Origin: Akkermansiaceae bacterium
GTDB taxonomy: Bacteria > Verrucomicrobiota > Verrucomicrobiia > Verrucomicrobiales > Akkermansiaceae
NCBI GenBank assembly: GCA_903827375.1
Contig: CAIKHZ010000030.1
Span: 62,001 to 126,000, forward strand
Reading direction: 5' to 3'
DNA: 64,000 nucleotides
A program made the translations under genes and the position numbers. Of the stretch, positions 1 through 64,000 are shown in pieces. Numbering within the stretch: position 1 is the stretch's first letter; every line of letters begins with the position of its first letter. The notes under the pieces are model-generated. The model was given only the letters and a program-made list of their open reading frames with translations. It was not told the origin of the DNA and made no database searches.

Positions 1-975
1 GCCTCGCGGCTCTTCGGCATCGCTATCCGCAAGTCTGACACCGTCTATCTCCAACCCGGCAGCAGATCTGACACTAACGAAACGCCCGAAACCGTAGAAG
101 TCTGGCACCCCGAGTGCGCGTTTTATGAAATCCATGACAGCGCCAGCGGTGCCCATCTTGGTTCGTTCTATGCCGATTGGCACCCGCGCGAAAGCAAGCG
201 CGGCGGAGCCTGGATGAACGGCCTGCACACCGGCGCGCTCGGCGAACCGCACCTCGGGCTTATCGTCGGCAACCTGACTCCGCCAGTGGATGGAAAGCCG
301 GCCCTACTCACCCACGGCGAGGTGGAAACCATTTTTCATGAGTTTGGCCATCTACTGCATGGCATGCTCAGTGAGGTCCCCGTCAAATCCCTGTCAGGCA
401 CCAACGTCCCGTGGGACTTTGTCGAATTGCCCTCACAGATCATGGAAAACTTCTGTTGGGACCGCCAGTCGCTGGACCTCTTCGCCCGCCACTATGAAAC
501 CGACGCTCCCATCCCGAACTCACTATTCGACAAAATGATGGCCGCACGCAACTACCTGAGCGCCTCGGTATTCATGCGCCAACTCGCTCACGCCAAACTC
601 GACCTCGAACTCCACAGCCACCTCGACGCCTACCTCGGCAATGACCTCGACGTCGTGGACCGTGAGATCCTCGCTGACTATCGGGCACCCCTCAACACCG
701 AAACTCCGTCCATGGCCCGGCGCTTCAATCATCTGTTCAGTGATCCCACCGGCTATGCAGCCGGCTATTACTCATACAAATGGGCCGAAGTCTTGGATGC
801 CGATGCCTTCACCCGCTTCCAAAGCGAAGGGATCCTCAATGCCGACACCGGCCGCGCCTTCCGTCAGCATATCCTCAGCCAAGGAAACTCAACCCCCCCA
901 GAGGAACTCTACCGCCTCTTCATGGGCCGCGATCCTCAACTCGATCCGCTCCTCATCCGCGCCGGCCTCGCCTGA
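1..975 (+). CDS. M3 family oligopeptidase (PrlC/OpdA-like), 5' truncated
   Basis: Zinc metallopeptidase of family M3, which degrades short peptides in the cytoplasm. The reading frame is open from base 1, so only the C-terminal 324 residues are present; the family is usually near 680-700 residues. The zinc motif HEFGHLLHG begins at partial residue 113 (HExxH), and the downstream ELPSQ segment supplies the usual third ligand, Glu. The stretch GGAWMNG before it and the ending YRLFMGRDP...LLIRAGLA also fit the family. An internal ATG at 214 is not the real start, because homologous M3 sequence continues upstream of it. The gene converges on groL, with a bidirectional terminator between them. Confidence 0.93.
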
Positions 976-1052
976 ACTCCACCGGGCGCTGCACCTCCTG
1001 GCTGTGGCCCACCGCCACCTATCTCGACTTATTGCTGAGGCTCGCCCACACG

Positions 1053-1084
1053 AAAAAGCCGGACGGTTGCCCGTCCGGCTTTTT
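1053..1084. terminator. Bidirectional intrinsic terminator between M3 peptidase and groL
   Basis: A perfect 14-bp inverted repeat (AAAAAGCCGGACGG at 1053-1066, its complement at 1071-1084) encloses a 4-nt loop. The stem is GC-rich and flanked by A5 on one side and T5 on the other, so it can end transcripts from both the M3 gene (plus) and the chaperone operon (minus). This is the clearest intrinsic terminator in the window. Confidence 0.9.
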
Positions 1085-1155
1085 GATAATGCAATAGGTA
1101 TGATGGTATTTGTCAGGCACGACGAATGGAAAAACCACCGCCGCGGCCCGCCAAC

Positions 1156-2830
<1,675 letters not shown>

Positions 2831-2901
2831 GAAGCTATCAGTTGTTTGTTATATCTAGTTAGGTAACGATCAGTCGGATTGGACCGATCTGACAACCGGC
2901 C

Positions 2902-3192
2902 TTAGCCGACGATGCCGAGGATATCGCTTTCGTTGATGATGAGTACTTCCTGGCCGTCGTGTTTGACTTCGGTGCCGCCGTACTTGGAGATGAGGACCTT
3001 GTCGCCGACCTTGACGGTGAACTCAATAGCATTGCCATTGTCATCCTTGCCGCCTGTGCCGAGGCTGAGGACTTCAGCTTCCTGGGGTTTTTCCTTGGCG
3101 GTGTCCGGCAGGACGATGCCACCGGCGCTGATTGCTTCAGCTTCGAGACGTTTGACCAGGACGCGTTGTCCGAGTGGTTTAATGTTAGCCAT
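2902..3192 (-). CDS. groS: Co-chaperonin GroES (Hsp10)
   Basis: 96-residue co-chaperonin that caps the GroEL ring. It opens [17 protein letters not shown] and keeps the family pattern: a mobile loop region ([18 protein letters not shown]), [16 protein letters not shown], and a terminal ESDILGIVG. An in-frame ATG 37 codons upstream would add an unrelated Lys/Asn/Thr-rich stretch that is merely the translated GTTT repeat, so the start at 3192 is preferred. It lies 85 bases after dnaK and 96 before groL on the same strand. No Shine-Dalgarno is visible. Confidence 0.97.
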
Positions 3193-3207
3193 ATGTTTCT
3201 TGTTGTT

Positions 3208-3227
3208 GTTTGTTTGTTTGTTTGTTT
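3208..3227 (-). repeat. (GTTT)5 microsatellite in the groS leader
   Basis: Five perfect GTTT units on the plus strand, read as (AAAC)5 in the groS mRNA. The repeat ends 15 bases before the AUG and continues into CAACAACAAG. It replaces a Shine-Dalgarno and resembles the tract before groL. Confidence 0.9.
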
Positions 3228-3277
3228 GGTTTCGCTGAGAAGCCACGCGGATGCGTGGAAGGTGGGGAAGCGGATCA

Positions 3278-5317
<2,040 letters not shown>

Positions 5318-5348
5318 TCACTACTTAGCACCCTGACACCGCCATTTT

Positions 5349-5383
5349 GACAAAATGTCACAGCCAAGCCGCGACATTTTGTC
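5349..5383 (-). promoter_or_regulatory. Double dyad, candidate operator for dnaK operon
   Basis: GACAAAATGTC (5349-5359) and GACATTTTGTC (5373-5383) are exact reverse complements of each other, and each is itself a dyad GACA-N3-TGTC. The first extends to a perfect TGACA-N3-TGTCA. The centres are 24 bp apart, so two dimers could bind near the same face of the helix. The motif is not CIRCE or HAIR, and I do not recognise the regulator. Confidence 0.5.
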
Positions 5384-5439
5384 CCAAATGCACGATAGCA
5401 CGCGGTTTCAGCATGATTCGGCAGCGAGCGGGTTCATTT

Positions 5440-5491
5440 TTCCATAGCTGCCAAACCTGAGCAGGTTCGCCTGTTTCCCGCAGACATGGAA
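5440..5491. ncRNA. Nested stem-loop, candidate structured RNA
   Basis: Three nested perfect pairings occur in 52 bases: TTCCAT (5440-5445) with ATGGAA (5486-5491), CTGC (5448-5451) with GCAG (5480-5483), and AACCTG (5454-5459) with CAGGTT (5462-5467). A symmetric 2/2 internal loop and a lopsided 2/12 loop separate them. It could be formed from either strand. On the minus strand it would sit in the leader or upstream region of dnaK. It matches no RNA family I know. Confidence 0.3.
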
Positions 5492-5591
5492 GGCCGTGGC
5501 CCTTACGGTCTAAGCAGTTGAATGCTAAGGCCCCCCTCGACAGGCATCGGGCTTCCGGACTATCGTTTCAAAGGCATCCCGCAGGGTGAAC

Positions 5592-8500
5592 TCATTTGAG
5601 CTTGGGAATCAAATCACTGAACGTGAGTTTGAAGGCATAAGCGGGCGACTCGAAAGGCGGCTTGCCAACCTTGATCTTGAGTCCATCGGCATCCTGGGTG
5701 AAGGGCAAACTTTCAGCCGTACCTAGCAATGACACCCCGGTCAGGGTTTTGAGATCGATGCGCGACGAGCCGAGGGATCGGACCACGAGCTGGTCGTTAG
5801 ACCAGCCGAGATTGGTGACATACAGCACGGTGTTCGCCTTGTTGCGGGTGAAGCGGATACCGCCATCACCATCCGTGGCGAGCACCCAGCAGCGGCTGGA
5901 GAAGAGCGCCTCACCGATGCGGTCAAGACAATGGCCCATGTCGGTTAGGAAAGTAACGGTCTCGGGTTCCAGTTCACCCTCTGGCGTGAGGGGCACATTG
6001 AGCAGCAGATTGCCACCCTTGCTGACGGTATCGACGAGCATATGAATCGCATTTTGCACGGGCATGTAGCGTTTGGTGGCATTGCGAATCCAATACCAAT
6101 CGGCACCCATCGTTTTGTCCGACTGCCACGGGTAATGCTGGACGGTATTCGGATAGCCGAACTCGTAGTTATTGATGGCAATATTAGGCTTCCAATCGAG
6201 TTTGATAGTGGCCACAGCTTGCAGCTTGCCATTGTTCCACTGCTGATTGGCATTATAGAAATGGGCGAGCACATTGAGGCCTGCCTGTTTGAAGGGGATG
6301 CCGCCGTCGGTATAATAAAGATCCGGGTGGTACTTATCCATTAGATCGCACAGCCGGTCCTCAAAATTCTTTTCGAAGGCCGGTGGTCCGACATCGCTGC
6401 GCTGCTCATACCAGAAATCAGGGAACGCCCCGTTGTCCTTCCACCTCTCGCCGTAGAGGTCGGTATAGGCCGGGTCCTGGCCATCATAGGGAACTCCCGC
6501 CATGGGTCCGGACCGATCAGCCCCGTGCGACGGCTGCAACCAGCGGTAGCTGCGTGCAAAGTGTGAGGCCACGCCCAGCCTCAAACCCTCTTTATCGACG
6601 GCCTTTCGCCACATGCCGACGACATCCTTGCCAGCCGTTGAGACCGAATTCCAGCGCGGTTGGTATTTGGAATCCCACATGTCGAAGTTATCATGATGGA
6701 CCGCGACCGGGACAACGTAGCGGGCACCCGCCTGCTTGTATAATTTGACGTATCGATCCGCCTGGGCTTGGTCGAACTTGGGGGCCGTGAACAACTTACA
6801 AATGTCCTTGTAACCAAACTTGGATGGATGACCGTAGGTGGCGACGTGATACTTGTTGCCCTCACTGCCCTGCTCGTAAATCCACCGGGCATACCAAGTG
6901 GTGGCAACCCCGGGGATGCTCATCGGGCCCCAGTGCATGTATATGCCCAACTTGGCGTCCGCATACCATTCGGGACTCTCATATTGCTGCATCGACTCCA
7001 AGGTCGGCTCAAATTTCAGCCGTGCCGGTTCGCCGGTAACCGAAGGCGCAATACCGACCTCGCAGAACGTGAGCGCGGCGATGCCGTTAGCCCCGAACAG
7101 CAGGTGTGCGGGCTTGCCATCCCAGTCCTTGCCAGTTAAATAAGTGATTGATTTCGCCTCGGACGGCGCGCTGAGCTTGAGCGTGAGAAGATTGTCGGCC
7201 ACGCTACCCGCAGCCACGGGTGCCACAGTCTCATCGAGATAGAAGGAAGACTTGATTTCGTCCTTCCAGACGACAGGTTGGCCAAAGTCGAGGGCAATTT
7301 CATCGTGTTTGCTGCTAGTGAACCAAGCACGCTTGAGGTTTGGCGCGCTGACCGGCTGTTTGGGAGCCAAGCCGTAGTTATCTTGCTCGACAAGCGGGCT
7401 CATGAAGTGGGCAAATTGAGCATAGCCCGCCAGATCAAAGTGGCAAGATCCACGACCGGCGTGCTCGGAGGCGGCCCCCACGGTGGACATGGTTTTCAGG
7501 TTGGAGAAAAGACTGGGCAGCGTCCGCTGCGCCTCTCGGATAAAGTCATCTTTTGGACCCATCGAGCAGGGCAGCGGCCAAACTTGATAGACATAGTAGT
7601 TTTTGATATTCGGATAGTCCTGCTTCCAGGCGGCGGCCATATCGACAAAGTACTGCTGATAGGACTTGTAATTCCAGTCACCGGTGGGCGCGCCCGAACC
7701 GCTGTCGTTTTCGCCCTGATGCCAGATAACGCCGCGGATGCCGTGGGTGAGCTTGGCGGCCGTGATGCGGGTGAGCAGGCAGCCGTAGATTTTGTATGGG
7801 TTGCGATAGAACTCGCCGCTGGTGTCAAAACGGTTAGCTAGATTCACCTGGTGCTGGAAAATTGGGGTGCCGCCCACCGCGCCGTTGATGAAACAAAGGG
7901 GAATGCTGTACTTGGCGACGAGGTTGGTGGCGAGTTCCATGCCCCAAGCGCCGATCTGGTGGTTGCCGTAATCCGGCTTGCCCCAGATATGCGTGCGCAC
8001 CGCGTTGCCCCAACCGCCTTTGATCGAGCCTTCAAGCTGGTTGCCATAACTGCGAATCCACTCGCTCGCCGGCGTTGGGGCGTCTTCGGTCGGACCATTG
8101 TTAGGACCAGTTGCCTCGGCATTCGACTGGCCGTCAATGATATAGGCGTCACCACAGACGATGTTACCGACGGTCTTGACAAGTTTTTCGGTGGCGGCGG
8201 ACTTGGTGCCGAACTCGACCTTGTAGTGGATGAGACCTGGCTTGAGCTTGACGGTGAAAGCATAGCTCTTGTCAGCCGCAGGCTTCTGAGTATCGGTCTT
8301 GATGAGTTTGTCGTCGGCGTAGAGTTTGAGAAACACCGCATCTGCCGGCTCTTCAAGGGTTCCGTTGTAATACAGCGTGCCCTCGTTGTGGTCATCGCGG
8401 GCATAGAATTGATTGGCTTCGGGTTGCTCATCCTTGGCAGACGTGCGCTGCACCCAAGGATCTGTCTTGGGCTCGCTCACCACGATGGAAGTCGATGCAT

Positions 8501-10088
8501 CATAGTCCGCCCCACCGTTGTTGAGCACCAGCTTAACGGTGATTTTGCCGCTGCATTGCGAGCGTTTGAGGATCAGGCGGTCTGCCGCTGCCTCCTTGAT
8601 CACCGCGCCGCCGGAAACACTCCAAGTATAATGCAAGTCCCCTGCCCCTTTGGCTTGCATGGCAGCTAGATTAGCGATATCCGGGCAAATCTCAATGCGC
8701 TCGCGCCCATCCCAAGTCGCCGGGCCGCGCAGGTAGAACACCGGCTCGGGAATCGCTTCCTTGATCTTGACACTTAGGTTCTTAACCTTCACCTCGTTCG
8801 GATAGATAGCCTTGCACTGCAGCACGAAATCCGTGTCGGCAACCACCCGCCCGGCGTTGAACGTGTATGCGAGTTGGTCCACGGCGACGACCGTATCAAC
8901 GGCATCACGCTTGACGATCCAATAGATTTTCTGAGCCCCGGCGGCCTCCGCTGTGACGGTTAGGTTCTGGCCTTCTTCGACTTCAATTTTGCCCGGGGAG
9001 ACTGAAAACGCGTTGCCTGGCTTGACGAAGCAGCCGACCAGGGATTGCTGGGGTTTCTGGTTTTCATATTGCAATTTAAGCCAGTCCGCGGAGCGGGCGA
9101 CGCGTGAGATGCGCACCTCTTCGATATCGCCGCCGAAAGTGGCGCCGCGGTGGCCGCCGATGTCCATGTAAACGTCATCCATCAGCGACATGGCATTGGG
9201 TCCGGCGTCATGGCTGCCCTCGAGCAGGCCGTTCACATAGATCTTGCTGGTGCCTTTTTCGAATGTAGCGGCAATGTGATACCACTGACCGAGCTTGGGC
9301 ACCAAGTTCGCCTTGGCACCGCCGCCGCCATCGGAATTCCACAGCAAGGCCGGAGGCGAACCGAACGTCAAATTCACCAAATTGCCATCGCCGGTTTTGC
9401 CGTTGAAGCGGGTGGCATAGCGTCCCCAACAGACTAACGACGTGTCTGCGTTATTTGCCCGGAACCAACATTCAGAAGTGAACGGATTATTGCTGAAAGG
9501 CAGGCCCTTGATATGGTCGCCGCATTTGATAGCCTTGCCTTGAGTAAAGCGCCGGCAATTGCCGATGATGCCAGCGGCCACGGTGGTGCCGCCATCCTCG
9601 AGGGTGAGCGTGCCGAGCTCATCTTTGAGCGTCTCATTCATGTGGATGACACTCGCGTAACCGTTGTTAGAACTGAACACGGCCGCACCGTTGGATTCAC
9701 TGGCCGCATCCGCCTTGCCCCAATGAACCTTGAATTCCTGACGGGTGTTGCCTTTGATTTGCGGGATCCTCACCCACACACTGGCCTTGCCATGCGCCGG
9801 TTCCCATTTCTCAATTTGATAGGCCAGGGGCTGCCCAGCCGCCGAAAACCGCAGGTCCTCGCCCTTGGCCTTGGCCTGGCTGAAATCAAAACTGCCCTGA
9901 TCCAAGCGCAACAACAACGGGAAACCGTCCACCACCGCCGCAGCTGGCAAGTCAGCGCCCTCCGGTGTAGTTAGAATAAACAGTGATCCCTCATGGCCCC
10001 AGCCAGAATACTGGGCGGCAGCGTGAGGCGTGAAGCCGGCAAGCAGCGCTGCGGCCAGACATAACGGGGATAATTTCATGCGATTCAT
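5592..10088 (-). CDS. Secreted sialate O-acetylesterase / GH29 alpha-L-fucosidase fusion
   Basis: About 1498 residues in order: signal peptide (MKLSPLCLAAALLAGF...AAAQ), a DUF2341-type domain, a LamG/concanavalin-like domain (DIGGHRGATFGGDIEEVRI), an Ig/PKD-like stretch, a SASA-type sialate O-acetylesterase, and a C-terminal GH29 fucosidase. Esterase signs are GQSN with catalytic Ser655, WHQGEND and a later CHFDLAGYAQ. GH29 signs are WYADAKLGIYMHWG near residue 1040 and DLYYTDGG with the expected nucleophile Asp1261. The gene is divergent from the next one, and longer starts would consume the shared promoter, so ATG 10088 (or 10079, which opens the signal peptide) is preferred. It probably removes O-acetyl groups and fucose from the same glycan outside the cytoplasm. 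Confidence 0.88.
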   Translation of the reverse strand: MNRMKLSPLCLAAALLAGFTPHAAAQYSGWGHEGSLFILTTPEGADLPAAAVVDGFPLLLRLDQGSFDFSQAKAKGEDLRFSAAGQPLAYQIEKWEPAHGKASVWVRIPQIKGNTRQEFKVHWGKADAASESNGAAVFSSNNGYASVIHMNETLKDELGTLTLEDGGTTVAAGIIGNCRRFTQGKAIKCGDHIKGLPFSNNPFTSECWFRANNADTSLVCWGRYATRFNGKTGDGNLVNLTFGSPPALLWNSDGGGGAKANLVPKLGQWYHIAATFEKGTSKIYVNGLLEGSHDAGPNAMSLMDDVYMDIGGHRGATFGGDIEEVRISRVARSADWLKLQYENQKPQQSLVGCFVKPGNAFSVSPGKIEVEEGQNLTVTAEAAGAQKIYWIVKRDAVDTVVAVDQLAYTFNAGRVVADTDFVLQCKAIYPNEVKVKNLSVKIKEAIPEPVFYLRGPATWDGRERIEICPDIANLAAMQAKGAGDLHYTWSVSGGAVIKEAAADRLILKRSQCSGKITVKLVLNNGGADYDASTSIVVSEPKTDPWVQRTSAKDEQPEANQFYARDDHNEGTLYYNGTLEEPADAVFLKLYADDKLIKTDTQKPAADKSYAFTVKLKPGLIHYKVEFGTKSAATEKLVKTVGNIVCGDAYIIDGQSNAEATGPNNGPTEDAPTPASEWIRSYGNQLEGSIKGGWGNAVRTHIWGKPDYGNHQIGAWGMELATNLVAKYSIPLCFINGAVGGTPIFQHQVNLANRFDTSGEFYRNPYKIYGCLLTRITAAKLTHGIRGVIWHQGENDSGSGAPTGDWNYKSYQQYFVDMAAAWKQDYPNIKNYYVYQVWPLPCSMGPKDDFIREAQRTLPSLFSNLKTMSTVGAASEHAGRGSCHFDLAGYAQFAHFMSPLVEQDNYGLAPKQPVSAPNLKRAWFTSSKHDEIALDFGQPVVWKDEIKSSFYLDETVAPVAAGSVADNLLTLKLSAPSEAKSITYLTGKDWDGKPAHLLFGANGIAALTFCEVGIAPSVTGEPARLKFEPTLESMQQYESPEWYADAKLGIYMHWGPMSIPGVATTWYARWIYEQGSEGNKYHVATYGHPSKFGYKDICKLFTAPKFDQAQADRYVKLYKQAGARYVVPVAVHHDNFDMWDSKYQPRWNSVSTAGKDVVGMWRKAVDKEGLRLGVASHFARSYRWLQPSHGADRSGPMAGVPYDGQDPAYTDLYGERWKDNGAFPDFWYEQRSDVGPPAFEKNFEDRLCDLMDKYHPDLYYTDGGIPFKQAGLNVLAHFYNANQQWNNGKLQAVATIKLDWKPNIAINNYEFGYPNTVQHYPWQSDKTMGADWYWIRNATKRYMPVQNAIHMLVDTVSKGGNLLLNVPLTPEGELEPETVTFLTDMGHCLDRIGEALFSSRCWVLATDGDGGIRFTRNKANTVLYVTNLGWSNDQLVVRSLGSSRIDLKTLTGVSLLGTAESLPFTQDADGLKIKVGKPPFESPAYAFKLTFSDLIPKLK

Positions 10089-10213
10089 CAGATTGGGCAA
10101 TGCCATGCCTTTAACGCGGCGGCATGCCCTGTTTCTTACAGGCGATTTTGCCTCTGGTTGCTGATTCTTGAAAGTTTGAGATTCGCTAGGCTGTATCAAA
10201 ATAATTAATCAAC

Positions 10214-13200
10214 ATGCAAACGCACAAACATCCGACAATCCAATGCCCGCCCGCCGTCCGGCTGTTGATCGCCGCCGTGGTGGCCTCGCTAATCACGCCG
10301 ACCAGGGCCGAGGCCCCCCCGTCCGTGATGGGCCGCTATGTCCATGTCATGCTGCCCGGCAACAACCACCGCGAGTTGGCTCTCGCCGAAGTCGAAGTCT
10401 TCAGTGCCGGAAAAAATGTGGCGTTCCATATGTCCACGCGCCAAACAAGCGTCGGCGGCGACGGCGTCTCGGAACGTGCCGTTGATGGCAATACCGACGG
10501 CGACGGCGCCGCTGCCAGCACCGCCTACACCCACGCCCCATTCATTGATCCGGCCTGGGAAGTCGATCTGGGCAAGCCGGTGGCCATCGACAAAATCGTG
10601 GTCTGGACGCCTCGCATCGATTTGATGAATGACATGCGGGTGTTGGTGCTGAATGCGCATCGCAAGGTGATCTGGGGGACGTCTCTGGCCAAATGTGCGC
10701 AGGGAGCCAACCCATTCCTCATCAAGGACCACCCGACCTGCGAGTGGCTCGGCCAACGGGTCGCTTGCCCCAACTGGAATCCGGACACCCCGAGCACCCA
10801 CAAAGACGGCACACCGCAATCGCTGCGTCTAGCCATCACCGACCTGATGAAGACGTACGGCGCGCGTTATCCCCGCGGCAAGGAATTTCTGGATCAACTC
10901 ACCGAACTGGAGTCAAAACTCAAAACCCCCGAGGGCGCCAAAGCCTACGAAACCCTCAGAAACGAGGCGCTGATGGCCAACCCGCTGCTGGATTTCGACA
11001 AGCTGCTGCTGGTGCGCCGCAAAGGTGCCAGCGGGCTGCCCGCTAACTGGCAGGGCAACTCCAGCCTCGGCAAAACCTTCGATAACGAACTAACCGTCCT
11101 CAGCCCGTTGTTGGACGGCAACCTAAAAACCCTCTATCGGCCAGATAAACAACAGTTCGTCGGCGACTTTGACCTTCACTTCAATGCCGATAAAATCCTG
11201 TTCTCCTCGCTCGCCGCCAACAACTCATGGGCCATCTTTGAAATCAAGGCCGACGGCAGCGGCCTGCGCCAAGTATCCCCGGATTTGGGGGCCGACGTCG
11301 ATTGTTATGATCCGGTGTATCTGCCCGACGGCAGGATCATTTTTGATAGTTCCCTGAGCTACGCCGGGGTGCCCTGCGTCGGCGGTGCCGACTATGTGGC
11401 TAACCTGCATATCATGAATGCTGACGGCAGCGGCCTGAGGCGGCTGTGTTTCGAGCAGGACAACGACTGGTACCCGGTGGTTCTGAACAACGGGCGAATC
11501 ATGTATCTGCGATGGGAATATACCGATTCGGCGCATTACTTCAGCCGGGTGCTCATGCACATGAATCCGGACGGCACCGATCAGAAGTCATTCTATCATA
11601 GCAACTCGTATTGGCCCAACTCACTGTTCTATGCGCGGCCCATCCCCGGCTCCGCCACCCAGTTTGTCGGTGTCATCAGCGGCCACCATGGTGCCGCACG
11701 CGAAGGCGAACTCGTCGTGTTCGACGCCGCACGCGGCACCTTCGAAGCCGATGGGGCAATCCAACGCATCCCCGGTTACGGCAAGAAGGTCGAAGCCATC
11801 ACCAAAGACACGCTAGTCGATTCCGCCTTCCCCAAGTTTTTGCATCCCTATCCGTTGAGCGACAAATACTTCCTCGCCTCCTGCAATCTCAAGGGTAGCT
11901 GGGGGATCTATCTGGTGGACGTGTTCGACAACCTGCTGCTGCTTAAAAAGGACGATGGAGCCATGCTCCTCGAGCCGGTGCCGTTCCGCAAGACCGTCAC
12001 CCCGCCGGTGATTCCCGACCGCATCGTTCCCGACAGCAAAGAGGCCACCATGCTCATCACAGACATCTACGCCGGAGGCGGCCTGGCAGGCGTCCCCCGC
12101 GGCACCGTCAAAAGCATCCGCGTCTATCAATATGAATTCAGCCCGCGGCGCGCCGGCGGCCACTATGCCATGGGCATGGAAGCCGGCTGGGACCAGCACC
12201 TCATTCTTGGCACAGCCCCGGTGGAATCCGACGGCTCGGCCGCCTTCAAGGTGCCGGCTAACACCCCGGTCTCGCTCCAACCGTTGGACAAAGACGGCAG
12301 GGCATTGGCCATCATGCGCAGCTGGACGACCGCCATGCCCGGCGAAAACCTCTCATGCGTCGGCTGCCATGAAAACCAAAACTCGGCGCCCCCGACCAAA
12401 CAAACCATCGCCCAGCGCATCGCGCCACATGCCCTCACGCCGTGGTTCGGCCCGACACGCGGGTTCAGCTTCGCCCGAGAGGTGCAGCCGGTGATGGACA
12501 AGTATTGTGCGGGCTGCCACGACGGCAAGAGTGGGGCGAAGCCGGACCTATCCGAACCTAACAGGGCCTACAATGCGATTCATCCTTACGTGCGGCGCAA
12601 CGGTCCGGAAGGCAACTATCATTTGCTTATGCCACTTGAGTTTCATGCCGATACCAGCGAACTCATCCAGATGCTCGAAAAAGGCCATCACAACGTCAAG
12701 CTCGACGGCGATGCGTGGAGCCACCTGGTGACTTGGATCGACCTCAACGCTCCAAACCACGGCACTTGGGCGGAGGCGGGGGCGGGCCAAGACGTGCTCA
12801 AGCGGCGGATGGAACTCAACAAACAGTATTACGCCGAAGCAGTGGCCGATACCGAGAAAATCCATAACCCGTATAAGAAAACGGAAACTTTCGTCAAACC
12901 CGAACCGGTAACCGCTGAAACCAGCAAACTCGGCCCTGCAACCCCCGCGGGTTGGCCGTTTTCCGCCGAGACTGCAAAAACCAGGCAAGGCCCTAATGCG
13001 AAAGCGCAGCTCGACTTGGGCGATGATGTAAAGTTAGACATGGTGCGGATTCCTGCGGGCTCCTTCCTGATGGGCAGCAACGTTGAAACTCCCATGGAAC
13101 GGCCGATCACACCGGTGGCCATCAAGACCCCCTTCTGGATGGGCGCCAAGGAAGTGAGCCTGGAGGAGTACCGCCAGTTTGATCCGGACTATCAAAACGG

Positions 13201-13831
13201 CATCTATGACATGCACTACAAGGACCAAGTCAAGCCGGGCTACGACATGAACCATGTGGAATTTCCGGTTATCCGGGTGTCTTGGCAGAAGGCCATGGAA
13301 TACTGCCAGTGGCTGTCCAAGAAAACCGGCCGCAAAGTCACCCTGCCGACCGAAGCCCAGTGGGAATGGGCGTGCCGCGCCGGCTCCGCCACGCCCTTCT
13401 CCTACGGCGATCTGAATACCGATTTCTCCGCTTTTGCCAATCTGGCAGACGTCACAGTCAAACAAATGGCAGTGTCCGGCGTCGATCCCCAGCCTATCAA
13501 CAATCCAGGACCTAACGAAGACTTCGAACTCAAGGACGCCCGATTCAACGATGGAGTGCTTCACTTGGCCCCCACCGGTAAGTATCAGCCTAACCCGTGG
13601 GGCCTGTGCGACATGCACGGCAACGTCGCCGAATGGACGCGCTCCGACTACAAACCCTATCCCTACAATGACAGCGACGGCCGCAACAGCCTCGCCACGG
13701 CTAACCAAAAGGTGGTCCGCGGCGGCTCGTGGCACGACCGGCCACTGCGCTCCACGTCCACCTTCCGCCTCGGCTACCCGAGCTGGCAGCGAGTCTATCA
13801 CGTCGGCTTCCGCGTCGTCGTCGAAAACTGA
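10214..13831 (+). CDS. F5/8C - hydrazine-synthase-alpha-like propeller - dihaem - FGE-like fusion protein
   Basis: 1205-residue exported protein (signal peptide ending near TRAEA). Residues about 40-160 resemble an F5/8 type C carbohydrate-binding domain. Then come WD40-like propeller blades with repeated IMNADGSGLRRL-type motifs, as in the HZS-alpha family. Two haem c sites follow, C715VGCH719 and C765AGCH769. From about residue 943 there is an FGE/SUMF1 fold (MVRIPAGSFLMGS, PTEAQWEWACRAG, DMHGNVAEWT, VVRGGSWHDRPLRS, VGFRVV). The two copper-binding cysteines of true formylglycine-generating enzymes are absent after GGSW, so sulfatase activation is unlikely. The domain order is what I associate with large PVC proteins of unknown function; the role is inferred to be periplasmic redox or glycan-linked. 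No Shine-Dalgarno. Confidence 0.85.
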   Translation: MQTHKHPTIQCPPAVRLLIAAVVASLITPTRAEAPPSVMGRYVHVMLPGNNHRELALAEVEVFSAGKNVAFHMSTRQTSVGGDGVSERAVDGNTDGDGAAASTAYTHAPFIDPAWEVDLGKPVAIDKIVVWTPRIDLMNDMRVLVLNAHRKVIWGTSLAKCAQGANPFLIKDHPTCEWLGQRVACPNWNPDTPSTHKDGTPQSLRLAITDLMKTYGARYPRGKEFLDQLTELESKLKTPEGAKAYETLRNEALMANPLLDFDKLLLVRRKGASGLPANWQGNSSLGKTFDNELTVLSPLLDGNLKTLYRPDKQQFVGDFDLHFNADKILFSSLAANNSWAIFEIKADGSGLRQVSPDLGADVDCYDPVYLPDGRIIFDSSLSYAGVPCVGGADYVANLHIMNADGSGLRRLCFEQDNDWYPVVLNNGRIMYLRWEYTDSAHYFSRVLMHMNPDGTDQKSFYHSNSYWPNSLFYARPIPGSATQFVGVISGHHGAAREGELVVFDAARGTFEADGAIQRIPGYGKKVEAITKDTLVDSAFPKFLHPYPLSDKYFLASCNLKGSWGIYLVDVFDNLLLLKKDDGAMLLEPVPFRKTVTPPVIPDRIVPDSKEATMLITDIYAGGGLAGVPRGTVKSIRVYQYEFSPRRAGGHYAMGMEAGWDQHLILGTAPVESDGSAAFKVPANTPVSLQPLDKDGRALAIMRSWTTAMPGENLSCVGCHENQNSAPPTKQTIAQRIAPHALTPWFGPTRGFSFAREVQPVMDKYCAGCHDGKSGAKPDLSEPNRAYNAIHPYVRRNGPEGNYHLLMPLEFHADTSELIQMLEKGHHNVKLDGDAWSHLVTWIDLNAPNHGTWAEAGAGQDVLKRRMELNKQYYAEAVADTEKIHNPYKKTETFVKPEPVTAETSKLGPATPAGWPFSAETAKTRQGPNAKAQLDLGDDVKLDMVRIPAGSFLMGSNVETPMERPITPVAIKTPFWMGAKEVSLEEYRQFDPDYQNGIYDMHYKDQVKPGYDMNHVEFPVIRVSWQKAMEYCQWLSKKTGRKVTLPTEAQWEWACRAGSATPFSYGDLNTDFSAFANLADVTVKQMAVSGVDPQPINNPGPNEDFELKDARFNDGVLHLAPTGKYQPNPWGLCDMHGNVAEWTRSDYKPYPYNDSDGRNSLATANQKVVRGGSWHDRPLRSTSTFRLGYPSWQRVYHVGFRVVVEN

Positions 13832-14008
13832 AATCAAACATCTGACTGCGAGTCCCTTGCAACCGAACTGCAATCACCGGCAAACCCGAACTCCGAAGTT
13901 TCCCATCTGAAGTTAGAGCCTGAAACCACGGATTGCGCGGATGATCGATAAGATATGGAATGGATGGTATCCAACACAGTGTCTGAACTATTAACTCATA
14001 AGTAACCA

Positions 14009-16306
14009 ATGAAACAAATGAAACCTATGGATCATTTCTTGCGCCTGGCATCCCTGGCGATCGCGGCTGCCGGAGTGGCAGGCGCGCGAGCCGCCGAGGC
14101 TACCGGGCCAATTTCCTATCCGGGGATGAAGACCCAGGTGGACGCGCAGGGCGTACAGACCCGTGAGTACGCGTTTCACAACACGTGCAAAAAGCCCGGG
14201 CCGTGGCAGGCGCAGTGGATATCCGGCAGCGGGTGGTTTCGCAAGGAACTCACGCTGGCCGAGGCGCCCCAGCAGGTTGCGGCATGGCTCACCGCAGATA
14301 GCCACTACGAACTCTACATCAACGGACAACTCGTCTCGCGCGGCCCTGTGGATATGGGGCGTGACTATGACGGCGGCAACACCCACCGCTGGTTCTATGA
14401 TTACCGCAACCTGACACCCTACTTCAGCAAAGGCAAAAACGTCATCGCCGCCAAAGTCAGCGGGCGACCCGCATTTCTGTTTGAGTCGGAAATGACGTTG
14501 CCCGGCCAACAGAAAGTAACTGTGAAGTCCGATGCGAGCTGGCACGCCATTCCGGCACAAGCCACCACGGAGTGGCTCAAAGCAGGGTTTGACGAGGCGG
14601 CCGCTCCCGCAGCGCAAGTGGTGCCTAACATAGCAGATCCACTGGTGGCCAGCGAGATTCCGCCATTGATGGAAGCGAGCTATCCGGTGGCGCGCATGGA
14701 AGGGCTGCCGGCTGACAAGCGCTTCACCAAAGATGGCAGTTTCAAGGTGGTGTTCGACCGGGTTCTCAGCGCCTATCCGACGCTCAAGGTCAGAGGCGGC
14801 AAAGGGGCGAAGGTCAACATCAAGGCGCACCGCGAGGCCAGCTTCACCTTGGCTGGCGGCGAGCAATCGCTGGAATGCTCCGCCATGACCGAGATTGCAC
14901 CGGCCTTCACAGTCGAGTTCAGCCACGTCACCGAGCCCATCGAAGTCCTCGACGCAGGGGCCACATTCACCTCACAACCCGTCGCCTATCGCGGTAGCTT
15001 CGAGTGCAGCGACGAAGCCCTCAACCGGCTATGGAAAGTATCGCGGTGGACGGTGCAGATATGCCTGCAGACGCATCACCTCGATTCACCCAACCACCAG
15101 GAACCCATCTGCGACCCAGGCGATTACGTGATCGAAGCCATGGCCAATAACTATGCGTTTGCCCAGCCATGGCTGACCCGCCAGGACGTGCGCAAATTTG
15201 GCTGGCTCCTGAAGGATAGAAACTACCACAACTTTCACACAAGTTATTCCATTGGCTGGCTGCAAATGTTGATGGATTACTATGACTTCACCGGCGACAA
15301 AACGCTAGTGGCAGAAATGGCTCCTTTTGTGCACGAGCTGCTGGACACCTATGCCACCTGGCGCGGCAAGAACGGCATCATCTCTGAAGCACCCAATTAC
15401 ATGTTTATGGACTGGGTGAGCATCGGCGGATTCGAGTGCCACCACCCGCCGGCGGTGATCGGCCAGGGATATCTAACCGCATTCTATTATCATGGGCTGG
15501 AAATGGCGGCACGGGTGGCAGCGCTGCAGGGTGACGCCGCGCGAGTGGCGAAGTACGGACAACTGCGCAAGGACATTGCTGTGGCCTTCAACCGCGAACT
15601 CTGGAACGAACAAAAGGGATTGTATCGCGACGGCAAACCGTTCCAGTCATCCGTCAAACCCTATCAATGGATGCCGGCTGACAAGGAGATTGAAACCTTC
15701 AGCCCGCACGTCAACCTCCTCGCCGTGCTTTATGACCTCGCCCCCAAGGACCGGCAGGCGGCAATCACCGACAAAGTGCTGGCCGAAAAACAGCTCAATA
15801 CCCAGCCCTGGTTCATGCACTGGGTGTTCCAAGCCATCGACCATGCAGGGCTCTTCGGTACCTACGGCACCGCCCAGATGAGGAGATGGCAGATTGTGCC
15901 CGAGACCCAGTCGTTCCGCGAAATGTGGAACGGCGGTGATCTCAGCCACGGCTGGTGCTCCTCGCCGCTCATCCAAATGTCCTCGCGGGTGCTCGGCGTA
16001 ACCCCGGCCAGCCCGGGCTTCAAATCCCTCGCCATCCGGCCCCAGCTGTGCGATCTGACGTGGGCCAAAGGCAGCGTGCCCACGCCTCACGGCGACGTCA
16101 ACGTGGCTTGGTCCTTGACTGCTAACAATCTAACGCTTGAGGTGAACATTCCCGCCGGCACCGAAGCCGATGTGAGCGTGCCCACCTCCAACTTCGAACA
16201 ACCTGCCATCGAACTGGACGGCCGAAGCGCGACCGCCGTAGCACACCTGAGCGCCGGCCCACATCGCTTTGTGGTCACCGGCAAACTCAAGGCTGCAGGG
16301 AAATAG
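14009..16306 (+). CDS. Secreted GH78-type alpha-L-rhamnosidase
   Basis: 765 residues. A signal peptide (LRLASLAIAAAGVAGARAAEA) is followed by an N-terminal beta-sandwich with the typical WISGSGWFRKELTL and YELYINGQLVSRGP segments, then an (alpha/alpha)6 barrel. The catalytic region reads HLDSPNHQEPICDPGDY, in place of the commoner D-C-P-x-R-x-E-x-x-G-W form but with the Glu kept. A C-terminal beta domain closes the protein (SPGFKSLAIRPQL). It would remove terminal rhamnose from polysaccharides or glycosides outside the cell. It lies 177 bases after the fusion gene on the same strand, without a visible Shine-Dalgarno. Confidence 0.82.
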   Translation: MKQMKPMDHFLRLASLAIAAAGVAGARAAEATGPISYPGMKTQVDAQGVQTREYAFHNTCKKPGPWQAQWISGSGWFRKELTLAEAPQQVAAWLTADSHYELYINGQLVSRGPVDMGRDYDGGNTHRWFYDYRNLTPYFSKGKNVIAAKVSGRPAFLFESEMTLPGQQKVTVKSDASWHAIPAQATTEWLKAGFDEAAAPAAQVVPNIADPLVASEIPPLMEASYPVARMEGLPADKRFTKDGSFKVVFDRVLSAYPTLKVRGGKGAKVNIKAHREASFTLAGGEQSLECSAMTEIAPAFTVEFSHVTEPIEVLDAGATFTSQPVAYRGSFECSDEALNRLWKVSRWTVQICLQTHHLDSPNHQEPICDPGDYVIEAMANNYAFAQPWLTRQDVRKFGWLLKDRNYHNFHTSYSIGWLQMLMDYYDFTGDKTLVAEMAPFVHELLDTYATWRGKNGIISEAPNYMFMDWVSIGGFECHHPPAVIGQGYLTAFYYHGLEMAARVAALQGDAARVAKYGQLRKDIAVAFNRELWNEQKGLYRDGKPFQSSVKPYQWMPADKEIETFSPHVNLLAVLYDLAPKDRQAAITDKVLAEKQLNTQPWFMHWVFQAIDHAGLFGTYGTAQMRRWQIVPETQSFREMWNGGDLSHGWCSSPLIQMSSRVLGVTPASPGFKSLAIRPQLCDLTWAKGSVPTPHGDVNVAWSLTANNLTLEVNIPAGTEADVSVPTSNFEQPAIELDGRSATAVAHLSAGPHRFVVTGKLKAAGK

Positions 16307-16334
16307 CTCTATAGCCGCATAAGTTCACCTCGAA

Positions 16335-16355
16335 CCCGGCCAAAACCAAGCCGGG
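16335..16355. terminator. Weak hairpin between convergent genes
   Basis: CCCGGC (16335-16340) pairs with GCCGGG (16350-16355) around a 9-base loop, between the end of the GH78 gene and the end of the CDGSH gene. There is no T run, so termination is only possible, not shown. Confidence 0.3.
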
Positions 16356-16380
16356 GCCAAGTGATCAGATGCTTGATGGC

Positions 16381-16629
16381 TTATGGCTTGGGCAGCTTCT
16401 TATGCGCTCCGTCGCACAGCGGCGCGCCGGCGGTTTGCTTGCACTGGCACCACCAGACGGTGGTTTTCTCAGCAACGACATATTTCACCGGTTGCAGGCC
16501 GGTGCCCTTATGGGAGCCATCGCAAAAAGGTTGTGTGGAGGCCCGTCCACAGGCACACCACCAATAGGTTCCTGCTTCGACTTCGAGGGCTAGCGGCTTG
16601 GTATCACAGACAATAGGTTCTTCTGGCAT
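16381..16629 (-). CDS. Tandem CDGSH iron-sulfur domain protein
   Basis: 82-residue soluble protein with two CDGSH motifs, each expected to hold a [2Fe-2S] cluster through three Cys and one His. The first uses C25, C27, C36, H40 (CACGRASTQPFCDGSH) and the second C61, C63, C72, H76 (CQCKQTAGAPLCDGAH). Two motifs in one chain make this a pseudo-dimeric form of the mitoNEET fold, which elsewhere forms from two chains. Role: electron or cluster transfer, partner unknown. It is downstream of a small membrane ORF and the CvfB-like gene on the same strand. Confidence 0.95.
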   Translation of the reverse strand: MPEEPIVCDTKPLALEVEAGTYWWCACGRASTQPFCDGSHKGTGLQPVKYVVAEKTTVWWCQCKQTAGAPLCDGAHKKLPKP

Positions 16630-16699
16630 GTGCGGACGTTAGATGAACACCGCCCAAGCGCAACCGGAAAATTGAAAATTTTCCCGAGCAGTCCCACCA

Positions 16700-16924
16700 T
16701 CACCGTTCCGACGTGGCTACCAGCGCAGGCGTCGCATCGTTACAGCTGCTGCGAGGCGGGACGACGGCCTTGGCGGCTTTGGCGGGCTCATGATTGGCAG
16801 CATGCACTGGCACGCCCCGGTGTTGCTGCGGGTATTGCTGAGGCGAGACTTCGTGCAAAAACGTTAGCACCAGCCATGCAGTAATGACCACCGCTGAACC
16901 ACTCACAAATTGACCCATCTTCAT
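16700..16924 (-). CDS. Small predicted membrane protein
   Basis: 74 residues if started at the ATG-AAG-ATG pair at 16924. One transmembrane segment near the N-terminus (FVSGSAVVITAWLVLTFL) is followed by a short hydrophilic, Pro/Ala/Lys-rich tail. I recognise no family. Its placement between CvfB-like and CDGSH genes on one strand makes a real gene plausible, but coding support is modest. Apart from it the interval 16630-17050 shows nothing notable. Confidence 0.4.
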   Translation of the reverse strand: MKMGQFVSGSAVVITAWLVLTFLHEVSPQQYPQQHRGVPVHAANHEPAKAAKAVVPPRSSCNDATPALVATSER

Positions 16925-17050
16925 CACTTTAAATTTGGGACAATTCCCCCCGGCAGATCTACAAGGATTGTACGGAAATGCAAAGCATTTTTGCGAAATT
17001 CCAACTAAATTGCCTAAGCCCATGGGTTTCACGTTGCCACGACAGCGGAT

Positions 17051-17890
17051 TCATGCACCCTGCACTAGGCGGATTCCCTTGTCGCTGAGCTCGATGGCAC
17101 GTTTGCGCAACAAGGTGCCTGTGGCTTGCTTGAAAGTGCGCTTGCTCACGCCAAGTTCGCTGTGAATCTCCTCGGCTGGACTGTGGTCGCCGAGTGCCCA
17201 AAACCCGCCGCGAGCCGCCAATTCGGCGAGGATCTGACGTTCCAAGTCGCTCACTCGTTCTCGGCCCGGCGGGTGGAGGGTCAGGTCGATCTTTCCATCC
17301 GGACGCAGCGCAGCGATGTACCCTTTGACGCGCTCACCGGACTGCATCGACTGAAATACCTCGTTGGCAAACAACAGACCGCTATGACTGCCGTTGATGA
17401 TTGCCTTGAAGCCCAACGGCGTTTTCCCGTAGAGGATCAGGTCCACCGCCTCGCCTCCCCGCCACGGAGGTGGCGTTAGATCGAGATGCCGTGCCAGCCG
17501 GGTGGTGGCGATGATCCGCCCGCTGGCGTCGTCCAACCGCACGTAAACGAGATAGAAATTACCGACCTCCATGCGGGTTTTTTGTTCGCGGAAGGGCACC
17601 AATAAATCCTTGGGCAGGCCCCAATCCAAAAACGCCCCCACCGGCGTGAGTTCCACCACCCGCAGCCGGGCAAACTCGCCAGGCATGGCTTTTGGCTCTT
17701 GCAAGGTTGCCACCGGTCTGTCCTCAGAATCCCGGTAGATGAATACATCCACCAGCCCGCCAATTTGCCAGGTCGCGGGCATCTCGCGGCGCGGCAGCAG
17801 CACGTCGCCTAGCTCCCCCCCATCCAAATACAATCCGAAGGGCTTCTCCCGCAGAATGACTAACTTCGCCCGTTCACCCATCATTGCCAT
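17051..17890 (-). CDS. CvfB-like S1-domain RNA-binding protein
   Basis: 279 residues, the usual size for CvfB/YitL proteins. It has repeated S1-like OB folds (KPFGLYLDGGELGDVLLP near the start, ELTPVGAFLDWGLPKDLLVP, TPLGFKAIINGSHSGLLF) and a C-terminal winged-helix part (EEIHSELGVSKRTFKQATG) that completes the family signature. It probably binds RNA and affects expression after transcription. The reading frame is open 95 codons further upstream, but that part is repeat-derived, so the ATG cluster at 17881-17890 is taken as the start. Confidence 0.88.
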   Translation of the reverse strand: MAMMGERAKLVILREKPFGLYLDGGELGDVLLPRREMPATWQIGGLVDVFIYRDSEDRPVATLQEPKAMPGEFARLRVVELTPVGAFLDWGLPKDLLVPFREQKTRMEVGNFYLVYVRLDDASGRIIATTRLARHLDLTPPPWRGGEAVDLILYGKTPLGFKAIINGSHSGLLFANEVFQSMQSGERVKGYIAALRPDGKIDLTLHPPGRERVSDLERQILAELAARGGFWALGDHSPAEEIHSELGVSKRTFKQATGTLLRKRAIELSDKGIRLVQGA

Positions 17891-18059
17891 GCGCAATTCT
17901 ACCCGCTGCTGACGCCCGCGTCGATGCCGAAAATCCAGCCCCGCCCGTGCCGGGTGCGGTGCCCGGCACGGGCTCGAATGAATCCTGCCGTACAGCCTGG
18001 CCTTTGACGGCACTGCCTTCGACGCACTCAAAGGCCGCATCACCACCCTCTGCCACCTT

Positions 18060-18260
18060 CCGGAGTGCCGGAGCGCCGAATGGTTGGGCGGGCATGGCGG
18101 CAGGGCCTCCCCTCGGGGAGCGCCGTCATCTTGGCGGCTGTCTCCGGCAGGATGCCGGAGACTCTTCGCATGCATGGCGTGATTCTTGAAATCGGATTCA
18201 TCCTCCCCTGAAGAGAATTTGGCAAGATGCCAAATCCAGCCGGCGGGACGCCGGCGCTCC
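18060..18260. repeat. Cluster of interspersed GGA/AGA-loop hairpins
   Basis: Part of the 17891-18377 gene-free stretch. Hairpins: CCGG-AGTG-CCGG (18060-18071); CTCCGGCA-GGA-TGCCGGAG (18142-18160); TTTGGCA-AGA-TGCCAAA (18218-18234); GCCGGCG-GGA-CGCCGGC (18239-18255). The last three share a G/A-GA loop. Translated it reads PAGGTPALP, a phrase I associate with dispersed palindromic repeats of PVC genomes. Related copies occur near 39740-39835 and 40735-40790. The rest of the stretch shows no convincing gene. Confidence 0.65.
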
Positions 18261-18280
18261 CCGTCAGTCCTTCGCTATTG

Positions 18281-18310
18281 ATCTGTCCCCATGAAATCTG
18301 TCCCCATGAA
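18281..18310 (+). repeat. 15-bp tandem duplication with embedded ATG
   Basis: The unit ATCTGTCCCCATGAA occurs twice head to tail (18281-18295, 18296-18310), followed by a further ATC. Each copy contains an ATG in frame with the DUF1080 gene beginning at 18378, so the duplication offers alternative starts that would add a non-secretory N-terminal extension. Confidence 0.8.
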
Positions 18311-18377
18311 ATCCCTCCGCGCAGAATGCAGCAAGAATCCCCCCACTTGCGCGGTATCCCAGGCATTCCTCCACAAA

Positions 18378-19139
18378 ATGAATCCCCTGCCCTGCCTCAC
18401 CGCCTGCTTGATTGTCCTCAGCGCCGCCACCTCCGCCCGCGCCGCCCAGGCCGATGCCGCCACCCCGAACACACTCAGCGCGTCTGAGCAGGCCGCCGGC
18501 TGGCGACTGCTGTGGGACGGCAAGACCGATAACGGTTGGCGCAGTGTGCGCGCCGAGGCATTTCCAAAATCCGGTTGGACGATCCAGGACGGGGTGTTGA
18601 GCGTGGCACCGACGAAGGACGGGGCGGCACCCAACGGCGGGGACGTGATCACCCTGGAGAAGTTTGCCGACTTCGAGCTGCTGGTGGATTTTAAAATCAC
18701 CGCCGGAGCCAACAGCGGCATCAAGATATACATCAACCCCTCGCCGGCCAAGGGCACGGACCCGTCGCTTGGCCCGGAATTCCAGATCCTCGACGACGCC
18801 AAACACCCCGACGCCAAGCTCGGCCGCAACGGCAACCGCACCATCGGTTCACTCTACGACCTGATCCCCGCCCCTGCCGATAAATCCGTCAAGCCGGTCG
18901 GCGAATGGAACCAGGCCCGCATCCTCTCGCAAGGCCGCCACGTCGAGTTCTGGCTCAACGGCCATAAGACCGTGGAGTTTGAGCGCGGCTCTGCCGCCTG
19001 GCGGGAGACGGTGGCCACCAGCAAATTCAAGAATGTACCGGCCTTCGGCGAACTCTCGGAAGGCCACATCCTGCTTCAGGACCACGGCAATCCGGTTTCC
19101 TTCCGCAATATAAAGATCCGCGTGCCGGTCGCGCCCTAA
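18378..19139 (+). CDS. Exported DUF1080 (3-keto-disaccharide hydrolase-type) protein
   Basis: 253 residues. A signal peptide (MNPLPCLTACLIVLSAATSARA) is followed by one DUF1080 concanavalin-like domain: WRLLWDGKTDNGW, WTIQDGVLSV, DFELLVDFKITAGANSGI, GPEFQILDD, EFWLNGHKTVEFE and ILLQDHGNPVSFRNIKIR. The family acts on or binds sugars; some members cleave 3-keto-glycosides. The ATG at 18378 is chosen because it opens the signal peptide; ATGs at 18291 and 18306 lie in a duplicated repeat. It converges on a second DUF1080 gene on the other strand. Confidence 0.88.
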   Translation: MNPLPCLTACLIVLSAATSARAAQADAATPNTLSASEQAAGWRLLWDGKTDNGWRSVRAEAFPKSGWTIQDGVLSVAPTKDGAAPNGGDVITLEKFADFELLVDFKITAGANSGIKIYINPSPAKGTDPSLGPEFQILDDAKHPDAKLGRNGNRTIGSLYDLIPAPADKSVKPVGEWNQARILSQGRHVEFWLNGHKTVEFERGSAAWRETVATSKFKNVPAFGELSEGHILLQDHGNPVSFRNIKIRVPVAP

Positions 19140-19293
19140 CTTCCTAACACATACATCGATTGACCTGCCTGCATGGCGAACCGGTGCCGATCATTCGGTG
19201 GGGTTTTGTGACAGATTCATGAGGTTCCCGATATACCGTGACGATGCACGTTATGTAGCAGAAAAATTCCCGGCCCAAAGCCGTGGCACGAGT

Positions 19294-19956
19294 TCAATCG
19301 AGTTTTCGGATACGGAAGTTGCGGATGGCGGTTCCGGTGTACCACGTGGAGAGGCCGAAAGGCACGCAAGGTTCGACTTCCACGCGGATGGAAATTTTGC
19401 GGCCTTCGAGATCTTGCTCAATCACCTGTTCGTTATCGATCCACGTGGTGATATGGGATTTGGTCACGCGAAGACGGATCTTATACCATGTCTTTTCCTT
19501 GAACTCCTTGATCTTAGCTGTCTGGTTTTCGGAGGCATCCAAGTCGTCGATGCTGGACAGCCCAACAAGGGTGCCGCCCCAACCGCCGCAAATCAGCGTG
19601 CAGCAATCCTTGTTCACCGGGAACGTAAGACCACAGAAAAAATCGTGTCCCTCAGTGCGCATCGCCTCCAACTCAATCTCATAGTTCATCCGGGCAGGAG
19701 GTTCGCCGTCCCAGACAATACCCGCAGCGGGCTCTCCCGGGCCAATTCGCATTTCGCCGTTGCCGGCTGCGACAAGACCTTTGGCATGGAAGTCGGCGGC
19801 TTTCCAGCCCTTGAGTGTTTTGCCGTCAAAGAGCGACTCCCATGCGACCTGGGCCTCCGGTTTGGCTACGGACTTTTCCTTGTCATCATCAGCGGCGGCG
19901 GCAATGGGGACCACGACCAGCGCAGCAAGCAGGGCAAAGAGGATGTTACGGTTCAT
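19294..19956 (-). CDS. Second exported DUF1080 protein
   Basis: 220 residues. A signal peptide (MNRNILFALLAALVVVPIAAAA) precedes a shorter DUF1080 domain: WESLFDGKTLKGWKAADF, MNYEIELEAMRTEG, YKIRLRVTKSHITTWIDNE, and a terminal TAIRNFRIRKL. It differs from the 18378 paralogue in keeping a Cys pair (DCCTLICGGWGG) and in lacking the ANSGI motif. Role inferred as sugar binding or 3-keto-glycoside processing. It starts 8 bases after an unremarkable sequence with no Shine-Dalgarno. Confidence 0.85.
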   Translation of the reverse strand: MNRNILFALLAALVVVPIAAAADDDKEKSVAKPEAQVAWESLFDGKTLKGWKAADFHAKGLVAAGNGEMRIGPGEPAAGIVWDGEPPARMNYEIELEAMRTEGHDFFCGLTFPVNKDCCTLICGGWGGTLVGLSSIDDLDASENQTAKIKEFKEKTWYKIRLRVTKSHITTWIDNEQVIEQDLEGRKISIRVEVEPCVPFGLSTWYTGTAIRNFRIRKLD

Positions 19957-20053
19957 CAGCAGTTGCTACGGACCCGGGACGACACATGTTGCGGGCCCAT
20001 CTAAAAAATCCATGGTGTCGTCCTCACTTCACAGGGGCAAGGAGGTCTTCTAC

Positions 20054-22150
20054 CTATCTGCCATCCTTGCTGTGATCTTTGTTGGGATCTTTCTTCCCAG
20101 GCTGCGGCGCAGTAGCCGCAGGAGGTGCCGCAGGAGGTGCCGCTGGAGGTGCCACCACTCGCGGTGCGGCTTCGGGCCTGGCCGCTGGAGGAGCCACCAC
20201 TCGCGGTGCGGCTTCGGGCCTGGCCGCTGGAGGAGCCACCACTCGCGGTGCGGCTTCGGGCCTGGCCGCAGGAGGGGCCACGCGCGGTGCGGCTTCGGGC
20301 CTGGCCGCTGGAGGGGCCACCACTCGCGGGGCGGCTTCGGGCCTGGCCGCTGGAGGGGCCACCACTCGCGGGGCGGCTTCGGGTTTGGTCACAGGAGGTG
20401 CCACGCGCGGTGCCAGGTCAGGATTGGTCACAGGAGGTGCCACCTCGGGTTTGACTTTCACAGGGGGCGGGCCTGGATCGCCCGGTGTTACCCTGGGCTT
20501 GACTTTCACCGGGGGCGCGCTTGGATCGCCGGGTATCACGCTGGGTTTGACTTTCACTGGGGGCGCGCCTGGATCGCTGGGGGGCACGCCGGGATGAACC
20601 TTCACTGGGGGCGCGCCTGGATCGCCGGGTATCACGCTGGGTTTGACTTTCACTGGGGGCGCACCGGGATCACTGGGTGTTACGGCCGCAGGCATGATCT
20701 TCGAATCTGTTTTGGGGGTCTGCGGCACCTCAGGTGGCATCTCGCTCTTCTTGAACTGAGCGGCTGGTTTCCCAATGATCGGGGATTGAGTGAGTTTCAC
20801 GGTTGAGGGAGCCACCGCTGCGCCGGGTTTGCCGACGATGGGGATGCTGCCGCTGGCTTCCTGTGTGCGGCGCTGGTCGCGGGACTTTTGCACTTCTTGG
20901 CTGCGCAGGGCCAGCTTTTGGCGGTCTTCCTGAGGCACCGCCTGAAAGTGCATCGGGGCATCCTTGCGCTTGGCGAACTGATCAATCGGCGCAGCCATCA
21001 CGATGTGGTTCTGTTTGCCCTCAACCGGCTTGGCTTGAAGCGTCTGAAGGGCTGCCCAAGTGCGCGGCGGCCGGGCATCCTCATGATCGCGACGGTACTG
21101 ATAGGTTTCTGCAACACTCTTTTCCCAGCCGTTATCCTGGCGGTGTTCCCAGCGCTGATGCGCGAAGATCGGATCATAACCGGAGCGGTTGCTTTGATAG
21201 GAATGGGCAGAGACGAATCCGCCCTGATGATAACTAGGCGCATAGTAGTCACCAAAGTAATAATGATGATAGGTCGGCCGCAGGAAAAGTTGCTCAGAGA
21301 ACAGTGCCAAATCGATGGCGATTGAGGGCGAGTATGAGTAACCCGGCCGCACAGAGACACCGGCACCGAAATGCACCGGCGCAAACACAACGCCGCGTCT
21401 TGCCACAGAGTAATCCCAAAATCCATCAACAAAGACATAGCCGCGGGGCGTCCACACATAGTGCGCTGGCATCCACGTCCAATCCGCACGGCCTTTCGCC
21501 CAATACCCAGGGCGCCATGCGTAGTGCTGCTCGCGCCAAATCCAGCAACCTGGCGTCCAACCATAGTCCGCAGATGGCGCTGCGATGTTCGGCCCACTTT
21601 CCACCGTCGCCGGGGGGGCCGCTAAATACGTCGTTTCTTGCGCCGCTGCGTCGGCCCAATACCCCGACGTCCACTGAAAGCCATCATCAGTTTGGGCCCA
21701 GTAGCCAGCCATCCACTGCCGACCTGGCGGCAGGGAGCGCCAGATGCCGCTGATCCATAGAAAGTCACTGCGTTCGTCGTCCCATGCCCAGTAGCCGGGA
21801 ATCCATGTAACATTGGTGCCCTCCGGTCGTTCCGCCGGGGGGATTTCCTCGATGGGCTCGGGCGCGGCCTTGGACACGATGACGCCGGCTTCGGGATTGA
21901 AGGTGACCACCCCGGCGAAGGCCTCGTGCACCGGTCCGCGGGTAAGCACCTGGGCGTCTTTCCCATCTTCGGTGGCCTGTTGGGCGCCACAGATGGCCGG
22001 TTGCCAGCTGATGCTAACGATGGCGAGCAACAAAGCGGCCCGGCACGCGCTGGAGGCGAGGTGCCAGAGGTTGGGGCCGCAGGCAGGCGACAGAGGGGAC
22101 GTCTCCGGGGAAGCTTGGAAATGAGAGACTGGCAATAGGTTGATTTTCAT
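20054..22150 (-). CDS. WXXGXW-repeat protein with Pro-rich repeat tail
   Basis: 698 residues. A long N-terminal signal or anchor (SSACRAALLLAIVSISW) is followed by at least eight tryptophan-rich repeats of the type W-x-P/x-G-Y/x-W (WIPGYWAW, WMAGYWAQ, WTSGYWAD, WTPGCWIW, WRPGYWAK), a Tyr/His-rich middle (YHHYYFGDYYAPSYHQGG), and a C-terminal tail built of two repeat series: five 16-residue units like DPGAPPVKVKPSVIPG and six or so 14-residue units like APRVVAPPAARPEA. WXXGXW repeats occur in envelope proteins of unknown function. The tail looks extended and perhaps surface-exposed or wall-spanning. ATG 22150 is chosen over 22171 because it starts the basic n-region. Confidence 0.8.
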   Translation of the reverse strand: MKINLLPVSHFQASPETSPLSPACGPNLWHLASSACRAALLLAIVSISWQPAICGAQQATEDGKDAQVLTRGPVHEAFAGVVTFNPEAGVIVSKAAPEPIEEIPPAERPEGTNVTWIPGYWAWDDERSDFLWISGIWRSLPPGRQWMAGYWAQTDDGFQWTSGYWADAAAQETTYLAAPPATVESGPNIAAPSADYGWTPGCWIWREQHYAWRPGYWAKGRADWTWMPAHYVWTPRGYVFVDGFWDYSVARRGVVFAPVHFGAGVSVRPGYSYSPSIAIDLALFSEQLFLRPTYHHYYFGDYYAPSYHQGGFVSAHSYQSNRSGYDPIFAHQRWEHRQDNGWEKSVAETYQYRRDHEDARPPRTWAALQTLQAKPVEGKQNHIVMAAPIDQFAKRKDAPMHFQAVPQEDRQKLALRSQEVQKSRDQRRTQEASGSIPIVGKPGAAVAPSTVKLTQSPIIGKPAAQFKKSEMPPEVPQTPKTDSKIMPAAVTPSDPGAPPVKVKPSVIPGDPGAPPVKVHPGVPPSDPGAPPVKVKPSVIPGDPSAPPVKVKPRVTPGDPGPPPVKVKPEVAPPVTNPDLAPRVAPPVTKPEAAPRVVAPPAARPEAAPRVVAPPAARPEAAPRVAPPAARPEAAPRVVAPPAARPEAAPRVVAPPAARPEAAPRVVAPPAAPPAAPPAATAPQPGKKDPNKDHSKDGR
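20139..20390 (-). repeat. 42-bp tandem repeats encoding APRVVAPPAARPEA
   Basis: About six 42-bp units, one of them shortened by a codon, in the C-terminal coding region of the WXXGXW protein. The units are nearly identical at the DNA level, including silent positions, pointing to recent expansion. Confidence 0.85.
20449..20690 (-). repeat. 48-bp tandem repeats encoding DPGAPPVKVKPSVIPG
   Basis: Five diverged 48-bp units directly preceding (in protein order) the 42-bp series. Each encodes a 16-residue Pro/Lys/Val motif; variants include HPGVPPS and KPRVTPG. Confidence 0.85.
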
Positions 22151-22468
22151 GGCAGTGGGCTGAGGATACACTTCGGCCTTAACTTTGCAATCGGGAGTTT
22201 CTAACTCACCCTTTGACGGCCACCCAGAAGCGCCGGGATGGGGTCAGTCCGCGCATGGTAACATTTTCGCAAGGCTAGGGTGTAGGATTATTGAACTTCA
22301 GAGCATCTCATTTCTCACTGGTTGCCTTGGACTTCTGATACTGCATCAGGGTCTTCCAACCATTGCGTTTCACCAGAGGCTTCTCGAAGTGAATGGAATC
22401 CGACATTTTATCCGATCTGGGGCAGTTGCTGCCCGAACATCGTGTGAAAGGGCGGGTGCCCGATCTTG
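22151..22468. other. 318-base intergenic region
   Basis: It lies between the WXXGXW gene and the ferritin-like gene, both on the minus strand. The only protein-like content is a 32-codon ORF at 22308-22406. No hairpin terminator or clear promoter is visible. Confidence 0.5.
22308..22406 (-). CDS. Candidate 32-residue small protein
   Basis: ATG at 22406 to TGA at 22308. The product is strongly hydrophilic and Lys-rich, beginning MSDSIHFEKPLVKRNGWK and ending YQKSKATSEK. The composition looks protein-like rather than random, and no real gene overlaps it. The ribosome site is weak (GGAT four bases upstream). I do not recognise a family. Confidence 0.4.
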   Translation of the reverse strand: MSDSIHFEKPLVKRNGWKTLMQYQKSKATSEK

Positions 22469-23887
22469 TCAGAGCTTGGGTTCATAGGAGGTGGTTGCGG
22501 CGCTGGAGCCTAGGGGTTGGAAATGCTCGGGGTTTGGGAGTTCCGGCATCAATGCGCATTTCGCCTCGATGCGCGGCATGAAAAAATCATAGCCGTGATG
22601 ACCGCTGAGGTGTTTGTCGGCGATCCATTCCTTCCACAAGTTCACTTCCTGCTGGGTGCGGCGGATGAGTTCGGACTTCGGAGTGTCCGGATAGAGTGCC
22701 TTCAGCCAATCCTGACCGTAGCGGATGTGGCCGGCCTCGTCCGCCCAATCGTAATCGCAATCCTGCGAACTGTAAGGATCGCCCATTTTCCAAAGTTCGT
22801 CCTTGAGCATGGATTTCCACTTTGGCCCACCCTGCTCGAGGCCGTGGACGACAAACATCATGGCTGCGAGACCGCGCCGGGCGCTTACGCCGACCCAGTG
22901 ATCCGGCACCATGGGCACATCCACGCCGATTTCGAAGCCGTAGGCTAACAGACGTCTCTCGCCCATCATCGCGTGGCGCATCTCGTCGTAGGCCCAGCGT
23001 GCGGTTTCGCGGTAGAGCAGCCATGGCATATTGTCGTGGTGCCAGATCATTGCGGCGGGAAACTCGCAAGCCCAGAGTTCGTTGACGTGATCAATGGCGA
23101 CCCACACTTGTTGTTCCTGCGGGGTGCGCGGTGGCCGCGGCGGAACCTGGGTCACTGCGGGCAGCCAGCGAGGGTCGCGGGCGGGCATCAACGGAATCGC
23201 GTAACGAGGGCGATCGGAATAGCCGGGCCTCAGCAAAATCTCAGCAGAGCTATCGAGAGCGAAGACACCGCCAGCCTCTGCCAGCGCGTCGCGCAGCCAA
23301 TCCATCCACGGTTCCGCCACCGCGCGATCCGTGGCGGGAATGGCGCTCCACCACGCAGCGAATTCGTCGAGTTCTCCGCGTTGCTCGGTGGCCACCACGC
23401 GCAGCACTCGGTGGCTTGGCGCGTCGTCGAGCGGGTCGCTCTGCCGGAGATAGGTTTCCACCGCGTTGAGCACAGCGGGTTTCACCACCTGATAGATGCC
23501 GCCGAGAAATTCTACGTCTGAAAGGGTGGACGGCAGCATCGCCAGAACGGCGATGAGCGCCTTGTCCACCTCCAGATCCACATCGACGCGTGGAAAGCGC
23601 AATTCCAACACGCGGCTACGGATGGCATCGGCGTGCTCGGCATCCAACCAAATGTGGCGGGCGAGCGATTTTTTTGCCTCCCAGTTGGCGGTGGCGCAGA
23701 TACGACCCGCCATGGACCGCATCGTTTCCCGGATGGTTCGGTAGAGTCGGCGCTGCAGCGCGCTGGCCTGCTCGACCTCCTGAAGGTTGGGGTGGACGAT
23801 GATCATGGCGTCTGGGGAGGCGATAGCGAGATAGTTAGTTATAGGAATCTGGATGGTGCGGATCGATCTGGAAACCGCCAATCTCAT
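22469..23887 (-). CDS. Ferritin-like (DUF455-type) protein of unknown function
   Basis: 472 residues. The N-terminal half is helical and unrecognised. The C-terminal half has ferritin-like ligand patterns: ELWACEFPAAMIWHHDN, then YRETARWAYDEMRHAMMG (ExxRH), and DYDWADEAGHIRYGQDWL (DExxH). The spacing and the DE..H...G..W ending resemble DUF455. Such folds bind two iron atoms or serve hydroxylation or radical chemistry. The start at 23887 has a good GGTGAG ribosome site; ATG 23806 is the alternative. No signal peptide, so probably cytoplasmic. The substrate cannot be told from context. Confidence 0.6.
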   Translation of the reverse strand: MRLAVSRSIRTIQIPITNYLAIASPDAMIIVHPNLQEVEQASALQRRLYRTIRETMRSMAGRICATANWEAKKSLARHIWLDAEHADAIRSRVLELRFPRVDVDLEVDKALIAVLAMLPSTLSDVEFLGGIYQVVKPAVLNAVETYLRQSDPLDDAPSHRVLRVVATEQRGELDEFAAWWSAIPATDRAVAEPWMDWLRDALAEAGGVFALDSSAEILLRPGYSDRPRYAIPLMPARDPRWLPAVTQVPPRPPRTPQEQQVWVAIDHVNELWACEFPAAMIWHHDNMPWLLYRETARWAYDEMRHAMMGERRLLAYGFEIGVDVPMVPDHWVGVSARRGLAAMMFVVHGLEQGGPKWKSMLKDELWKMGDPYSSQDCDYDWADEAGHIRYGQDWLKALYPDTPKSELIRRTQQEVNLWKEWIADKHLSGHHGYDFFMPRIEAKCALMPELPNPEHFQPLGSSAATTSYEPKL

Positions 23888-23980
23888 AAAAACTCACCGC
23901 TGGTAGGCACACGGCCTCGCCATGCAGAGTTGCCATCAACGGGACTCGCCGCTTTGATGTTTTGCAAGATTTTGTAAAGG

Positions 23981-24817
23981 TCACGGAATTTCCGATAGAT
24001 TATGTACTCGCGGGTTTCCGGTGAGCGGATCGGGATGGACCAGGACGAACGAGCGGGCGGTGGGGTCGAGCGGCCAATAGGTGGAATTGAATGGGACCCA
24101 CTCGGAGCCGACTTTGCGGACCATTTCGACCTCGATGCGGTGGTCCTGAGGTGCGGGGTGAGGCGGGCGCAGCACGACGGAAGCGCCGGATTTGAGGTTA
24201 CTGCGTGTGCTGCCGAAGCGCACGGCGATTTCGTCGGCGGTGGCATTGAGCAGGAAGCGGTCGCCCGGGCCGATGTGGGCGCTGGCATCGGGGATGGGAA
24301 GGATGGCGCAGGTGCCGTCGGATTTGGGCAAAATGAGCAATAAAAAGCGTGCGCCGGGGGTTTCCGGCAGAGTGAACTGGGCGGTGGACTTGAAGGCGCT
24401 GGAACTCGCCACGTAGCTGCCCGGTGCCATTGCTTGCGGCTCGCCAAATTGGTTTTTTCGGGCCTCGAGGCGTGCCTTGGCCGGATGGGCGGCTGGGCGT
24501 GCAGCGTCGGCTGGGGCATCGGCCGGGCTGACGTCGAAGCTCACGGCAGAGGCGGGAAGGTCGAAAGCGAGGGTGCGAACAGGAGCGGCCGAGGCCGGAA
24601 GCATGGTCAGGGCGGCCAATCCGGTTAGTTTCGCCAATATTGCTGTTGGAATGAAAGAGACTGCGTGCAGGTTACCTGCGCCACAGGTAGGCCGAGTCTT
24701 TCGCGCGGTCATTTTCATAGCAATACCGAGCGCCAAGGACAGCGAACGGGTGAGACAAGAGACGAGGAAATGGCACATGATAGAAACGGACAGGGTGGCA
24801 ACGGCAGACGGGATCAT
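23981..24817 (-). CDS. Exported protein of unknown function linked to Verru_Chthon A gene
   Basis: 278 residues, no family recognised. A hydrophobic stretch (IPTAILAKLTGLAALTMLPASAAP) fits a late signal peptide, suggesting that ATG 24718 could also be used. The mature part looks beta-rich (SYVASSSAFKSTAQFTLP, RFLLLILPKSDGTCAILPIP, YWPLDPTARSFVLVHPDP). The start codon overlaps the stop of the upstream Verru_Chthon A gene in an ATGA, so the two are probably translationally coupled and work together at the envelope. Confidence 0.65.
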   Translation of the reverse strand: MIPSAVATLSVSIMCHFLVSCLTRSLSLALGIAMKMTARKTRPTCGAGNLHAVSFIPTAILAKLTGLAALTMLPASAAPVRTLAFDLPASAVSFDVSPADAPADAARPAAHPAKARLEARKNQFGEPQAMAPGSYVASSSAFKSTAQFTLPETPGARFLLLILPKSDGTCAILPIPDASAHIGPGDRFLLNATADEIAVRFGSTRSNLKSGASVVLRPPHPAPQDHRIEVEMVRKVGSEWVPFNSTYWPLDPTARSFVLVHPDPLTGNPRVHNLSEIP

Positions 24818-27800
24818 TCTAGCGGACTGTTGAGCCAGCGCAAGGAAACCAACTCATAGCGTCGGCCAAAGCGCACATTGGCCGGTTTTTTTGGAGGGGC
24901 CACATCGGCTGCCTCGCTGGGGTCCATGTAGGTTGGAACCCGCTGGACGACCGCCTCGCACCAGGCGCTGGCGGCCACCGCTCCCTTGTCGGTGAGAGCT
25001 TCGCCATAGGCGCGGATGCGGAAGGTATCGCCGCGGGCGACGATGGCCGGGCCAAGGGGGTCGAGGATATCCGCCTGCATCAGCCAGCCTGGGGACCCGG
25101 CGGCGGTGTTGAGAGAGCTGGCCTTGGGGAAAGCCATGGTGGCCCCATCCGGCGAACTCTTGCCCGCCAACCCACCAGCGGCGGAGAGATCGTTCAAGCC
25201 ACTGGCATCAATCGCGCTCTGAAGCGGGCCGGAAAGGGCCAAGACTGGATCGGTGGACAGGCGGCGGTTGACAAACTCGGATAGATTGAGGAACGGGCCC
25301 CGCTTGCGGACTTGGTCAACGATGGCGGCGGCGAGCTTTGCCAGTTTTTCGTCCGAGATATCGCGAAAGCCACTGTAGGCGCTGGCTGGTTCGGCGTTGC
25401 TGGCATCCAGGGCGTTGGCCATCACCGTCTCAGTGCGGGCAAACACGGTGCCATTGCCGACGACGTCCTGGCCTTGAGGGCTGCCGGATCTTCCGAGTTT
25501 GGTGATGGTGCGGGTGCGGGTGGAGGCCAGAAACGCCTGCCATGCGCTCACCGAGGTGGAATTAACATTGAACCCGCCGTCATACATCAGATTGGCGGCG
25601 ATGCGCTTGTAGGCGTCGTTTTCCAGACTGCTATCTTGGCTGGAGGGGAAGCTGCGGTGAAAAATGGTGGCGGGCATTTCATCGTTGAGCCATGGGCTGA
25701 AGCGTGGGTTGATGAGCGTGTCGCTGCCTTCGAGGAAGTCCTGCCAGGATTTGGCCATCGGCTTGCTTGTGCCGAAATTCTGACTGATTCGCGGTGCCAG
25801 CGATGACAGGAAATACTTGTCCCAGAGGACCTCATTGCCGAGATAGCGATGGTCCAGATAGGTGCCCTTGGTGGTGGCGTCGGAAGGGAGCAATGGATGG
25901 GCGTAGGAATTGCCAATCGACTGATCGGCGTAAGGCGAGTTAGGCGTGCTGTTGAACCCCCAGTATGTGGCACGCAGCGTCGAGGCACCATCCCCCACCC
26001 CGGCATGGCGGAATTGCGCAAGCGAGGTGAGCGGCACCGTCGGAATCGACGCAAACAGGAAATGCGTCTGACCGGTGGCCGGTCCGCGGCCCGAACCGAT
26101 GTACCCGTGATTGGCTCCGTTTGCGCTGCCGGGCAGGGTCACTTGGATGATGTCGCTGTCGAAACCTGTCACGGCTTCCACCTTGTATTCGAGGCGCTCA
26201 TTGGCGAACTCGGCGACGTTGCTGGTGAGCTTTGACGAGAGGCGGGTGGTGCCGGTGTTGAGGAATGCGGGAATGGGCACGGTGGAATCACGAGCCGTCT
26301 TGGTTTCCATGATGAAGGCCCCGAACGGCTGCTTGCGGCCAACCACAGAACCCAGCATCACCGTCGGCACGTCCGTCGCATTGACGGTTTTCATCTGGTT
26401 GATGAACGGCGCGTCCGAACGCGACAAAATTTCGCCGCGATGCTCGTAAAACGGCCATTTTTTGATAAAATCGTAGATCCAAAAGTCGATGTACTGGGAA
26501 TTGGCGACCGCATCGGCACCGCCGGCATTGCCGCTTTGGTCGGGTTTGAGGCCGACGTTAATCCGATCTGTGGCGATGCCGGTGATGGAACTGCCGTCGG
26601 ACATGAGCTTGGCGGAATTGAGGGATGCGTCGAAAAACGCGCCGGGCCAAAATTCGCGGGCACCCGTGGACGGGTTGAGTTTGAGGGAGAAGACGACGGT
26701 TTCTCCAGGAGCCATGGAAAACGGGCGGCCACTCTCGGGATTGTTGAAAACCATGGTGAACCAGCCGCCGAGGATATTGTCTAGCCCGACGCTGCTAACG
26801 ACGCTGCCGTTGAGCTGCCAGTCGAATTTCATCGGCAGGCCGGTGCTGAACTTGGCATAGAACTTGGTATTGGCTGGGAAGTGGATGCGGGCGTCGAAGG
26901 GATTCCACAAGGTGACGAACACGTCGGTGGCAAGCTGCAGCGTGTAGGGCTTTGGGTTGGTGGCTAACGGATCCTTGATCGCCGTGTACGAGTACAGATA
27001 GATGATTTTGGCCATCCGCGGATAGCGAAAACCGCCCGCTTCATCTCCAAAACTCGCGTATTGGTCAGCCAAATGCCAGTCGATGAGATCGCCTTTGGGC
27101 TCCACCCGCGGCTCGCTGCCTACGACGGTGACGTCCTTGTAGAGGTTGTAGTACTTGTAGAGGTGGTTCCAGCGGGCACCCATCGCGACGTCTGGCGGGC
27201 CGTACAGATAGACCTTCTGGTCCAATTCACTGCCGCTGCCGGTCCACTGGCCAAACTCGGTGATCTTGCTGGCAGGTTGCTCAAAAAGCGTGCTCAGGTC
27301 TTGTTTCAACCCTCCATGACGCACGTCGGCAAGCACTGAGCGGGAGTCGGTGGTGAAGTAAGCCCCCTGGCGATCCGGCCACTTGGTGGCTGCCAACGAG
27401 GCTTGGCCGACGCTGACCATGGCGGCAGTATTTTTGAGGGTGGACTTGAAGCCCCTGACCCCGGGCACGCTCTCCGGAGCCATCCGGCCTGCCGCGTGGC
27501 CGACCACGGCAGCGGCACCTTTGCTCGATGGGGGGTGAAGTGGCAGGTTGGCACGCGCCTTGAGGGATTCATCATCGGTCCACCAGCCGAGTCGTCCGTG
27601 GTTAGGGGTGGCCATCAGCGGGACGGTCACGTCAGCGGCTCCAGGGGTCTTGCGGATCACCGCCGACGCTCCGGTCACAGGCGTCCGTGCGGCATCGAGC
27701 GGAAGCGGTGCGCCCGCAGCAGTGACCAGCCAGCCGGAAAAAAAGTCAGAGCGGGCTGGCTTGTAGGATCTGGAGGTGGCCGGGTTGCTTTTCCACACAC

Positions 27801-28107
27801 CACGCCAACTCGGATTGGCGCATCCGCTGGCGCTGGCCGTGGTGAGCACATCGGCCGGCGCGGTGATCCGGGTGTCGCTGCCGGTTTGCTGCTGGAGCTG
27901 GGCGAATGCGAGCATGAGAGCCAGTCGCGCATTGGAATGGGCTTGGGTACGGGCGGCCTCATTGCCCACGCTGCGCAGGCTCACTGCCGAAAGCGAGAGC
28001 AAGCCGGTGACCAGGATCACTAGCAAAACCATCAACGTAAGCGTGATGATCAGCGCAAAGCCACCACGCCTGCTGCGGCGAATAATGGGTGGTGAAAATC
28101 GGATCAT
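24814..28107 (-). CDS. Verru_Chthon cassette protein A-like, very large pilin-like protein
   Basis: 1097 residues. It starts with a basic segment and a single hydrophobic helix (GGFALIITLTLMVLLVILVTGLLSLSA) resembling type IV prepilin/PilX N-termini, then the family-typical ARLALMLAFAQLQQQTGSDTRITA. The remainder is a long extracytoplasmic domain without known catalytic motifs. The resemblance is to the TIGR02600-type cassette A protein of Verrucomicrobium and Chthoniobacter. Cassette partners B-D are not seen here; only the coupled unknown gene follows. It is divergent from the M60 protease gene, sharing a 190-base upstream region. Confidence 0.75.
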   Translation of the reverse strand: MIRFSPPIIRRSRRGGFALIITLTLMVLLVILVTGLLSLSAVSLRSVGNEAARTQAHSNARLALMLAFAQLQQQTGSDTRITAPADVLTTASASGCANPSWRGVWKSNPATSRSYKPARSDFFSGWLVTAAGAPLPLDAARTPVTGASAVIRKTPGAADVTVPLMATPNHGRLGWWTDDESLKARANLPLHPPSSKGAAAVVGHAAGRMAPESVPGVRGFKSTLKNTAAMVSVGQASLAATKWPDRQGAYFTTDSRSVLADVRHGGLKQDLSTLFEQPASKITEFGQWTGSGSELDQKVYLYGPPDVAMGARWNHLYKYYNLYKDVTVVGSEPRVEPKGDLIDWHLADQYASFGDEAGGFRYPRMAKIIYLYSYTAIKDPLATNPKPYTLQLATDVFVTLWNPFDARIHFPANTKFYAKFSTGLPMKFDWQLNGSVVSSVGLDNILGGWFTMVFNNPESGRPFSMAPGETVVFSLKLNPSTGAREFWPGAFFDASLNSAKLMSDGSSITGIATDRINVGLKPDQSGNAGGADAVANSQYIDFWIYDFIKKWPFYEHRGEILSRSDAPFINQMKTVNATDVPTVMLGSVVGRKQPFGAFIMETKTARDSTVPIPAFLNTGTTRLSSKLTSNVAEFANERLEYKVEAVTGFDSDIIQVTLPGSANGANHGYIGSGRGPATGQTHFLFASIPTVPLTSLAQFRHAGVGDGASTLRATYWGFNSTPNSPYADQSIGNSYAHPLLPSDATTKGTYLDHRYLGNEVLWDKYFLSSLAPRISQNFGTSKPMAKSWQDFLEGSDTLINPRFSPWLNDEMPATIFHRSFPSSQDSSLENDAYKRIAANLMYDGGFNVNSTSVSAWQAFLASTRTRTITKLGRSGSPQGQDVVGNGTVFARTETVMANALDASNAEPASAYSGFRDISDEKLAKLAAAIVDQVRKRGPFLNLSEFVNRRLSTDPVLALSGPLQSAIDASGLNDLSAAGGLAGKSSPDGATMAFPKASSLNTAAGSPGWLMQADILDPLGPAIVARGDTFRIRAYGEALTDKGAVAASAWCEAVVQRVPTYMDPSEAADVAPPKKPANVRFGRRYELVSLRWLNSPLE

Positions 28108-28297
28108 GGGGTGAGAGGCGGCGCAAAGGCCACGACAGTGTCGCTACTTCGAAACCGCTTGGCAAGCAGCGCAGCACCGTCCCCGATTGTACAAGAATTA
28201 GATATCTCGATTGCGCTTGCAGGCCCCGGTTGGTGGAGCCAGCCTGATGGGCTTGATCGCCCCGCGATCCTTGGCAAAACCATCCATCCCCCTCCAC

Positions 28298-29506
28298 ATG
28301 ATCCATCCGCTCCGTTCCCTTCTGCTCGTGCCAGCCCTCGGGTTCGCCGTCCAAGCCGCTCTTGCCGAAGCTCCGGCTGCCTTGCAAACCGAAACCCTCA
28401 AGGGCCAACACGTCAGTGCCCGGTTCCGCCCGGACGATTGGAAGGTATTGCCGGATCCTAAAGAGTTTATCGGTTTCCTCGACCAAGTCTATGACTCAAT
28501 GGTCGAACTCACCTCCAACCAACCGCCAATGATCCTGCGCGGCCACGAAAAACTCGGAGCTTGGGGCACCGCCGGCCTCGACGGCATCGACATCGACTGG
28601 ACCTGCGTGGTGCCCTTCATGCAGGACTTCAAATCCGGCAAGGTCGAGTTCGGCTTCGTGCATGAAATGGGCCACGTCTTCGATGCCCGCGACTTCGCCC
28701 GCTGGTACATCACCCCCAACGCCGGCGGTGAGGCATTCGCCAATATCAAACTGTCCTACGCCTTGGAGCGACTGCTCACCAAAGATACCCGCTACCGCAT
28801 CGAATTCGGCCCAGGCGGCCGCCAACTCGGCTACGATTTCAATAACAACTTCTACCTCCACGCCGGCGACAAATACCTCGCAACCAATACCCCCTGGGAC
28901 AAAATGGGCGTCGATGACCTCCATTCGTTCCACATGGCCCTCATCCGCAAACTCGGCTGGGACGTCTATAAAAAATGGTTCCGCGCCTACTACAAAATTG
29001 AAGCCCAGAAGGACGGCCGCGCCCCGGCAAGCGTCAGCGACCCGCTCCGCATCAATCTCGTCTGCGCCTTGCTCTCAACGTTCGGCGACGAAGACCTGGT
29101 GCCCGATTGCCAACGCTACCGCTTCCCAGTGACCGACAAGAGTGTGCTTGAGGTTGCTAAACGCTACGACCTCAAGGCCGTGTGCGCCGCCACCGACCAA
29201 CAATTCGCCGAAGAGTACGCCGCCGGTAAAATCCACCTCGACCCACTGAGCCTGCGGGTGCGCCTAACCAAGGCAGCCGACGGCAGCGCCCGCGCTTCCA
29301 TCTTCAACATCCTCCGCAGCACCCCCAGCGCTGTGGTGCGCTTCACCCTGGACAACTCCCCGGTCACGGCCACCTCCAAAGTCGATGCCGGCACGCCCAT
29401 CGCTCTGGCCGCCGGCACCACCTTGCGTGCCGCACTGTTTGTTCCCGGCAAGCCGGAACCCGTCCTAACTACCAGCACCGCACCCGAGCCCGCCGCCGGA
29501 AAATGA
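28298..29506 (+). CDS. Secreted M60-like metalloprotease
   Basis: 402 residues. A signal peptide (MIHPLRSLLLVPALGFAVQAALA) precedes a gluzincin site: HEMGH at 122-126, 18 residues, then Glu145 in GGEAFANI, matching the HExxH-x(8-28)-E layout of M60/enhancin peptidases. M60 proteases elsewhere cut mucin-type glycoproteins. The frame is open 29 codons upstream, but the signal peptide sets the start. The stop overlaps the next gene's start as ATGA, so it is coupled to the glycosidase cluster. A substrate that is a glycosylated protein is an inference from family and neighbours. Confidence 0.72.
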   Translation: MIHPLRSLLLVPALGFAVQAALAEAPAALQTETLKGQHVSARFRPDDWKVLPDPKEFIGFLDQVYDSMVELTSNQPPMILRGHEKLGAWGTAGLDGIDIDWTCVVPFMQDFKSGKVEFGFVHEMGHVFDARDFARWYITPNAGGEAFANIKLSYALERLLTKDTRYRIEFGPGGRQLGYDFNNNFYLHAGDKYLATNTPWDKMGVDDLHSFHMALIRKLGWDVYKKWFRAYYKIEAQKDGRAPASVSDPLRINLVCALLSTFGDEDLVPDCQRYRFPVTDKSVLEVAKRYDLKAVCAATDQQFAEEYAAGKIHLDPLSLRVRLTKAADGSARASIFNILRSTPSAVVRFTLDNSPVTATSKVDAGTPIALAAGTTLRAALFVPGKPEPVLTTSTAPEPAAGK

Positions 29507-31104
29507 CGGCCCCGTCCATCCTGCTGCTGATGATCCCGGCCGTAATGCTGCATCCGGGCCTCGCCACCGCTGAGCCCGCCGACGCAGACCTCGGCGGGTA
29601 CTTCCCGAAGAAATCCTACGTTAAGGAGGCCCTGCCAACCTTTAATTATTCGGTTAGAGAACAACTCCCCGAGCCAGTGCTCGCCAGCAAGCCGGAATGG
29701 CTGGCAATGTACTGGAAGTGTTGGAGCCTCGCGTTCTCCCACCTCAAGCAGCCCGAGCCCGCCTCGCCGCTCGTCTCTAACTGGTTAGACGAGGCATTCT
29801 CACCTAACATTTTCCAGTGGGATACCTGCTTCATGATGATGTTTGCCCGCTACGGGCACTATCAGTTTCCAGCAATCCAATCGCTCGACAACTTCTATTG
29901 CCGCCAGCACCGCAGCGGGTTCATCTGCCGCGAATACCGCGAGGCCGACGGCAAGCCGGTCCACTACGACGACGATGGCGGATTGTTCTCACCCAAGGGC
30001 TGGAAAAACGCCATCAACCCGCCCATATTTTCTTGGGCCGAATGCGAAAATTTCAAGGTCACCGGTGACAAATCCCGCTTCGCCATGGTGTTGCCGGTGC
30101 TCGAAAAATACGTTGAGTGGCTCAATCGCGACGGCGATCCGGAAGCGGACGACTGGGAGTCTAACGGCCGCCGCTCCGCCAACACCCCGCATCGCCTGTA
30201 TTGGAACACGTCCCTCGGCTCCGGCCTCGACAACACGCCCAAGCCGACCGCCAAGGGTGCTGGTTGGGTGGATATGTCATGCCAGATGGTCATGCAATAC
30301 CGCGACATTGAGCGCATCTGCCGCGAGCTGGGAATGTTGGATAAAGCGCGGGTGGCGGAGGCCGAGGCCCGCGCCATCGGCGAGCGGATCAACCATTGGT
30401 GTTGGGACGAACAGGACGGATTCTATTATGACGTGCTAGCCGATGGCTCGAAGTTCCGCAAACAAACGGCCTGCGGGTTTTGGCCGCTGGTGGCCGGCAT
30501 CACCAGCCCGGCTCAAGCGGCCCGCTTGGTGGCGCACCTCAAGGATCCGGCGAAATTCTGGCGGCCCGTGGTATTCCCCACCCTCGCCGCCGATTCCCCG
30601 GAATACAAAGCTGACGGCGGCTATTGGCTCGGCGGCGTGTGGGCCCCCACCAACTATGCCATCATCAAGGGCTTGGAAGCCACCGGCTTTGAAGCCTTCG
30701 CCGCCGCTTCTTCCGAGCGCTACCTCGCCGCCATGGCCGTGGTGTTCCACAACACCGGCACCGTCTGGGAAAACTATGCACCGGAACACGCCGCCCCCGG
30801 CAATCCCGCCGCCCGTGACTTCGTCGGCTGGTCGGGCTGCGGACCTATCGCCTTGCTTATTGAAAATGTGCTAGGTTTCCGCCCCGACGCCAAACACCAC
30901 GCACTCGAGTGGAAACTGCGCCTCGCCGAGCCCCACGGCATCCGCCGACTGCGCTTCGGATCCGTCACCGCCGATCTGCATTACGACGGTGCCGGCACCG
31001 TCACCGTCCACACCGAACAACCGTTCGCATTGACCCTCGGCACTCGCCACTTCGTTATCATGCCCGGCGACACCCGCATCCAAGATGTGATACCCCTGCC
31101 CTAA
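29503..31104 (+). CDS. Secreted GH37/GH63-like (alpha/alpha)6 glycosidase
   Basis: 533 residues with a signal peptide (SILLLMIPAVMLHPGLATAEP). The barrel segments resemble trehalase/alpha-glucosidase families: FQWDTCFMMMFARYG near the start, LYWNTSLGSGLDNTP, WCWDEQDGFYYD, and the late GYWLGGVWAPTNYAIIKGL and VWENYAPEH. These fit clan GH-G. Specificity cannot be fixed from sequence alone. It overlaps the M60 gene by ATGA and is followed after 12 bases by GH89. Confidence 0.75.
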   Translation: MTAPSILLLMIPAVMLHPGLATAEPADADLGGYFPKKSYVKEALPTFNYSVREQLPEPVLASKPEWLAMYWKCWSLAFSHLKQPEPASPLVSNWLDEAFSPNIFQWDTCFMMMFARYGHYQFPAIQSLDNFYCRQHRSGFICREYREADGKPVHYDDDGGLFSPKGWKNAINPPIFSWAECENFKVTGDKSRFAMVLPVLEKYVEWLNRDGDPEADDWESNGRRSANTPHRLYWNTSLGSGLDNTPKPTAKGAGWVDMSCQMVMQYRDIERICRELGMLDKARVAEAEARAIGERINHWCWDEQDGFYYDVLADGSKFRKQTACGFWPLVAGITSPAQAARLVAHLKDPAKFWRPVVFPTLAADSPEYKADGGYWLGGVWAPTNYAIIKGLEATGFEAFAAASSERYLAAMAVVFHNTGTVWENYAPEHAAPGNPAARDFVGWSGCGPIALLIENVLGFRPDAKHHALEWKLRLAEPHGIRRLRFGSVTADLHYDGAGTVTVHTEQPFALTLGTRHFVIMPGDTRIQDVIPLP

Positions 31105-31116
31105 CTTCTAATTTAT

Positions 31117-33360
31117 ATGTTCAAACATTTGCTGATGCTCGCCCTAACAACCCAGATTCTGTTAGCCGAGCCTGCGGCACCCGCGGCTGATCCGGTGGCC
31201 GCAGCCACGGCGCTGATTCAGCGTGTGTTGCCGGAGCATTCGGCGGCGTTTATTTGTGAACTCATGCCGCAAGACGGCGGCCGCGACGTGTTTGAGATCA
31301 TGGCCCGCGGGGAAAAAATCCTCTTGCGCGGCAACCTTGGCACCAGTTTGGCGATGGCCTTCAACTGGTATCTTCGCCACGAGTGCAAAGTGAACTTCGA
31401 TTGGGAAGCCTGCGCCCCACTGCAACTCACCGCCAAGCCGCCGCTGCCCGCTGCCCCTGTCCACCAAACCTGCGCCGCCTCAGAGCGCTTCGCCCTCAAC
31501 TACTGCACGTTCGGATATAGCTTCCCGTTTTGGAAGTGGGACCAATGGCAGCGATTTGTCGATTGGATGGCCATGAACGGCATCAACCGACCCCTCCTCC
31601 AAAGCGGCCAGGAAGCCACCTGGCTCAAAGTCTGGCAGTCCTACGGCATCCCCCAGGAAAAAGTTCAGGAGTTCTTTTCCGGCCCCGCCCACCTGCCGTG
31701 GCAACACATGGCCAACCTCGATCAATGGGGCGGCCCGCTGCCCATGTCCTACATCGATGGCCAACGCATCCTGCAATCCCAAATCCTCGAACGAGCCCGC
31801 AGCCTCGGCATGAAACCCATCCTCGCCGCCTTCGCAGGCCACGTTCCCCAAGCGCTCAAGGACGTCAAACCGGACGCCAAAATCACCCAGATCAAGCCCG
31901 GCTGGGGCGGCATGGCCGAACGCTACGCGACCTGGTTCCTCGATCCAACCGACCCGCTCTTTCTCGACATCCAAAAGCGGTTTCTGAAGGAACAGGCAGC
32001 CATGTTCGGCAGCGACCACCTCTACAGCGCCGATCCCTTCAACGAAATCGCCCCGCCCAGCTGGGAGCCCGATTACCTCGCCAAAGTGTCAGGCACCATC
32101 TATCAAAGCATGGCCGGCGGCGACCCCGCCGCAGTCTGGTATCTCATGTCGTGGAATTTCTTCTTCGACCAACAATGGACGCCGCCCCGCCTCAAGGCCC
32201 TAACCCTCGCCGTGCCCAAGGGCAAGATGATCTATCTGGATTACGTCTGCGAACAAACTGAGTTTTTCCGCAAGTCCGATAACTTCCACGGCGCTCCCTT
32301 CCTCTGGTGCTTCGTCGGTAACTTCGGCGGCACCACCAACCTCACCGCCCCACTCAAAATCATCTCTGATAGATCCGCCGCAGCCCTGCCCGTGGAAAAC
32401 TGCCGCGGCATCGGCACCACCCTCGAAGGCCTCAACATCAACCCCGTCGCCTTCGACCTCCTCTTCGAACAAGTCTGGCACAAAAACTCCCAAGTCAATC
32501 TCAACGCTTGGCTCGACGCCTATGCAGACCGCCGCGCAGGCCGCGCCGATCCCGCCGTTCGCATGGCATGGCAGATCCTCCAAAAGGAAATCTTCACTGA
32601 CGATCCGGACGGCTTCTGGGGCCGCCAGAATTTTCTCCAAACCACCCCGGTCTTGCAATCATCTAACAAAATAAGCCAGCCCGAACAGCAAGCAGCCCTG
32701 GTTTCGGTGGTGGATGCTTTGCTCGCCGCAGAACCCGCCTCCCGCAGCGCCGACGGCTATCAGTATGATCTGGTCAACCTCACACGCCAAGCGTTAGGCA
32801 ACGCCACCTTCATCGTCGGCAAGCGCCTGATGGCTGCGGCCGCCTCCAAAGATCTGGCAGCCTTCCGCAAGGAATCGGCCCGACTGCTGGAACTCGGCGA
32901 AGATATCAATACATTGTTAGGAACGCGCCACGAGTGGCTGATGGGCCGCTGGATCTCCGACGCCCGTGCCTGGGCCGCCACACCTGTGGAGGCGGACTAC
33001 TACGAGCACAACGCCCGCGAAATCCTAACCACATGGCACGAGCCGGGCGGCGGACTCAGTGATTATGCGCGCCGCGAGTGGAACGGCCTGTTCAACACCT
33101 ACTACATGGGCCGTTGGCGCGAATTTATCCAACGCGTCGATCATGCCTTGGAAACCGCCACCCCGTTCGACGCCGCCGAATATCACAAATGGCGGGTCCA
33201 GGCCGACGGCCAATGGGTCCAAACAACCGGCAGCAACTTTCCTGATCATCCCGTCGGCGATGCGGTGAAAATTGCCACCCATCTAATGGCCAAGTACCGG
33301 GCTGATTTGCGGGTTCCCGCAGCAGTGGCTGAACCCGAGGTGGAAACGGAGGGCAAGTGA
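31117..33360 (+). CDS. GH89 alpha-N-acetylglucosaminidase (NAGLU family), secreted
   Basis: 747 residues with a signal peptide (MFKHLLMLALTTQILLAEP). It removes terminal alpha-linked GlcNAc from heparan-type chains or gastric-mucin-type O-glycans. The family is clear: NYCTFGYSFPFWKWDQWQRFVDWMA-type barrel start, IKPGWGGMAERY, YSADPFNEIAPP with the acid/base Glu310, and GTTLEGLNINPV with the nucleophile Glu437, spaced as in known members. Short spacing to its neighbours (12 bases upstream) suggests one transcript with the M60, GH37/63-like and GH65/95-like genes. Confidence 0.93.
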   Translation: MFKHLLMLALTTQILLAEPAAPAADPVAAATALIQRVLPEHSAAFICELMPQDGGRDVFEIMARGEKILLRGNLGTSLAMAFNWYLRHECKVNFDWEACAPLQLTAKPPLPAAPVHQTCAASERFALNYCTFGYSFPFWKWDQWQRFVDWMAMNGINRPLLQSGQEATWLKVWQSYGIPQEKVQEFFSGPAHLPWQHMANLDQWGGPLPMSYIDGQRILQSQILERARSLGMKPILAAFAGHVPQALKDVKPDAKITQIKPGWGGMAERYATWFLDPTDPLFLDIQKRFLKEQAAMFGSDHLYSADPFNEIAPPSWEPDYLAKVSGTIYQSMAGGDPAAVWYLMSWNFFFDQQWTPPRLKALTLAVPKGKMIYLDYVCEQTEFFRKSDNFHGAPFLWCFVGNFGGTTNLTAPLKIISDRSAAALPVENCRGIGTTLEGLNINPVAFDLLFEQVWHKNSQVNLNAWLDAYADRRAGRADPAVRMAWQILQKEIFTDDPDGFWGRQNFLQTTPVLQSSNKISQPEQQAALVSVVDALLAAEPASRSADGYQYDLVNLTRQALGNATFIVGKRLMAAAASKDLAAFRKESARLLELGEDINTLLGTRHEWLMGRWISDARAWAATPVEADYYEHNAREILTTWHEPGGGLSDYARREWNGLFNTYYMGRWREFIQRVDHALETATPFDAAEYHKWRVQADGQWVQTTGSNFPDHPVGDAVKIATHLMAKYRADLRVPAAVAEPEVETEGK

Positions 33361-33461
33361 TCGGGCGACACCTCCGGCAGCATCGAAGTGCGCCGCAAAG
33401 AAGAACTTTCCACCAAACCCTGAAACTTTCCGGCATACATCACCATCTTTCAGCCAATCCA

Positions 33462-35582
33462 ATGTTCCGTCTAACATGCCGATTACTCATGAGCACTCTG
33501 GTACTAACTGGTTCATCGTTAGCCCAATCCTCCACCCCACCAGCCGATCCCGAGGCAGAGGCTCGCGGCGTGCAACTTGAACGCCTGCAGCGCCACTCCT
33601 TCACCAGCACCCACGCCGACGCGGCAGCACCGGGTGTGCTGCTTGGCAACGCACACCTTGGCGGCTGCCTTGCGGCGTCGGGCCTCGGCTTCCCCACCCT
33701 GTGGAGCGACGCACTGTGGCGCAACACAGACCAACGCCTCCCGCTCACCGGCCCCCTTCTCACCTGCGACGCGCTGACCGGCCTCACCCCCGTTTCCTAT
33801 CACCAGGAGTTATCACTAACAGACGGCTTGGCTAAAACCTCGGTCCGTTTTCCGCAGGATGCCGGCTACGATGCCGAGGTATTTTGCTCGATGGCTGAGC
33901 CCTCGCTGCTGGCTATCCGCCTAACTCCCCGGGGCGAGTCAGCCCGCCTGTGGCACCTCCAACTGCCTGCCGCAACCCGCCTCAATCAAGCCTCGCCAAA
34001 TGAGTTGTCAGGAAGTTCAGCCCCAGACGCTTTCACGCTTTTCTACTGGTCATTGCAATCCAATCTGCCGCTGACCCGCAGCGCCGACAACCCCGTCACG
34101 CTGCAACTCACCCCGGGCCAACCGCTTTGCCTGACGTTTTTCCTGCACCCGATCAACTCTGACAAATTTGCCGAAGCCCCCGCCGGCACCGACTCCAGCT
34201 TCGACGCCTTGCTCACCGCCCACCGCGCGGCCTGGGAAAAACTTTGGAGACAATGCGCCGTGCTCGCCATGCCCGATGCGGACATCGAACGTCTGTGGTA
34301 TCGCTCGCTCTACTGGACCTTGAGTACCTGCGGCAGCAAACGCTACCTGCCAGGGGAAAGCATGTTCGCCGTGCCTTGCTGGGACATGCACCCATTCACC
34401 TACGGCGCCGCCGGTTGGGCGCTCCAAGCATTCACCGCAGTCGGACTGCCCGACCAAGCCAGGGCCATCCTCGACTGCCAATTCAAACCCGAAGCGCTGC
34501 ATGACAACGCCCAAGTTTATACGAATATTCTAACAAAAGATAACGCCGCACCGGATGCGATGGCCTTCGCTCACGAGGTAAAAACCGACGGCCGCAACAT
34601 CCCCTGCGGCCAATACGAATTGCAGCGCCATCTCGACGGCTTTGCCGCCGCCTTATTTGAGCGCCACCAGCGGTTCTATCCAGACAAAAGCCTCTCACCC
34701 GCCCAACTCTATCCACTCATGCGGGGCCTCGCCCAATTCTGGTCAGGCCTCGCCCGGCTCGACCCACAGTCAGGCAACTACCTGCTGCCCAAAATGACCT
34801 CACTAACCGAGGACCTGGTGGCGCCGCATCCCATCGATGCAGCCCTCGCCGCGAAGTGGTGCCTGCTCATCGCCCGCCGCGATGCCCTCGCCCTCGGCTG
34901 CGACGCCCAACTCAGCGAGCACTGGAACGACGTGGCCAGCCACCTGCTATTGCCACAAAACGACCAGCGTTACCTCGAGTATGCCGGAGATTTGGACCAA
35001 CGCAGCGGAGGCGGCTATCAGGGCGTGCGCGGCTTCGTCTATCTCGGCTGGCCGACCATGGAACTCATCCCCACCTTGGACCGTGCCAAGGCCCTGCGCA
35101 CCCTCGAACACACATGGGAGCGCAACCGCCACGGCGAGGGCATGATCGGCTTCGTCGCCAATTGGTTCGCCCTTGCCGACCTTCATTACGGCCGCGGTGA
35201 CCACGCGTTAGAGATTCTCAAGCACAACTTCCGCTGCGAGGACGCCTGGCAACAGGGCGTCTCCGAGTTTCCTGGCAGCAAAAACTTCCACTTCACCACC
35301 AACTACACCTCCTACCTGCTCGTACCCCTCGCCATGGCCCTGCAGTCCGCCGATAGCCTCCTCACCCCCTTCCCCGCCGTGCCTTCCGCTTGGAAAAACT
35401 TTGCTTTCTATCAAGTCCCCGGCGAATCCGGCATCCGCGTCTCCGGCGCCATGCGCGATGGAACCATCCAATGGCTCAGCTACACCCATAACGGCAAGCT
35501 GCTGCACCAGTCAACCCATCGCGAACCCTTGCGCATCGAGCACCACGGCGACGCCCTGAGCCTCACCCCGCTTACCAACTAA
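33462..35582 (+). CDS. Secreted six-hairpin glycosidase, GH65/GH95-like
   Basis: 706 residues. A signal peptide (RLLMSTLVLTGSSLAQ) is followed by an N-terminal beta domain with GNAHLGGCLAASG, then an (alpha/alpha)6 barrel whose start (ERLWYRSLYWTLSTCGS, FAVPCWDMHPFTYGAAGW) recalls GH65, with GH95-like features in the N-terminal part. I could not place the catalytic Glu confidently, so family and substrate remain open; fucosidase or disaccharide phosphorylase/hydrolase activity are both possible. The open frame overlaps the GH89 stop, but the signal peptide fixes the start at 33462. Last gene of the cluster. Confidence 0.68.
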   Translation: MFRLTCRLLMSTLVLTGSSLAQSSTPPADPEAEARGVQLERLQRHSFTSTHADAAAPGVLLGNAHLGGCLAASGLGFPTLWSDALWRNTDQRLPLTGPLLTCDALTGLTPVSYHQELSLTDGLAKTSVRFPQDAGYDAEVFCSMAEPSLLAIRLTPRGESARLWHLQLPAATRLNQASPNELSGSSAPDAFTLFYWSLQSNLPLTRSADNPVTLQLTPGQPLCLTFFLHPINSDKFAEAPAGTDSSFDALLTAHRAAWEKLWRQCAVLAMPDADIERLWYRSLYWTLSTCGSKRYLPGESMFAVPCWDMHPFTYGAAGWALQAFTAVGLPDQARAILDCQFKPEALHDNAQVYTNILTKDNAAPDAMAFAHEVKTDGRNIPCGQYELQRHLDGFAAALFERHQRFYPDKSLSPAQLYPLMRGLAQFWSGLARLDPQSGNYLLPKMTSLTEDLVAPHPIDAALAAKWCLLIARRDALALGCDAQLSEHWNDVASHLLLPQNDQRYLEYAGDLDQRSGGGYQGVRGFVYLGWPTMELIPTLDRAKALRTLEHTWERNRHGEGMIGFVANWFALADLHYGRGDHALEILKHNFRCEDAWQQGVSEFPGSKNFHFTTNYTSYLLVPLAMALQSADSLLTPFPAVPSAWKNFAFYQVPGESGIRVSGAMRDGTIQWLSYTHNGKLLHQSTHREPLRIEHHGDALSLTPLTN

Positions 35583-35662
35583 CAAATCCATACCACCTCA
35601 GCTGTTGCTTGCCTGCGACTCGTGCCCAGGCGAATATTTTCCGATGTTAGCGCCTCCGCCCA

Positions 35663-35742
35663 CAACCGACACTCAGGGAAATTCGACTTGCTCACTCCGT
35701 TGTCGAAAAGGAAGCCTAACAATGAGTTCGGTTGTTCCCTGA
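35663..35742. ncRNA. Interlocking inverted repeats, possible pseudoknotted RNA
   Basis: Three perfect pairings in 80 bases downstream of the glycosidase cluster: CAACCGA (35663-35669) with TCGGTTG (35728-35734), TCAGGGAA (35673-35680) with TTCCCTGA (35735-35742), and TTCGAC (35682-35687) with GTCGAA (35702-35707). The first two cross (A-B-A'-B'), the topology of a pseudoknot; the third nests inside. No T run follows. It lies in a 249-base gap between convergent genes and matches no family I know. Confidence 0.3.
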
Positions 35743-35831
35743 AGCGTCAACCCTCTCTCGCTGATAGACATTTCCAAAGCCAGTAACGTCTGAATCTTGG
35801 CGAGGGAGCGGGGCTTTGGGCGTCGAGCCGG

Positions 35832-36239
35832 CTAGAGCCACTGCCAGTGCAACAGCACCTCGATATCCGGGTGGATGCTATGATAGACCGGACAGGAACG
35901 GGCGGCACTTTCAAAGACTTTGCGCTCAGGGTGGTCCGCTGACAACGGCAGACAAATGTTCACTTCCAAGCAGGTGATGCGACGAGGCAGGTCATCGGAC
36001 ATGAATTTGCGCACGGTCACTCTCATGCCTGCCAGCGGAATATCTTTGCGCCGGGCGACGATGCCCATCACCGTGGCCATGCAGGTGCCTACGGCGGTGG
36101 CGACCAAATCGGTCGGAGAGAATGCCGCGCCGCGGCCGTTGTTATCCAGCGGAGCATCGGTCACCAAGCGGTTGCCGGAGGGTTGGTGGGTGGCGCTGCA
36201 ATGGAGATCGCCTTCATAATCGATGATGATTTCAACCAT
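35832..36239 (-). CDS. OsmC/Ohr family peroxidase-like protein
   Basis: 135-residue cytoplasmic protein of the OsmC family, thiol-dependent reducers of organic hydroperoxides. Both redox cysteines are in place: Cys53 in AVGTCMATVMG and Cys116 in ARSCPVYHSIHPDIEV. The N-terminal beta sheet and the SPTDLVATAVGTC helix are typical. It lies 27 bases downstream of the kinase gene on the same strand and may be cotranscribed with it. Confidence 0.92.
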   Translation of the reverse strand: MVEIIIDYEGDLHCSATHQPSGNRLVTDAPLDNNGRGAAFSPTDLVATAVGTCMATVMGIVARRKDIPLAGMRVTVRKFMSDDLPRRITCLEVNICLPLSADHPERKVFESAARSCPVYHSIHPDIEVLLHWQWL

Positions 36240-36266
36240 GGGAATATCAGATGTCGGATGGGTAAT

Positions 36267-38852
36267 TCAAGGTGAGGGGGCTTCTAACGGTGCAGGGGGA
36301 GTTTCAGCAGGCGGGCCGATTTTGGCCAGCACCACGCGAAAGCCATAGGTATCGGCGGCGGAATCGGGCGGCTGGGGGTTGCGTGAGCCGGAGTAGAGGT
36401 TTTCGGCTTGGTAGGTATTCCAACTGCCACCGCGGAGCACGCCGAGGCGGTTAGAGTCGCCTTTGGAGTAGGTATCGGCAACCCATTCATAAACATTGCC
36501 GCTCAGGTCGAAAATGCCTCTGGAGTTAGGCGAAAAAGAGCCTACCGGAGCGGTTTGGGCGAAGCCATCGTCGTAGCCGGGAATCGTCCGGCCGCCCGCC
36601 ATGCCGGGTTCAGGGGCGGCTGATGCATCGGCGAAATTGCCGACTTTGCGTGGTGGCGGCCACTCGATGCCCCAGGGGAACACTCGCTCTTTGCGGGCAT
36701 CGCGCCAACTTGGGCTGATGCCCAGATTTTCGTCAAGGCCGACCATTTGGCTCCATTCCACGTCGGTGGGCAGGCGATAGAGTTGGGAGGCGGCGATGCG
36801 CTCAGCACCCGCCCGACGTTCGCGCTGGGTAAGCCAGTCACAAAAAGCCACGGCATCATCCCGGGTGACCAGCACGACTGGATGATCCGGCGTCTGAGTG
36901 AATCCCGGGACGGGTGGTGCCCGGTGTTGGCTTTCCTTGATGAAGAGGTCGTAATCACGCAAGCGGGTTTCCCAAATGGACACCAACAGGTCTTGGCCGA
37001 TGGGCACAAATTTCATACCGATGCCATTTTGCCAGGAGCGCCCGAAGACGGCTGTCTGATTTTCGACCAAATTGACGCTGAGAGGAAGCATCTGGCCTGG
37101 TTTGATGATGAGTTTTTCGGTATCTGGCTTATAGCCCTCGCGAACGATGATCAATTCAACCTGACCGGGTTTGACCTTGGGAATGAGCAACGTCTCACTG
37201 GCAAATCCGACAGGAGCCCCATTCAAATAGACTTCCGCGCCCGCCGGATGAGTGGTCAATTCTATACTGGCGTAGGAGATTTTGCGCACCGTCACCCGGA
37301 ATGGCTTGAGCCCGTCGCGGCGAGCCCGCGCACTGAGGCCGGGATTCTCAAACAATTGCTCGAAATGCGGCAGCACCTCGTGATCCTCAGTGAGAAATCC
37401 CGCCTTGATGCCACTGCTGCGGAGCCAGTTGCAAAACCCCGTGCTTTCCTCCGCGCTGCACAACACGACTTTGGACGCCTGCCCGTTCTGCGGGAAATCC
37501 AATATCTCGGCCGACTCCGCCGGCCGCTTGGCCTCCTGCACAAATTTTTTCCACACCTCTTCGGCCACGAAGCCGAACGTCACGTGTTCCTCGCCCACGG
37601 GTTGATAGGATTCGCCATACTGGTCGAGCCAGGCATCGCCGAACTGAGGTGGCGAATACACCTCCAGCACCTTGAAGATCGATTGTGGCTCATTCACCGA
37701 ACCGGGGCCGATTCGTTCGGTGACCGTAACGGGCCGGTAGCCATGCTTCTCAATCCTGAAAGTCACCTCGTCCCCCACCGGCGCGCTCATGGTGCCAGTG
37801 GGCGTGGTGCCCACCGAGTGACCCGCGGCGTCCAGAACGTCAGCGGTAGCCGGCGTGCTCACCACCCGGAACATGCCCACTGCCGCAGGCACGGGATCCA
37901 CCACGCGGGATGGTCCATGCGGCAGCCAATCGTGGCTCTTGGCCACCTGCCAGATGGCACCGCAAAAGGCGGCGAGCAATATCAGGGTGAACCAGGCGGC
38001 AGTGGCCCGACTCCGGCGGCGTTTGCCACGCTGCAACAGACGGAGGGCGTCGGCGAGTTGGGCGGCGCTGGTGATTTTACGTTTGGACACCCGTGGTTCG
38101 CACACATCGCAAATGATGCTGTTGAGATCCAACCAGCGCTTTCGCTCGGCGTCGGCTGGCAACTCATCGGGCAATTCGGGAAAATCCAAGCGGTCCTTGC
38201 CGGTGACAATTTCGTAAAGCACCTTACCCAGGCTATAGACGTCGGCCTGAGTGGATCCGGGTCCTTCCGGAGGCACAAACCCCTCCGTCCCGACAAACGT
38301 GCGCTGGCCCCGCGCCGCCACCAGCCCAATGTCCGCCAACTTCGCCTTGCCGTTGACAAAAATCACGTTTGACGGCTTCACGTCGCGATGCGCCAGTCCG
38401 CATTCGTGCAAATGATGGAGTGCCTCGGCGAGTCGCAGTCCGACGTCGATGCACTGAGCCAGGGGCAATCGTGCGGCAATGGCCGATTTCACGTCGGGCC
38501 GCAGGGTGCGTGCCTCGTACTCGATCGGGTTGATCTGGTGGCCGCTGCGCACATCGTCGCCCAATTCCATCACATAGTAATAGAACGAGATGCCGTCGGG
38601 GCTGCGGCCGACGTGCAGGATGTTGACCAGGCCCGGATGATCGCGAGAGATCGGCTCGAACTTTAAAATCCCTTCAAATTCCCGTTCAAATGTGCGGGCG
38701 TCGTCAAAGTCCTCCCGCCAGACCACTTTCACCGCCCGCCAGGCACCGGTGACTCCGCGTCCGAGCCAGACCTCGCCATAAGCACCGCCGCCGATTTTGC
38801 GGAGGATCTCATGATCCGGGATCAGGGGGTCCGGGCGGGACTTAATCAGCAT
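36267..38852 (-). CDS. Membrane Ser/Thr protein kinase with PEGA and FGE-like domains
   Basis: 861 residues. The kinase domain (about 15-275) has the glycine loop GGGAYGEVW (21-29), Lys42, HRDVKPSN (156-163) and an activation-site DIG (175-177) in place of DFG. One transmembrane helix follows (AAWFTLILLAAFCGAIW, about 285-302), then extracytoplasmic PEGA repeats (TTHPAGAEVYLNGAPVG) and a C-terminal FGE/SUMF1 fold (YRLPTDVEWSQMVG, DLSGNVYEWVAD, GVLRGGSWNT). The FGE part lacks the catalytic cysteines and probably acts as a sensor or binding domain. The start overlaps the sigma factor gene by 11 bases, so kinase and sigma factor form one signalling pair. Confidence 0.9.
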   Translation of the reverse strand: MLIKSRPDPLIPDHEILRKIGGGAYGEVWLGRGVTGAWRAVKVVWREDFDDARTFEREFEGILKFEPISRDHPGLVNILHVGRSPDGISFYYYVMELGDDVRSGHQINPIEYEARTLRPDVKSAIAARLPLAQCIDVGLRLAEALHHLHECGLAHRDVKPSNVIFVNGKAKLADIGLVAARGQRTFVGTEGFVPPEGPGSTQADVYSLGKVLYEIVTGKDRLDFPELPDELPADAERKRWLDLNSIICDVCEPRVSKRKITSAAQLADALRLLQRGKRRRSRATAAWFTLILLAAFCGAIWQVAKSHDWLPHGPSRVVDPVPAAVGMFRVVSTPATADVLDAAGHSVGTTPTGTMSAPVGDEVTFRIEKHGYRPVTVTERIGPGSVNEPQSIFKVLEVYSPPQFGDAWLDQYGESYQPVGEEHVTFGFVAEEVWKKFVQEAKRPAESAEILDFPQNGQASKVVLCSAEESTGFCNWLRSSGIKAGFLTEDHEVLPHFEQLFENPGLSARARRDGLKPFRVTVRKISYASIELTTHPAGAEVYLNGAPVGFASETLLIPKVKPGQVELIIVREGYKPDTEKLIIKPGQMLPLSVNLVENQTAVFGRSWQNGIGMKFVPIGQDLLVSIWETRLRDYDLFIKESQHRAPPVPGFTQTPDHPVVLVTRDDAVAFCDWLTQRERRAGAERIAASQLYRLPTDVEWSQMVGLDENLGISPSWRDARKERVFPWGIEWPPPRKVGNFADASAAPEPGMAGGRTIPGYDDGFAQTAPVGSFSPNSRGIFDLSGNVYEWVADTYSKGDSNRLGVLRGGSWNTYQAENLYSGSRNPQPPDSAADTYGFRVVLAKIGPPAETPPAPLEAPSP

Positions 38853-39567
38853 TTTCGTCTAATTTTGCGAGTTCACGTTTGAGCACCGCACCCACCCGAT
38901 GTTTCGCCAAATACACCTGTGCCATGCTCACATTCAAATGATCCTGCACCTTTTTCGCATCCCACTGCTTGATCACGTAACAATCAAATATCTGGTACTG
39001 TTTGGGCGACACATGGGCCTTGACCCGGGTGAGCGCCGCATCGGCGACGTTCTTCTTCCACTCCATATCCCACAAGCGCGACAGCACCTCTCCATTGGGA
39101 TCTTCCACCCGGTCAATCACTGCTGTCTTGCGGTCATTCTCCCACTCCCCCCCCACCATCGCGGTGTCCTTCTTGCGTTTGCGAAACTGGTCGTTGATGC
39201 GCCAGCGCGTCATGTTCATCAGCCACGTCTTGAACGACCCCTGCGCCGGATCGTACAAGTTCTTCTTGCTCTGCTTGGCAATCGACAAAATCGTCTCCTG
39301 CACACAGTCAAATGCCTCGTCGGAGCGCAGCCCGGCCTTGATTGCCACCGAATAAATCAGCCGCCAGTAAATCTTGTAGAATTCGTCCCATGCCTGCTGG
39401 TCTTCCCAGTTGTCGAGCTTGGCAATCAAGCTCTTGCGCGTCTTGGCGTACGCCTCCCCCAGAATTGCGTCCCCCTGCAACGATTCTGGTTCTTTCCCGG
39501 TTGGTTCGTTTCCCTCGGCCATCGGGGCCGAGTGTAGCAGATCCCCGGGCACTTGTCTTTCTCTCAT
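38842..39567 (-). CDS. ECF-type RNA polymerase sigma factor
   Basis: 241 residues (226 if started at ATG 39522). Region 2 is seen in WDEFYKIYWRLIYSVAIKAG...DEAFDCVQETIL and KTWLMNMTRWRINDQFRKRK. Region 4 is the helix-turn-helix ending AQVYLAKHRVGAVLKREL. There is no anti-sigma gene. The gene overlaps the Ser/Thr kinase gene, matching ECF groups thought to be controlled by phosphorylation. An inverted repeat 12 bases before the 39567 start could be an operator or part of the promoter. Confidence 0.88.
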   Translation of the reverse strand: MRERQVPGDLLHSAPMAEGNEPTGKEPESLQGDAILGEAYAKTRKSLIAKLDNWEDQQAWDEFYKIYWRLIYSVAIKAGLRSDEAFDCVQETILSIAKQSKKNLYDPAQGSFKTWLMNMTRWRINDQFRKRKKDTAMVGGEWENDRKTAVIDRVEDPNGEVLSRLWDMEWKKNVADAALTRVKAHVSPKQYQIFDCYVIKQWDAKKVQDHLNVSMAQVYLAKHRVGAVLKRELAKLDENAD

Positions 39568-39578
39568 TCTGAAACTTC

Positions 39579-39603
39579 ATAACTCATTCACGTAGAGAGT
39601 TAT
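39579..39603 (-). promoter_or_regulatory. Inverted repeat before the sigma factor gene
   Basis: ATAACTC (39579-39585) and GAGTTAT (39597-39603) form a perfect 7-bp dyad with an 11-base spacer, ending 12 bases before the ATG at 39567. The size and place fit a repressor site or an mRNA hairpin near the ribosome site. The regulator is unknown. Confidence 0.4.
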
Positions 39604-39935
39604 ACAACAGAAAACCAAACCAAAAACCGGCATCTAAAACGCCCATCCCGAGGTTTTCAGCGGTCTTGACCAAGGTGGGGAATGGGCTGAGCAAGGCGCG
39701 AAGTTTCATTCACATCACATGGCGCTTCTGCCAGAGGCGCGCTACCACGGCCTGCCAGGGGCGCGGCGAGGCGTCGCACGAGCATCCTGGCCGCTGCCAT
39801 TCTTCAGCATGGGAACATCTGGCCCCCGACCGCTAAAAGATGTTCGAGGTCTGCTGTTCAGTCCCTGCATTGGATTTCGTCTCGACAGCTGCGACGAAGC
39901 GCGCCATTTTCCTCCGGCCCTATCGTACATTTCAC
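39604..39935. repeat. Intergenic region with a degenerate interspersed repeat
   Basis: A 332-base region between the divergent sigma factor and metallophosphoesterase genes. About 39720-39835 is a GC-rich, imperfectly palindromic segment; read on the minus strand it encodes the phrase NGSGQDARATPRRAP, typical of dispersed PVC repeats, and contains GGCCAGGATGC, similar to the hairpins at 18142. The remainder must hold both promoters. No gene is supported. Confidence 0.5.
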
Positions 39936-40658
39936 ATGCGGATCGCTCTTTTCGGTGACATTCACGCCAACCTCGAAGCCCTCGAGGCTGTGCTCAACGA
40001 CGCTTCAAAACAAGGCGTCAACGACTACGTGTGCCTCGGCGACGTGGTCGGTTACAACGCCGACCCGGTCGCCTGCTTGGAAACCATCCGGCAGATGGAG
40101 TGCCCGACCATCAAGGGCAACCACGACGAGGACGCCGCAGGCAACCACTCACTGGAAAGCATGAACCCGGTGGCCGCCGCCGCCCTCCAGTGGACCCGCG
40201 CCCAACTCAATGACGATCAACGCCTGTGGCTTCAGCGCCTGCGCATGGTGCGCCAAGTGGCTGATTTCACCGTGGTCCACAGCACCTTGGACCAACCGGC
40301 ACATTGGAATTATGTGACCAACCGCTTCGATGCGATGGCCAATTTTTCCTATCAATTCACTCAAATTTGTTTTCATGGTCACACTCACGTGCCGCGGGTT
40401 TACACCAAGAGCGACAAGGTTCACGAGGTGCCGGCTGATTCCATCGTCATCGAGAAAAGCGCCAAATACTTTATCAACTGCGGTTCAGTAGGCCAACCGC
40501 GCGACGGTGACTGGCGCTCCTGTTACGCCATTTACGACAGCGACCATCAGCTCGTGGTATTTCGCCGGGTCGAATATGACATAGCCAAAACCCAGGCAAA
40601 AATCCTTGCCGCCGGGTTGCCGCCGATGCTCGCTGAGCGTATCGCCGAAGGCCGCTGA
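39936..40658 (+). CDS. Calcineurin-like metallophosphoesterase
   Basis: 240-residue cytoplasmic metallophosphoesterase. All metal motifs are present: GDIHAN (Asp8, His10), LGDVVGYNADP, GNHDED, VVHST, and HGHTHVPRVY. The metal centre hydrolyses phosphoesters; the overall pattern is that of the YfcE/MJ0936-like group with possible diadenosine or nucleotide substrates. ATG 39936 starts the conserved MRIALFGDIH; the frame extends upstream only into the intergenic repeat. Confidence 0.92.
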   Translation: MRIALFGDIHANLEALEAVLNDASKQGVNDYVCLGDVVGYNADPVACLETIRQMECPTIKGNHDEDAAGNHSLESMNPVAAAALQWTRAQLNDDQRLWLQRLRMVRQVADFTVVHSTLDQPAHWNYVTNRFDAMANFSYQFTQICFHGHTHVPRVYTKSDKVHEVPADSIVIEKSAKYFINCGSVGQPRDGDWRSCYAIYDSDHQLVVFRRVEYDIAKTQAKILAAGLPPMLAERIAEGR

Positions 40659-40734
40659 GGCGTACGAGCATGGCGAGAGCCATCAGCCCCCCCAGCCTCG
40701 ACCTTATTTTTGCCAGGGGGTGAGGTAAACCCAT

Positions 40735-40790
40735 TTGGAAGAAAGAAAACTGGCAGGATGCCCGCGCCACCGATGGCAACGATAGGAACT
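40735..40790. repeat. Single copy of the interspersed GGA-loop hairpin element
   Basis: GGCA-GGA-TGCC (40752-40762) followed by CGCGCCACC, a diverged form of the cluster at 18142-18255. Read on the minus strand it gives GGAGILPV, another phrase typical of PVC dispersed repeats. Confidence 0.55.
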
Positions 40791-40840
40791 TTCCAAGCCA
40801 AAACCAGTGGCTGTAGCCATGAATCTGGGACGAAGCTTCG

Positions 40841-41554
40841 TTAGTGATAGCGATTGTAGATACGTGCCCAAAATGGCGTAAAGCTAACAAGCAGTTTTTC
40901 GTACGCAGCCCTTTCCGCTTTTTTACGCGCGCTATCGATCGCGTTGCTACTTCCCCAAGCGATCGTGAGTCCGGAGCGCGAGTCGCCCTCCTCAAGTGCG
41001 CCGTAGATATAGCCGGTTTTGGTATCCATCAGGATGGCAGAGGCTGTGGAGTGGATCTTGTATCGCTGATTGGGAGCTAGGCCGAGCGTGAGTGTGGTGA
41101 GCGGCGCTATGACATCGTTGTCGCTGAACTCGGTAGCGAGCGTATAAATCAGGATAGCGTCGGCCTGAAGTTTTGCGGCGGCCTCGCGAAGATCCAGGTC
41201 TGATGAAAGGGACTTCGGCAGCAACAGACGGTTGAGCGAGACGATGCCCTCGACGCCACGCAGCTTGGAAAGCGCGTCAATGTCTTGTTCCGTCTCGATG
41301 TCGCGAGTCGTAACGACACTAAAGGCACCGGAGCCAATCCCCTGCGCCGACTCAGAGCGGTATCCGCTCTCCTGAACCCGCACGACAGCGATGTTTGCTG
41401 GGAACTTGATGGCTGGGCGAGCCACAAATGCCTTCTTGACTCGTGGATCAGTGAAAGTGCTCAGGTCGGCTTGGCGTCCAGGCGTGACATAACTGGAGCA
41501 CGAAGCATAGAAAATTGCAGTGAACAGCGAGAGGACGAGGTGCAGCGATTTCAT
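40841..41554 (-). CDS. Predicted outer-envelope lipoprotein, unknown function
   Basis: 237 residues. A type II signal peptide ends in a lipobox-like FYASC with Cys19 as the lipidation site. The mature protein has VARPAIKFPANIAVVRVQESGY and LQADAILIYTLATEF segments, which resemble curli-assembly (CsgG)-like or LPS-assembly lipoprotein folds only vaguely; I recognise no family. It stands alone between two convergent or divergent neighbours and has somewhat lower GC than they do. Confidence 0.75.
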   Translation of the reverse strand: MKSLHLVLSLFTAIFYASCSSYVTPGRQADLSTFTDPRVKKAFVARPAIKFPANIAVVRVQESGYRSESAQGIGSGAFSVVTTRDIETEQDIDALSKLRGVEGIVSLNRLLLPKSLSSDLDLREAAAKLQADAILIYTLATEFSDNDVIAPLTTLTLGLAPNQRYKIHSTASAILMDTKTGYIYGALEEGDSRSGLTIAWGSSNAIDSARKKAERAAYEKLLVSFTPFWARIYNRYH

Positions 41555-41786
41555 AGATTTGTGGATGCGAAACCTACCCTATACGCGGTGGGGTAGTCCA
41601 ATTTTGCACGAAGCCTGCGTGATGGTGCATGAATCACAAATGAATTGCGCCGTCTTGACCGGGCGACGCGTAGAATGTTTCATTTTCGGGATAGGAGCAT
41701 CCGACCCGAAGCCCGGACAACGCCCCCCTCCTTCAAGTGCAAGAAAACTGCCCGAGGCCCCCGTATTCCAGAGAACCTTTTTCCTC

Positions 41787-43445
41787 ATGACCCGCCCGCT
41801 GTTACCGCTGCTCGCACTCACCACGGCGCTCGCCGCCCAGGAACCTGTCCGCCAAGCCGCAGAGGCCCGCTTGTGGCTGCAAGTGCCCGCCGGACAAGCC
41901 CCCTTGGGCGAGTTGCGGATTTCTAACGGAGCCGCCGGTCCTGCCGCGTGGGAGAAGGACCCGGCCCTGCGCGAGCGGCATAGCGACGTGGTGTTTCCGA
42001 TCCGCTGGTGGGCCTGGAGCGAGAACAGCATCTCCTTCACCCCGACGCAGGATGGTTCCGTCGAGTTGATACTCTGCGGCCCATGGGCCCAGGACAAAAA
42101 CACCACCCTCATCCGCCAGGAAGTCCTCTGGGATGACCTCAGCGCTGAGGGCGCTACCCTCATCAATGGCGGCTTCGAGCAAACTGAAAATGGCCTTCCC
42201 GTCGGCTGGAAATCCACCTGGTCCGCCTATCCGGATGCCAGTGCATGGCCGCTGGCCCACGCCGCGGCGCTCACCGGAAAGGGCTTGGCCGCCACCTGGC
42301 ACAACCGCCCGCTGGCTCAGACACTCCAACTCAAAGCCGGCCGAAAAGTCGTGCTCAAACTCCACGCCAAAGCCGCCACACCCCCCGGTTTCACCCCGCC
42401 GAAGCGCCTCGGCAATGACACCCCGGCGCACCGTGCGCTGGCCGGCATGAAGCGCGGCGTGAACCTCGGCAACGGTTGGGAGGCCCCACCGGGAAACAAC
42501 TGGGGCGTCAAATTCACCACCAAAGACATCGAAAACATCTCCGCCGAGGGCTTCGACCACATTCGCGTACCCGTCGCCTTCCACTTCCACCTCCAACCCA
42601 CCAATCAGGGCTGGGACCTGTCCCCCACCCTGCTCGCCGATCTCGAACCCGTTCTCCGCCGTGCCCTCGACAAACACCTCCATGTCTTGCTAGACTGGCA
42701 TCATTTCAATGATCTAACCACCGATCCAGAGGCCAACAGCAAGCGCTTCATCGGGGGGTGGCAAGCCATTGCCCGGCATTTCAAGGACTGGCCGCCGGGC
42801 CTGTTTCTCGAGCTTCTCAACGAACCCTGCGACGCCCTCACCACAGAAGTCGCCAATCCTATCTATCAAAAAACCATTGCCGCCATCCGCGCCATCGACC
42901 CCACCCGGATCCTCGTCGTGAGCCCCGGCCGTTGGGGGCAGGTGGGAGAACTCGACAAGCTGCGCCTGCCGGATGAAGACGCCCGGATCATCGTCACCGT
43001 CCATTGCTACGAGCCGTTTTATTTCACCCATCAGGGAGCGAGCTGGGTCGAGTTGCAGGAGCTGCGCGGCATCGTCTATCCAGGCCCGCCGTCCGTTCCC
43101 TATCAACTTCCAAACTCCCTGCGCGAGAAGACCGGGCTGCGTGCCTTCGTGCAGGCCTACAACACCCTGCCGACCGACCAAAACCCCAGTTCTTCCCGCG
43201 TCATCAAGGAAGCCCTCGCCACCGCCAGCGAGTGGTCGGTGTTCTTTGGCAGACCCGTCCACCTCGGGGAATTCGGCAGCCACAACATCGGTGATGCCGC
43301 CAGCCGCGGCCGCTATCTCAAGGATGTTAGAACGCTGGCTGAGGCGAGCAAAATCCCGTGGTCGCTGTGGGAATGGAAATCGAGTTTCGGTTACTGGGAT
43401 CCGGTGAAAGACCAACCGCGCTTCCGCAGCAGCCTGATGAAATGA
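41787..43445 (+). CDS. Secreted GH5 endoglucanase-type glycosidase
   Basis: 552 residues. A signal peptide (MTRPLLPLLALTTALAAQEP) and an N-terminal beta-sandwich of about 200 residues (FEQTENGLPVGWKSTW-type carbohydrate-binding fold) precede a GH5 barrel starting MKRGVNLGNGWE. The retaining catalytic pair is Glu346 in LELLNEPCD and Glu495 in HLGEFGSHN; HCYEPFYFTHQG and the terminal SLWEWKSSFGYWDP also fit. Likely cleaves beta-1,4-glucan or mannan. The frame is open 89 codons upstream, but the signal peptide fixes the start. Confidence 0.92.
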   Translation: MTRPLLPLLALTTALAAQEPVRQAAEARLWLQVPAGQAPLGELRISNGAAGPAAWEKDPALRERHSDVVFPIRWWAWSENSISFTPTQDGSVELILCGPWAQDKNTTLIRQEVLWDDLSAEGATLINGGFEQTENGLPVGWKSTWSAYPDASAWPLAHAAALTGKGLAATWHNRPLAQTLQLKAGRKVVLKLHAKAATPPGFTPPKRLGNDTPAHRALAGMKRGVNLGNGWEAPPGNNWGVKFTTKDIENISAEGFDHIRVPVAFHFHLQPTNQGWDLSPTLLADLEPVLRRALDKHLHVLLDWHHFNDLTTDPEANSKRFIGGWQAIARHFKDWPPGLFLELLNEPCDALTTEVANPIYQKTIAAIRAIDPTRILVVSPGRWGQVGELDKLRLPDEDARIIVTVHCYEPFYFTHQGASWVELQELRGIVYPGPPSVPYQLPNSLREKTGLRAFVQAYNTLPTDQNPSSSRVIKEALATASEWSVFFGRPVHLGEFGSHNIGDAASRGRYLKDVRTLAEASKIPWSLWEWKSSFGYWDPVKDQPRFRSSLMK

Positions 43446-43454
43446 ATCCCACCA

Positions 43455-43485
43455 GAGCTTGGCCGGAGCTTGGCTCGGAGCTTGG
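43455..43485 (+). repeat. Three GAGCTTGG copies before thyA
   Basis: GAGCTTGG occurs at 43455-43462, 43466-43473 and 43478-43485, at 11- and 12-base intervals, between the GH5 stop and the thyA GTG start. The near-helical spacing could suit a DNA-binding protein, or it may be a small tandem duplication. Confidence 0.55.
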
Positions 43486-43524
43486 TTCTTGCCAGAGCAG
43501 GCCGGATGTGGCTGACTTTTCGGC

Positions 43525-44337
43525 GTGAGAAATTACCTAGATTTGCTGCGGGAGGTGCTGGAAAACGGCGAATTGCGCGACGACCGCACGGGCACCGGCA
43601 CGCTAGCGGTTTTCGGACGGCAGGTGCGCTACGACTTGCGAAATGGTTTCCCCTGCCTCACCACGAAGAAGTTGCACCTGCGCTCTATCATCTATGAATT
43701 GTTGTGGATGCTGCGCGGTGACACAAACACCGGCTTTCTCAAGGACAACGGCGTGAGCATCTGGAATGAATGGGCCGACTCGGAGGGCGAACTCGGCCCG
43801 GTCTATGGCAAACAGTGGCGGGCCTGGCCCACGCCGGATGGTCGCAGCATTGATCAGATCCACCTGCTCATCGATGAGTTGCGCGGAGATCCGTATTCGC
43901 GGCGCCACATTGTGTCGGCCTGGAACGTCGGCCAGATCCACCAGATGGCGCTGCCGCCCTGCCACTTGCTGTTTCAGTTTTTTGTACACGCGCCTCGCGA
44001 CGGCAAGCGCGCTGGGTTGTCATGCCAACTCTATCAACGCAGCGCTGATTTATTTCTAGGGGTACCCTTCAACATTGCCTCGTATGCCCTGCTCACCCGG
44101 ATGATTGCCCACGTTTGCGATTACGAAGCGCGCGACTTTATCCACACCTTTGGCGACGTCCACATCTACGCCAACCATTTGGAGCAAGCGCACCTTCAAT
44201 TGACGCGCGATGCCAAACCACTGCCCTCGCTGTGGCTCAATCCCAAGGTCAGTGATATTGACGCCTTCACCTTCGAGGATATCCGACTCGATCATTACGA
44301 CCCCCACCCAGCGATCAAGGCTGACGTGTCGGTCTAA
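43525..44337 (+). CDS. thyA: Thymidylate synthase
   Basis: 270 residues; converts dUMP to dTMP with methylene-THF. The family order is complete: [15 protein letters not shown], the nucleophile Cys146 in [37 protein letters not shown], and HIYANHLEQ. The start is GTG (43525), giving [15 protein letters not shown] as in homologues. It is followed 8 bases later by folA, which regenerates THF from the DHF it produces. Confidence 0.98.
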
Positions 44338-44345
44338 GCAAAACC

Positions 44346-44813
44346 ATGAAATTGCATCTCACGGCAATCGTGGCGATGACCCCGCAGCGGGTCATCGGAC
44401 GCAACGGGAAACTGCCCTGGCACCTGCCTGATGATCTGGCGTTTTTTAAACGCAGCACGTCCGGACACCCGATCGTGATGGGCCGCAAAACCTACCAATC
44501 GCTGGGGCGGCCACTGCCCAAACGCCGCAACATCGTGCTGACCCGGGATTCTAACTGGTCTGCAGCAGGCGTGGAGGTGCTCCATGCGCCGGCGGGTCTG
44601 GCAGAGCTGCCCGGCTTGGACGAACCGGTGTTTATCATCGGCGGGGCTGAGATCTATCAAGCATTTCTGCCGCTGCTGGATGATTTGCTAATCAGTCATC
44701 TGGTGGAAAATCACACTGGCGACACGTGGTTTCCCGAGTTTGAGGCGGCTTTCCCCAACTCTGAAATCGTCGAATCCCACCCCACCTTCGTCGTACGCCG
44801 ATGGTGGCGTTAG
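44346..44813 (+). CDS. folA: Dihydrofolate reductase
   Basis: 155 residues; reduces DHF to THF with NADPH. Motifs are IVAMTPQRVIGRNGKLPWHLPDDL with the catalytic Asp, VMGRKTYQSLGRPLPKRRNIVLTR for NADPH, and FIIGGAEIYQAFLP. It forms a two-gene unit with thyA. Its stop codon overlaps the stop of the convergent ribD gene within 4 bases, so no terminator separates them. Confidence 0.97.
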   Translation: MKLHLTAIVAMTPQRVIGRNGKLPWHLPDDLAFFKRSTSGHPIVMGRKTYQSLGRPLPKRRNIVLTRDSNWSAAGVEVLHAPAGLAELPGLDEPVFIIGGAEIYQAFLPLLDDLLISHLVENHTGDTWFPEFEAAFPNSEIVESHPTFVVRRWWR

Positions 44814-45853
44814 TTTCGAATGAGGCCGCGCAGACACAGGTCGTCATCGAGGTGGCGGACGCTCAGACCGGTTAGTTCGAGCGACGCGGGGAAATGTGCG
44901 GTGGCCAGTGCAGGCACTCCGCCGCCGCAGAGCCGCGGTGCCAGATAGATGACGACCTCATCGACCAGTCCTGCCTCAAGCAGGGCTGCGGAAAACCGGC
45001 CGCCGGCCTCCACCAGCACGCTGAGTACGCCTTGTTCGCTGGCGAGGGCACGCAACATTTCTGATAGATCGGTGCCTGGCCGGATCAGCGTGCGATCGCG
45101 CCAGGCGTCGGTGAACAAGGGCGCATCCAAGGGCAGTGATGTGGGGTGATTGGTGACGACGACGCGCCACGGTTGGAGGCGGCCATCCAACAAACCGGGC
45201 AGGCGAAGGGTGAGTGCGGGTTTGTCGCGGCGGACAGTTTCGCCGCTTGTGAGGATGGCGTCAACTGAAGCGCGGAGGTGTTGGACGTCGGCCCTGGCGG
45301 ATTCGCCGGTGAGCCACTGGCCTTCGCCGGGCGGGCGGGTGATGCGCCCATCCAAGCTCATGGCGGTTTTCCAAATCAGCCAAGGCAGGCCGCAACCACT
45401 GACCTTGAAAAACGGACGGAGCAAGGCGGCGGCAGACTCGGCGCACACGCCGGAGCTCACCTCGATGCCAGCGGAGCGCAAGATTGCATCAGCGCGGCCG
45501 ACGTGAAGCGGGTTGTCATCGGTGCAGGCGTAAACGACGCGGCCGATCCCTGCTGTGATGAGCGCCTCTGTGCAGGGCGGCGTGCGGCCATGGGTCGAGC
45601 ACGGTTCGAGGGTGATGTAGGCCGTTGCTCCCCTCACCGCCCCTGCACCATGGGCCGCAACGGCAGCGGCCAGTGCCTCGCGCTCCGCATGGGGCTGGCC
45701 AGCGGCCCGGTGCCAACCGCTGCCCAGAGGTTGGCCATTTTTGACGATGAGAGCGCCAACCGGCGGATTGGGAGCCGTGCGCCCGACCCCCTTGGCGGCT
45801 TCGGCGAGCGCCAGGGTCATCCAAAAAGTATCATCTGCGCTGCTTGGAATCAC
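44810..45853 (-). CDS. ribD: Bifunctional riboflavin deaminase-reductase RibD
   Basis: About 347 residues. The deaminase half has the zinc motif HAEREAL and PCSTHGRTPPC; the reductase half has KTAMSLDGRITRPPGEGQWLTG and LVEAGGRFSAALLEAGLVDEVV. It catalyses the second and third steps of riboflavin synthesis. The open frame runs upstream to 46027, but conserved sequence begins with DDTFWMTLALAEAAKG, so the GTG at 45853 is the best start; ATG 45820 would lose conserved residues. No FMN riboswitch was seen upstream. Divergent from fabF. Confidence 0.92.
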   Translation of the reverse strand: MIPSSADDTFWMTLALAEAAKGVGRTAPNPPVGALIVKNGQPLGSGWHRAAGQPHAEREALAAAVAAHGAGAVRGATAYITLEPCSTHGRTPPCTEALITAGIGRVVYACTDDNPLHVGRADAILRSAGIEVSSGVCAESAAALLRPFFKVSGCGLPWLIWKTAMSLDGRITRPPGEGQWLTGESARADVQHLRASVDAILTSGETVRRDKPALTLRLPGLLDGRLQPWRVVVTNHPTSLPLDAPLFTDAWRDRTLIRPGTDLSEMLRALASEQGVLSVLVEAGGRFSAALLEAGLVDEVVIYLAPRLCGGGVPALATAHFPASLELTGLSVRHLDDDLCLRGLIRN

Positions 45854-45967
45854 TCCCGCAGGGTTGCGTAAAATCCCGGTGCCGACAAGCAGGCATCCCC
45901 GAAATAACAGCAATCTCGCAAAAATATCAGGCCTCCAATGCAGCAAATAGGGCCTGTACCGGCACCG

Positions 45968-45991
45968 ATCAGGGCTCGCAGGCCCCCTGAT
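45968..45991. promoter_or_regulatory. Dyad in the ribD/fabF divergent region
   Basis: ATCAGGG (45968-45974) and CCCTGAT (45985-45991) form a perfect 7-bp inverted repeat around a 10-base spacer, between divergent ribD and fabF. It could be a shared operator or a leader hairpin. Confidence 0.3.
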
Positions 45992-46042
45992 TGTGGGCAA
46001 AATGAGAAATTTTCGGCCAATTTTCACAGAAAATCTTCCAAC

Positions 46043-46048
46043 AGGTGA
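46043..46048 (+). promoter_or_regulatory. Shine-Dalgarno suggesting an upstream fabF start
   Basis: AGGTGA ends 4 bases before an ATG at 46053 that is in frame with fabF. Using it would add 20 residues (starting MPELACVASL) to the conserved start at 46113, which has no Shine-Dalgarno. Confidence 0.4.
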
Positions 46049-46112
46049 ATCAATGCCGGAACTTGCTTGCGTCGCTTCGCTGGATCAGCCAACTTTCGTC
46101 GGACACAATCTT

Positions 46113-47360
46113 ATGAACGAACGACGCGTGGTCATCACCGGCATTGGCTGCCTTTCTCCCCTCGGCAACGACTTGGCTTCCACTTGGGATGGCCTCAAGA
46201 ATGGCCGCAGCGGGATAGCGCGGATCACCCAATTGGATCTGAGCCCTTACGACTGCAAGATCGGTGGTGAGGTGAAGGGGTTTTCCGCAGACGAATACTT
46301 CAACGTGGCCAAGGATGCGAGACGGGCTGATCGCTACGTCCAATTCGCAGTGGCGGCCTCCAAAATGGCGATGCAAGATTCAGGGGTGGACGTTTCAAAA
46401 ATGAATCCGCGGCGATTCGGCGTGATGGTCGGCAGTGGCATTGGTGGCCTAGCCACCTTGGAGCGGGAACACGCCGTGCTCATGGCCAAGGGGCCCAAAC
46501 GGGTGTCGCCGTTCACCATTCCGATGATGATTTCCAATATTGCCAGCGGGATTATTTCGATCGAACACGGGTTGCTCGGACCAAACATGTGCATCGTCAC
46601 TGCCTGCGCCACCTCCAATCACAACATCGGTGAGGCATGGCGCATCATCAAGTTTGGCGACGCCGACGCGTTTTTGTGCGGCGGCGCAGAGGCGACCATC
46701 CTCGGGATGGGCTTGGCGGGTTTCGGCAACATGAAAGCGCTGAGCACCCGCAACGATGAGCCTGAACGCGCCTGTCGCCCGTTTGACAAGGGTCGCGATG
46801 GGTTTGTCATGGGCGAAGGTGCCGGCATCTTCGTCATCGAGGAATTGGAACACGCCCGCAAACGCGGCGCAAAAATCTATGCCGAACTCATCGGCTACGG
46901 CATCAGCGCTGATGCTTATCACCTCAGCGCCCCGTCACCCGATGGCAGCGGCCCTGCCTACGCCATCAAAATGGCCCTCGACCACGGCAAGGTCAATCCC
47001 GAGCAAGTCGATTACCTCAACGCCCACGCCACTTCCACGGGTCTGGGCGACATCGCCGAAACCAAGGCGATCAAGCTGGCCTTCGGTGACTATGCCAACA
47101 ACGGCCTGATGGTGAGCTCGACGAAGTCGATGACCGGCCACATGTTAGGTGCCGCAGGTGGCATTGAGTTGATTGCCAGCGTGATGGCGATTCATGACGG
47201 GGTGATTCCGCCGACGATCAATCTGGAGAACCAGGATCCTGAGTGTGACTTGGACTGCGTGCCCAACGTGGCCCGCGAGGTGCCAGTAAAAGTGGCCATC
47301 AGCAACAGCTTCGGTTTTGGCGGCCACAACGCGTCGGTGCTGGTGCGCCGTTTCGAGTAA
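46113..47360 (+). CDS. fabF: 3-oxoacyl-ACP synthase II (KAS II)
   Basis: 415 residues; condenses malonyl-ACP with acyl-ACP in fatty-acid elongation. It starts NERRVVITGIGCLSPLG, has the active-site Cys165 in VTACATSNHN, His in NAHATSTGLGD and His in KSMTGHMLGAAGG, and ends SFGFGGHNASVLVRRFE. acpP is not adjacent. The ATG at 46113 matches the family N-terminus, but the better ribosome site favours 46053. A YbgC-type thioesterase gene follows after 7 bases. Confidence 0.95.
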   Translation: MNERRVVITGIGCLSPLGNDLASTWDGLKNGRSGIARITQLDLSPYDCKIGGEVKGFSADEYFNVAKDARRADRYVQFAVAASKMAMQDSGVDVSKMNPRRFGVMVGSGIGGLATLEREHAVLMAKGPKRVSPFTIPMMISNIASGIISIEHGLLGPNMCIVTACATSNHNIGEAWRIIKFGDADAFLCGGAEATILGMGLAGFGNMKALSTRNDEPERACRPFDKGRDGFVMGEGAGIFVIEELEHARKRGAKIYAELIGYGISADAYHLSAPSPDGSGPAYAIKMALDHGKVNPEQVDYLNAHATSTGLGDIAETKAIKLAFGDYANNGLMVSSTKSMTGHMLGAAGGIELIASVMAIHDGVIPPTINLENQDPECDLDCVPNVAREVPVKVAISNSFGFGGHNASVLVRRFE

Positions 47361-47367
47361 GCCAGTC

Positions 47368-47766
47368 ATGGAACATCCGCTCTATCGTCACGTCGGCGAG
47401 GTCTCCTTCCGTGACACCGACGCGAGCGGCTGGATGCATTTCCCCAATATCTTCCAGTACGTGGAACTCGCCGAACACGCGTTTTTGCGCTCGCGGGGAT
47501 TGCTTGTTTTTGATAGAAGCCAGGGTGGCTGGCCGCGGGTGAAGGTGAGTTGTGAGTTCAAGCGGCCCTTGCTGTGCGGCGATTCGATCGAAGTGCACCT
47601 GGCTATCGCAGCGGTCGGCACATCCTCGGTCACTTGGAATTTCGAAGTCATCCGCACCGATGAGCTCGCCGCAGTCGGCAGCATCACGACCGTGCGGGTC
47701 AATCACCAGGGCCGGCCCCAGCCACTCGATGACCGCGAGCGAGTGGAACTGGAGCCCGGACTTTAA
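47368..47766 (+). CDS. YbgC-type acyl-CoA/ACP thioesterase (hotdog fold)
   Basis: 132 residues with the 4HBT pattern: VSFRDTDASGWMHFPNIFQYVELAEHAFLR, where the Asp of DTDASG is catalytic, followed by the SCEFKRPLLCGDSIEVHL strand. It hydrolyses acyl thioesters; placed 7 bases after fabF, it probably works in fatty-acid or lipid turnover. No Shine-Dalgarno. Confidence 0.88.
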   Translation: MEHPLYRHVGEVSFRDTDASGWMHFPNIFQYVELAEHAFLRSRGLLVFDRSQGGWPRVKVSCEFKRPLLCGDSIEVHLAIAAVGTSSVTWNFEVIRTDELAAVGSITTVRVNHQGRPQPLDDRERVELEPGL

Positions 47767-47806
47767 CCCCTGAATCGGTTAACCCGCACGCCATCATCCC
47801 CCTCTC

Positions 47807-48523
47807 ATGGACGTTTCATCCGAGATTTCAGGCCGCATTGTGATCGTGCCTACCCCCATTGGCAATCTGGGCGACATCACGCTGCGGGCGCTGGAAACCC
47901 TCCGCAGCGCCGACCGCATCGCCTGTGAAGACACCCGCCATTCCGCCCCACTGCTGGCCCACCACGGCATCTCCGGCAAAACGCTGGTTTCCCTCCACGA
48001 GCACAACGAGGCCCGGCGCGCGCCCGACTTGATCGCCGCCGCCCGTGCCGGGGAAACCATCGCAGTCATCAGTGATGCCGGCATGCCCGGCATTTCGGAT
48101 CCGGGCTACCGGCTCATCCAAGGTTGCATCGATTCCGCCACGCCCTTCGAGGTGTTGCCCGGACCCTCGGCGGTCATCACCGCCCTCATCGGCTCGGGCT
48201 TTCCCTGCCACGCCTTTCGCTTCGGCGGCTTCCTCTCCGTGAAATCCGGCAAACGCCGCACCTCCCTCACTGCTGCCCTCGCCTCAGGCGAAACCGCCAT
48301 CTTCTTCGAGTCCCCACACCGCATCTTGTCAACCTTGGCTATCCTTGCCGAAATTGACCCCGCAGCCCGTACCTGTGTCGCCCGCGAGCTAACAAAAAAG
48401 TTCGAAACCTATCACCGCGGCAGTGCTGCCGAGGTGCTCGCCCATTTTCAGGCGCGCCCGCCCAAGGGCGAAATCGTGCTGCTGGTGCATGGTGCCAGCG
48501 ACCCGAAAGAAGAATCAGAGTGA
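47807..48523 (+). CDS. rsmI: 16S rRNA (cytidine1402-2'-O)-methyltransferase
   Basis: 238 residues of the SAM-dependent tetrapyrrole-methylase fold. Motifs are VPTPIGNLGDITLRALE, CEDTRHSAPLL, VISDAGMPGISDPGYRL, LPGPSAVITALIGSG, and ARELTKKFETYHRG. It methylates C1402 of 16S rRNA at the ribosomal decoding site. It follows the thioesterase by 40 bases on the same strand. Confidence 0.95.
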   Translation: MDVSSEISGRIVIVPTPIGNLGDITLRALETLRSADRIACEDTRHSAPLLAHHGISGKTLVSLHEHNEARRAPDLIAAARAGETIAVISDAGMPGISDPGYRLIQGCIDSATPFEVLPGPSAVITALIGSGFPCHAFRFGGFLSVKSGKRRTSLTAALASGETAIFFESPHRILSTLAILAEIDPAARTCVARELTKKFETYHRGSAAEVLAHFQARPPKGEIVLLVHGASDPKEESE

Positions 48524-48897
48524 TTGGCGGCGCTGGGCAATGCTTCGTCCAGCCTCTGAATTCGCCTTCGATTGCCCGTCAGCCATTCCTCTGTGAGCTT
48601 GGGAGCCGATCAATCGACTTTGATTTTGACGAAATTTGCGCGCCAGGCAGTGGGGCCGGGCGAGCAGGTGGGTGGGCATGCTGATTTGCGGGTTCGCTGA
48701 TGATGATCTGGATGGATGGCGGGTGGAGTTGACTTTAGTTCTTTAGGAAAAAGGAACCGCCTGTGGCGGGAGCAGTGACCTTTTCCAGGACCGGGGTCTC
48801 TTCGGCAGGGCGGACATGAGGATGAGTGATGCGTGGGGCGCCGTGCTTTGGCGATTGCACTGTGCTGATCTCGTGTCAGACTGCCGCCAGCCAACCG
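48524..48897. other. 374-base region between rsmI and moxR
   Basis: It should contain the moxR operon promoter. The only protein-like content is a 41-codon minus-strand ORF (48735-48860). Between 48610 and 48730 no frame looks convincing and no hairpin terminator follows rsmI. Confidence 0.5.
48735..48860 (-). CDS. Candidate 41-residue small protein
   Basis: GTG at 48860 to TAA at 48735, divergent from moxR. The product has a protein-like ending, HPHVRPAEETPVLEKV then TAPATGGSFFLKN, with codon choice like neighbouring genes. No good ribosome site and no known family. It could also be the surviving end of a decayed gene, since a stop codon lies just upstream in frame. Confidence 0.35.
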   Translation of the reverse strand: MQSPKHGAPRITHPHVRPAEETPVLEKVTAPATGGSFFLKN

Positions 48898-49881
48898 ATG
48901 ACCACCGAGACCTTGCAACAAGACATCGCCGCCACCAGCGGCTGGATCCAGGACGTGAAAGACGAGATGGCACGTGTGCTCGTCGGGCAGGCCGACTTGG
49001 TGGACCGGCTGCTCATCGGCCTGCTGTGCAATGGCCACATTTTGCTCGAAGGGGTTCCTGGCCTTGCCAAAACCCTCGCCGTCAAGGCCCTCTCCGGCTC
49101 GTTGCACGCCAGCTTTGCACGCTTCCAATTCACCCCGGACCTCTTGCCTGCCGACTTGGTGGGAACCATGGTCTATCACCCACAGGGAACCCGCTTCGAG
49201 CCCAAACTCGGGCCGATTTTCAACAACTTGATCCTCGCTGACGAAATCAACCGGGCCCCCGCCAAAGTCCAAAGCGCCTTGTTGGAGGCGATGCAGGAGC
49301 GCCAGGTGACTCTCGGCGACCGCTCCTATCCTCTGCCACAGCCGTTTCTAGTGCTTGCCACCCAGAATCCGATTGACCAGGAGGGCACCTACCAACTTCC
49401 GGAGGCCCAGCTCGACCGTTTCCTGCTCAAAGTGACCGTTGGTTACCCCAGCAAGGATGAGGAACTCACGATCCTCGACAGGATGGCAACCTCGGCCCCA
49501 CCCTATCAAACGAAAAACGTCGCCACGCCGGAGCAGGTGGCCACATCGCGGGACCTGGTCAACCAAGTGTACATCGATCCGGCGGTGCGCCAATATATCG
49601 TGCAAGTCATCCACACCACCCGCTTTCCCGCCAAGGTCGATGTTCCGATGAAAAACCTCATCCGAGCCGGAGCTTCACCCCGAGGCACCATCAACCTGGC
49701 ACTCACCGCCCGTGCCAGGGCCTTCATGCAAGGCCGCGCATTTGTCACCCCGCAAGACGTCAAGGACATGGCCCACGACGTGCTGCGCCACCGCATCCTG
49801 CTCACCTACGAGGCCGAAGCCGAGGAAATCACCACCGACACCATTATCACCCGCATCCTCAGCAAGGTGCCGGTGCCCTAA
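48898..49881 (+). CDS. MoxR family AAA+ ATPase
   Basis: 327 residues. Walker A is GVPGLAKT, Walker B is LADEINRAP, with sensor 1 ATQNPIDQEGTYQLPEAQLDRF and the C-terminal lid HDVLRHRILLTYEAEAEEI. MoxR ATPases act as chaperones that mature metal- or cofactor-containing proteins with VWA partners. First gene of the Bat (Bacteroides aerotolerance-type) operon; DUF58 and VWA genes follow. The start at 48898 is chosen by homology. Confidence 0.95.
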   Translation: MTTETLQQDIAATSGWIQDVKDEMARVLVGQADLVDRLLIGLLCNGHILLEGVPGLAKTLAVKALSGSLHASFARFQFTPDLLPADLVGTMVYHPQGTRFEPKLGPIFNNLILADEINRAPAKVQSALLEAMQERQVTLGDRSYPLPQPFLVLATQNPIDQEGTYQLPEAQLDRFLLKVTVGYPSKDEELTILDRMATSAPPYQTKNVATPEQVATSRDLVNQVYIDPAVRQYIVQVIHTTRFPAKVDVPMKNLIRAGASPRGTINLALTARARAFMQGRAFVTPQDVKDMAHDVLRHRILLTYEAEAEEITTDTIITRILSKVPVP

Positions 49882-49985
49882 CGGGGATGATTTTGAATAT
49901 TAAATTTTGAATTTTGGATTTGAAACCAAGAGCCAGATTTCCCGGCAGGTATTTTGTTCCTTGTCGGCTCGTTGTTTGGAATTGA
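49882..49985 (+). other. AT-rich gap inside the Bat operon
   Basis: 104 bases with an AT-rich core (TTTTGAATATTAAATTTTGA at about 49891-49910), far below the GC of the surroundings. It may carry an internal promoter for the DUF58 and later genes or be a remnant of a dispersed repeat. Confidence 0.35.
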
Positions 49986-50891
49986 ATGCTTCATGACCCC
50001 ATGCTCTCGGAACAACAGATCGAGGAAATGATGGCCCGTGTGCGCAAGCTCGAACTCAAGGCCAGACGCTTGGTGCGCGAATCGTTTTCCGGCGAGTACC
50101 TATCGTCGTTTCGCGGCCAAGGACTGGATTTTGACGACTTCCGAGAATACCAGCACGGCGATGAAGTGCGCTTCATCGATTGGAACGTCACCGCCCGCAT
50201 GAACCAAGCGTATGTGCGCAAATTCCGCGAGGAACGCGAATTGGTGGTCATCCTCGCCGTCGATGTCTCCGGCTCCACCGACTACGGCAGCCACTCCCAG
50301 AGCAAACGCGAAGTGGCCGCCGAAGCCGCCGCCATCCTCGGCTTCAGCGCCCTGCAAAACGGCGATAAAGTCGGACTGCTCGCCTTTGCCGACGTGCCGC
50401 TGCTTTTTGTTCCGCCTGCCAAGGGGACCCGTCACGTGCTGCGCTTGGTGCGCGAAATTCTAACCATCAATCCAACGCGACCCGGCACATCGATCAAGGA
50501 AGCCTGTGATTTTTTGGTGCGCAGCCAGCGTCGCCGTGCGCTGGTATTTTTGCTATCCGACTTTCACTCCGATCCGCTGGACCGCCCGCTAGGCAAGCTC
50601 GCCCGCAAGCACGAAACGCTCGCCCTGCAGGTGAGCGACCCCCTCGAATCCAAATTGCCGGCAGCCGGCAAAGTCGTCATGGTCGATCCCGAAACCGGCT
50701 TCGAAACCCTCGTCAACACCTCCAACGCAAACCTCCGCATGAGCTATGAAAAGCTCGCGAGGCGCCACCGCGAGGGCGTTGCCTCAATCCTCAAAAAACA
50801 CGCCATTGACACCACCAAGCTGAGCAGCACCTCCGATCCTCTGCCCGCCCTCCACCTGCTCCTCAAACGCCACGGTCGCCGCCGCCGCTGA
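49986..50891 (+). CDS. DUF58 domain protein (VWA-like), Bat operon
   Basis: 301 residues (296 from ATG 50001). The DUF58 core shows FDDFREYQHGDEVRFIDWNVTAR and a partial metal site D93-V-S95-G-S97. Soluble, no membrane helix. In Bat operons this protein is the direct partner of the MoxR ATPase. A DUF4381-like gene follows 26 bases later. Confidence 0.92.
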   Translation: MLHDPMLSEQQIEEMMARVRKLELKARRLVRESFSGEYLSSFRGQGLDFDDFREYQHGDEVRFIDWNVTARMNQAYVRKFREERELVVILAVDVSGSTDYGSHSQSKREVAAEAAAILGFSALQNGDKVGLLAFADVPLLFVPPAKGTRHVLRLVREILTINPTRPGTSIKEACDFLVRSQRRRALVFLLSDFHSDPLDRPLGKLARKHETLALQVSDPLESKLPAAGKVVMVDPETGFETLVNTSNANLRMSYEKLARRHREGVASILKKHAIDTTKLSSTSDPLPALHLLLKRHGRRRR

Positions 50892-50917
50892 CGGCACAGA
50901 CGGTTTGTTTTACATTC

Positions 50918-51430
50918 ATGACCGAAGAAAATCCCACCTTCGAACTCAAGGAACCGGCCGCCATTGAGGGCTTGCTGCAGGGGGATGATTCGCAAGTCGG
51001 CTGGCTCGCTGCGGCCCTGTTGGCGCTGCTCGTGCTGGTGGTCTGGTTCATCAGTTGGCAGCGCCGTCGGCGCAGCAAACATGCCGCCGGCACCCGTCGT
51101 GACCTTGCATACCATGATGCCAGTGCGGCTCTTCAGCGAATTACGGCGGCAGATGCCCGTGCGGCGGCCGTGCAAACCTCGCTGATTCTTCGGCGCTATT
51201 TATCGCTCGCTGCGGAGGATCCGGCACTGTTTGAAACGCACGAGGAATTCGTCGCCCGCAACGACGCCCTGCTCGCCCTATCGGAATCCGCCCGCGCCGC
51301 CTGCGCCGATGGCTTTACCCGCCTCGCCGCCTGCAAGTACGCAGCGGAAGTCTCAGCGCTTGAGCCGAGCGAAGTGGTCGGTGATGCGCGTGGATTGCTA
51401 GAAACCCTACACCGCGGCTTCCGAAGCTAA
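50918..51430 (+). CDS. DUF4381-like single-span membrane protein, Bat operon
   Basis: 170 residues with one transmembrane helix near residues 26-45 (VGWLAAALLALLVLVVWFIS) followed by a basic RRRRSK stop and a helical cytoplasmic part. The position between DUF58 and the VWA genes is where DUF4381 proteins usually occur. Function unknown; probably scaffolds the complex at the membrane. The next start is one base after the stop. Confidence 0.82.
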   Translation: MTEENPTFELKEPAAIEGLLQGDDSQVGWLAAALLALLVLVVWFISWQRRRRSKHAAGTRRDLAYHDASAALQRITAADARAAAVQTSLILRRYLSLAAEDPALFETHEEFVARNDALLALSESARAACADGFTRLAACKYAAEVSALEPSEVVGDARGLLETLHRGFRS

Positions 51431-51431
51431 C

Positions 51432-52448
51432 ATGGCCGCACAACTCCACCATTTTCACTTTGCCCAGCCGGGATGGCTGCTCCTGCTGCTGCCCACCCTC
51501 ATGCTCATCGTGCTGCGCCGAGGCCGCGGGGCCGCCGCCGCAGTTACCTTCCCCAATCTATCCATCTTGGTGAGCCTCGGCCAACGGGTGCGCCAAGGCG
51601 CGTGGCATTTTGGTTTTCCGCTCGCCTGTCTCGCGTTGTTCACCGCGATATTAGGGATGGCCCGGCCGGTGTGGCGCAACGAATATCAAAGCCGAAACGC
51701 CAGCGGCATCGACATCATGATTACTTTCGATTGTTCGCTGTCGATGGCCATTGATGATTTCATCTGCAAAGGTGGCACCATGAATCGCATTGATGCGGCC
51801 AAACGGGTGATCGACGAATTTATCAGCCACCGCCCCGATGATCGCATCGGGCTGGTGGCTTTCGCCGGCCGCCCGGTGTCGGCCAGTCCTATCACGCTAG
51901 ACCATGCATGGTTGCGCAACAGCCTCAAGGACCTCCGCCTCAATGACGCCGGCAACCGCGGAACCGTCAAGGAAAGCGGCACCGCCATCGGCTCGGCCAT
52001 CGCCGCCGCCTCGCTGCGCCTGGACTCCCGCCAGTCGAAAAGCAAGATCATTGTGATGGTAACCGACGGGGCTAGCAATTCCGGAAAAATCTCACCGTTG
52101 GAGGCTGCGACCCATGCCAAAACGCTAGGGATAAAAATCTACACCGTGGCCATTGGCACCGAGGAAGGACGTGTTCCGGGGAGTATTCAATCGTTCCCCC
52201 GTCAGGAATTCGATGTTCCCACCCTCAAAGAAATCGCCCGTGTCACCGGCGGCGAACATTTCTGGGCTCAACAACTCGAAACCCTCGAAAGCTCGTTCCA
52301 CACCATCGACACCCTAGAAAAATCCACTTCCACCAGTCATTCCGTGGTGGATGATATCGAGTTATTTCCGTCGTTCATTGCCTTGGCCGTTCTTGCCACC
52401 CTCGCCGCAGCCTTCAGCCTCGCCTTCAATCCTCAACCCTCCCCCTGA
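51432..52448 (+). CDS. BatA-like VWA membrane protein
   Basis: 338 residues. N-terminal membrane helices (PGWLLLLLPTLMLIV and FPLACLALFTAILGMA), a von Willebrand A domain with MIDAS residues D100-C-S102-L-S104, and a C-terminal helix (FPSFIALAVLATLAAAFSLAF) give the BatA layout. The VWA domain faces the periplasm and binds partners through a metal ion. The BatB-C gene begins 5 bases after the stop. Confidence 0.92.
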   Translation: MAAQLHHFHFAQPGWLLLLLPTLMLIVLRRGRGAAAAVTFPNLSILVSLGQRVRQGAWHFGFPLACLALFTAILGMARPVWRNEYQSRNASGIDIMITFDCSLSMAIDDFICKGGTMNRIDAAKRVIDEFISHRPDDRIGLVAFAGRPVSASPITLDHAWLRNSLKDLRLNDAGNRGTVKESGTAIGSAIAAASLRLDSRQSKSKIIVMVTDGASNSGKISPLEAATHAKTLGIKIYTVAIGTEEGRVPGSIQSFPRQEFDVPTLKEIARVTGGEHFWAQQLETLESSFHTIDTLEKSTSTSHSVVDDIELFPSFIALAVLATLAAAFSLAFNPQPSP

Positions 52449-52453
52449 CACCC

Positions 52454-54433
52454 ATGCGTTTTGCCGATCCCACCTGGCTGGTGCTGCTCGTCCTGCTGCC
52501 CTTGCTGGCAACCACGACGTTGCTGGTGTCGCGTCTGCGTCGCAACCAATGGCATGCCTTTGTAGCTGCCCGCCTGCGCCACACCCTCTTGCGCCACACC
52601 AGCCCACTGCCCCGATGGCTCGCCCTCGCCTTCCTCGGCGCCTCCGCTGCCGCCCTCATCGTCGCCCTCGCCAGACCCCAAGGCAATGCCACTATCCGAA
52701 CTGAAAAATCCGTCGGCCGCAACGTCCTCATCGCCCTCGACCTGTCTCGCAGCATGCGCGTCAAGGACGTCAAACCCGACCGCCTTGCCCAGGCCAAGGT
52801 GGTTATCTACGAATTGCTGGACGCCCTGCCTAACGAGCGCATCGGACTGGTGGGCTTCGCCGGAAGCGCCCATTTGTTCGCCCCGCTGACGATTGACCAC
52901 GGAGCCGTGCGCGAAACCGTTGAGCAGATGGATGAAAACTGGGTGCCCCTCGGAGGTTCGAACCTCAGCTCGGCGATCCGTTTGGCCATCACCACCCTCA
53001 AGGAGACCGGCCAAAAAAATAATGCGCTCATCCTCCTGAGCGACGGTGAAAAGCACGAGGGTGCCATCAACCCCGTCATCGCCGATGCAAAAAAATCCGG
53101 CGTCTATATCTTTGCCATAGGGGTTGGCACCGAAGACGGCGGCTATGTGCCCAGCTCAGATCCTTCCCAGCCCAACGTGCTCGACCGCAAGGGCAAGGTC
53201 GTCCTCAGCCGGCTCCAACCCGAACTGTTGCGCAAAATCGCCAGTGATACCAACGGTCGCTACGCCCTCGCCGGTGGCGGCACCGACATCGCAAAAATGG
53301 TCAGTTTGGCCGCCAAGGACATGGACGCCTTCGAGATGCGCGGCAACGAACATCGCGTGGCCATCGAGTTCTATCAGTGGTTGGTGCTCCCCGCCATCCT
53401 CTTCCTTATCGCTGCCATCATCGCCGGTACCCGCTGGCGTGGCCTCAAACCGCTGGCCACTTTGGCCATCGCATTGGCAGTCCTCCCCACCGGTGCCCGT
53501 GCCGGAGAGGCGTCCGCAGCCGCCCAGGAGCTCGCCGCCGGCCACTACCAACCGGCACGCGAAGCGTTCCGCAAACTTGCTGAAACTGCGCGGTTCTCAG
53601 AACGCGCCGCCCGTTACCGACTCGGTGAAGGCACTGCGGCCTATCGGGCCAGGGATTTCAGCGCGGCCTGCGGGGCGTTCAGCGCTGCTCTGCTTGGCCA
53701 CGATTCCAGCGTTCTTGCCGCTGCCCATTTCGGCATCGCCAACAGTCTCTTCCAACTCGGCTGGATCACCCTCGCCGACTCCGCCTACCCCAGCGACCCT
53801 AAACAACTCCCCGATATCACCCGCTTCGACGCCCTGGTGCAGGCCCGCCTCGCCCAAATCCGCAAGACCTCCGCCCCCGAAGATGCCGACACACCCGGCG
53901 TCCCACCCCTCGAATCACTCATCATCAATTGGGCGGATTCCCTCAAGCATGACGACTCCGCCTTGATTCACGACCCAAACAATCAGGACCTCCGCCACAA
54001 CCGCCAAACCACCCTCACCTATCTAAAGCGCTTGCGCGAGTTGCTAGAAAAGGAGCACGAGCAAACCAACGAGGCCATTCCGCAACCTCAGCCCGGCCCG
54101 GACCCAGGCAACCCTGGTGACACCAGTAACTCCGATGAAGACGATCCTCCCAAGTCCGGTGAATCCGACAAGCCAGAGGCTAAGGACCCGCCCAAGGATG
54201 GGGGTGGCCAAGGTGACAAAGGCCAGCAAGACAAGAATCCACCTAGCGGCGATCCCGGGAAAACGGAGCCCTCCAAAGATGGGGACCCGCAAGCCGGCGA
54301 CAAACCGGCTCCAAAACCCGACGAAACCCCCGAAGAACGGGCCCGGCGGATTTTGGGTGAGAACGCTGATTTGGAAAAGGGGCCGCTACGCTCTGGTCGC
54401 ATCGAATACAATAACCCGGAACAGGATTGGTAA
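52454..54433 (+). CDS. BatB-BatC fusion: VWA membrane protein with TPR tail
   Basis: 659 residues. Part one is BatB: two N-terminal helices, VWA domain with D96-L-S98-R-S100, and a helix near 316-334 (WLVLPAILFLIAAIIAG). Part two, after a second hydrophobic stretch that resembles a signal peptide (LATLAIALAVLPTGARAG), is a TPR-like BatC (AAQELAAGHYQPAREAFRKL...). The tail is a Pro/Asp/Lys-rich low-complexity linker. In many bacteria batB and batC are separate genes, so this is a fusion retaining the internal signal-like helix. Confidence 0.9.
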   Translation: MRFADPTWLVLLVLLPLLATTTLLVSRLRRNQWHAFVAARLRHTLLRHTSPLPRWLALAFLGASAAALIVALARPQGNATIRTEKSVGRNVLIALDLSRSMRVKDVKPDRLAQAKVVIYELLDALPNERIGLVGFAGSAHLFAPLTIDHGAVRETVEQMDENWVPLGGSNLSSAIRLAITTLKETGQKNNALILLSDGEKHEGAINPVIADAKKSGVYIFAIGVGTEDGGYVPSSDPSQPNVLDRKGKVVLSRLQPELLRKIASDTNGRYALAGGGTDIAKMVSLAAKDMDAFEMRGNEHRVAIEFYQWLVLPAILFLIAAIIAGTRWRGLKPLATLAIALAVLPTGARAGEASAAAQELAAGHYQPAREAFRKLAETARFSERAARYRLGEGTAAYRARDFSAACGAFSAALLGHDSSVLAAAHFGIANSLFQLGWITLADSAYPSDPKQLPDITRFDALVQARLAQIRKTSAPEDADTPGVPPLESLIINWADSLKHDDSALIHDPNNQDLRHNRQTTLTYLKRLRELLEKEHEQTNEAIPQPQPGPDPGNPGDTSNSDEDDPPKSGESDKPEAKDPPKDGGGQGDKGQQDKNPPSGDPGKTEPSKDGDPQAGDKPAPKPDETPEERARRILGENADLEKGPLRSGRIEYNNPEQDW

Positions 54434-54437
54434 CATC

Positions 54438-56915
54438 ATGACCGCCCGCAACCCACTGATTGCCCCGCTCGTCGCTATCGCACTGTGCCTTGGCTGCCCC
54501 GCCTTCGCCCAGATCTCGGCCCAGCTGAGCACCCGCCACCTTGCCCGGGGCGAACAGGCGTACCTGGAAATCATCCTGCCCCCCGGCCGCCCAACCAGCG
54601 CCCTGCCCGTCATTCCCAGCATCCCTGATGTGACCGTCCGAGCCACGGATCCCTCCGCCCTTTCGCGACCAATGCCGGGCCGCCGGATCGAGTATTTCTA
54701 TCAATACGTGGTCGAGAGTTACGCAGTGGGACGCCACACCATTCCGGCGGTGGAATGGCTCATCAACGGCCTCAAAACTCGCACTGAGCCGATCGAGTTT
54801 GTCGTTTTCAATCCCGATGAGTTGCAGTGGCACGAGGCCACTGTGGCTGGGCAACCGTTGCGCTATGCCGCGGGTTTTCACATCCTCAAGGACCGGCCGT
54901 ACGCAGGCGAAACCATTCCCGTTGAGATCAAGATTTTTGTTCCCAGCGAGTTTGCCATAACCGTGGAGGACTGGGGTATCCCCGAATTCCAACTCGATGG
55001 AGTCGCCTGCTGGCGCCTCGAACCCAGCCCCACCAAAGGCCAGCTCAATGTCTTGGGCAAAGCCTACGCATCCCTCGCCTACCCCAGCACCCTCACCCCC
55101 ACCCGAGGCGGCAAGGTCGGCATTGGCCCCGCCAAACTGCGCCTCACCTCCACCCAAAGCATGATTTTGAATGGCTTCCACCAGCGATTCACCGAGGAAT
55201 CCTTCCTCGCCATTCCCAAACTTGATTTCGAAACCATGCCGCTGCCGCCAGGTGCCCCCGCCGGATTTGACAATGCCATCGGCAGCTTCACGCTTCACGC
55301 TCATACCGGTGAAACCGAAGTGCATGAGGGCGACCCCATCTCGGTGGATGTCAACGTCACCGGCAGCGGCAATCTCGACACCATGCGCCCCCCGCATCTG
55401 CTGCAGCCGAAAGGATGGAAAATCTACGAGGCCACAGCCACCCAGCGCGGTGACGAGCGACGCCGCCTCTCCGGCTCGGTCATTTTCCAACAATTGATCA
55501 AACCCCTCGACCTCCAAGCCGCCGTCCCCCCGTTCTGTCTCGTTTACTTCGACCCCATTCTGAAGCAATACCGCAGCATTACCACCGAGCCCATCCCTTT
55601 GAAAATCCTGCCGTCCACAGCCGCCAGCGCCCAGCCCGCCGGCCCGCCTCAGGCGCTACCCATCCCCGTTGAGCGCATGACCGATATTCTCGCTGTTCTC
55701 CACCCGGCCCAAGACCTCATCCCCGAACATCCCGCCCTGCCTCCTTGGCTCGGACACGCCGTCGGCGCTGCGCTCGCGTTCTGCCTGATTGCCAAGGCGT
55801 TGTGGATGCGCCTGTCATCGCGCTTGCGGCCAAATCGCCTCAAAGCCGTGGAACTTCGCGCCTTGCATGAGCTCGAACGCACGCCAGCCGATAACGACAC
55901 GCTCTTTCTCAGACAGGCCGGGGCGTTTGTCGAACGCTGGCTCGGCGGGCAGCCCAACCCCGGCTTGCAAGCCATCCTCGCCGAACGCGACACCCATTGC
56001 TTCCTCGCTGAAAAGCCGACATCCTTCCTCGGTAAACGCCGCAAGGAAATCCTCAAGCTGCTGCGCCAAGCCATCACCACCGCCATCGTTCTTGCCGCGC
56101 TGGCCGCCCTGCCCACCTCAGCCAGCGCCGCGACGAAGGATGCTGCAAAAAGCGATGCTGCAAAAAGCGATGCCAGCCCCGGTCAGCCGCTGGCCGCCTA
56201 CGCATCGGCCAACTACGAGGATGCCATCAAGCTTTGGCTCGCCGCTGGTGATTATGCCCGGCTCTCACCGGCCGTCCTCTACAACATCGGCAACGCCTGC
56301 TACCGGCTAGGCTCGCCGGGGTACGCCGCACTCTACTATCGGCGCGCCTTGGCCCGTGAGCCCGGCCACGAAGAGTCCCGTCAAAACCTCCGCTTCATCG
56401 AACGCAAATGCGGATCCCTCAGCGTCCAGCGCCCGGACTATCAATACGCCCTGGCTCGCCTGCCTCTCCGCCTGTGGCAGGCCGGCGTGTGGACCGGCCT
56501 GTGGCTGTGTGTCTTGGCCTTGCTGGTGTTTCCCGCCACTCGCGACGGCGCACGCATCCGCATCGCAGCCATTTTCACCCTTGTGCTCGCCCCTCTGCTG
56601 GTCACTCTCGGTGTGCTGGGTTGCCACTATTATCCCGACGATGCCGAGTTTGTGCCAGTCGCCAACCAAGCCGTCATTGTCGCTGAAAAAATCGTCGTCC
56701 ATGCCGATGCTTCCCGCAGCTCTCCAGAAGTCATCGATGCACCGCCCGGATCACTCTGTGAACTCGTAAACCTCAGCGGCGAATGGGCCTACATCGCCTT
56801 CGCCAGCAAAACCCGCGGTTGGATCCCCGCCGCGGCCCTTGAAAAAGTCATCCCCGAAAAACCGCCTGCTCCACCCAAGATTCGCAAGCCCCCCGCCACC
56901 GAGCGCTCAGCCTGA
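54438..56915 (+). CDS. BatD-BatE fusion protein
   Basis: 825 residues. A signal peptide (PLIAPLVAIALCLGCPAFA) is followed by BatD beta domains (RHLARGEQAYLEIILPPG, PYAGETIPVEIKIFVPSEF) and a membrane helix (WLGHAVGAALAFCLIAKALW). After a second hydrophobic region, a TPR (SPAVLYNIGNACYRLGSPGYAALYYRRAL) and a C-terminal SH3-type domain (GSLCELVNLSGEWAYIAF) form BatE. Tandem DAAKS repeats mark the junction. Role: oxygen or stress tolerance at the envelope with MoxR, DUF58 and BatA-C. Last gene of the operon. Confidence 0.9.
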   Translation: MTARNPLIAPLVAIALCLGCPAFAQISAQLSTRHLARGEQAYLEIILPPGRPTSALPVIPSIPDVTVRATDPSALSRPMPGRRIEYFYQYVVESYAVGRHTIPAVEWLINGLKTRTEPIEFVVFNPDELQWHEATVAGQPLRYAAGFHILKDRPYAGETIPVEIKIFVPSEFAITVEDWGIPEFQLDGVACWRLEPSPTKGQLNVLGKAYASLAYPSTLTPTRGGKVGIGPAKLRLTSTQSMILNGFHQRFTEESFLAIPKLDFETMPLPPGAPAGFDNAIGSFTLHAHTGETEVHEGDPISVDVNVTGSGNLDTMRPPHLLQPKGWKIYEATATQRGDERRRLSGSVIFQQLIKPLDLQAAVPPFCLVYFDPILKQYRSITTEPIPLKILPSTAASAQPAGPPQALPIPVERMTDILAVLHPAQDLIPEHPALPPWLGHAVGAALAFCLIAKALWMRLSSRLRPNRLKAVELRALHELERTPADNDTLFLRQAGAFVERWLGGQPNPGLQAILAERDTHCFLAEKPTSFLGKRRKEILKLLRQAITTAIVLAALAALPTSASAATKDAAKSDAAKSDASPGQPLAAYASANYEDAIKLWLAAGDYARLSPAVLYNIGNACYRLGSPGYAALYYRRALAREPGHEESRQNLRFIERKCGSLSVQRPDYQYALARLPLRLWQAGVWTGLWLCVLALLVFPATRDGARIRIAAIFTLVLAPLLVTLGVLGCHYYPDDAEFVPVANQAVIVAEKIVVHADASRSSPEVIDAPPGSLCELVNLSGEWAYIAFASKTRGWIPAAALEKVIPEKPPAPPKIRKPPATERSA

Positions 56916-57052
56916 GCCTGTGCCCAAGCTGTATCCAGGCTTCCAGCCCATGTATCCAAGGATACTCCAAGAAAACATCCACCATCGGCGTCTTCATCCT
57001 TGTCAGCGGCCGATTCAGCCGCTTCACTTCGCTTCCCCCAATTTTCCCCACC

Positions 57053-57553
57053 GTGAAAGCCCACGAAATTTACTCCGCCGTCGATCCCGCCATTGTCACC
57101 CAAATGCTCGATTGGTTTCGTGCCAACGACCGCAATGTGTACAAATCGGCCGTGGCCACCCTTGCCGGCAACCGCAAGCTGCGCCCGGTGTTCGTCCAGA
57201 AAAAATCCCTGCCCGAGCAGTATGCATGGATTCATAAGACCATGAAACTCAACGCCTGCGACACCATCGGAGAGCACCTGCTCCAGGCCTATCTGATGGC
57301 CGGGCAGCAATCATTGCTCGGGATGTTCTGCGATGGCATGGGCATTCCACACGACGGCAAAGGCTCAGTCGTGGGTGATTTACCCAAACGCCTCGATCCA
57401 GAGCGCTTAACGGAAACCGTCGATCGACTGCTCGGGCTGTTTGAGCCAAAGTTGTTCGCCGTTTACCTGCATTGCTTCAACCTGCAGGTGCCCGGCGGCT
57501 GGACCGACTTATCGGAAAAGCTTGCGAGCGACACCCGCCTCGCGCTCGCCTGA
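57053..57553 (+). CDS. Conserved-looking protein of unknown function
   Basis: 166 residues from a GTG start (KAHEIYSAVDPAIVTQMLDWF). Entirely soluble and helical-looking, with LRPVFVQKKSLPEQYAWIHK and GMFCDGMGIPHDGKGSVVGD, the latter rich in Gly/Asp/His. I recognise no family. It sits alone between the Bat operon and miaB on the same strand. The codon usage and length make it a real gene. Confidence 0.8.
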   Translation: MKAHEIYSAVDPAIVTQMLDWFRANDRNVYKSAVATLAGNRKLRPVFVQKKSLPEQYAWIHKTMKLNACDTIGEHLLQAYLMAGQQSLLGMFCDGMGIPHDGKGSVVGDLPKRLDPERLTETVDRLLGLFEPKLFAVYLHCFNLQVPGGWTDLSEKLASDTRLALA

Positions 57554-57674
57554 GCCGTCGCATCCCCTACCCAGCCCTTGCGTGCAGCCCGCTGTGCTGC
57601 GCATGGGTCCCGGCGCTGCAATCCTCCCGTTTTCCAGCGTCCCAACATTTCGATTTCCAGCATTTCCCGTCTTC

Positions 57675-59045
57675 ATGCCCAAGGTCCACGTCAGAACCTA
57701 TGGCTGCCAGATGAATGAGCGCGATTCCGAACAGGTCGCGCAAATGTTCATCGAAGGTGGCTACACCGTCACGGCCAACGAGGCCGAGGCCGATGCCATT
57801 CTCATCAACACTTGCTCGGTGCGCGATCAGGCGGAACAAAAGGCCCTCGGTAAAATGGGAATGCTCGCGGCGCACCGCCGGACTCGGCCGCATGTGGTGT
57901 ATGGATTCATGGGCTGCATGGCCCAATCCCGAGGCGACGAACTGCTGGCTCGCTTTGCCCACCTGGATTTGGTGATTGGCACCCAAAAATACCACAAGGT
58001 GTTTGCTTACGTCGATGCCATCCTTCGCCAGCGCTTGGAAGCCCGCATGGACGATCCAGCGCTGGCCCTCATGGGCGGCACGGTCTGCGACATCGCCGAG
58101 GAGGATGGTTCGCAAAATACGATCCGCGACCACCAGCCCAAGCCGCTCCAGGCCACGGCGTTCGTCTCCATCATGCAAGGCTGCAACATGCGCTGCACCT
58201 TCTGCATCGTCCCGGATACCCGTGGCAGGGAGCGCAGTCGGCCCATCCGTGAAATCGTCGCGGAGGTCCGCCAACTCGCCGCTCAGGGAGTGCGTGAGGT
58301 CACGCTGTTAGGCCAGATCGTCAATCTGTACGGTCGCAGTGAGTTTGCACGAGTTGAGGGCAAGTCGCCGTTTGTGCAACTGCTCGAGGCGGTGCATGAC
58401 GTCGATGGCATCGAGCGCATCCGCTTCACTTCGCCCCATCCCATCGGCTACCGGGAAGATTTGGTGCGTGCCTTCACCTACCTCCCAAAACTCTGCTCGC
58501 ATATCCATTTCCCCATGCAGAGCGGCTCGGACCGCATCCTCGAGGCCATGCGCAGGCCATACAAAAGTGAAAAATTCATCGCAATTTGCGAGGCCATGCA
58601 AGCGGCCCGCAGTGACCTGGCCATCACCACCGATGTGATCGTCGGTTTTCCCGGTGAGACTGAGGAGGATTTCCAGGCCAGCGTGGATACGGTGGAGCGT
58701 CTGCAATTTGACAACGCCTTTGTTTTCCGTTACTCGCAGCGCCGCAACACCCCGGCCGCTGAGTTGCCCGGACAACTCAGCGAGCCCATCAAAGAACAGC
58801 GCAACCAGATTTTACTGGAAACCGTCAACCGCATCGCCATCGCCAAGCACCAGGCTCTCGTCGGCACCCGCCAGCTGGTGCTCTGCGAAGGCCTGTCCAA
58901 AAACAACAGCGCACGCTTGAGCGGCCGCACCAGCCAAAACAAAAGTGTCGTCTTCGAGGGCGACGCATCCCGCCTAACGGGCCAGCTGCTAGACCTGCAC
59001 ATCGACCACTCCACTGGCTTCACCCTCTACGGCAACGTTTGCTGA
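57675..59045 (+). CDS. miaB: tRNA-2-methylthio-N6-isopentenyladenosine synthase
   Basis: 456 residues; adds the methylthio group at position 37 of tRNAs reading UNN codons. The N-terminal auxiliary-cluster cysteines lie in TYGCQMNERDSEQ, LINTCSVRDQAEQK and GFMGCMAQ. The radical-SAM motif is C170-x3-C174-x2-C177 (GCNMRCTFCIVP). A C-terminal TRAM domain (LVLCEGLSKNNSARLSGRT) completes the family. The frame is open upstream, but homologues begin at MPKVHVRTYGC. Confidence 0.97.
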   Translation: MPKVHVRTYGCQMNERDSEQVAQMFIEGGYTVTANEAEADAILINTCSVRDQAEQKALGKMGMLAAHRRTRPHVVYGFMGCMAQSRGDELLARFAHLDLVIGTQKYHKVFAYVDAILRQRLEARMDDPALALMGGTVCDIAEEDGSQNTIRDHQPKPLQATAFVSIMQGCNMRCTFCIVPDTRGRERSRPIREIVAEVRQLAAQGVREVTLLGQIVNLYGRSEFARVEGKSPFVQLLEAVHDVDGIERIRFTSPHPIGYREDLVRAFTYLPKLCSHIHFPMQSGSDRILEAMRRPYKSEKFIAICEAMQAARSDLAITTDVIVGFPGETEEDFQASVDTVERLQFDNAFVFRYSQRRNTPAAELPGQLSEPIKEQRNQILLETVNRIAIAKHQALVGTRQLVLCEGLSKNNSARLSGRTSQNKSVVFEGDASRLTGQLLDLHIDHSTGFTLYGNVC

Positions 59046-59159
59046 CTTCCGGTGCTGCGGCTGCTGTGGGGCATGCCTCCAGAATATCCGGCGCAGCTTT
59101 TTTACAAATTCCTGAGATTTATGGACAAATCCACTCCTGGCTGGCGTACTCCCTCAGTT

Positions 59160-59909
59160 ATGAAACAACTCAGATACCTCCCGCTGGTGGCCTTCGCCGC
59201 CCAAATGCTTGTTTCCCCCACATTCGCCGCCGACGGCAAAGCCGCCAAAGCGAAAGGCAAAGAAGGGGCTCCGGCCGAAGCTCACAATCTGAGCGAATGG
59301 CACTTCGGCGAGGTATTGTTTGGCAGCAAACCCTCTGACGCCGAACTCAAGGGCAAGGTGGTGGTGCTTGAATGCTGGGGCGTGCATTGTCCGCCCTGCA
59401 TCGCCTCGCTGCCCCACCTGGCAGAGCTCGACAAGAAATTCCGGGACAAGGGGTTGTGCATCATCGGTGCCGAGAGCCAAAATAGCTCCAAGGAAGCGAT
59501 CAAACCGCTGTTGGATAACGCCAAGGTGCAGTACGCCATCACCGCCGGGGCCAATGGACCCATCGCCTTCAATGCCATCCCACGCTGCTTTATCTTCGAT
59601 GCCCAGGGCGCGCTCGTTTACGATGGCTATCCTGCCGGGGCGGGCTTCGAAAAAACCATCAAGGACTCGCTTAGCAAAGTCAAAGCCGGCGGATCCGCAG
59701 AGGCTCCAGCTGTGGCTTCCGGGCCATTGGTTCCAACCAGAGCTTGGACCAATAGCGATGGCCGCGAGATCCGCGCAGCCGTTACCAAGGTGGATGCCAC
59801 CAGCGTGACGTTCCTGATGCCCAATTCAAAGGAAGTCGTCTATCCTTTGGACAAACTCTCCGAGGACTCTCGCACCGCACTTGCCTTGGCCACCCAGCCC
59901 AAGAAGTAA
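59160..59909 (+). CDS. Exported thioredoxin-like protein with SHD1-type tail
   Basis: 249 residues. A signal peptide (MKQLRYLPLVAFAAQMLVSPTFAAD) is followed by a TlpA/redoxin fold with the active site C77-P-P-C80 (ECWGVHCPPCIASLPHLAEL) and IGAESQNSSKEA. After about residue 180 comes an SHD1-type module (RAWTNSDGREIRAAVTKVD and YPLDKLSEDSRTAL), an association I know from PVC bacteria. It is a periplasmic thiol-disulfide protein. A c-type haem protein gene starts 16 bases later, so the pair may act together in haem or disulfide handling. Confidence 0.9.
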   Translation: MKQLRYLPLVAFAAQMLVSPTFAADGKAAKAKGKEGAPAEAHNLSEWHFGEVLFGSKPSDAELKGKVVVLECWGVHCPPCIASLPHLAELDKKFRDKGLCIIGAESQNSSKEAIKPLLDNAKVQYAITAGANGPIAFNAIPRCFIFDAQGALVYDGYPAGAGFEKTIKDSLSKVKAGGSAEAPAVASGPLVPTRAWTNSDGREIRAAVTKVDATSVTFLMPNSKEVVYPLDKLSEDSRTALALATQPKK

Positions 59910-59925
59910 GCGCAGCATCCAGTTG

Positions 59926-61254
59926 ATGACATCTAAAACCCAATCCCACATCCAAGCCATCGGAAAACCGATGGCCGCAGCTGTGCTTCTGGCAGCCGCT
60001 GGATGGCTCCACGGCCAGGACATCCCGGATTACGAGCAGCCACCCGTTAGCTATTCGGCGACGCCTGCAAATGATGCCCTGGCAAAACTGCGCCAACGCA
60101 TCGCCTCAGGCGAACTGGCATTTGCCGGCAGTGACAAACAGGCATTGCAAACATTGTTGGATGTGCTCGATGTGCCGACCGCCAGCCAAATTCTGGTATT
60201 TTCCAAGACCAGCCTGCAGCGGGCTCGGATTCGTCCGGATCGCCCCCGCGCCCTGTATTTTTCCGACTCTGTTTATGTGGGCTGGGTTCCGGGTGGATTG
60301 ATGGAGGTGACGGCTATCGATCCACAACTCGGCCCTGTCTTCTACTCGTTCGCATTGGATCCTGCACGCAAGCAGCCACCCGTCATCGAGCGCGATTCTG
60401 ACTGCCTTCGCTGCCACGGCGGCACCTTTGTGCGCGACATTCCAGGACTCTTCACCCGCTCGATTTTCCCCGATGCCAGTGGCGAACCGATGCTGCGCCA
60501 CGGCAGTGTGCTCGTCGATGACGAGACGCCGTTCGAGCAACGCTGGGGCGGTTGGTATGTGACGGGCTATCAGGGCAAGCCCGCCCATCGCGGCAATGTG
60601 TGCGGCTCCGAACAAGCCGAACAACTCGTATTCACCCCTACGCCGCAGCGACCCGAGAAATTGACTGGGTTTTTCGCTACCGGGGACTACCCCAGAGCCA
60701 CCAGTGACGTCGTGGCCTTACTCGTTTTCCAGCACCAACTGGCGATGCATAACTCCATCACCGCAGCAGGCCTCATGTACCGGAAAATGCTCGCCTATCA
60801 ACACGAGTTGCAGACCAGCCTCAAGGAGCCCGTCACCGATGAACCCGCTTATGATAGCGTCCGAAGCGTGGTGTCCGGGGTGGCCCAGGACGTCGTTGAC
60901 CACCTGTTATTCCGGCGGGCCACCGCCCTGCCGGAGGGCATCATCGGCAACCCTGATTTCAAACAAGCCTTTGCCCGAGGCGCACCGCGTAGCTCCACTG
61001 GCCATTCCCTCAAAGACCTGCAACTCCATGACCGGCTTATGCTCCAGCGCTGCAGCTTCCTGATCTACTCGGAAAGTTTCCTCGCCCTGCCCACCACCCT
61101 CAAAAACCGCATCCTCGACCGCCTCCTAACCGCCCTTCGCTCCCGCGATCCCAAGGACCGCTACTCCTACATCCCGGCCGAAGAAAAACAACGGATCCAC
61201 GACATCCTCATCGAAACCCATCCCGACACACGCCGACGCTCTGAAAACCACTGA
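59926..61254 (+). CDS. Exported single-haem c-type protein of unknown function
   Basis: 442 residues. An N-terminal hydrophobic segment (KPMAAAVLLAAAGWLHGQ) fits a signal peptide. One haem c site C160-L-R-C163-H164 (SDCLRCHGGTF) occurs in a large domain with conserved-looking RPRALYFSDSVYVGWVPGG and WGGWYVTGYQGKPAHRGN. The rest is helical and unrecognised. It is much larger than a simple cytochrome c and probably an oxidoreductase or electron carrier in the periplasm. Sits 16 bases after the thioredoxin-like gene. Confidence 0.82.
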   Translation: MTSKTQSHIQAIGKPMAAAVLLAAAGWLHGQDIPDYEQPPVSYSATPANDALAKLRQRIASGELAFAGSDKQALQTLLDVLDVPTASQILVFSKTSLQRARIRPDRPRALYFSDSVYVGWVPGGLMEVTAIDPQLGPVFYSFALDPARKQPPVIERDSDCLRCHGGTFVRDIPGLFTRSIFPDASGEPMLRHGSVLVDDETPFEQRWGGWYVTGYQGKPAHRGNVCGSEQAEQLVFTPTPQRPEKLTGFFATGDYPRATSDVVALLVFQHQLAMHNSITAAGLMYRKMLAYQHELQTSLKEPVTDEPAYDSVRSVVSGVAQDVVDHLLFRRATALPEGIIGNPDFKQAFARGAPRSSTGHSLKDLQLHDRLMLQRCSFLIYSESFLALPTTLKNRILDRLLTALRSRDPKDRYSYIPAEEKQRIHDILIETHPDTRRRSENH

Positions 61255-61280
61255 ATTGAGCCGCTGACATTCTCCGCAGC

Positions 61281-62831
61281 CTACTCGCGCAGCGTCAGGG
61301 CACCGGTGGGGCAAACGGCGACGGCGGCGCGGGCGGCTTCCAGAAGACCGTCGCGCATGGATTCGTGGAATGGAACACCGAGGTGTACGTCGAAGCCGCG
61401 GCCGATGAACGTCAGGCCGAGGGCCTCTTTGTGGTCGCCAGCGACCTTGATGCAATTGCCACAACGGATGCACTTGCCCGCCTCGAAGCGCACCAGGGGA
61501 TGCTCGACATTGCGTTGGTAGCGCATCCGCTCGCCACTGGTGAACCGATGGAGATTTACGTCGTAATCGATGGCAAGTTGGCGCAACTTGCAGACATCGG
61601 CCTTGGCGCAATTGCACAGGACACAGCGGGAGGATTCTTCGATGGCTCGACCAATATCGATGCCCATTGTCTTGGCCCCGGCGCGAGGCGCGGCACTCGC
61701 CTCCTGCATGAAATCCGCCATCTCCGGATCCGCCAACTTGCCCATGAACACGCTGAATGGTTTGGCCGGGCGCCGCACCGGCTGGCTCGTCAGGTATTGC
61801 TCAATGCAGCGGGCCGCCGCCTTGCCATCAGCCACCGAACTGACCGGATGCCCGCCCGGTCGCAGGGCGCGCCCTGCGACAAAAACACCCGACTGCGAAG
61901 TCATCATCGACTCCTTGTCTGCAGCAAATTTGTTGCCCTCGCAGGTCAGGCCCAGGGCCGCTGCCTGGGCGTGGGAGCCAGGGCCGGTGGCAAGAAGGAC
62001 CGCCCCGAACGTGCCTGTCAGCTCGGCGAGTCCGGCGGCATCGGCGATGCGGGTGGCATTGCGGAATGTGACGCCTGAGCGATCAAGGAGGCGCAACTCC
62101 GCAGCTAACAAACCTGGCGGCAGATCCGGATAGGCGGCGCGCAGGGTGGCGGCCGGCTCTGGGTTTTGGTCGATGACCGTGCTTGCGTACCCTTGCTGGG
62201 CTAAAAACCACGCGGCGCTCAGGCCAGTGAAGCCGGATCCTATGATGGCCACCTGACCCAAGCGATCGACCGAGCGCAGCGGCGGCCGCGGGTTGCCGGC
62301 CGCCAGCTCGGTATCGATGGCGTGCACCACCAATTCGGCAATGGCCACCGACTCATCGTGCACACCGCGGCGACACCCGCTTTCGCAAGGGCGATGGCAA
62401 ATCCGACACAGAATACCCGCCAACGCCAGATCGCGCCGGGCGACGGCGGCCGCCATCCCGAGGTCGCCGCCACGCATGTGTTTGAGAATGGCCGGAATCC
62501 CAAGATGCGCCGGACAAATCCGCTGGCAAGGCGACAGGCAATCGCCGAGATGATCGCTGAATAACAACTCAAGGGCCATCCGGCGGGTGTCACGCACTTC
62601 CGGCGTGTCGTGCTCCACCTCCATGCCATCCACCACACGTGACCCACAGGCCGGGATGAATTGGCCGTTATGCTTGAGTTTGACGGCGCAAACCATGCAC
62701 GAGGCACCCGCCTCAAAACCCTCAAGATAGCACAATGTCGGAATCTCAATGCCCGCCGCACGCGCGGCCTGCAGGATTGTCTCTCCCGGCTTGGCCTCAA
62801 TACGCTGGTTGTCAATAGTTAGATATGGCAT
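61281..62831 (-). CDS. 2Fe-2S / FAD / ferredoxin-domain oxidoreductase
   Basis: 516 residues. Residues 1-78 form a plant-type 2Fe-2S ferredoxin (C34, C45, C48, C62). Next is a NuoG-like Cys/His segment (DHLGDCLSPCQRIC) and a GltD-like 4Fe-4S part (AGILCRICHRPCESGCRR). A nucleotide-binding domain follows with GSGFTGLSAAWFLAQQGY, then CVLCNCAKADVCK and a late CIRCGNCIKVAGDHK. The protein resembles NAD(P)H-linked subunits of hydrogenases, formate dehydrogenases or glutamate synthase, but no such partner is nearby. Cytoplasmic. It follows the GT4 gene by 64 bases on the same strand. Confidence 0.85.
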   Translation of the reverse strand: MPYLTIDNQRIEAKPGETILQAARAAGIEIPTLCYLEGFEAGASCMVCAVKLKHNGQFIPACGSRVVDGMEVEHDTPEVRDTRRMALELLFSDHLGDCLSPCQRICPAHLGIPAILKHMRGGDLGMAAAVARRDLALAGILCRICHRPCESGCRRGVHDESVAIAELVVHAIDTELAAGNPRPPLRSVDRLGQVAIIGSGFTGLSAAWFLAQQGYASTVIDQNPEPAATLRAAYPDLPPGLLAAELRLLDRSGVTFRNATRIADAAGLAELTGTFGAVLLATGPGSHAQAAALGLTCEGNKFAADKESMMTSQSGVFVAGRALRPGGHPVSSVADGKAAARCIEQYLTSQPVRRPAKPFSVFMGKLADPEMADFMQEASAAPRAGAKTMGIDIGRAIEESSRCVLCNCAKADVCKLRQLAIDYDVNLHRFTSGERMRYQRNVEHPLVRFEAGKCIRCGNCIKVAGDHKEALGLTFIGRGFDVHLGVPFHESMRDGLLEAARAAVAVCPTGALTLRE

Positions 62832-62895
62832 GGCTGGCTTGGATCATTGTGGCGGCTAATAAGAACGTGGCGTTTCTTTCCTCAAATTGCACGGA

Positions 62896-64000
62896 CTATG
62901 TGCTAGGACTTGGGCTATCCTGCCCGGAAACTGGGGCGGCGGGCAGGGTGTCCGCGCCAGATGTTAGAACCTGCCGAGCCAGTGCCAGGAAACCATCCCG
63001 CATGACACTGACGTCATAGAATTGCTCGGCCGCACGGCGACTTGCTGCAGCCATCGCGCCCAGTTTCCCGGGCTGCCCGAGAAGGCCCTGCCAGGCGTGA
63101 GCCAGGGCAATGGCATCCAGACTTGCGGGATGTGCCGAACTAACAGAATTACCCGGAGCGCCTGAGCCCCTTGAAGGCACCAATACGCCAACCCCGGCGC
63201 GAGCGATGATCTCGGGAAACGAGGCACTCGCTGGTAGCACCACCGGCACCCCGCAGGCCATGGCCTCAATCACATATAAGCCGAATGCCTCCGGATAGAG
63301 CGCTGGCACCGAAAACACACTCAGCCCAGCGAGCATCGCAGCCTTGTCCACCCGCGAAATATTCGTTTGCCAGCACGCTTGGTCGGTTAGCCCGGCCACC
63401 GCCAAACGTTGCTGCAACTCCGCAATCAGAACGTGATTGCCAGCGGTGGCGGCACCGGCCAAATGCAGCCGCGCATCGGGATGTCCCAGCACGCCACGCA
63501 AGTAAATAAAGGCATCAACCATCACCTCCAAGCCCTTTTCACGACACATGCGCGCCAGATAGCCAATGACCGGCGGCCCAGTCTTGGAGGCCTGCGGGAC
63601 ATATCCAGCGAGGTCAATCCCGTTAGGTATAACATGAATCGTTAGATCATTTGGCCCTAGCCGCTGTTGCATCAAATCGGCATAGAATGCGCTTGGTGAG
63701 ATAAGAGCATCGGCTTCGCGAACCCGCAGTGCCAGATCGCGCCAACATTCGTCGCGGTAGGGATCGGGCAAGCCGTCGAGAAACGAATCTTCGCCCTGGA
63801 AGCAACAGATGACCTTGACGGCTCCGAGGCGCCGCTTGAGTTCACGGATCAGGCCGGCCTGGAGGACGGTGGAGAGACAGAGGATATCGGGCGGATCGAG
63901 TTGCAGCCAGTTGCAGAGTTTATCCAACTCCTTGGCGAAACGATCATCCTCCAGCCGCAGCATCGCCAACGTCAGCTCGCCTTGGTCGCGGGCCGAGGTC
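62896..64000 (-). CDS. Family GT4 glycosyltransferase, 5' truncated
   Basis: At least 367 residues; the frame is open to the window edge (reading SARDQGELTLAMLRLED), so the N-terminus lies beyond. The C-terminal Rossmann half has VIPNGIDLAGYVPQ, GYLARMCREKGLEVMVDAF, and the nucleotide-sugar site PEAFGLYVIEAMACGVPVVLP, as in GT-B fold family 4 enzymes. It transfers a sugar from an NDP-donor, probably to a lipid or polysaccharide. A TTG at 63967-63969 is not the start, because homologous sequence continues upstream. Confidence 0.9.
   Translation of the reverse strand, partial: TSARDQGELTLAMLRLEDDRFAKELDKLCNWLQLDPPDILCLSTVLQAGLIRELKRRLGAVKVICCFQGEDSFLDGLPDPYRDECWRDLALRVREADALISPSAFYADLMQQRLGPNDLTIHVIPNGIDLAGYVPQASKTGPPVIGYLARMCREKGLEVMVDAFIYLRGVLGHPDARLHLAGAATAGNHVLIAELQQRLAVAGLTDQACWQTNISRVDKAAMLAGLSVFSVPALYPEAFGLYVIEAMACGVPVVLPASASFPEIIARAGVGVLVPSRGSGAPGNSVSSAHPASLDAIALAHAWQGLLGQPGKLGAMAAASRRAAEQFYDVSVMRDGFLALARQVLTSGADTLPAAPVSGQDSPSPST

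Follow-up and report, generated by a model that had tools for sequence, protein, structure and literature searches.

An exported HZS-alpha-like dihaem protein with an FGE-type domain belongs to a large family in Verrucomicrobiota and Planctomycetota

What could a single exported chain do that joins a carbohydrate-binding-like module, a beta-propeller, two haem c motifs and an FGE-type domain? We asked this of an open reading frame (ORF 10214-13831) found in a stretch of 64,000 nucleotides (the window) of contig CAIKHZ010000030.1 from an Akkermansiaceae bacterium (assembly GCA_903827375.1). The ORF, chain length and both CxxCH positions given by the initial annotation were exact in the checked translation, and its domain assignments were upheld by a Pfam profile search, the F5/8C module only below cut-off (Table 1). 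HZS_alpha (PF18582) was recovered with E 7.8e-31 (107 bits vs a curated cut-off of 26.6) and FGE-sulfatase (PF03781) with E 4.6e-44 (151.4 bits vs 23.3), while F5_F8_type_C_2 (PF22633) over residues 88-145 gave E 2.6e-5 and 25.2 bits, below its cut-off of 27.8; phmmer matched the lectin FBP32 (3cqo_A) over residues 37-125 at 2e-12. The F5/8C module was missing in many of the 21 homologue rows. A hydropathy test for a signal peptide was positive in 26/33 sequences of the same genome, 38/45 Phycisphaerae ORFs and 15/21 homologue rows.

Table 1. Features of the locus, in positions of the window.
Feature	Position	Strand	Basis
Exported HZS-alpha-like dihaem protein, 1205 aa	10214..13831 (incl. stop codon)	+	ORF list, translation checked
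Sec-type signal peptide, ~residues 1-33	10214..10312	+	judged by eye from sequence
F5/8C-like galactose-binding module, ~residues 37-165	10322..10708	+	Pfam PF22633 below cut-off; phmmer 3cqo_A 2e-12
Helical segment, residues 200-254	10811..10975	+	core model, pLDDT >90
Beta-propeller, ~residues 260-600	10991..12013	+	core model, VIA alignment to 5c2v and TolB
Cys388, conserved in propeller loop	11375..11377	+	kept in paralogues and Phycisphaerae ORFs
RWEYTD 433-438, propeller motif RWxYxD	11510..11527	+	kept in paralogues
His491-His492 pair, propeller loop	11684..11689	+	kept in paralogues and Phycisphaerae ORFs
HZS_alpha middle domain (haem alpha-I-like), residues 630-720	12101..12373	+	Pfam PF18582, 107 bits
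CxxCH 1, CVGCH 715-719	12356..12370	+	translation; 33/33 paralogues
Cytochrome c-like domain (haem alpha-II-like), ~residues 740-850	12431..12763	+	sub-cut-off Pfam matches; core model on 5c2v to chain residue 791
CxxCH 2, CAGCH 765-769	12506..12520	+	translation; 32/33 paralogues
His825, putative distal haem 2 ligand	12686..12688	+	32/33 paralogues
FGE/SUMF1-fold domain without copper Cys pair, residues 942-1202	13037..13819	+	Pfam PF03781; Cys positions
Divergent neighbour, 1535 aa: DUF2341, LamG, SASA esterase, alpha-L-fucosidase	5592..10199	-	Pfam
Downstream neighbour, 765 aa, rhamnosidase-like	14009..16306	+	Pfam

The core of the protein, about residues 260-845, shares common ancestry with the alpha-subunit of hydrazine synthase (HzsA). 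With the full model, HZS-alpha 5c2v ranked first among the structural matches (Foldseek E 4.7e-25), and the core model aligned to it by VIA with Z 32.8 over 536 residues (rmsd 3.1, chain 55-791), the propeller and the alpha-I and alpha-II domains being all present in one chain. Comparison by hhalign with nine anammox HzsA gave a probability of 99.9 and E 9e-31. Matches to TolB and YWTD-type propellers in the fold search were taken to reflect a common fold, with scores well below that of 5c2v. The protein and HzsA have in common the propeller, a middle domain of the haem alpha-I type, a C-terminal cytochrome domain and two CxxCH motifs, which are spaced by 50 in ORF 10214-13831 vs 102 in HzsA.

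The ORF is thus a member of the HZS_alpha family, and it is not a hydrazine synthase. The equivalog model NF052339 gave 48.2 bits vs the 800 required and the 1518-1606 reached by whole anammox HzsA, and such weak matches are unspecific, as 1 of 14 control genomes also matched. The proximal ligand of haem alpha-I in HzsA is Tyr591, four residues past the CxxCH histidine; none of the 33 paralogues in the genome has a tyrosine at this place, which is occupied by asparagine in ORF 10214-13831. The main text of Hagglund et al. 2025 (PMC12758564) describes a single zinc coordinated by Cys303 and His587 in hydrazine synthase; at this point the propeller is therefore in contact with the haem alpha-I domain. 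No counterpart of Cys303 was found in our protein, hhalign putting the place near SNSYWPN, and this cysteine is also missing in some anammox HzsA, among them that of L105. His826 aligns exactly with HzsA His772, yet is variable among paralogues, whereas His825, one residue off, is kept in 32/33. Moreover, unlike HzsA, the protein has a family-specific propeller motif and additional F5/8C and FGE domains, and no gene for the beta or gamma subunit lies beside it, the neighbours being of the SASA/fucosidase and rhamnosidase-like types.

We examined whether the CxxCH sites are conserved and folded. They are kept in homologues, with CxxCH 1 in 33/33 and CxxCH 2 in 32/33 paralogues, the exception being L101. 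The core model folds at CxxCH 1, where the block of ten averages pLDDT 72; at CxxCH 2 the confidence of the fold is low (64). Two features expected of a c-type cytochrome were found, namely CxxCH in an exported chain and haem c maturation genes (ResB and CcsA-type) in the genome. In the propeller, Cys388 is kept in 31/33 paralogues and 44/45 Phycisphaerae ORFs, the residues of RWxYxD in 32 (R), 30 (W), 31 (Y) and 29 (D) of 33 paralogues, and His491 and His492 in 27/33 and 24/33 paralogues and in 42/45 Phycisphaerae ORFs each. Both CxxCH motifs, His825 and the propeller set are strongly conserved, conservation having been read from the 33 paralogues, the 45 Phycisphaerae ORFs and 21 homologue rows. 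The core model puts Cys388 and His491-His492 in loops joining two strands and Trp434 to Asp438 at a strand end; the loops carrying Cys388 and Asp438 are partly below pLDDT 50, and the stretch from CxxCH 2 to His825 has blocks of 41-64 in the core model and 25-55 in the full model. A pocket around haem 1, as we draw it from the order of strands, may bring these propeller residues together.

The family is large. The host genome holds 33 matches to PF18582, all above cut-off, and two Phycisphaerae MAGs hold 107 and 85, while none of 14 control genomes matched. Genes resembling a beta-gamma fusion number 2 in the host genome, both on contigs other than that of ORF 10214-13831, and about 6 and 5 in the two MAGs, so that in the genomes counted family members mostly occur without partner genes. 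The 40 Phycisphaerae places that were fetched had been hand-picked from the better-scoring end of the list, and the Phycisphaerae ORF set (A5) and one other ORF set were restricted to ORFs with C..CH, because of which their full CxxCH scores arise partly by construction. L128, passed over by the A5 filter, has both CxxCH and RWDYT, giving 46/46 fetched genes; the 33 matches of the host genome are free of this filter, though the PF18582 model itself spans CxxCH 1. The partial row L068 was left out of A1.

We also looked at the FGE-type domain, which had been called cysteine-less and not a sulfatase activator. It does contain cysteines, at 1031, 1054 and 1132, and the copper-binding pair is missing: no cysteine follows 1132, past which, near the C-terminus, the pair would presumably sit. 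The FGE copper sites of this ORF are therefore without cysteine, and the protein is no sulfatase activator. Inspected by eye, the stretch after GGS in 41 FGE-bearing rows never showed the pair, a few having a single cysteine. The best PDB matches by sequence were PvdO (2.6e-17) and PorK (4.4e-14), which share the FGE fold; unlike PvdO, GldK/PorK and ToxD, the fold is here fused to a dihaem core and carries a recurrent RGGSW..RP..S..R pattern. This part of the full model is of low confidence. The domain combination is not unique to ORF 10214-13831, a point absent from the initial annotation, as FGE occurs in 6/33 paralogues of the genome and 21/45 Phycisphaerae ORFs.

A glycan role had been read from the flanking esterase/fucosidase and rhamnosidase genes, and the 88% identical homologue L053 likewise has a rhamnosidase-like gene downstream. 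The host genome has about 25 places with a rhamnosidase domain and about 50 with a SASA domain (30 and 62 matches, merged by eye). Of these 75, 7 have an HZS-alpha-like match no more than 6 kb away vs 4.1 expected (P 0.12), and rhamnosidase, SASA or both showed no significant enrichment at 4, 6 or 10 kb (P 0.12 to 0.40); the flanks thus do not exceed expectation. The one observation that suggests a glycan link is the fusion of binding modules, NPCBM or LamG in some paralogues, which concerns a minority of members. Among the 25 commonest neighbour families listed for the two Phycisphaerae MAGs, sulfatases made up 3/68 vs 2/83 control genes and PQQ_2 4/68 vs 4/83, where the controls come from 20 stretches of these two MAGs with 96 called genes, of which 83 were used; the host-genome tables cover 58 and 53 neighbour genes. 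No conserved partner gene was seen among the 25 commonest families listed per table. A link to sulfatases was not supported: in 61 HZS_alpha-bearing genomes sampled from the phylum, the two counts, taken from an uncapped first look that overcounts (scored matches being capped at 16 and 7 per genome) and with kinship of genomes ignored, were weakly correlated (Spearman 0.25, P 0.049), the HZS-rich genomes G263, G330 and G333 have 4, 8 and 7 sulfatase candidates, and G265, with 317, has one HZS match.

How could such a protein work? We propose, with a probability of roughly one half, that it is a secreted c-type oxidoreductase with two covalently bound haems, in which haem 2 relays electrons, haem 1 serves catalysis or ligand binding and the modules serve placement. 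Haem 2, ligated by His769 and His825, would be a bis-His electron relay. Haem 1, ligated by His719, would point towards the propeller surface bearing Cys388, RWxYxD and His491-His492, forming a putative catalytic or ligand-binding site. The protein would stand alone, outside the cell or in the periplasm, since a beta-gamma partner gene is absent beside it. The F5/8C module, the FGE-like fold and, in some paralogues, NPCBM or LamG may serve as accessories that position the protein on its polymer or partner. The many paralogues suggest many substrates, for which we favour glycans, as a conjecture.

The same two conserved haem motifs, with a bis-His candidate at haem 2, and the very large number of paralogues would also suit a non-catalytic hub, in which two low-spin relay haems connect an acceptor outside the cell with secreted dehydrogenases or with respiratory chains. 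We consider this unlikely: the cluster of Cys388, RWxYxD and His-His, unrelated to haem attachment, is present in most of the 33 and 45 sequences and exceeds what a relay needs, and no partner dehydrogenase is prominent among the 25 commonest neighbour families listed per table. Propeller, galactose-binding and FGE-type folds frequently serve binding, and the N-terminal modules are variable, as would fit a surface adhesin or sensor with a structural haem in which these folds are the active parts. Such a role is improbable, given that few residues are as well conserved as the haem motifs, whereas the binding modules vary. Least probable is an enzyme of NO, hydroxylamine or hydrazine as the alpha part of alpha-beta-gamma complexes, a reading to which the full-length alpha homology and the beta-gamma-like fusions adjoining some relatives point (three tested matched PDB HZS beta at 1.7e-29, 8.3e-26 and 2.5e-29 and gamma at 3.5e-28, 2.3e-21 and 3.7e-30; in L060, L067 and L069 the gene order is beta-gamma, three-haem alpha, FGE-alpha), and against which stand the Tyr591 and Cys303 places, the 33 alpha vs 2 beta-gamma matches of the host genome with none adjacent to our ORF, and the same verdict on other homologues in the main text of PMC12758564.

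That main text describes few distant HZS-alpha homologues; its set includes Opitutus terrae and more than 600 Foldseek matches, mostly termed HZS_alpha- or cytochrome c-domain proteins. Its non-anammox homologues share with ours the domain family and the loss of Tyr591 and Cys303; some of them have beta-gamma neighbours, and clade I is reported to lack His772, whereas the host-genome family keeps the adjoining histidine. The words 'Verrucomicrobi', 'sulfatase' and 'formylglycine' are absent from it, and in the open-access PMC literature we found no publication on the HZS-alpha-like expansion, the FGE fusion or their function. The alpha-subunit now has a very large and diverse family in Verrucomicrobiota and Planctomycetota, and the role of haem 1 would inform both the origin of anammox chemistry and the extracellular activities of these polymer degraders. 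More speculatively, and we think doubtfully, these proteins might form a hitherto undescribed class of haem enzymes acting outside the cell in the two phyla, in which the propeller Cys, Trp-Tyr-Asp and His-His complete the pocket of an HZS-alpha-type haem; tens to about a hundred substrate-specific, often module-bearing oxidoreductases that arose by duplication would then make up an arsenal for oxidative attack on polymers, comparable in scale to the polysaccharide loci of Bacteroidota, and hydrazine synthase would be one specialised offshoot, no isolated invention. The family as seen here differs from the homologues described in that main text by reaching 107 copies in one MAG and by its FGE-bearing branch: in a tree of 32/33 host-genome rows (fragment L091 dropped), 45 Phycisphaerae, 8/21 homologue and 3/9 HzsA rows, in which one gene appears twice, as L145 and as L057, all 32 FGE-labelled rows fall in one branch across two phyla.

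Translation of ORF 10214-13831 (+) together with the ORF listing gave a 1205-residue chain bearing a signal peptide, and the exported protein with two intact CxxCH motifs proposed in the initial annotation was confirmed. Its domain assignments also held in Pfam and in the structural match to hydrazine synthase alpha (HZS-alpha, PDB 5c2v), the F5/8C module scoring slightly under the Pfam cut-off.

Features of the window protein (residues) and dihaem neighbours of HZS-alpha-like genes (L, loci of homologues or paralogues; C, contigs of the genome containing the window)
Feature	Position	Strand	Basis or match
CxxCH 1	residues 715-719	+	translation
CxxCH 2	residues 765-769	+	translation
HZS_alpha domain	residues 630-720	+	Pfam, well over cut-off
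FGE-sulfatase domain	residues 942-1202	+	Pfam, well over cut-off
Dihaem neighbour	L096:11561-13639 (C229)		HZS beta + gamma
Dihaem neighbour	L072:11422-15081 (C306)		
Dihaem neighbour	L058:5827-7626		HZS beta + gamma
Dihaem neighbour	L060:5792-7699		
Dihaem neighbour	L067:2907-4784		
Dihaem neighbour	L069:3138-4991		HZS beta + gamma

The full-length model was modest (mean pLDDT 63.7), and a core model of 672 residues (201-872), built with 24 aligned rows, was better (pLDDT 75.9, pTM 0.76). Its top PDB match was 5c2v (Z 32.8, rmsd 3.1, 23% identity over 536 aligned residues, model 60-645 on chain 55-791), followed by TolB propellers at Z 25, and comparison of the family profile with nine anammox HzsA gave a probability of 99.9 (E 9e-31). 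Considering both results, the propeller, middle and cytochrome domains look to share common ancestry with HZS-alpha.

We searched the 6.1-Mb genome of the window (370 contigs) and found 33 HZS_alpha matches, every one over the cut-off. CxxCH 1 is kept in all 33 and CxxCH 2, about 50 residues further on, in 32; the paralogue without it (L101:7912-11949, contig C40) has a very long tree branch. One match is a 251-residue fragment (L091:9728-10480, C238), close to a SASA match that contains a single in-frame TAG, and represents either a disrupted gene or an assembly error. The domain is patchy, being present in 61 of 288 sampled Verrucomicrobiota genomes; of the three further genomes in this sample from the genus of the window's genome, one had a single match and two had none. 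Among the small genomes listed for a sister genus of the same family, 11 carried one gene, 2 carried five and others none. The cultured planctomycete strain CA13 had 14 matches and two Phycisphaerae MAGs 107 and 85, counts that may be inflated, as completeness and strain redundancy are not given for either MAG; the sampled copies from one of them showed no near-identity on the tree. The open-access literature yielded no published function for a large HZS-related dihaem family, and the new point is its scale and uniformity.

According to PMC12607021 and PMC12758564, Tyr591 is the iron ligand of HZS haem alpha-I, and His587 and Cys303 bind zinc. Tyrosine is absent from the Tyr591-equivalent place in 33/33 paralogues, and the alignment with anammox HzsA gave no match for Cys303. 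Conserved residues of the 33 paralogues include C388 (31), R433 (32), W434 (30), Y436 (31), D438 (29), H491 (27), H492 (24), H825 (32) and W841 (33). The corresponding counts in 45 Phycisphaerae ORFs were C388 44, R 44, W 45, Y 44, D 42, H491 42 and H492 42, and 39 had His in a column close to the H825 position. The core model puts C388 and the H491-H492 pair in strand-connecting loops and W434-D438 where a strand ends; two of the loops carrying conserved residues have pLDDT <50. As these three groups look to occupy the equivalent place in three successive blades, they are probably on one propeller face, which by homology with the Cys303 contact in HZS should meet haem 1 (the CxxCH 1 site).

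All three neighbour genes tested, at L069, L058 and L096, matched HZS beta in PDB (1.7e-29, 8.3e-26 and 2.5e-29) and also HZS gamma (3.5e-28, 2.3e-21 and 3.7e-30). Sets of HZS-like alpha, beta and gamma genes are thus present both in Akkermansiaceae and in a planctomycete. At L060, L067 and L069 the gene order runs beta-gamma, three-haem alpha, FGE-alpha; at L058 it runs alpha, beta-gamma, FGE-alpha. Counting with one query (E 1e-10, pieces merged by eye), which divergent genes could escape, gave only 2 beta-gamma-like genes in the window's genome, 2 in CA13 and about 6 and 5 in the Phycisphaerae MAGs, and none adjoins the window gene. Most alpha-like proteins of these genomes, the window protein included, therefore lack a beta-gamma gene of their own. 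HZS-alpha-like genes also occur as adjacent pairs (L099:7473-12649, L113, L118, L134, L146), which suggests possible heteromers.

The FGE (formylglycine-generating enzyme fold) domain best matches PvdO and PorK. No Cys follows residue 1132 and the copper pair was seen in 0/41 FGE-bearing rows, in agreement with the earlier view that the protein is not a sulfatase activator. Pfam found FGE in 6/33 paralogues and 21/45 Phycisphaerae ORFs; the motif rule used on the tree labelled 19 Phycisphaerae rows. In this tree (88 rows: 32 from the window's genome, 45 Phycisphaerae, 8 homologues and 3 HzsA), rows of the two phyla are interleaved, and the placement of HzsA is unsure because it joins a long branch. 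All 32 FGE-labelled rows fall within a single 37-row branch (support 100). Its five unlabelled rows are L070, L119 and L142, ended by a contig boundary, and the sister pair L125 and L146, to which the motif rule gave no label. The label needs 4 changes, taking unlabelled rows as FGE-less and excluding L070; the simplest reading is a single fusion, then loss or missed calls.

Neighbours of the paralogues and of the Phycisphaerae ORFs, the latter compared with a control gene set, vary widely, with no evident conserved partner. A rhamnosidase-like downstream gene is common to the window gene and homologue L053, and in the Phycisphaerae relatives L057 and L065 a downstream gene belongs to the enolase superfamily. 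Glycan-gene neighbourhood was not statistically above expectation. Of the initial interpretation, the domains and the view that the protein is no FGE stood; the glycan coupling is weak. A minority of members carry fused F5/8C, NPCBM, LamG, rhamnosidase-N or, once, 3-keto-disaccharide hydrolase modules. The window's genome has ResB and CcsA-type haem c attachment genes. Upstream, 5592-10199 encodes DUF2341, LamG, SASA esterase and alpha-L-fucosidase in a single chain, and the true start probably lies downstream of the listed TTG.
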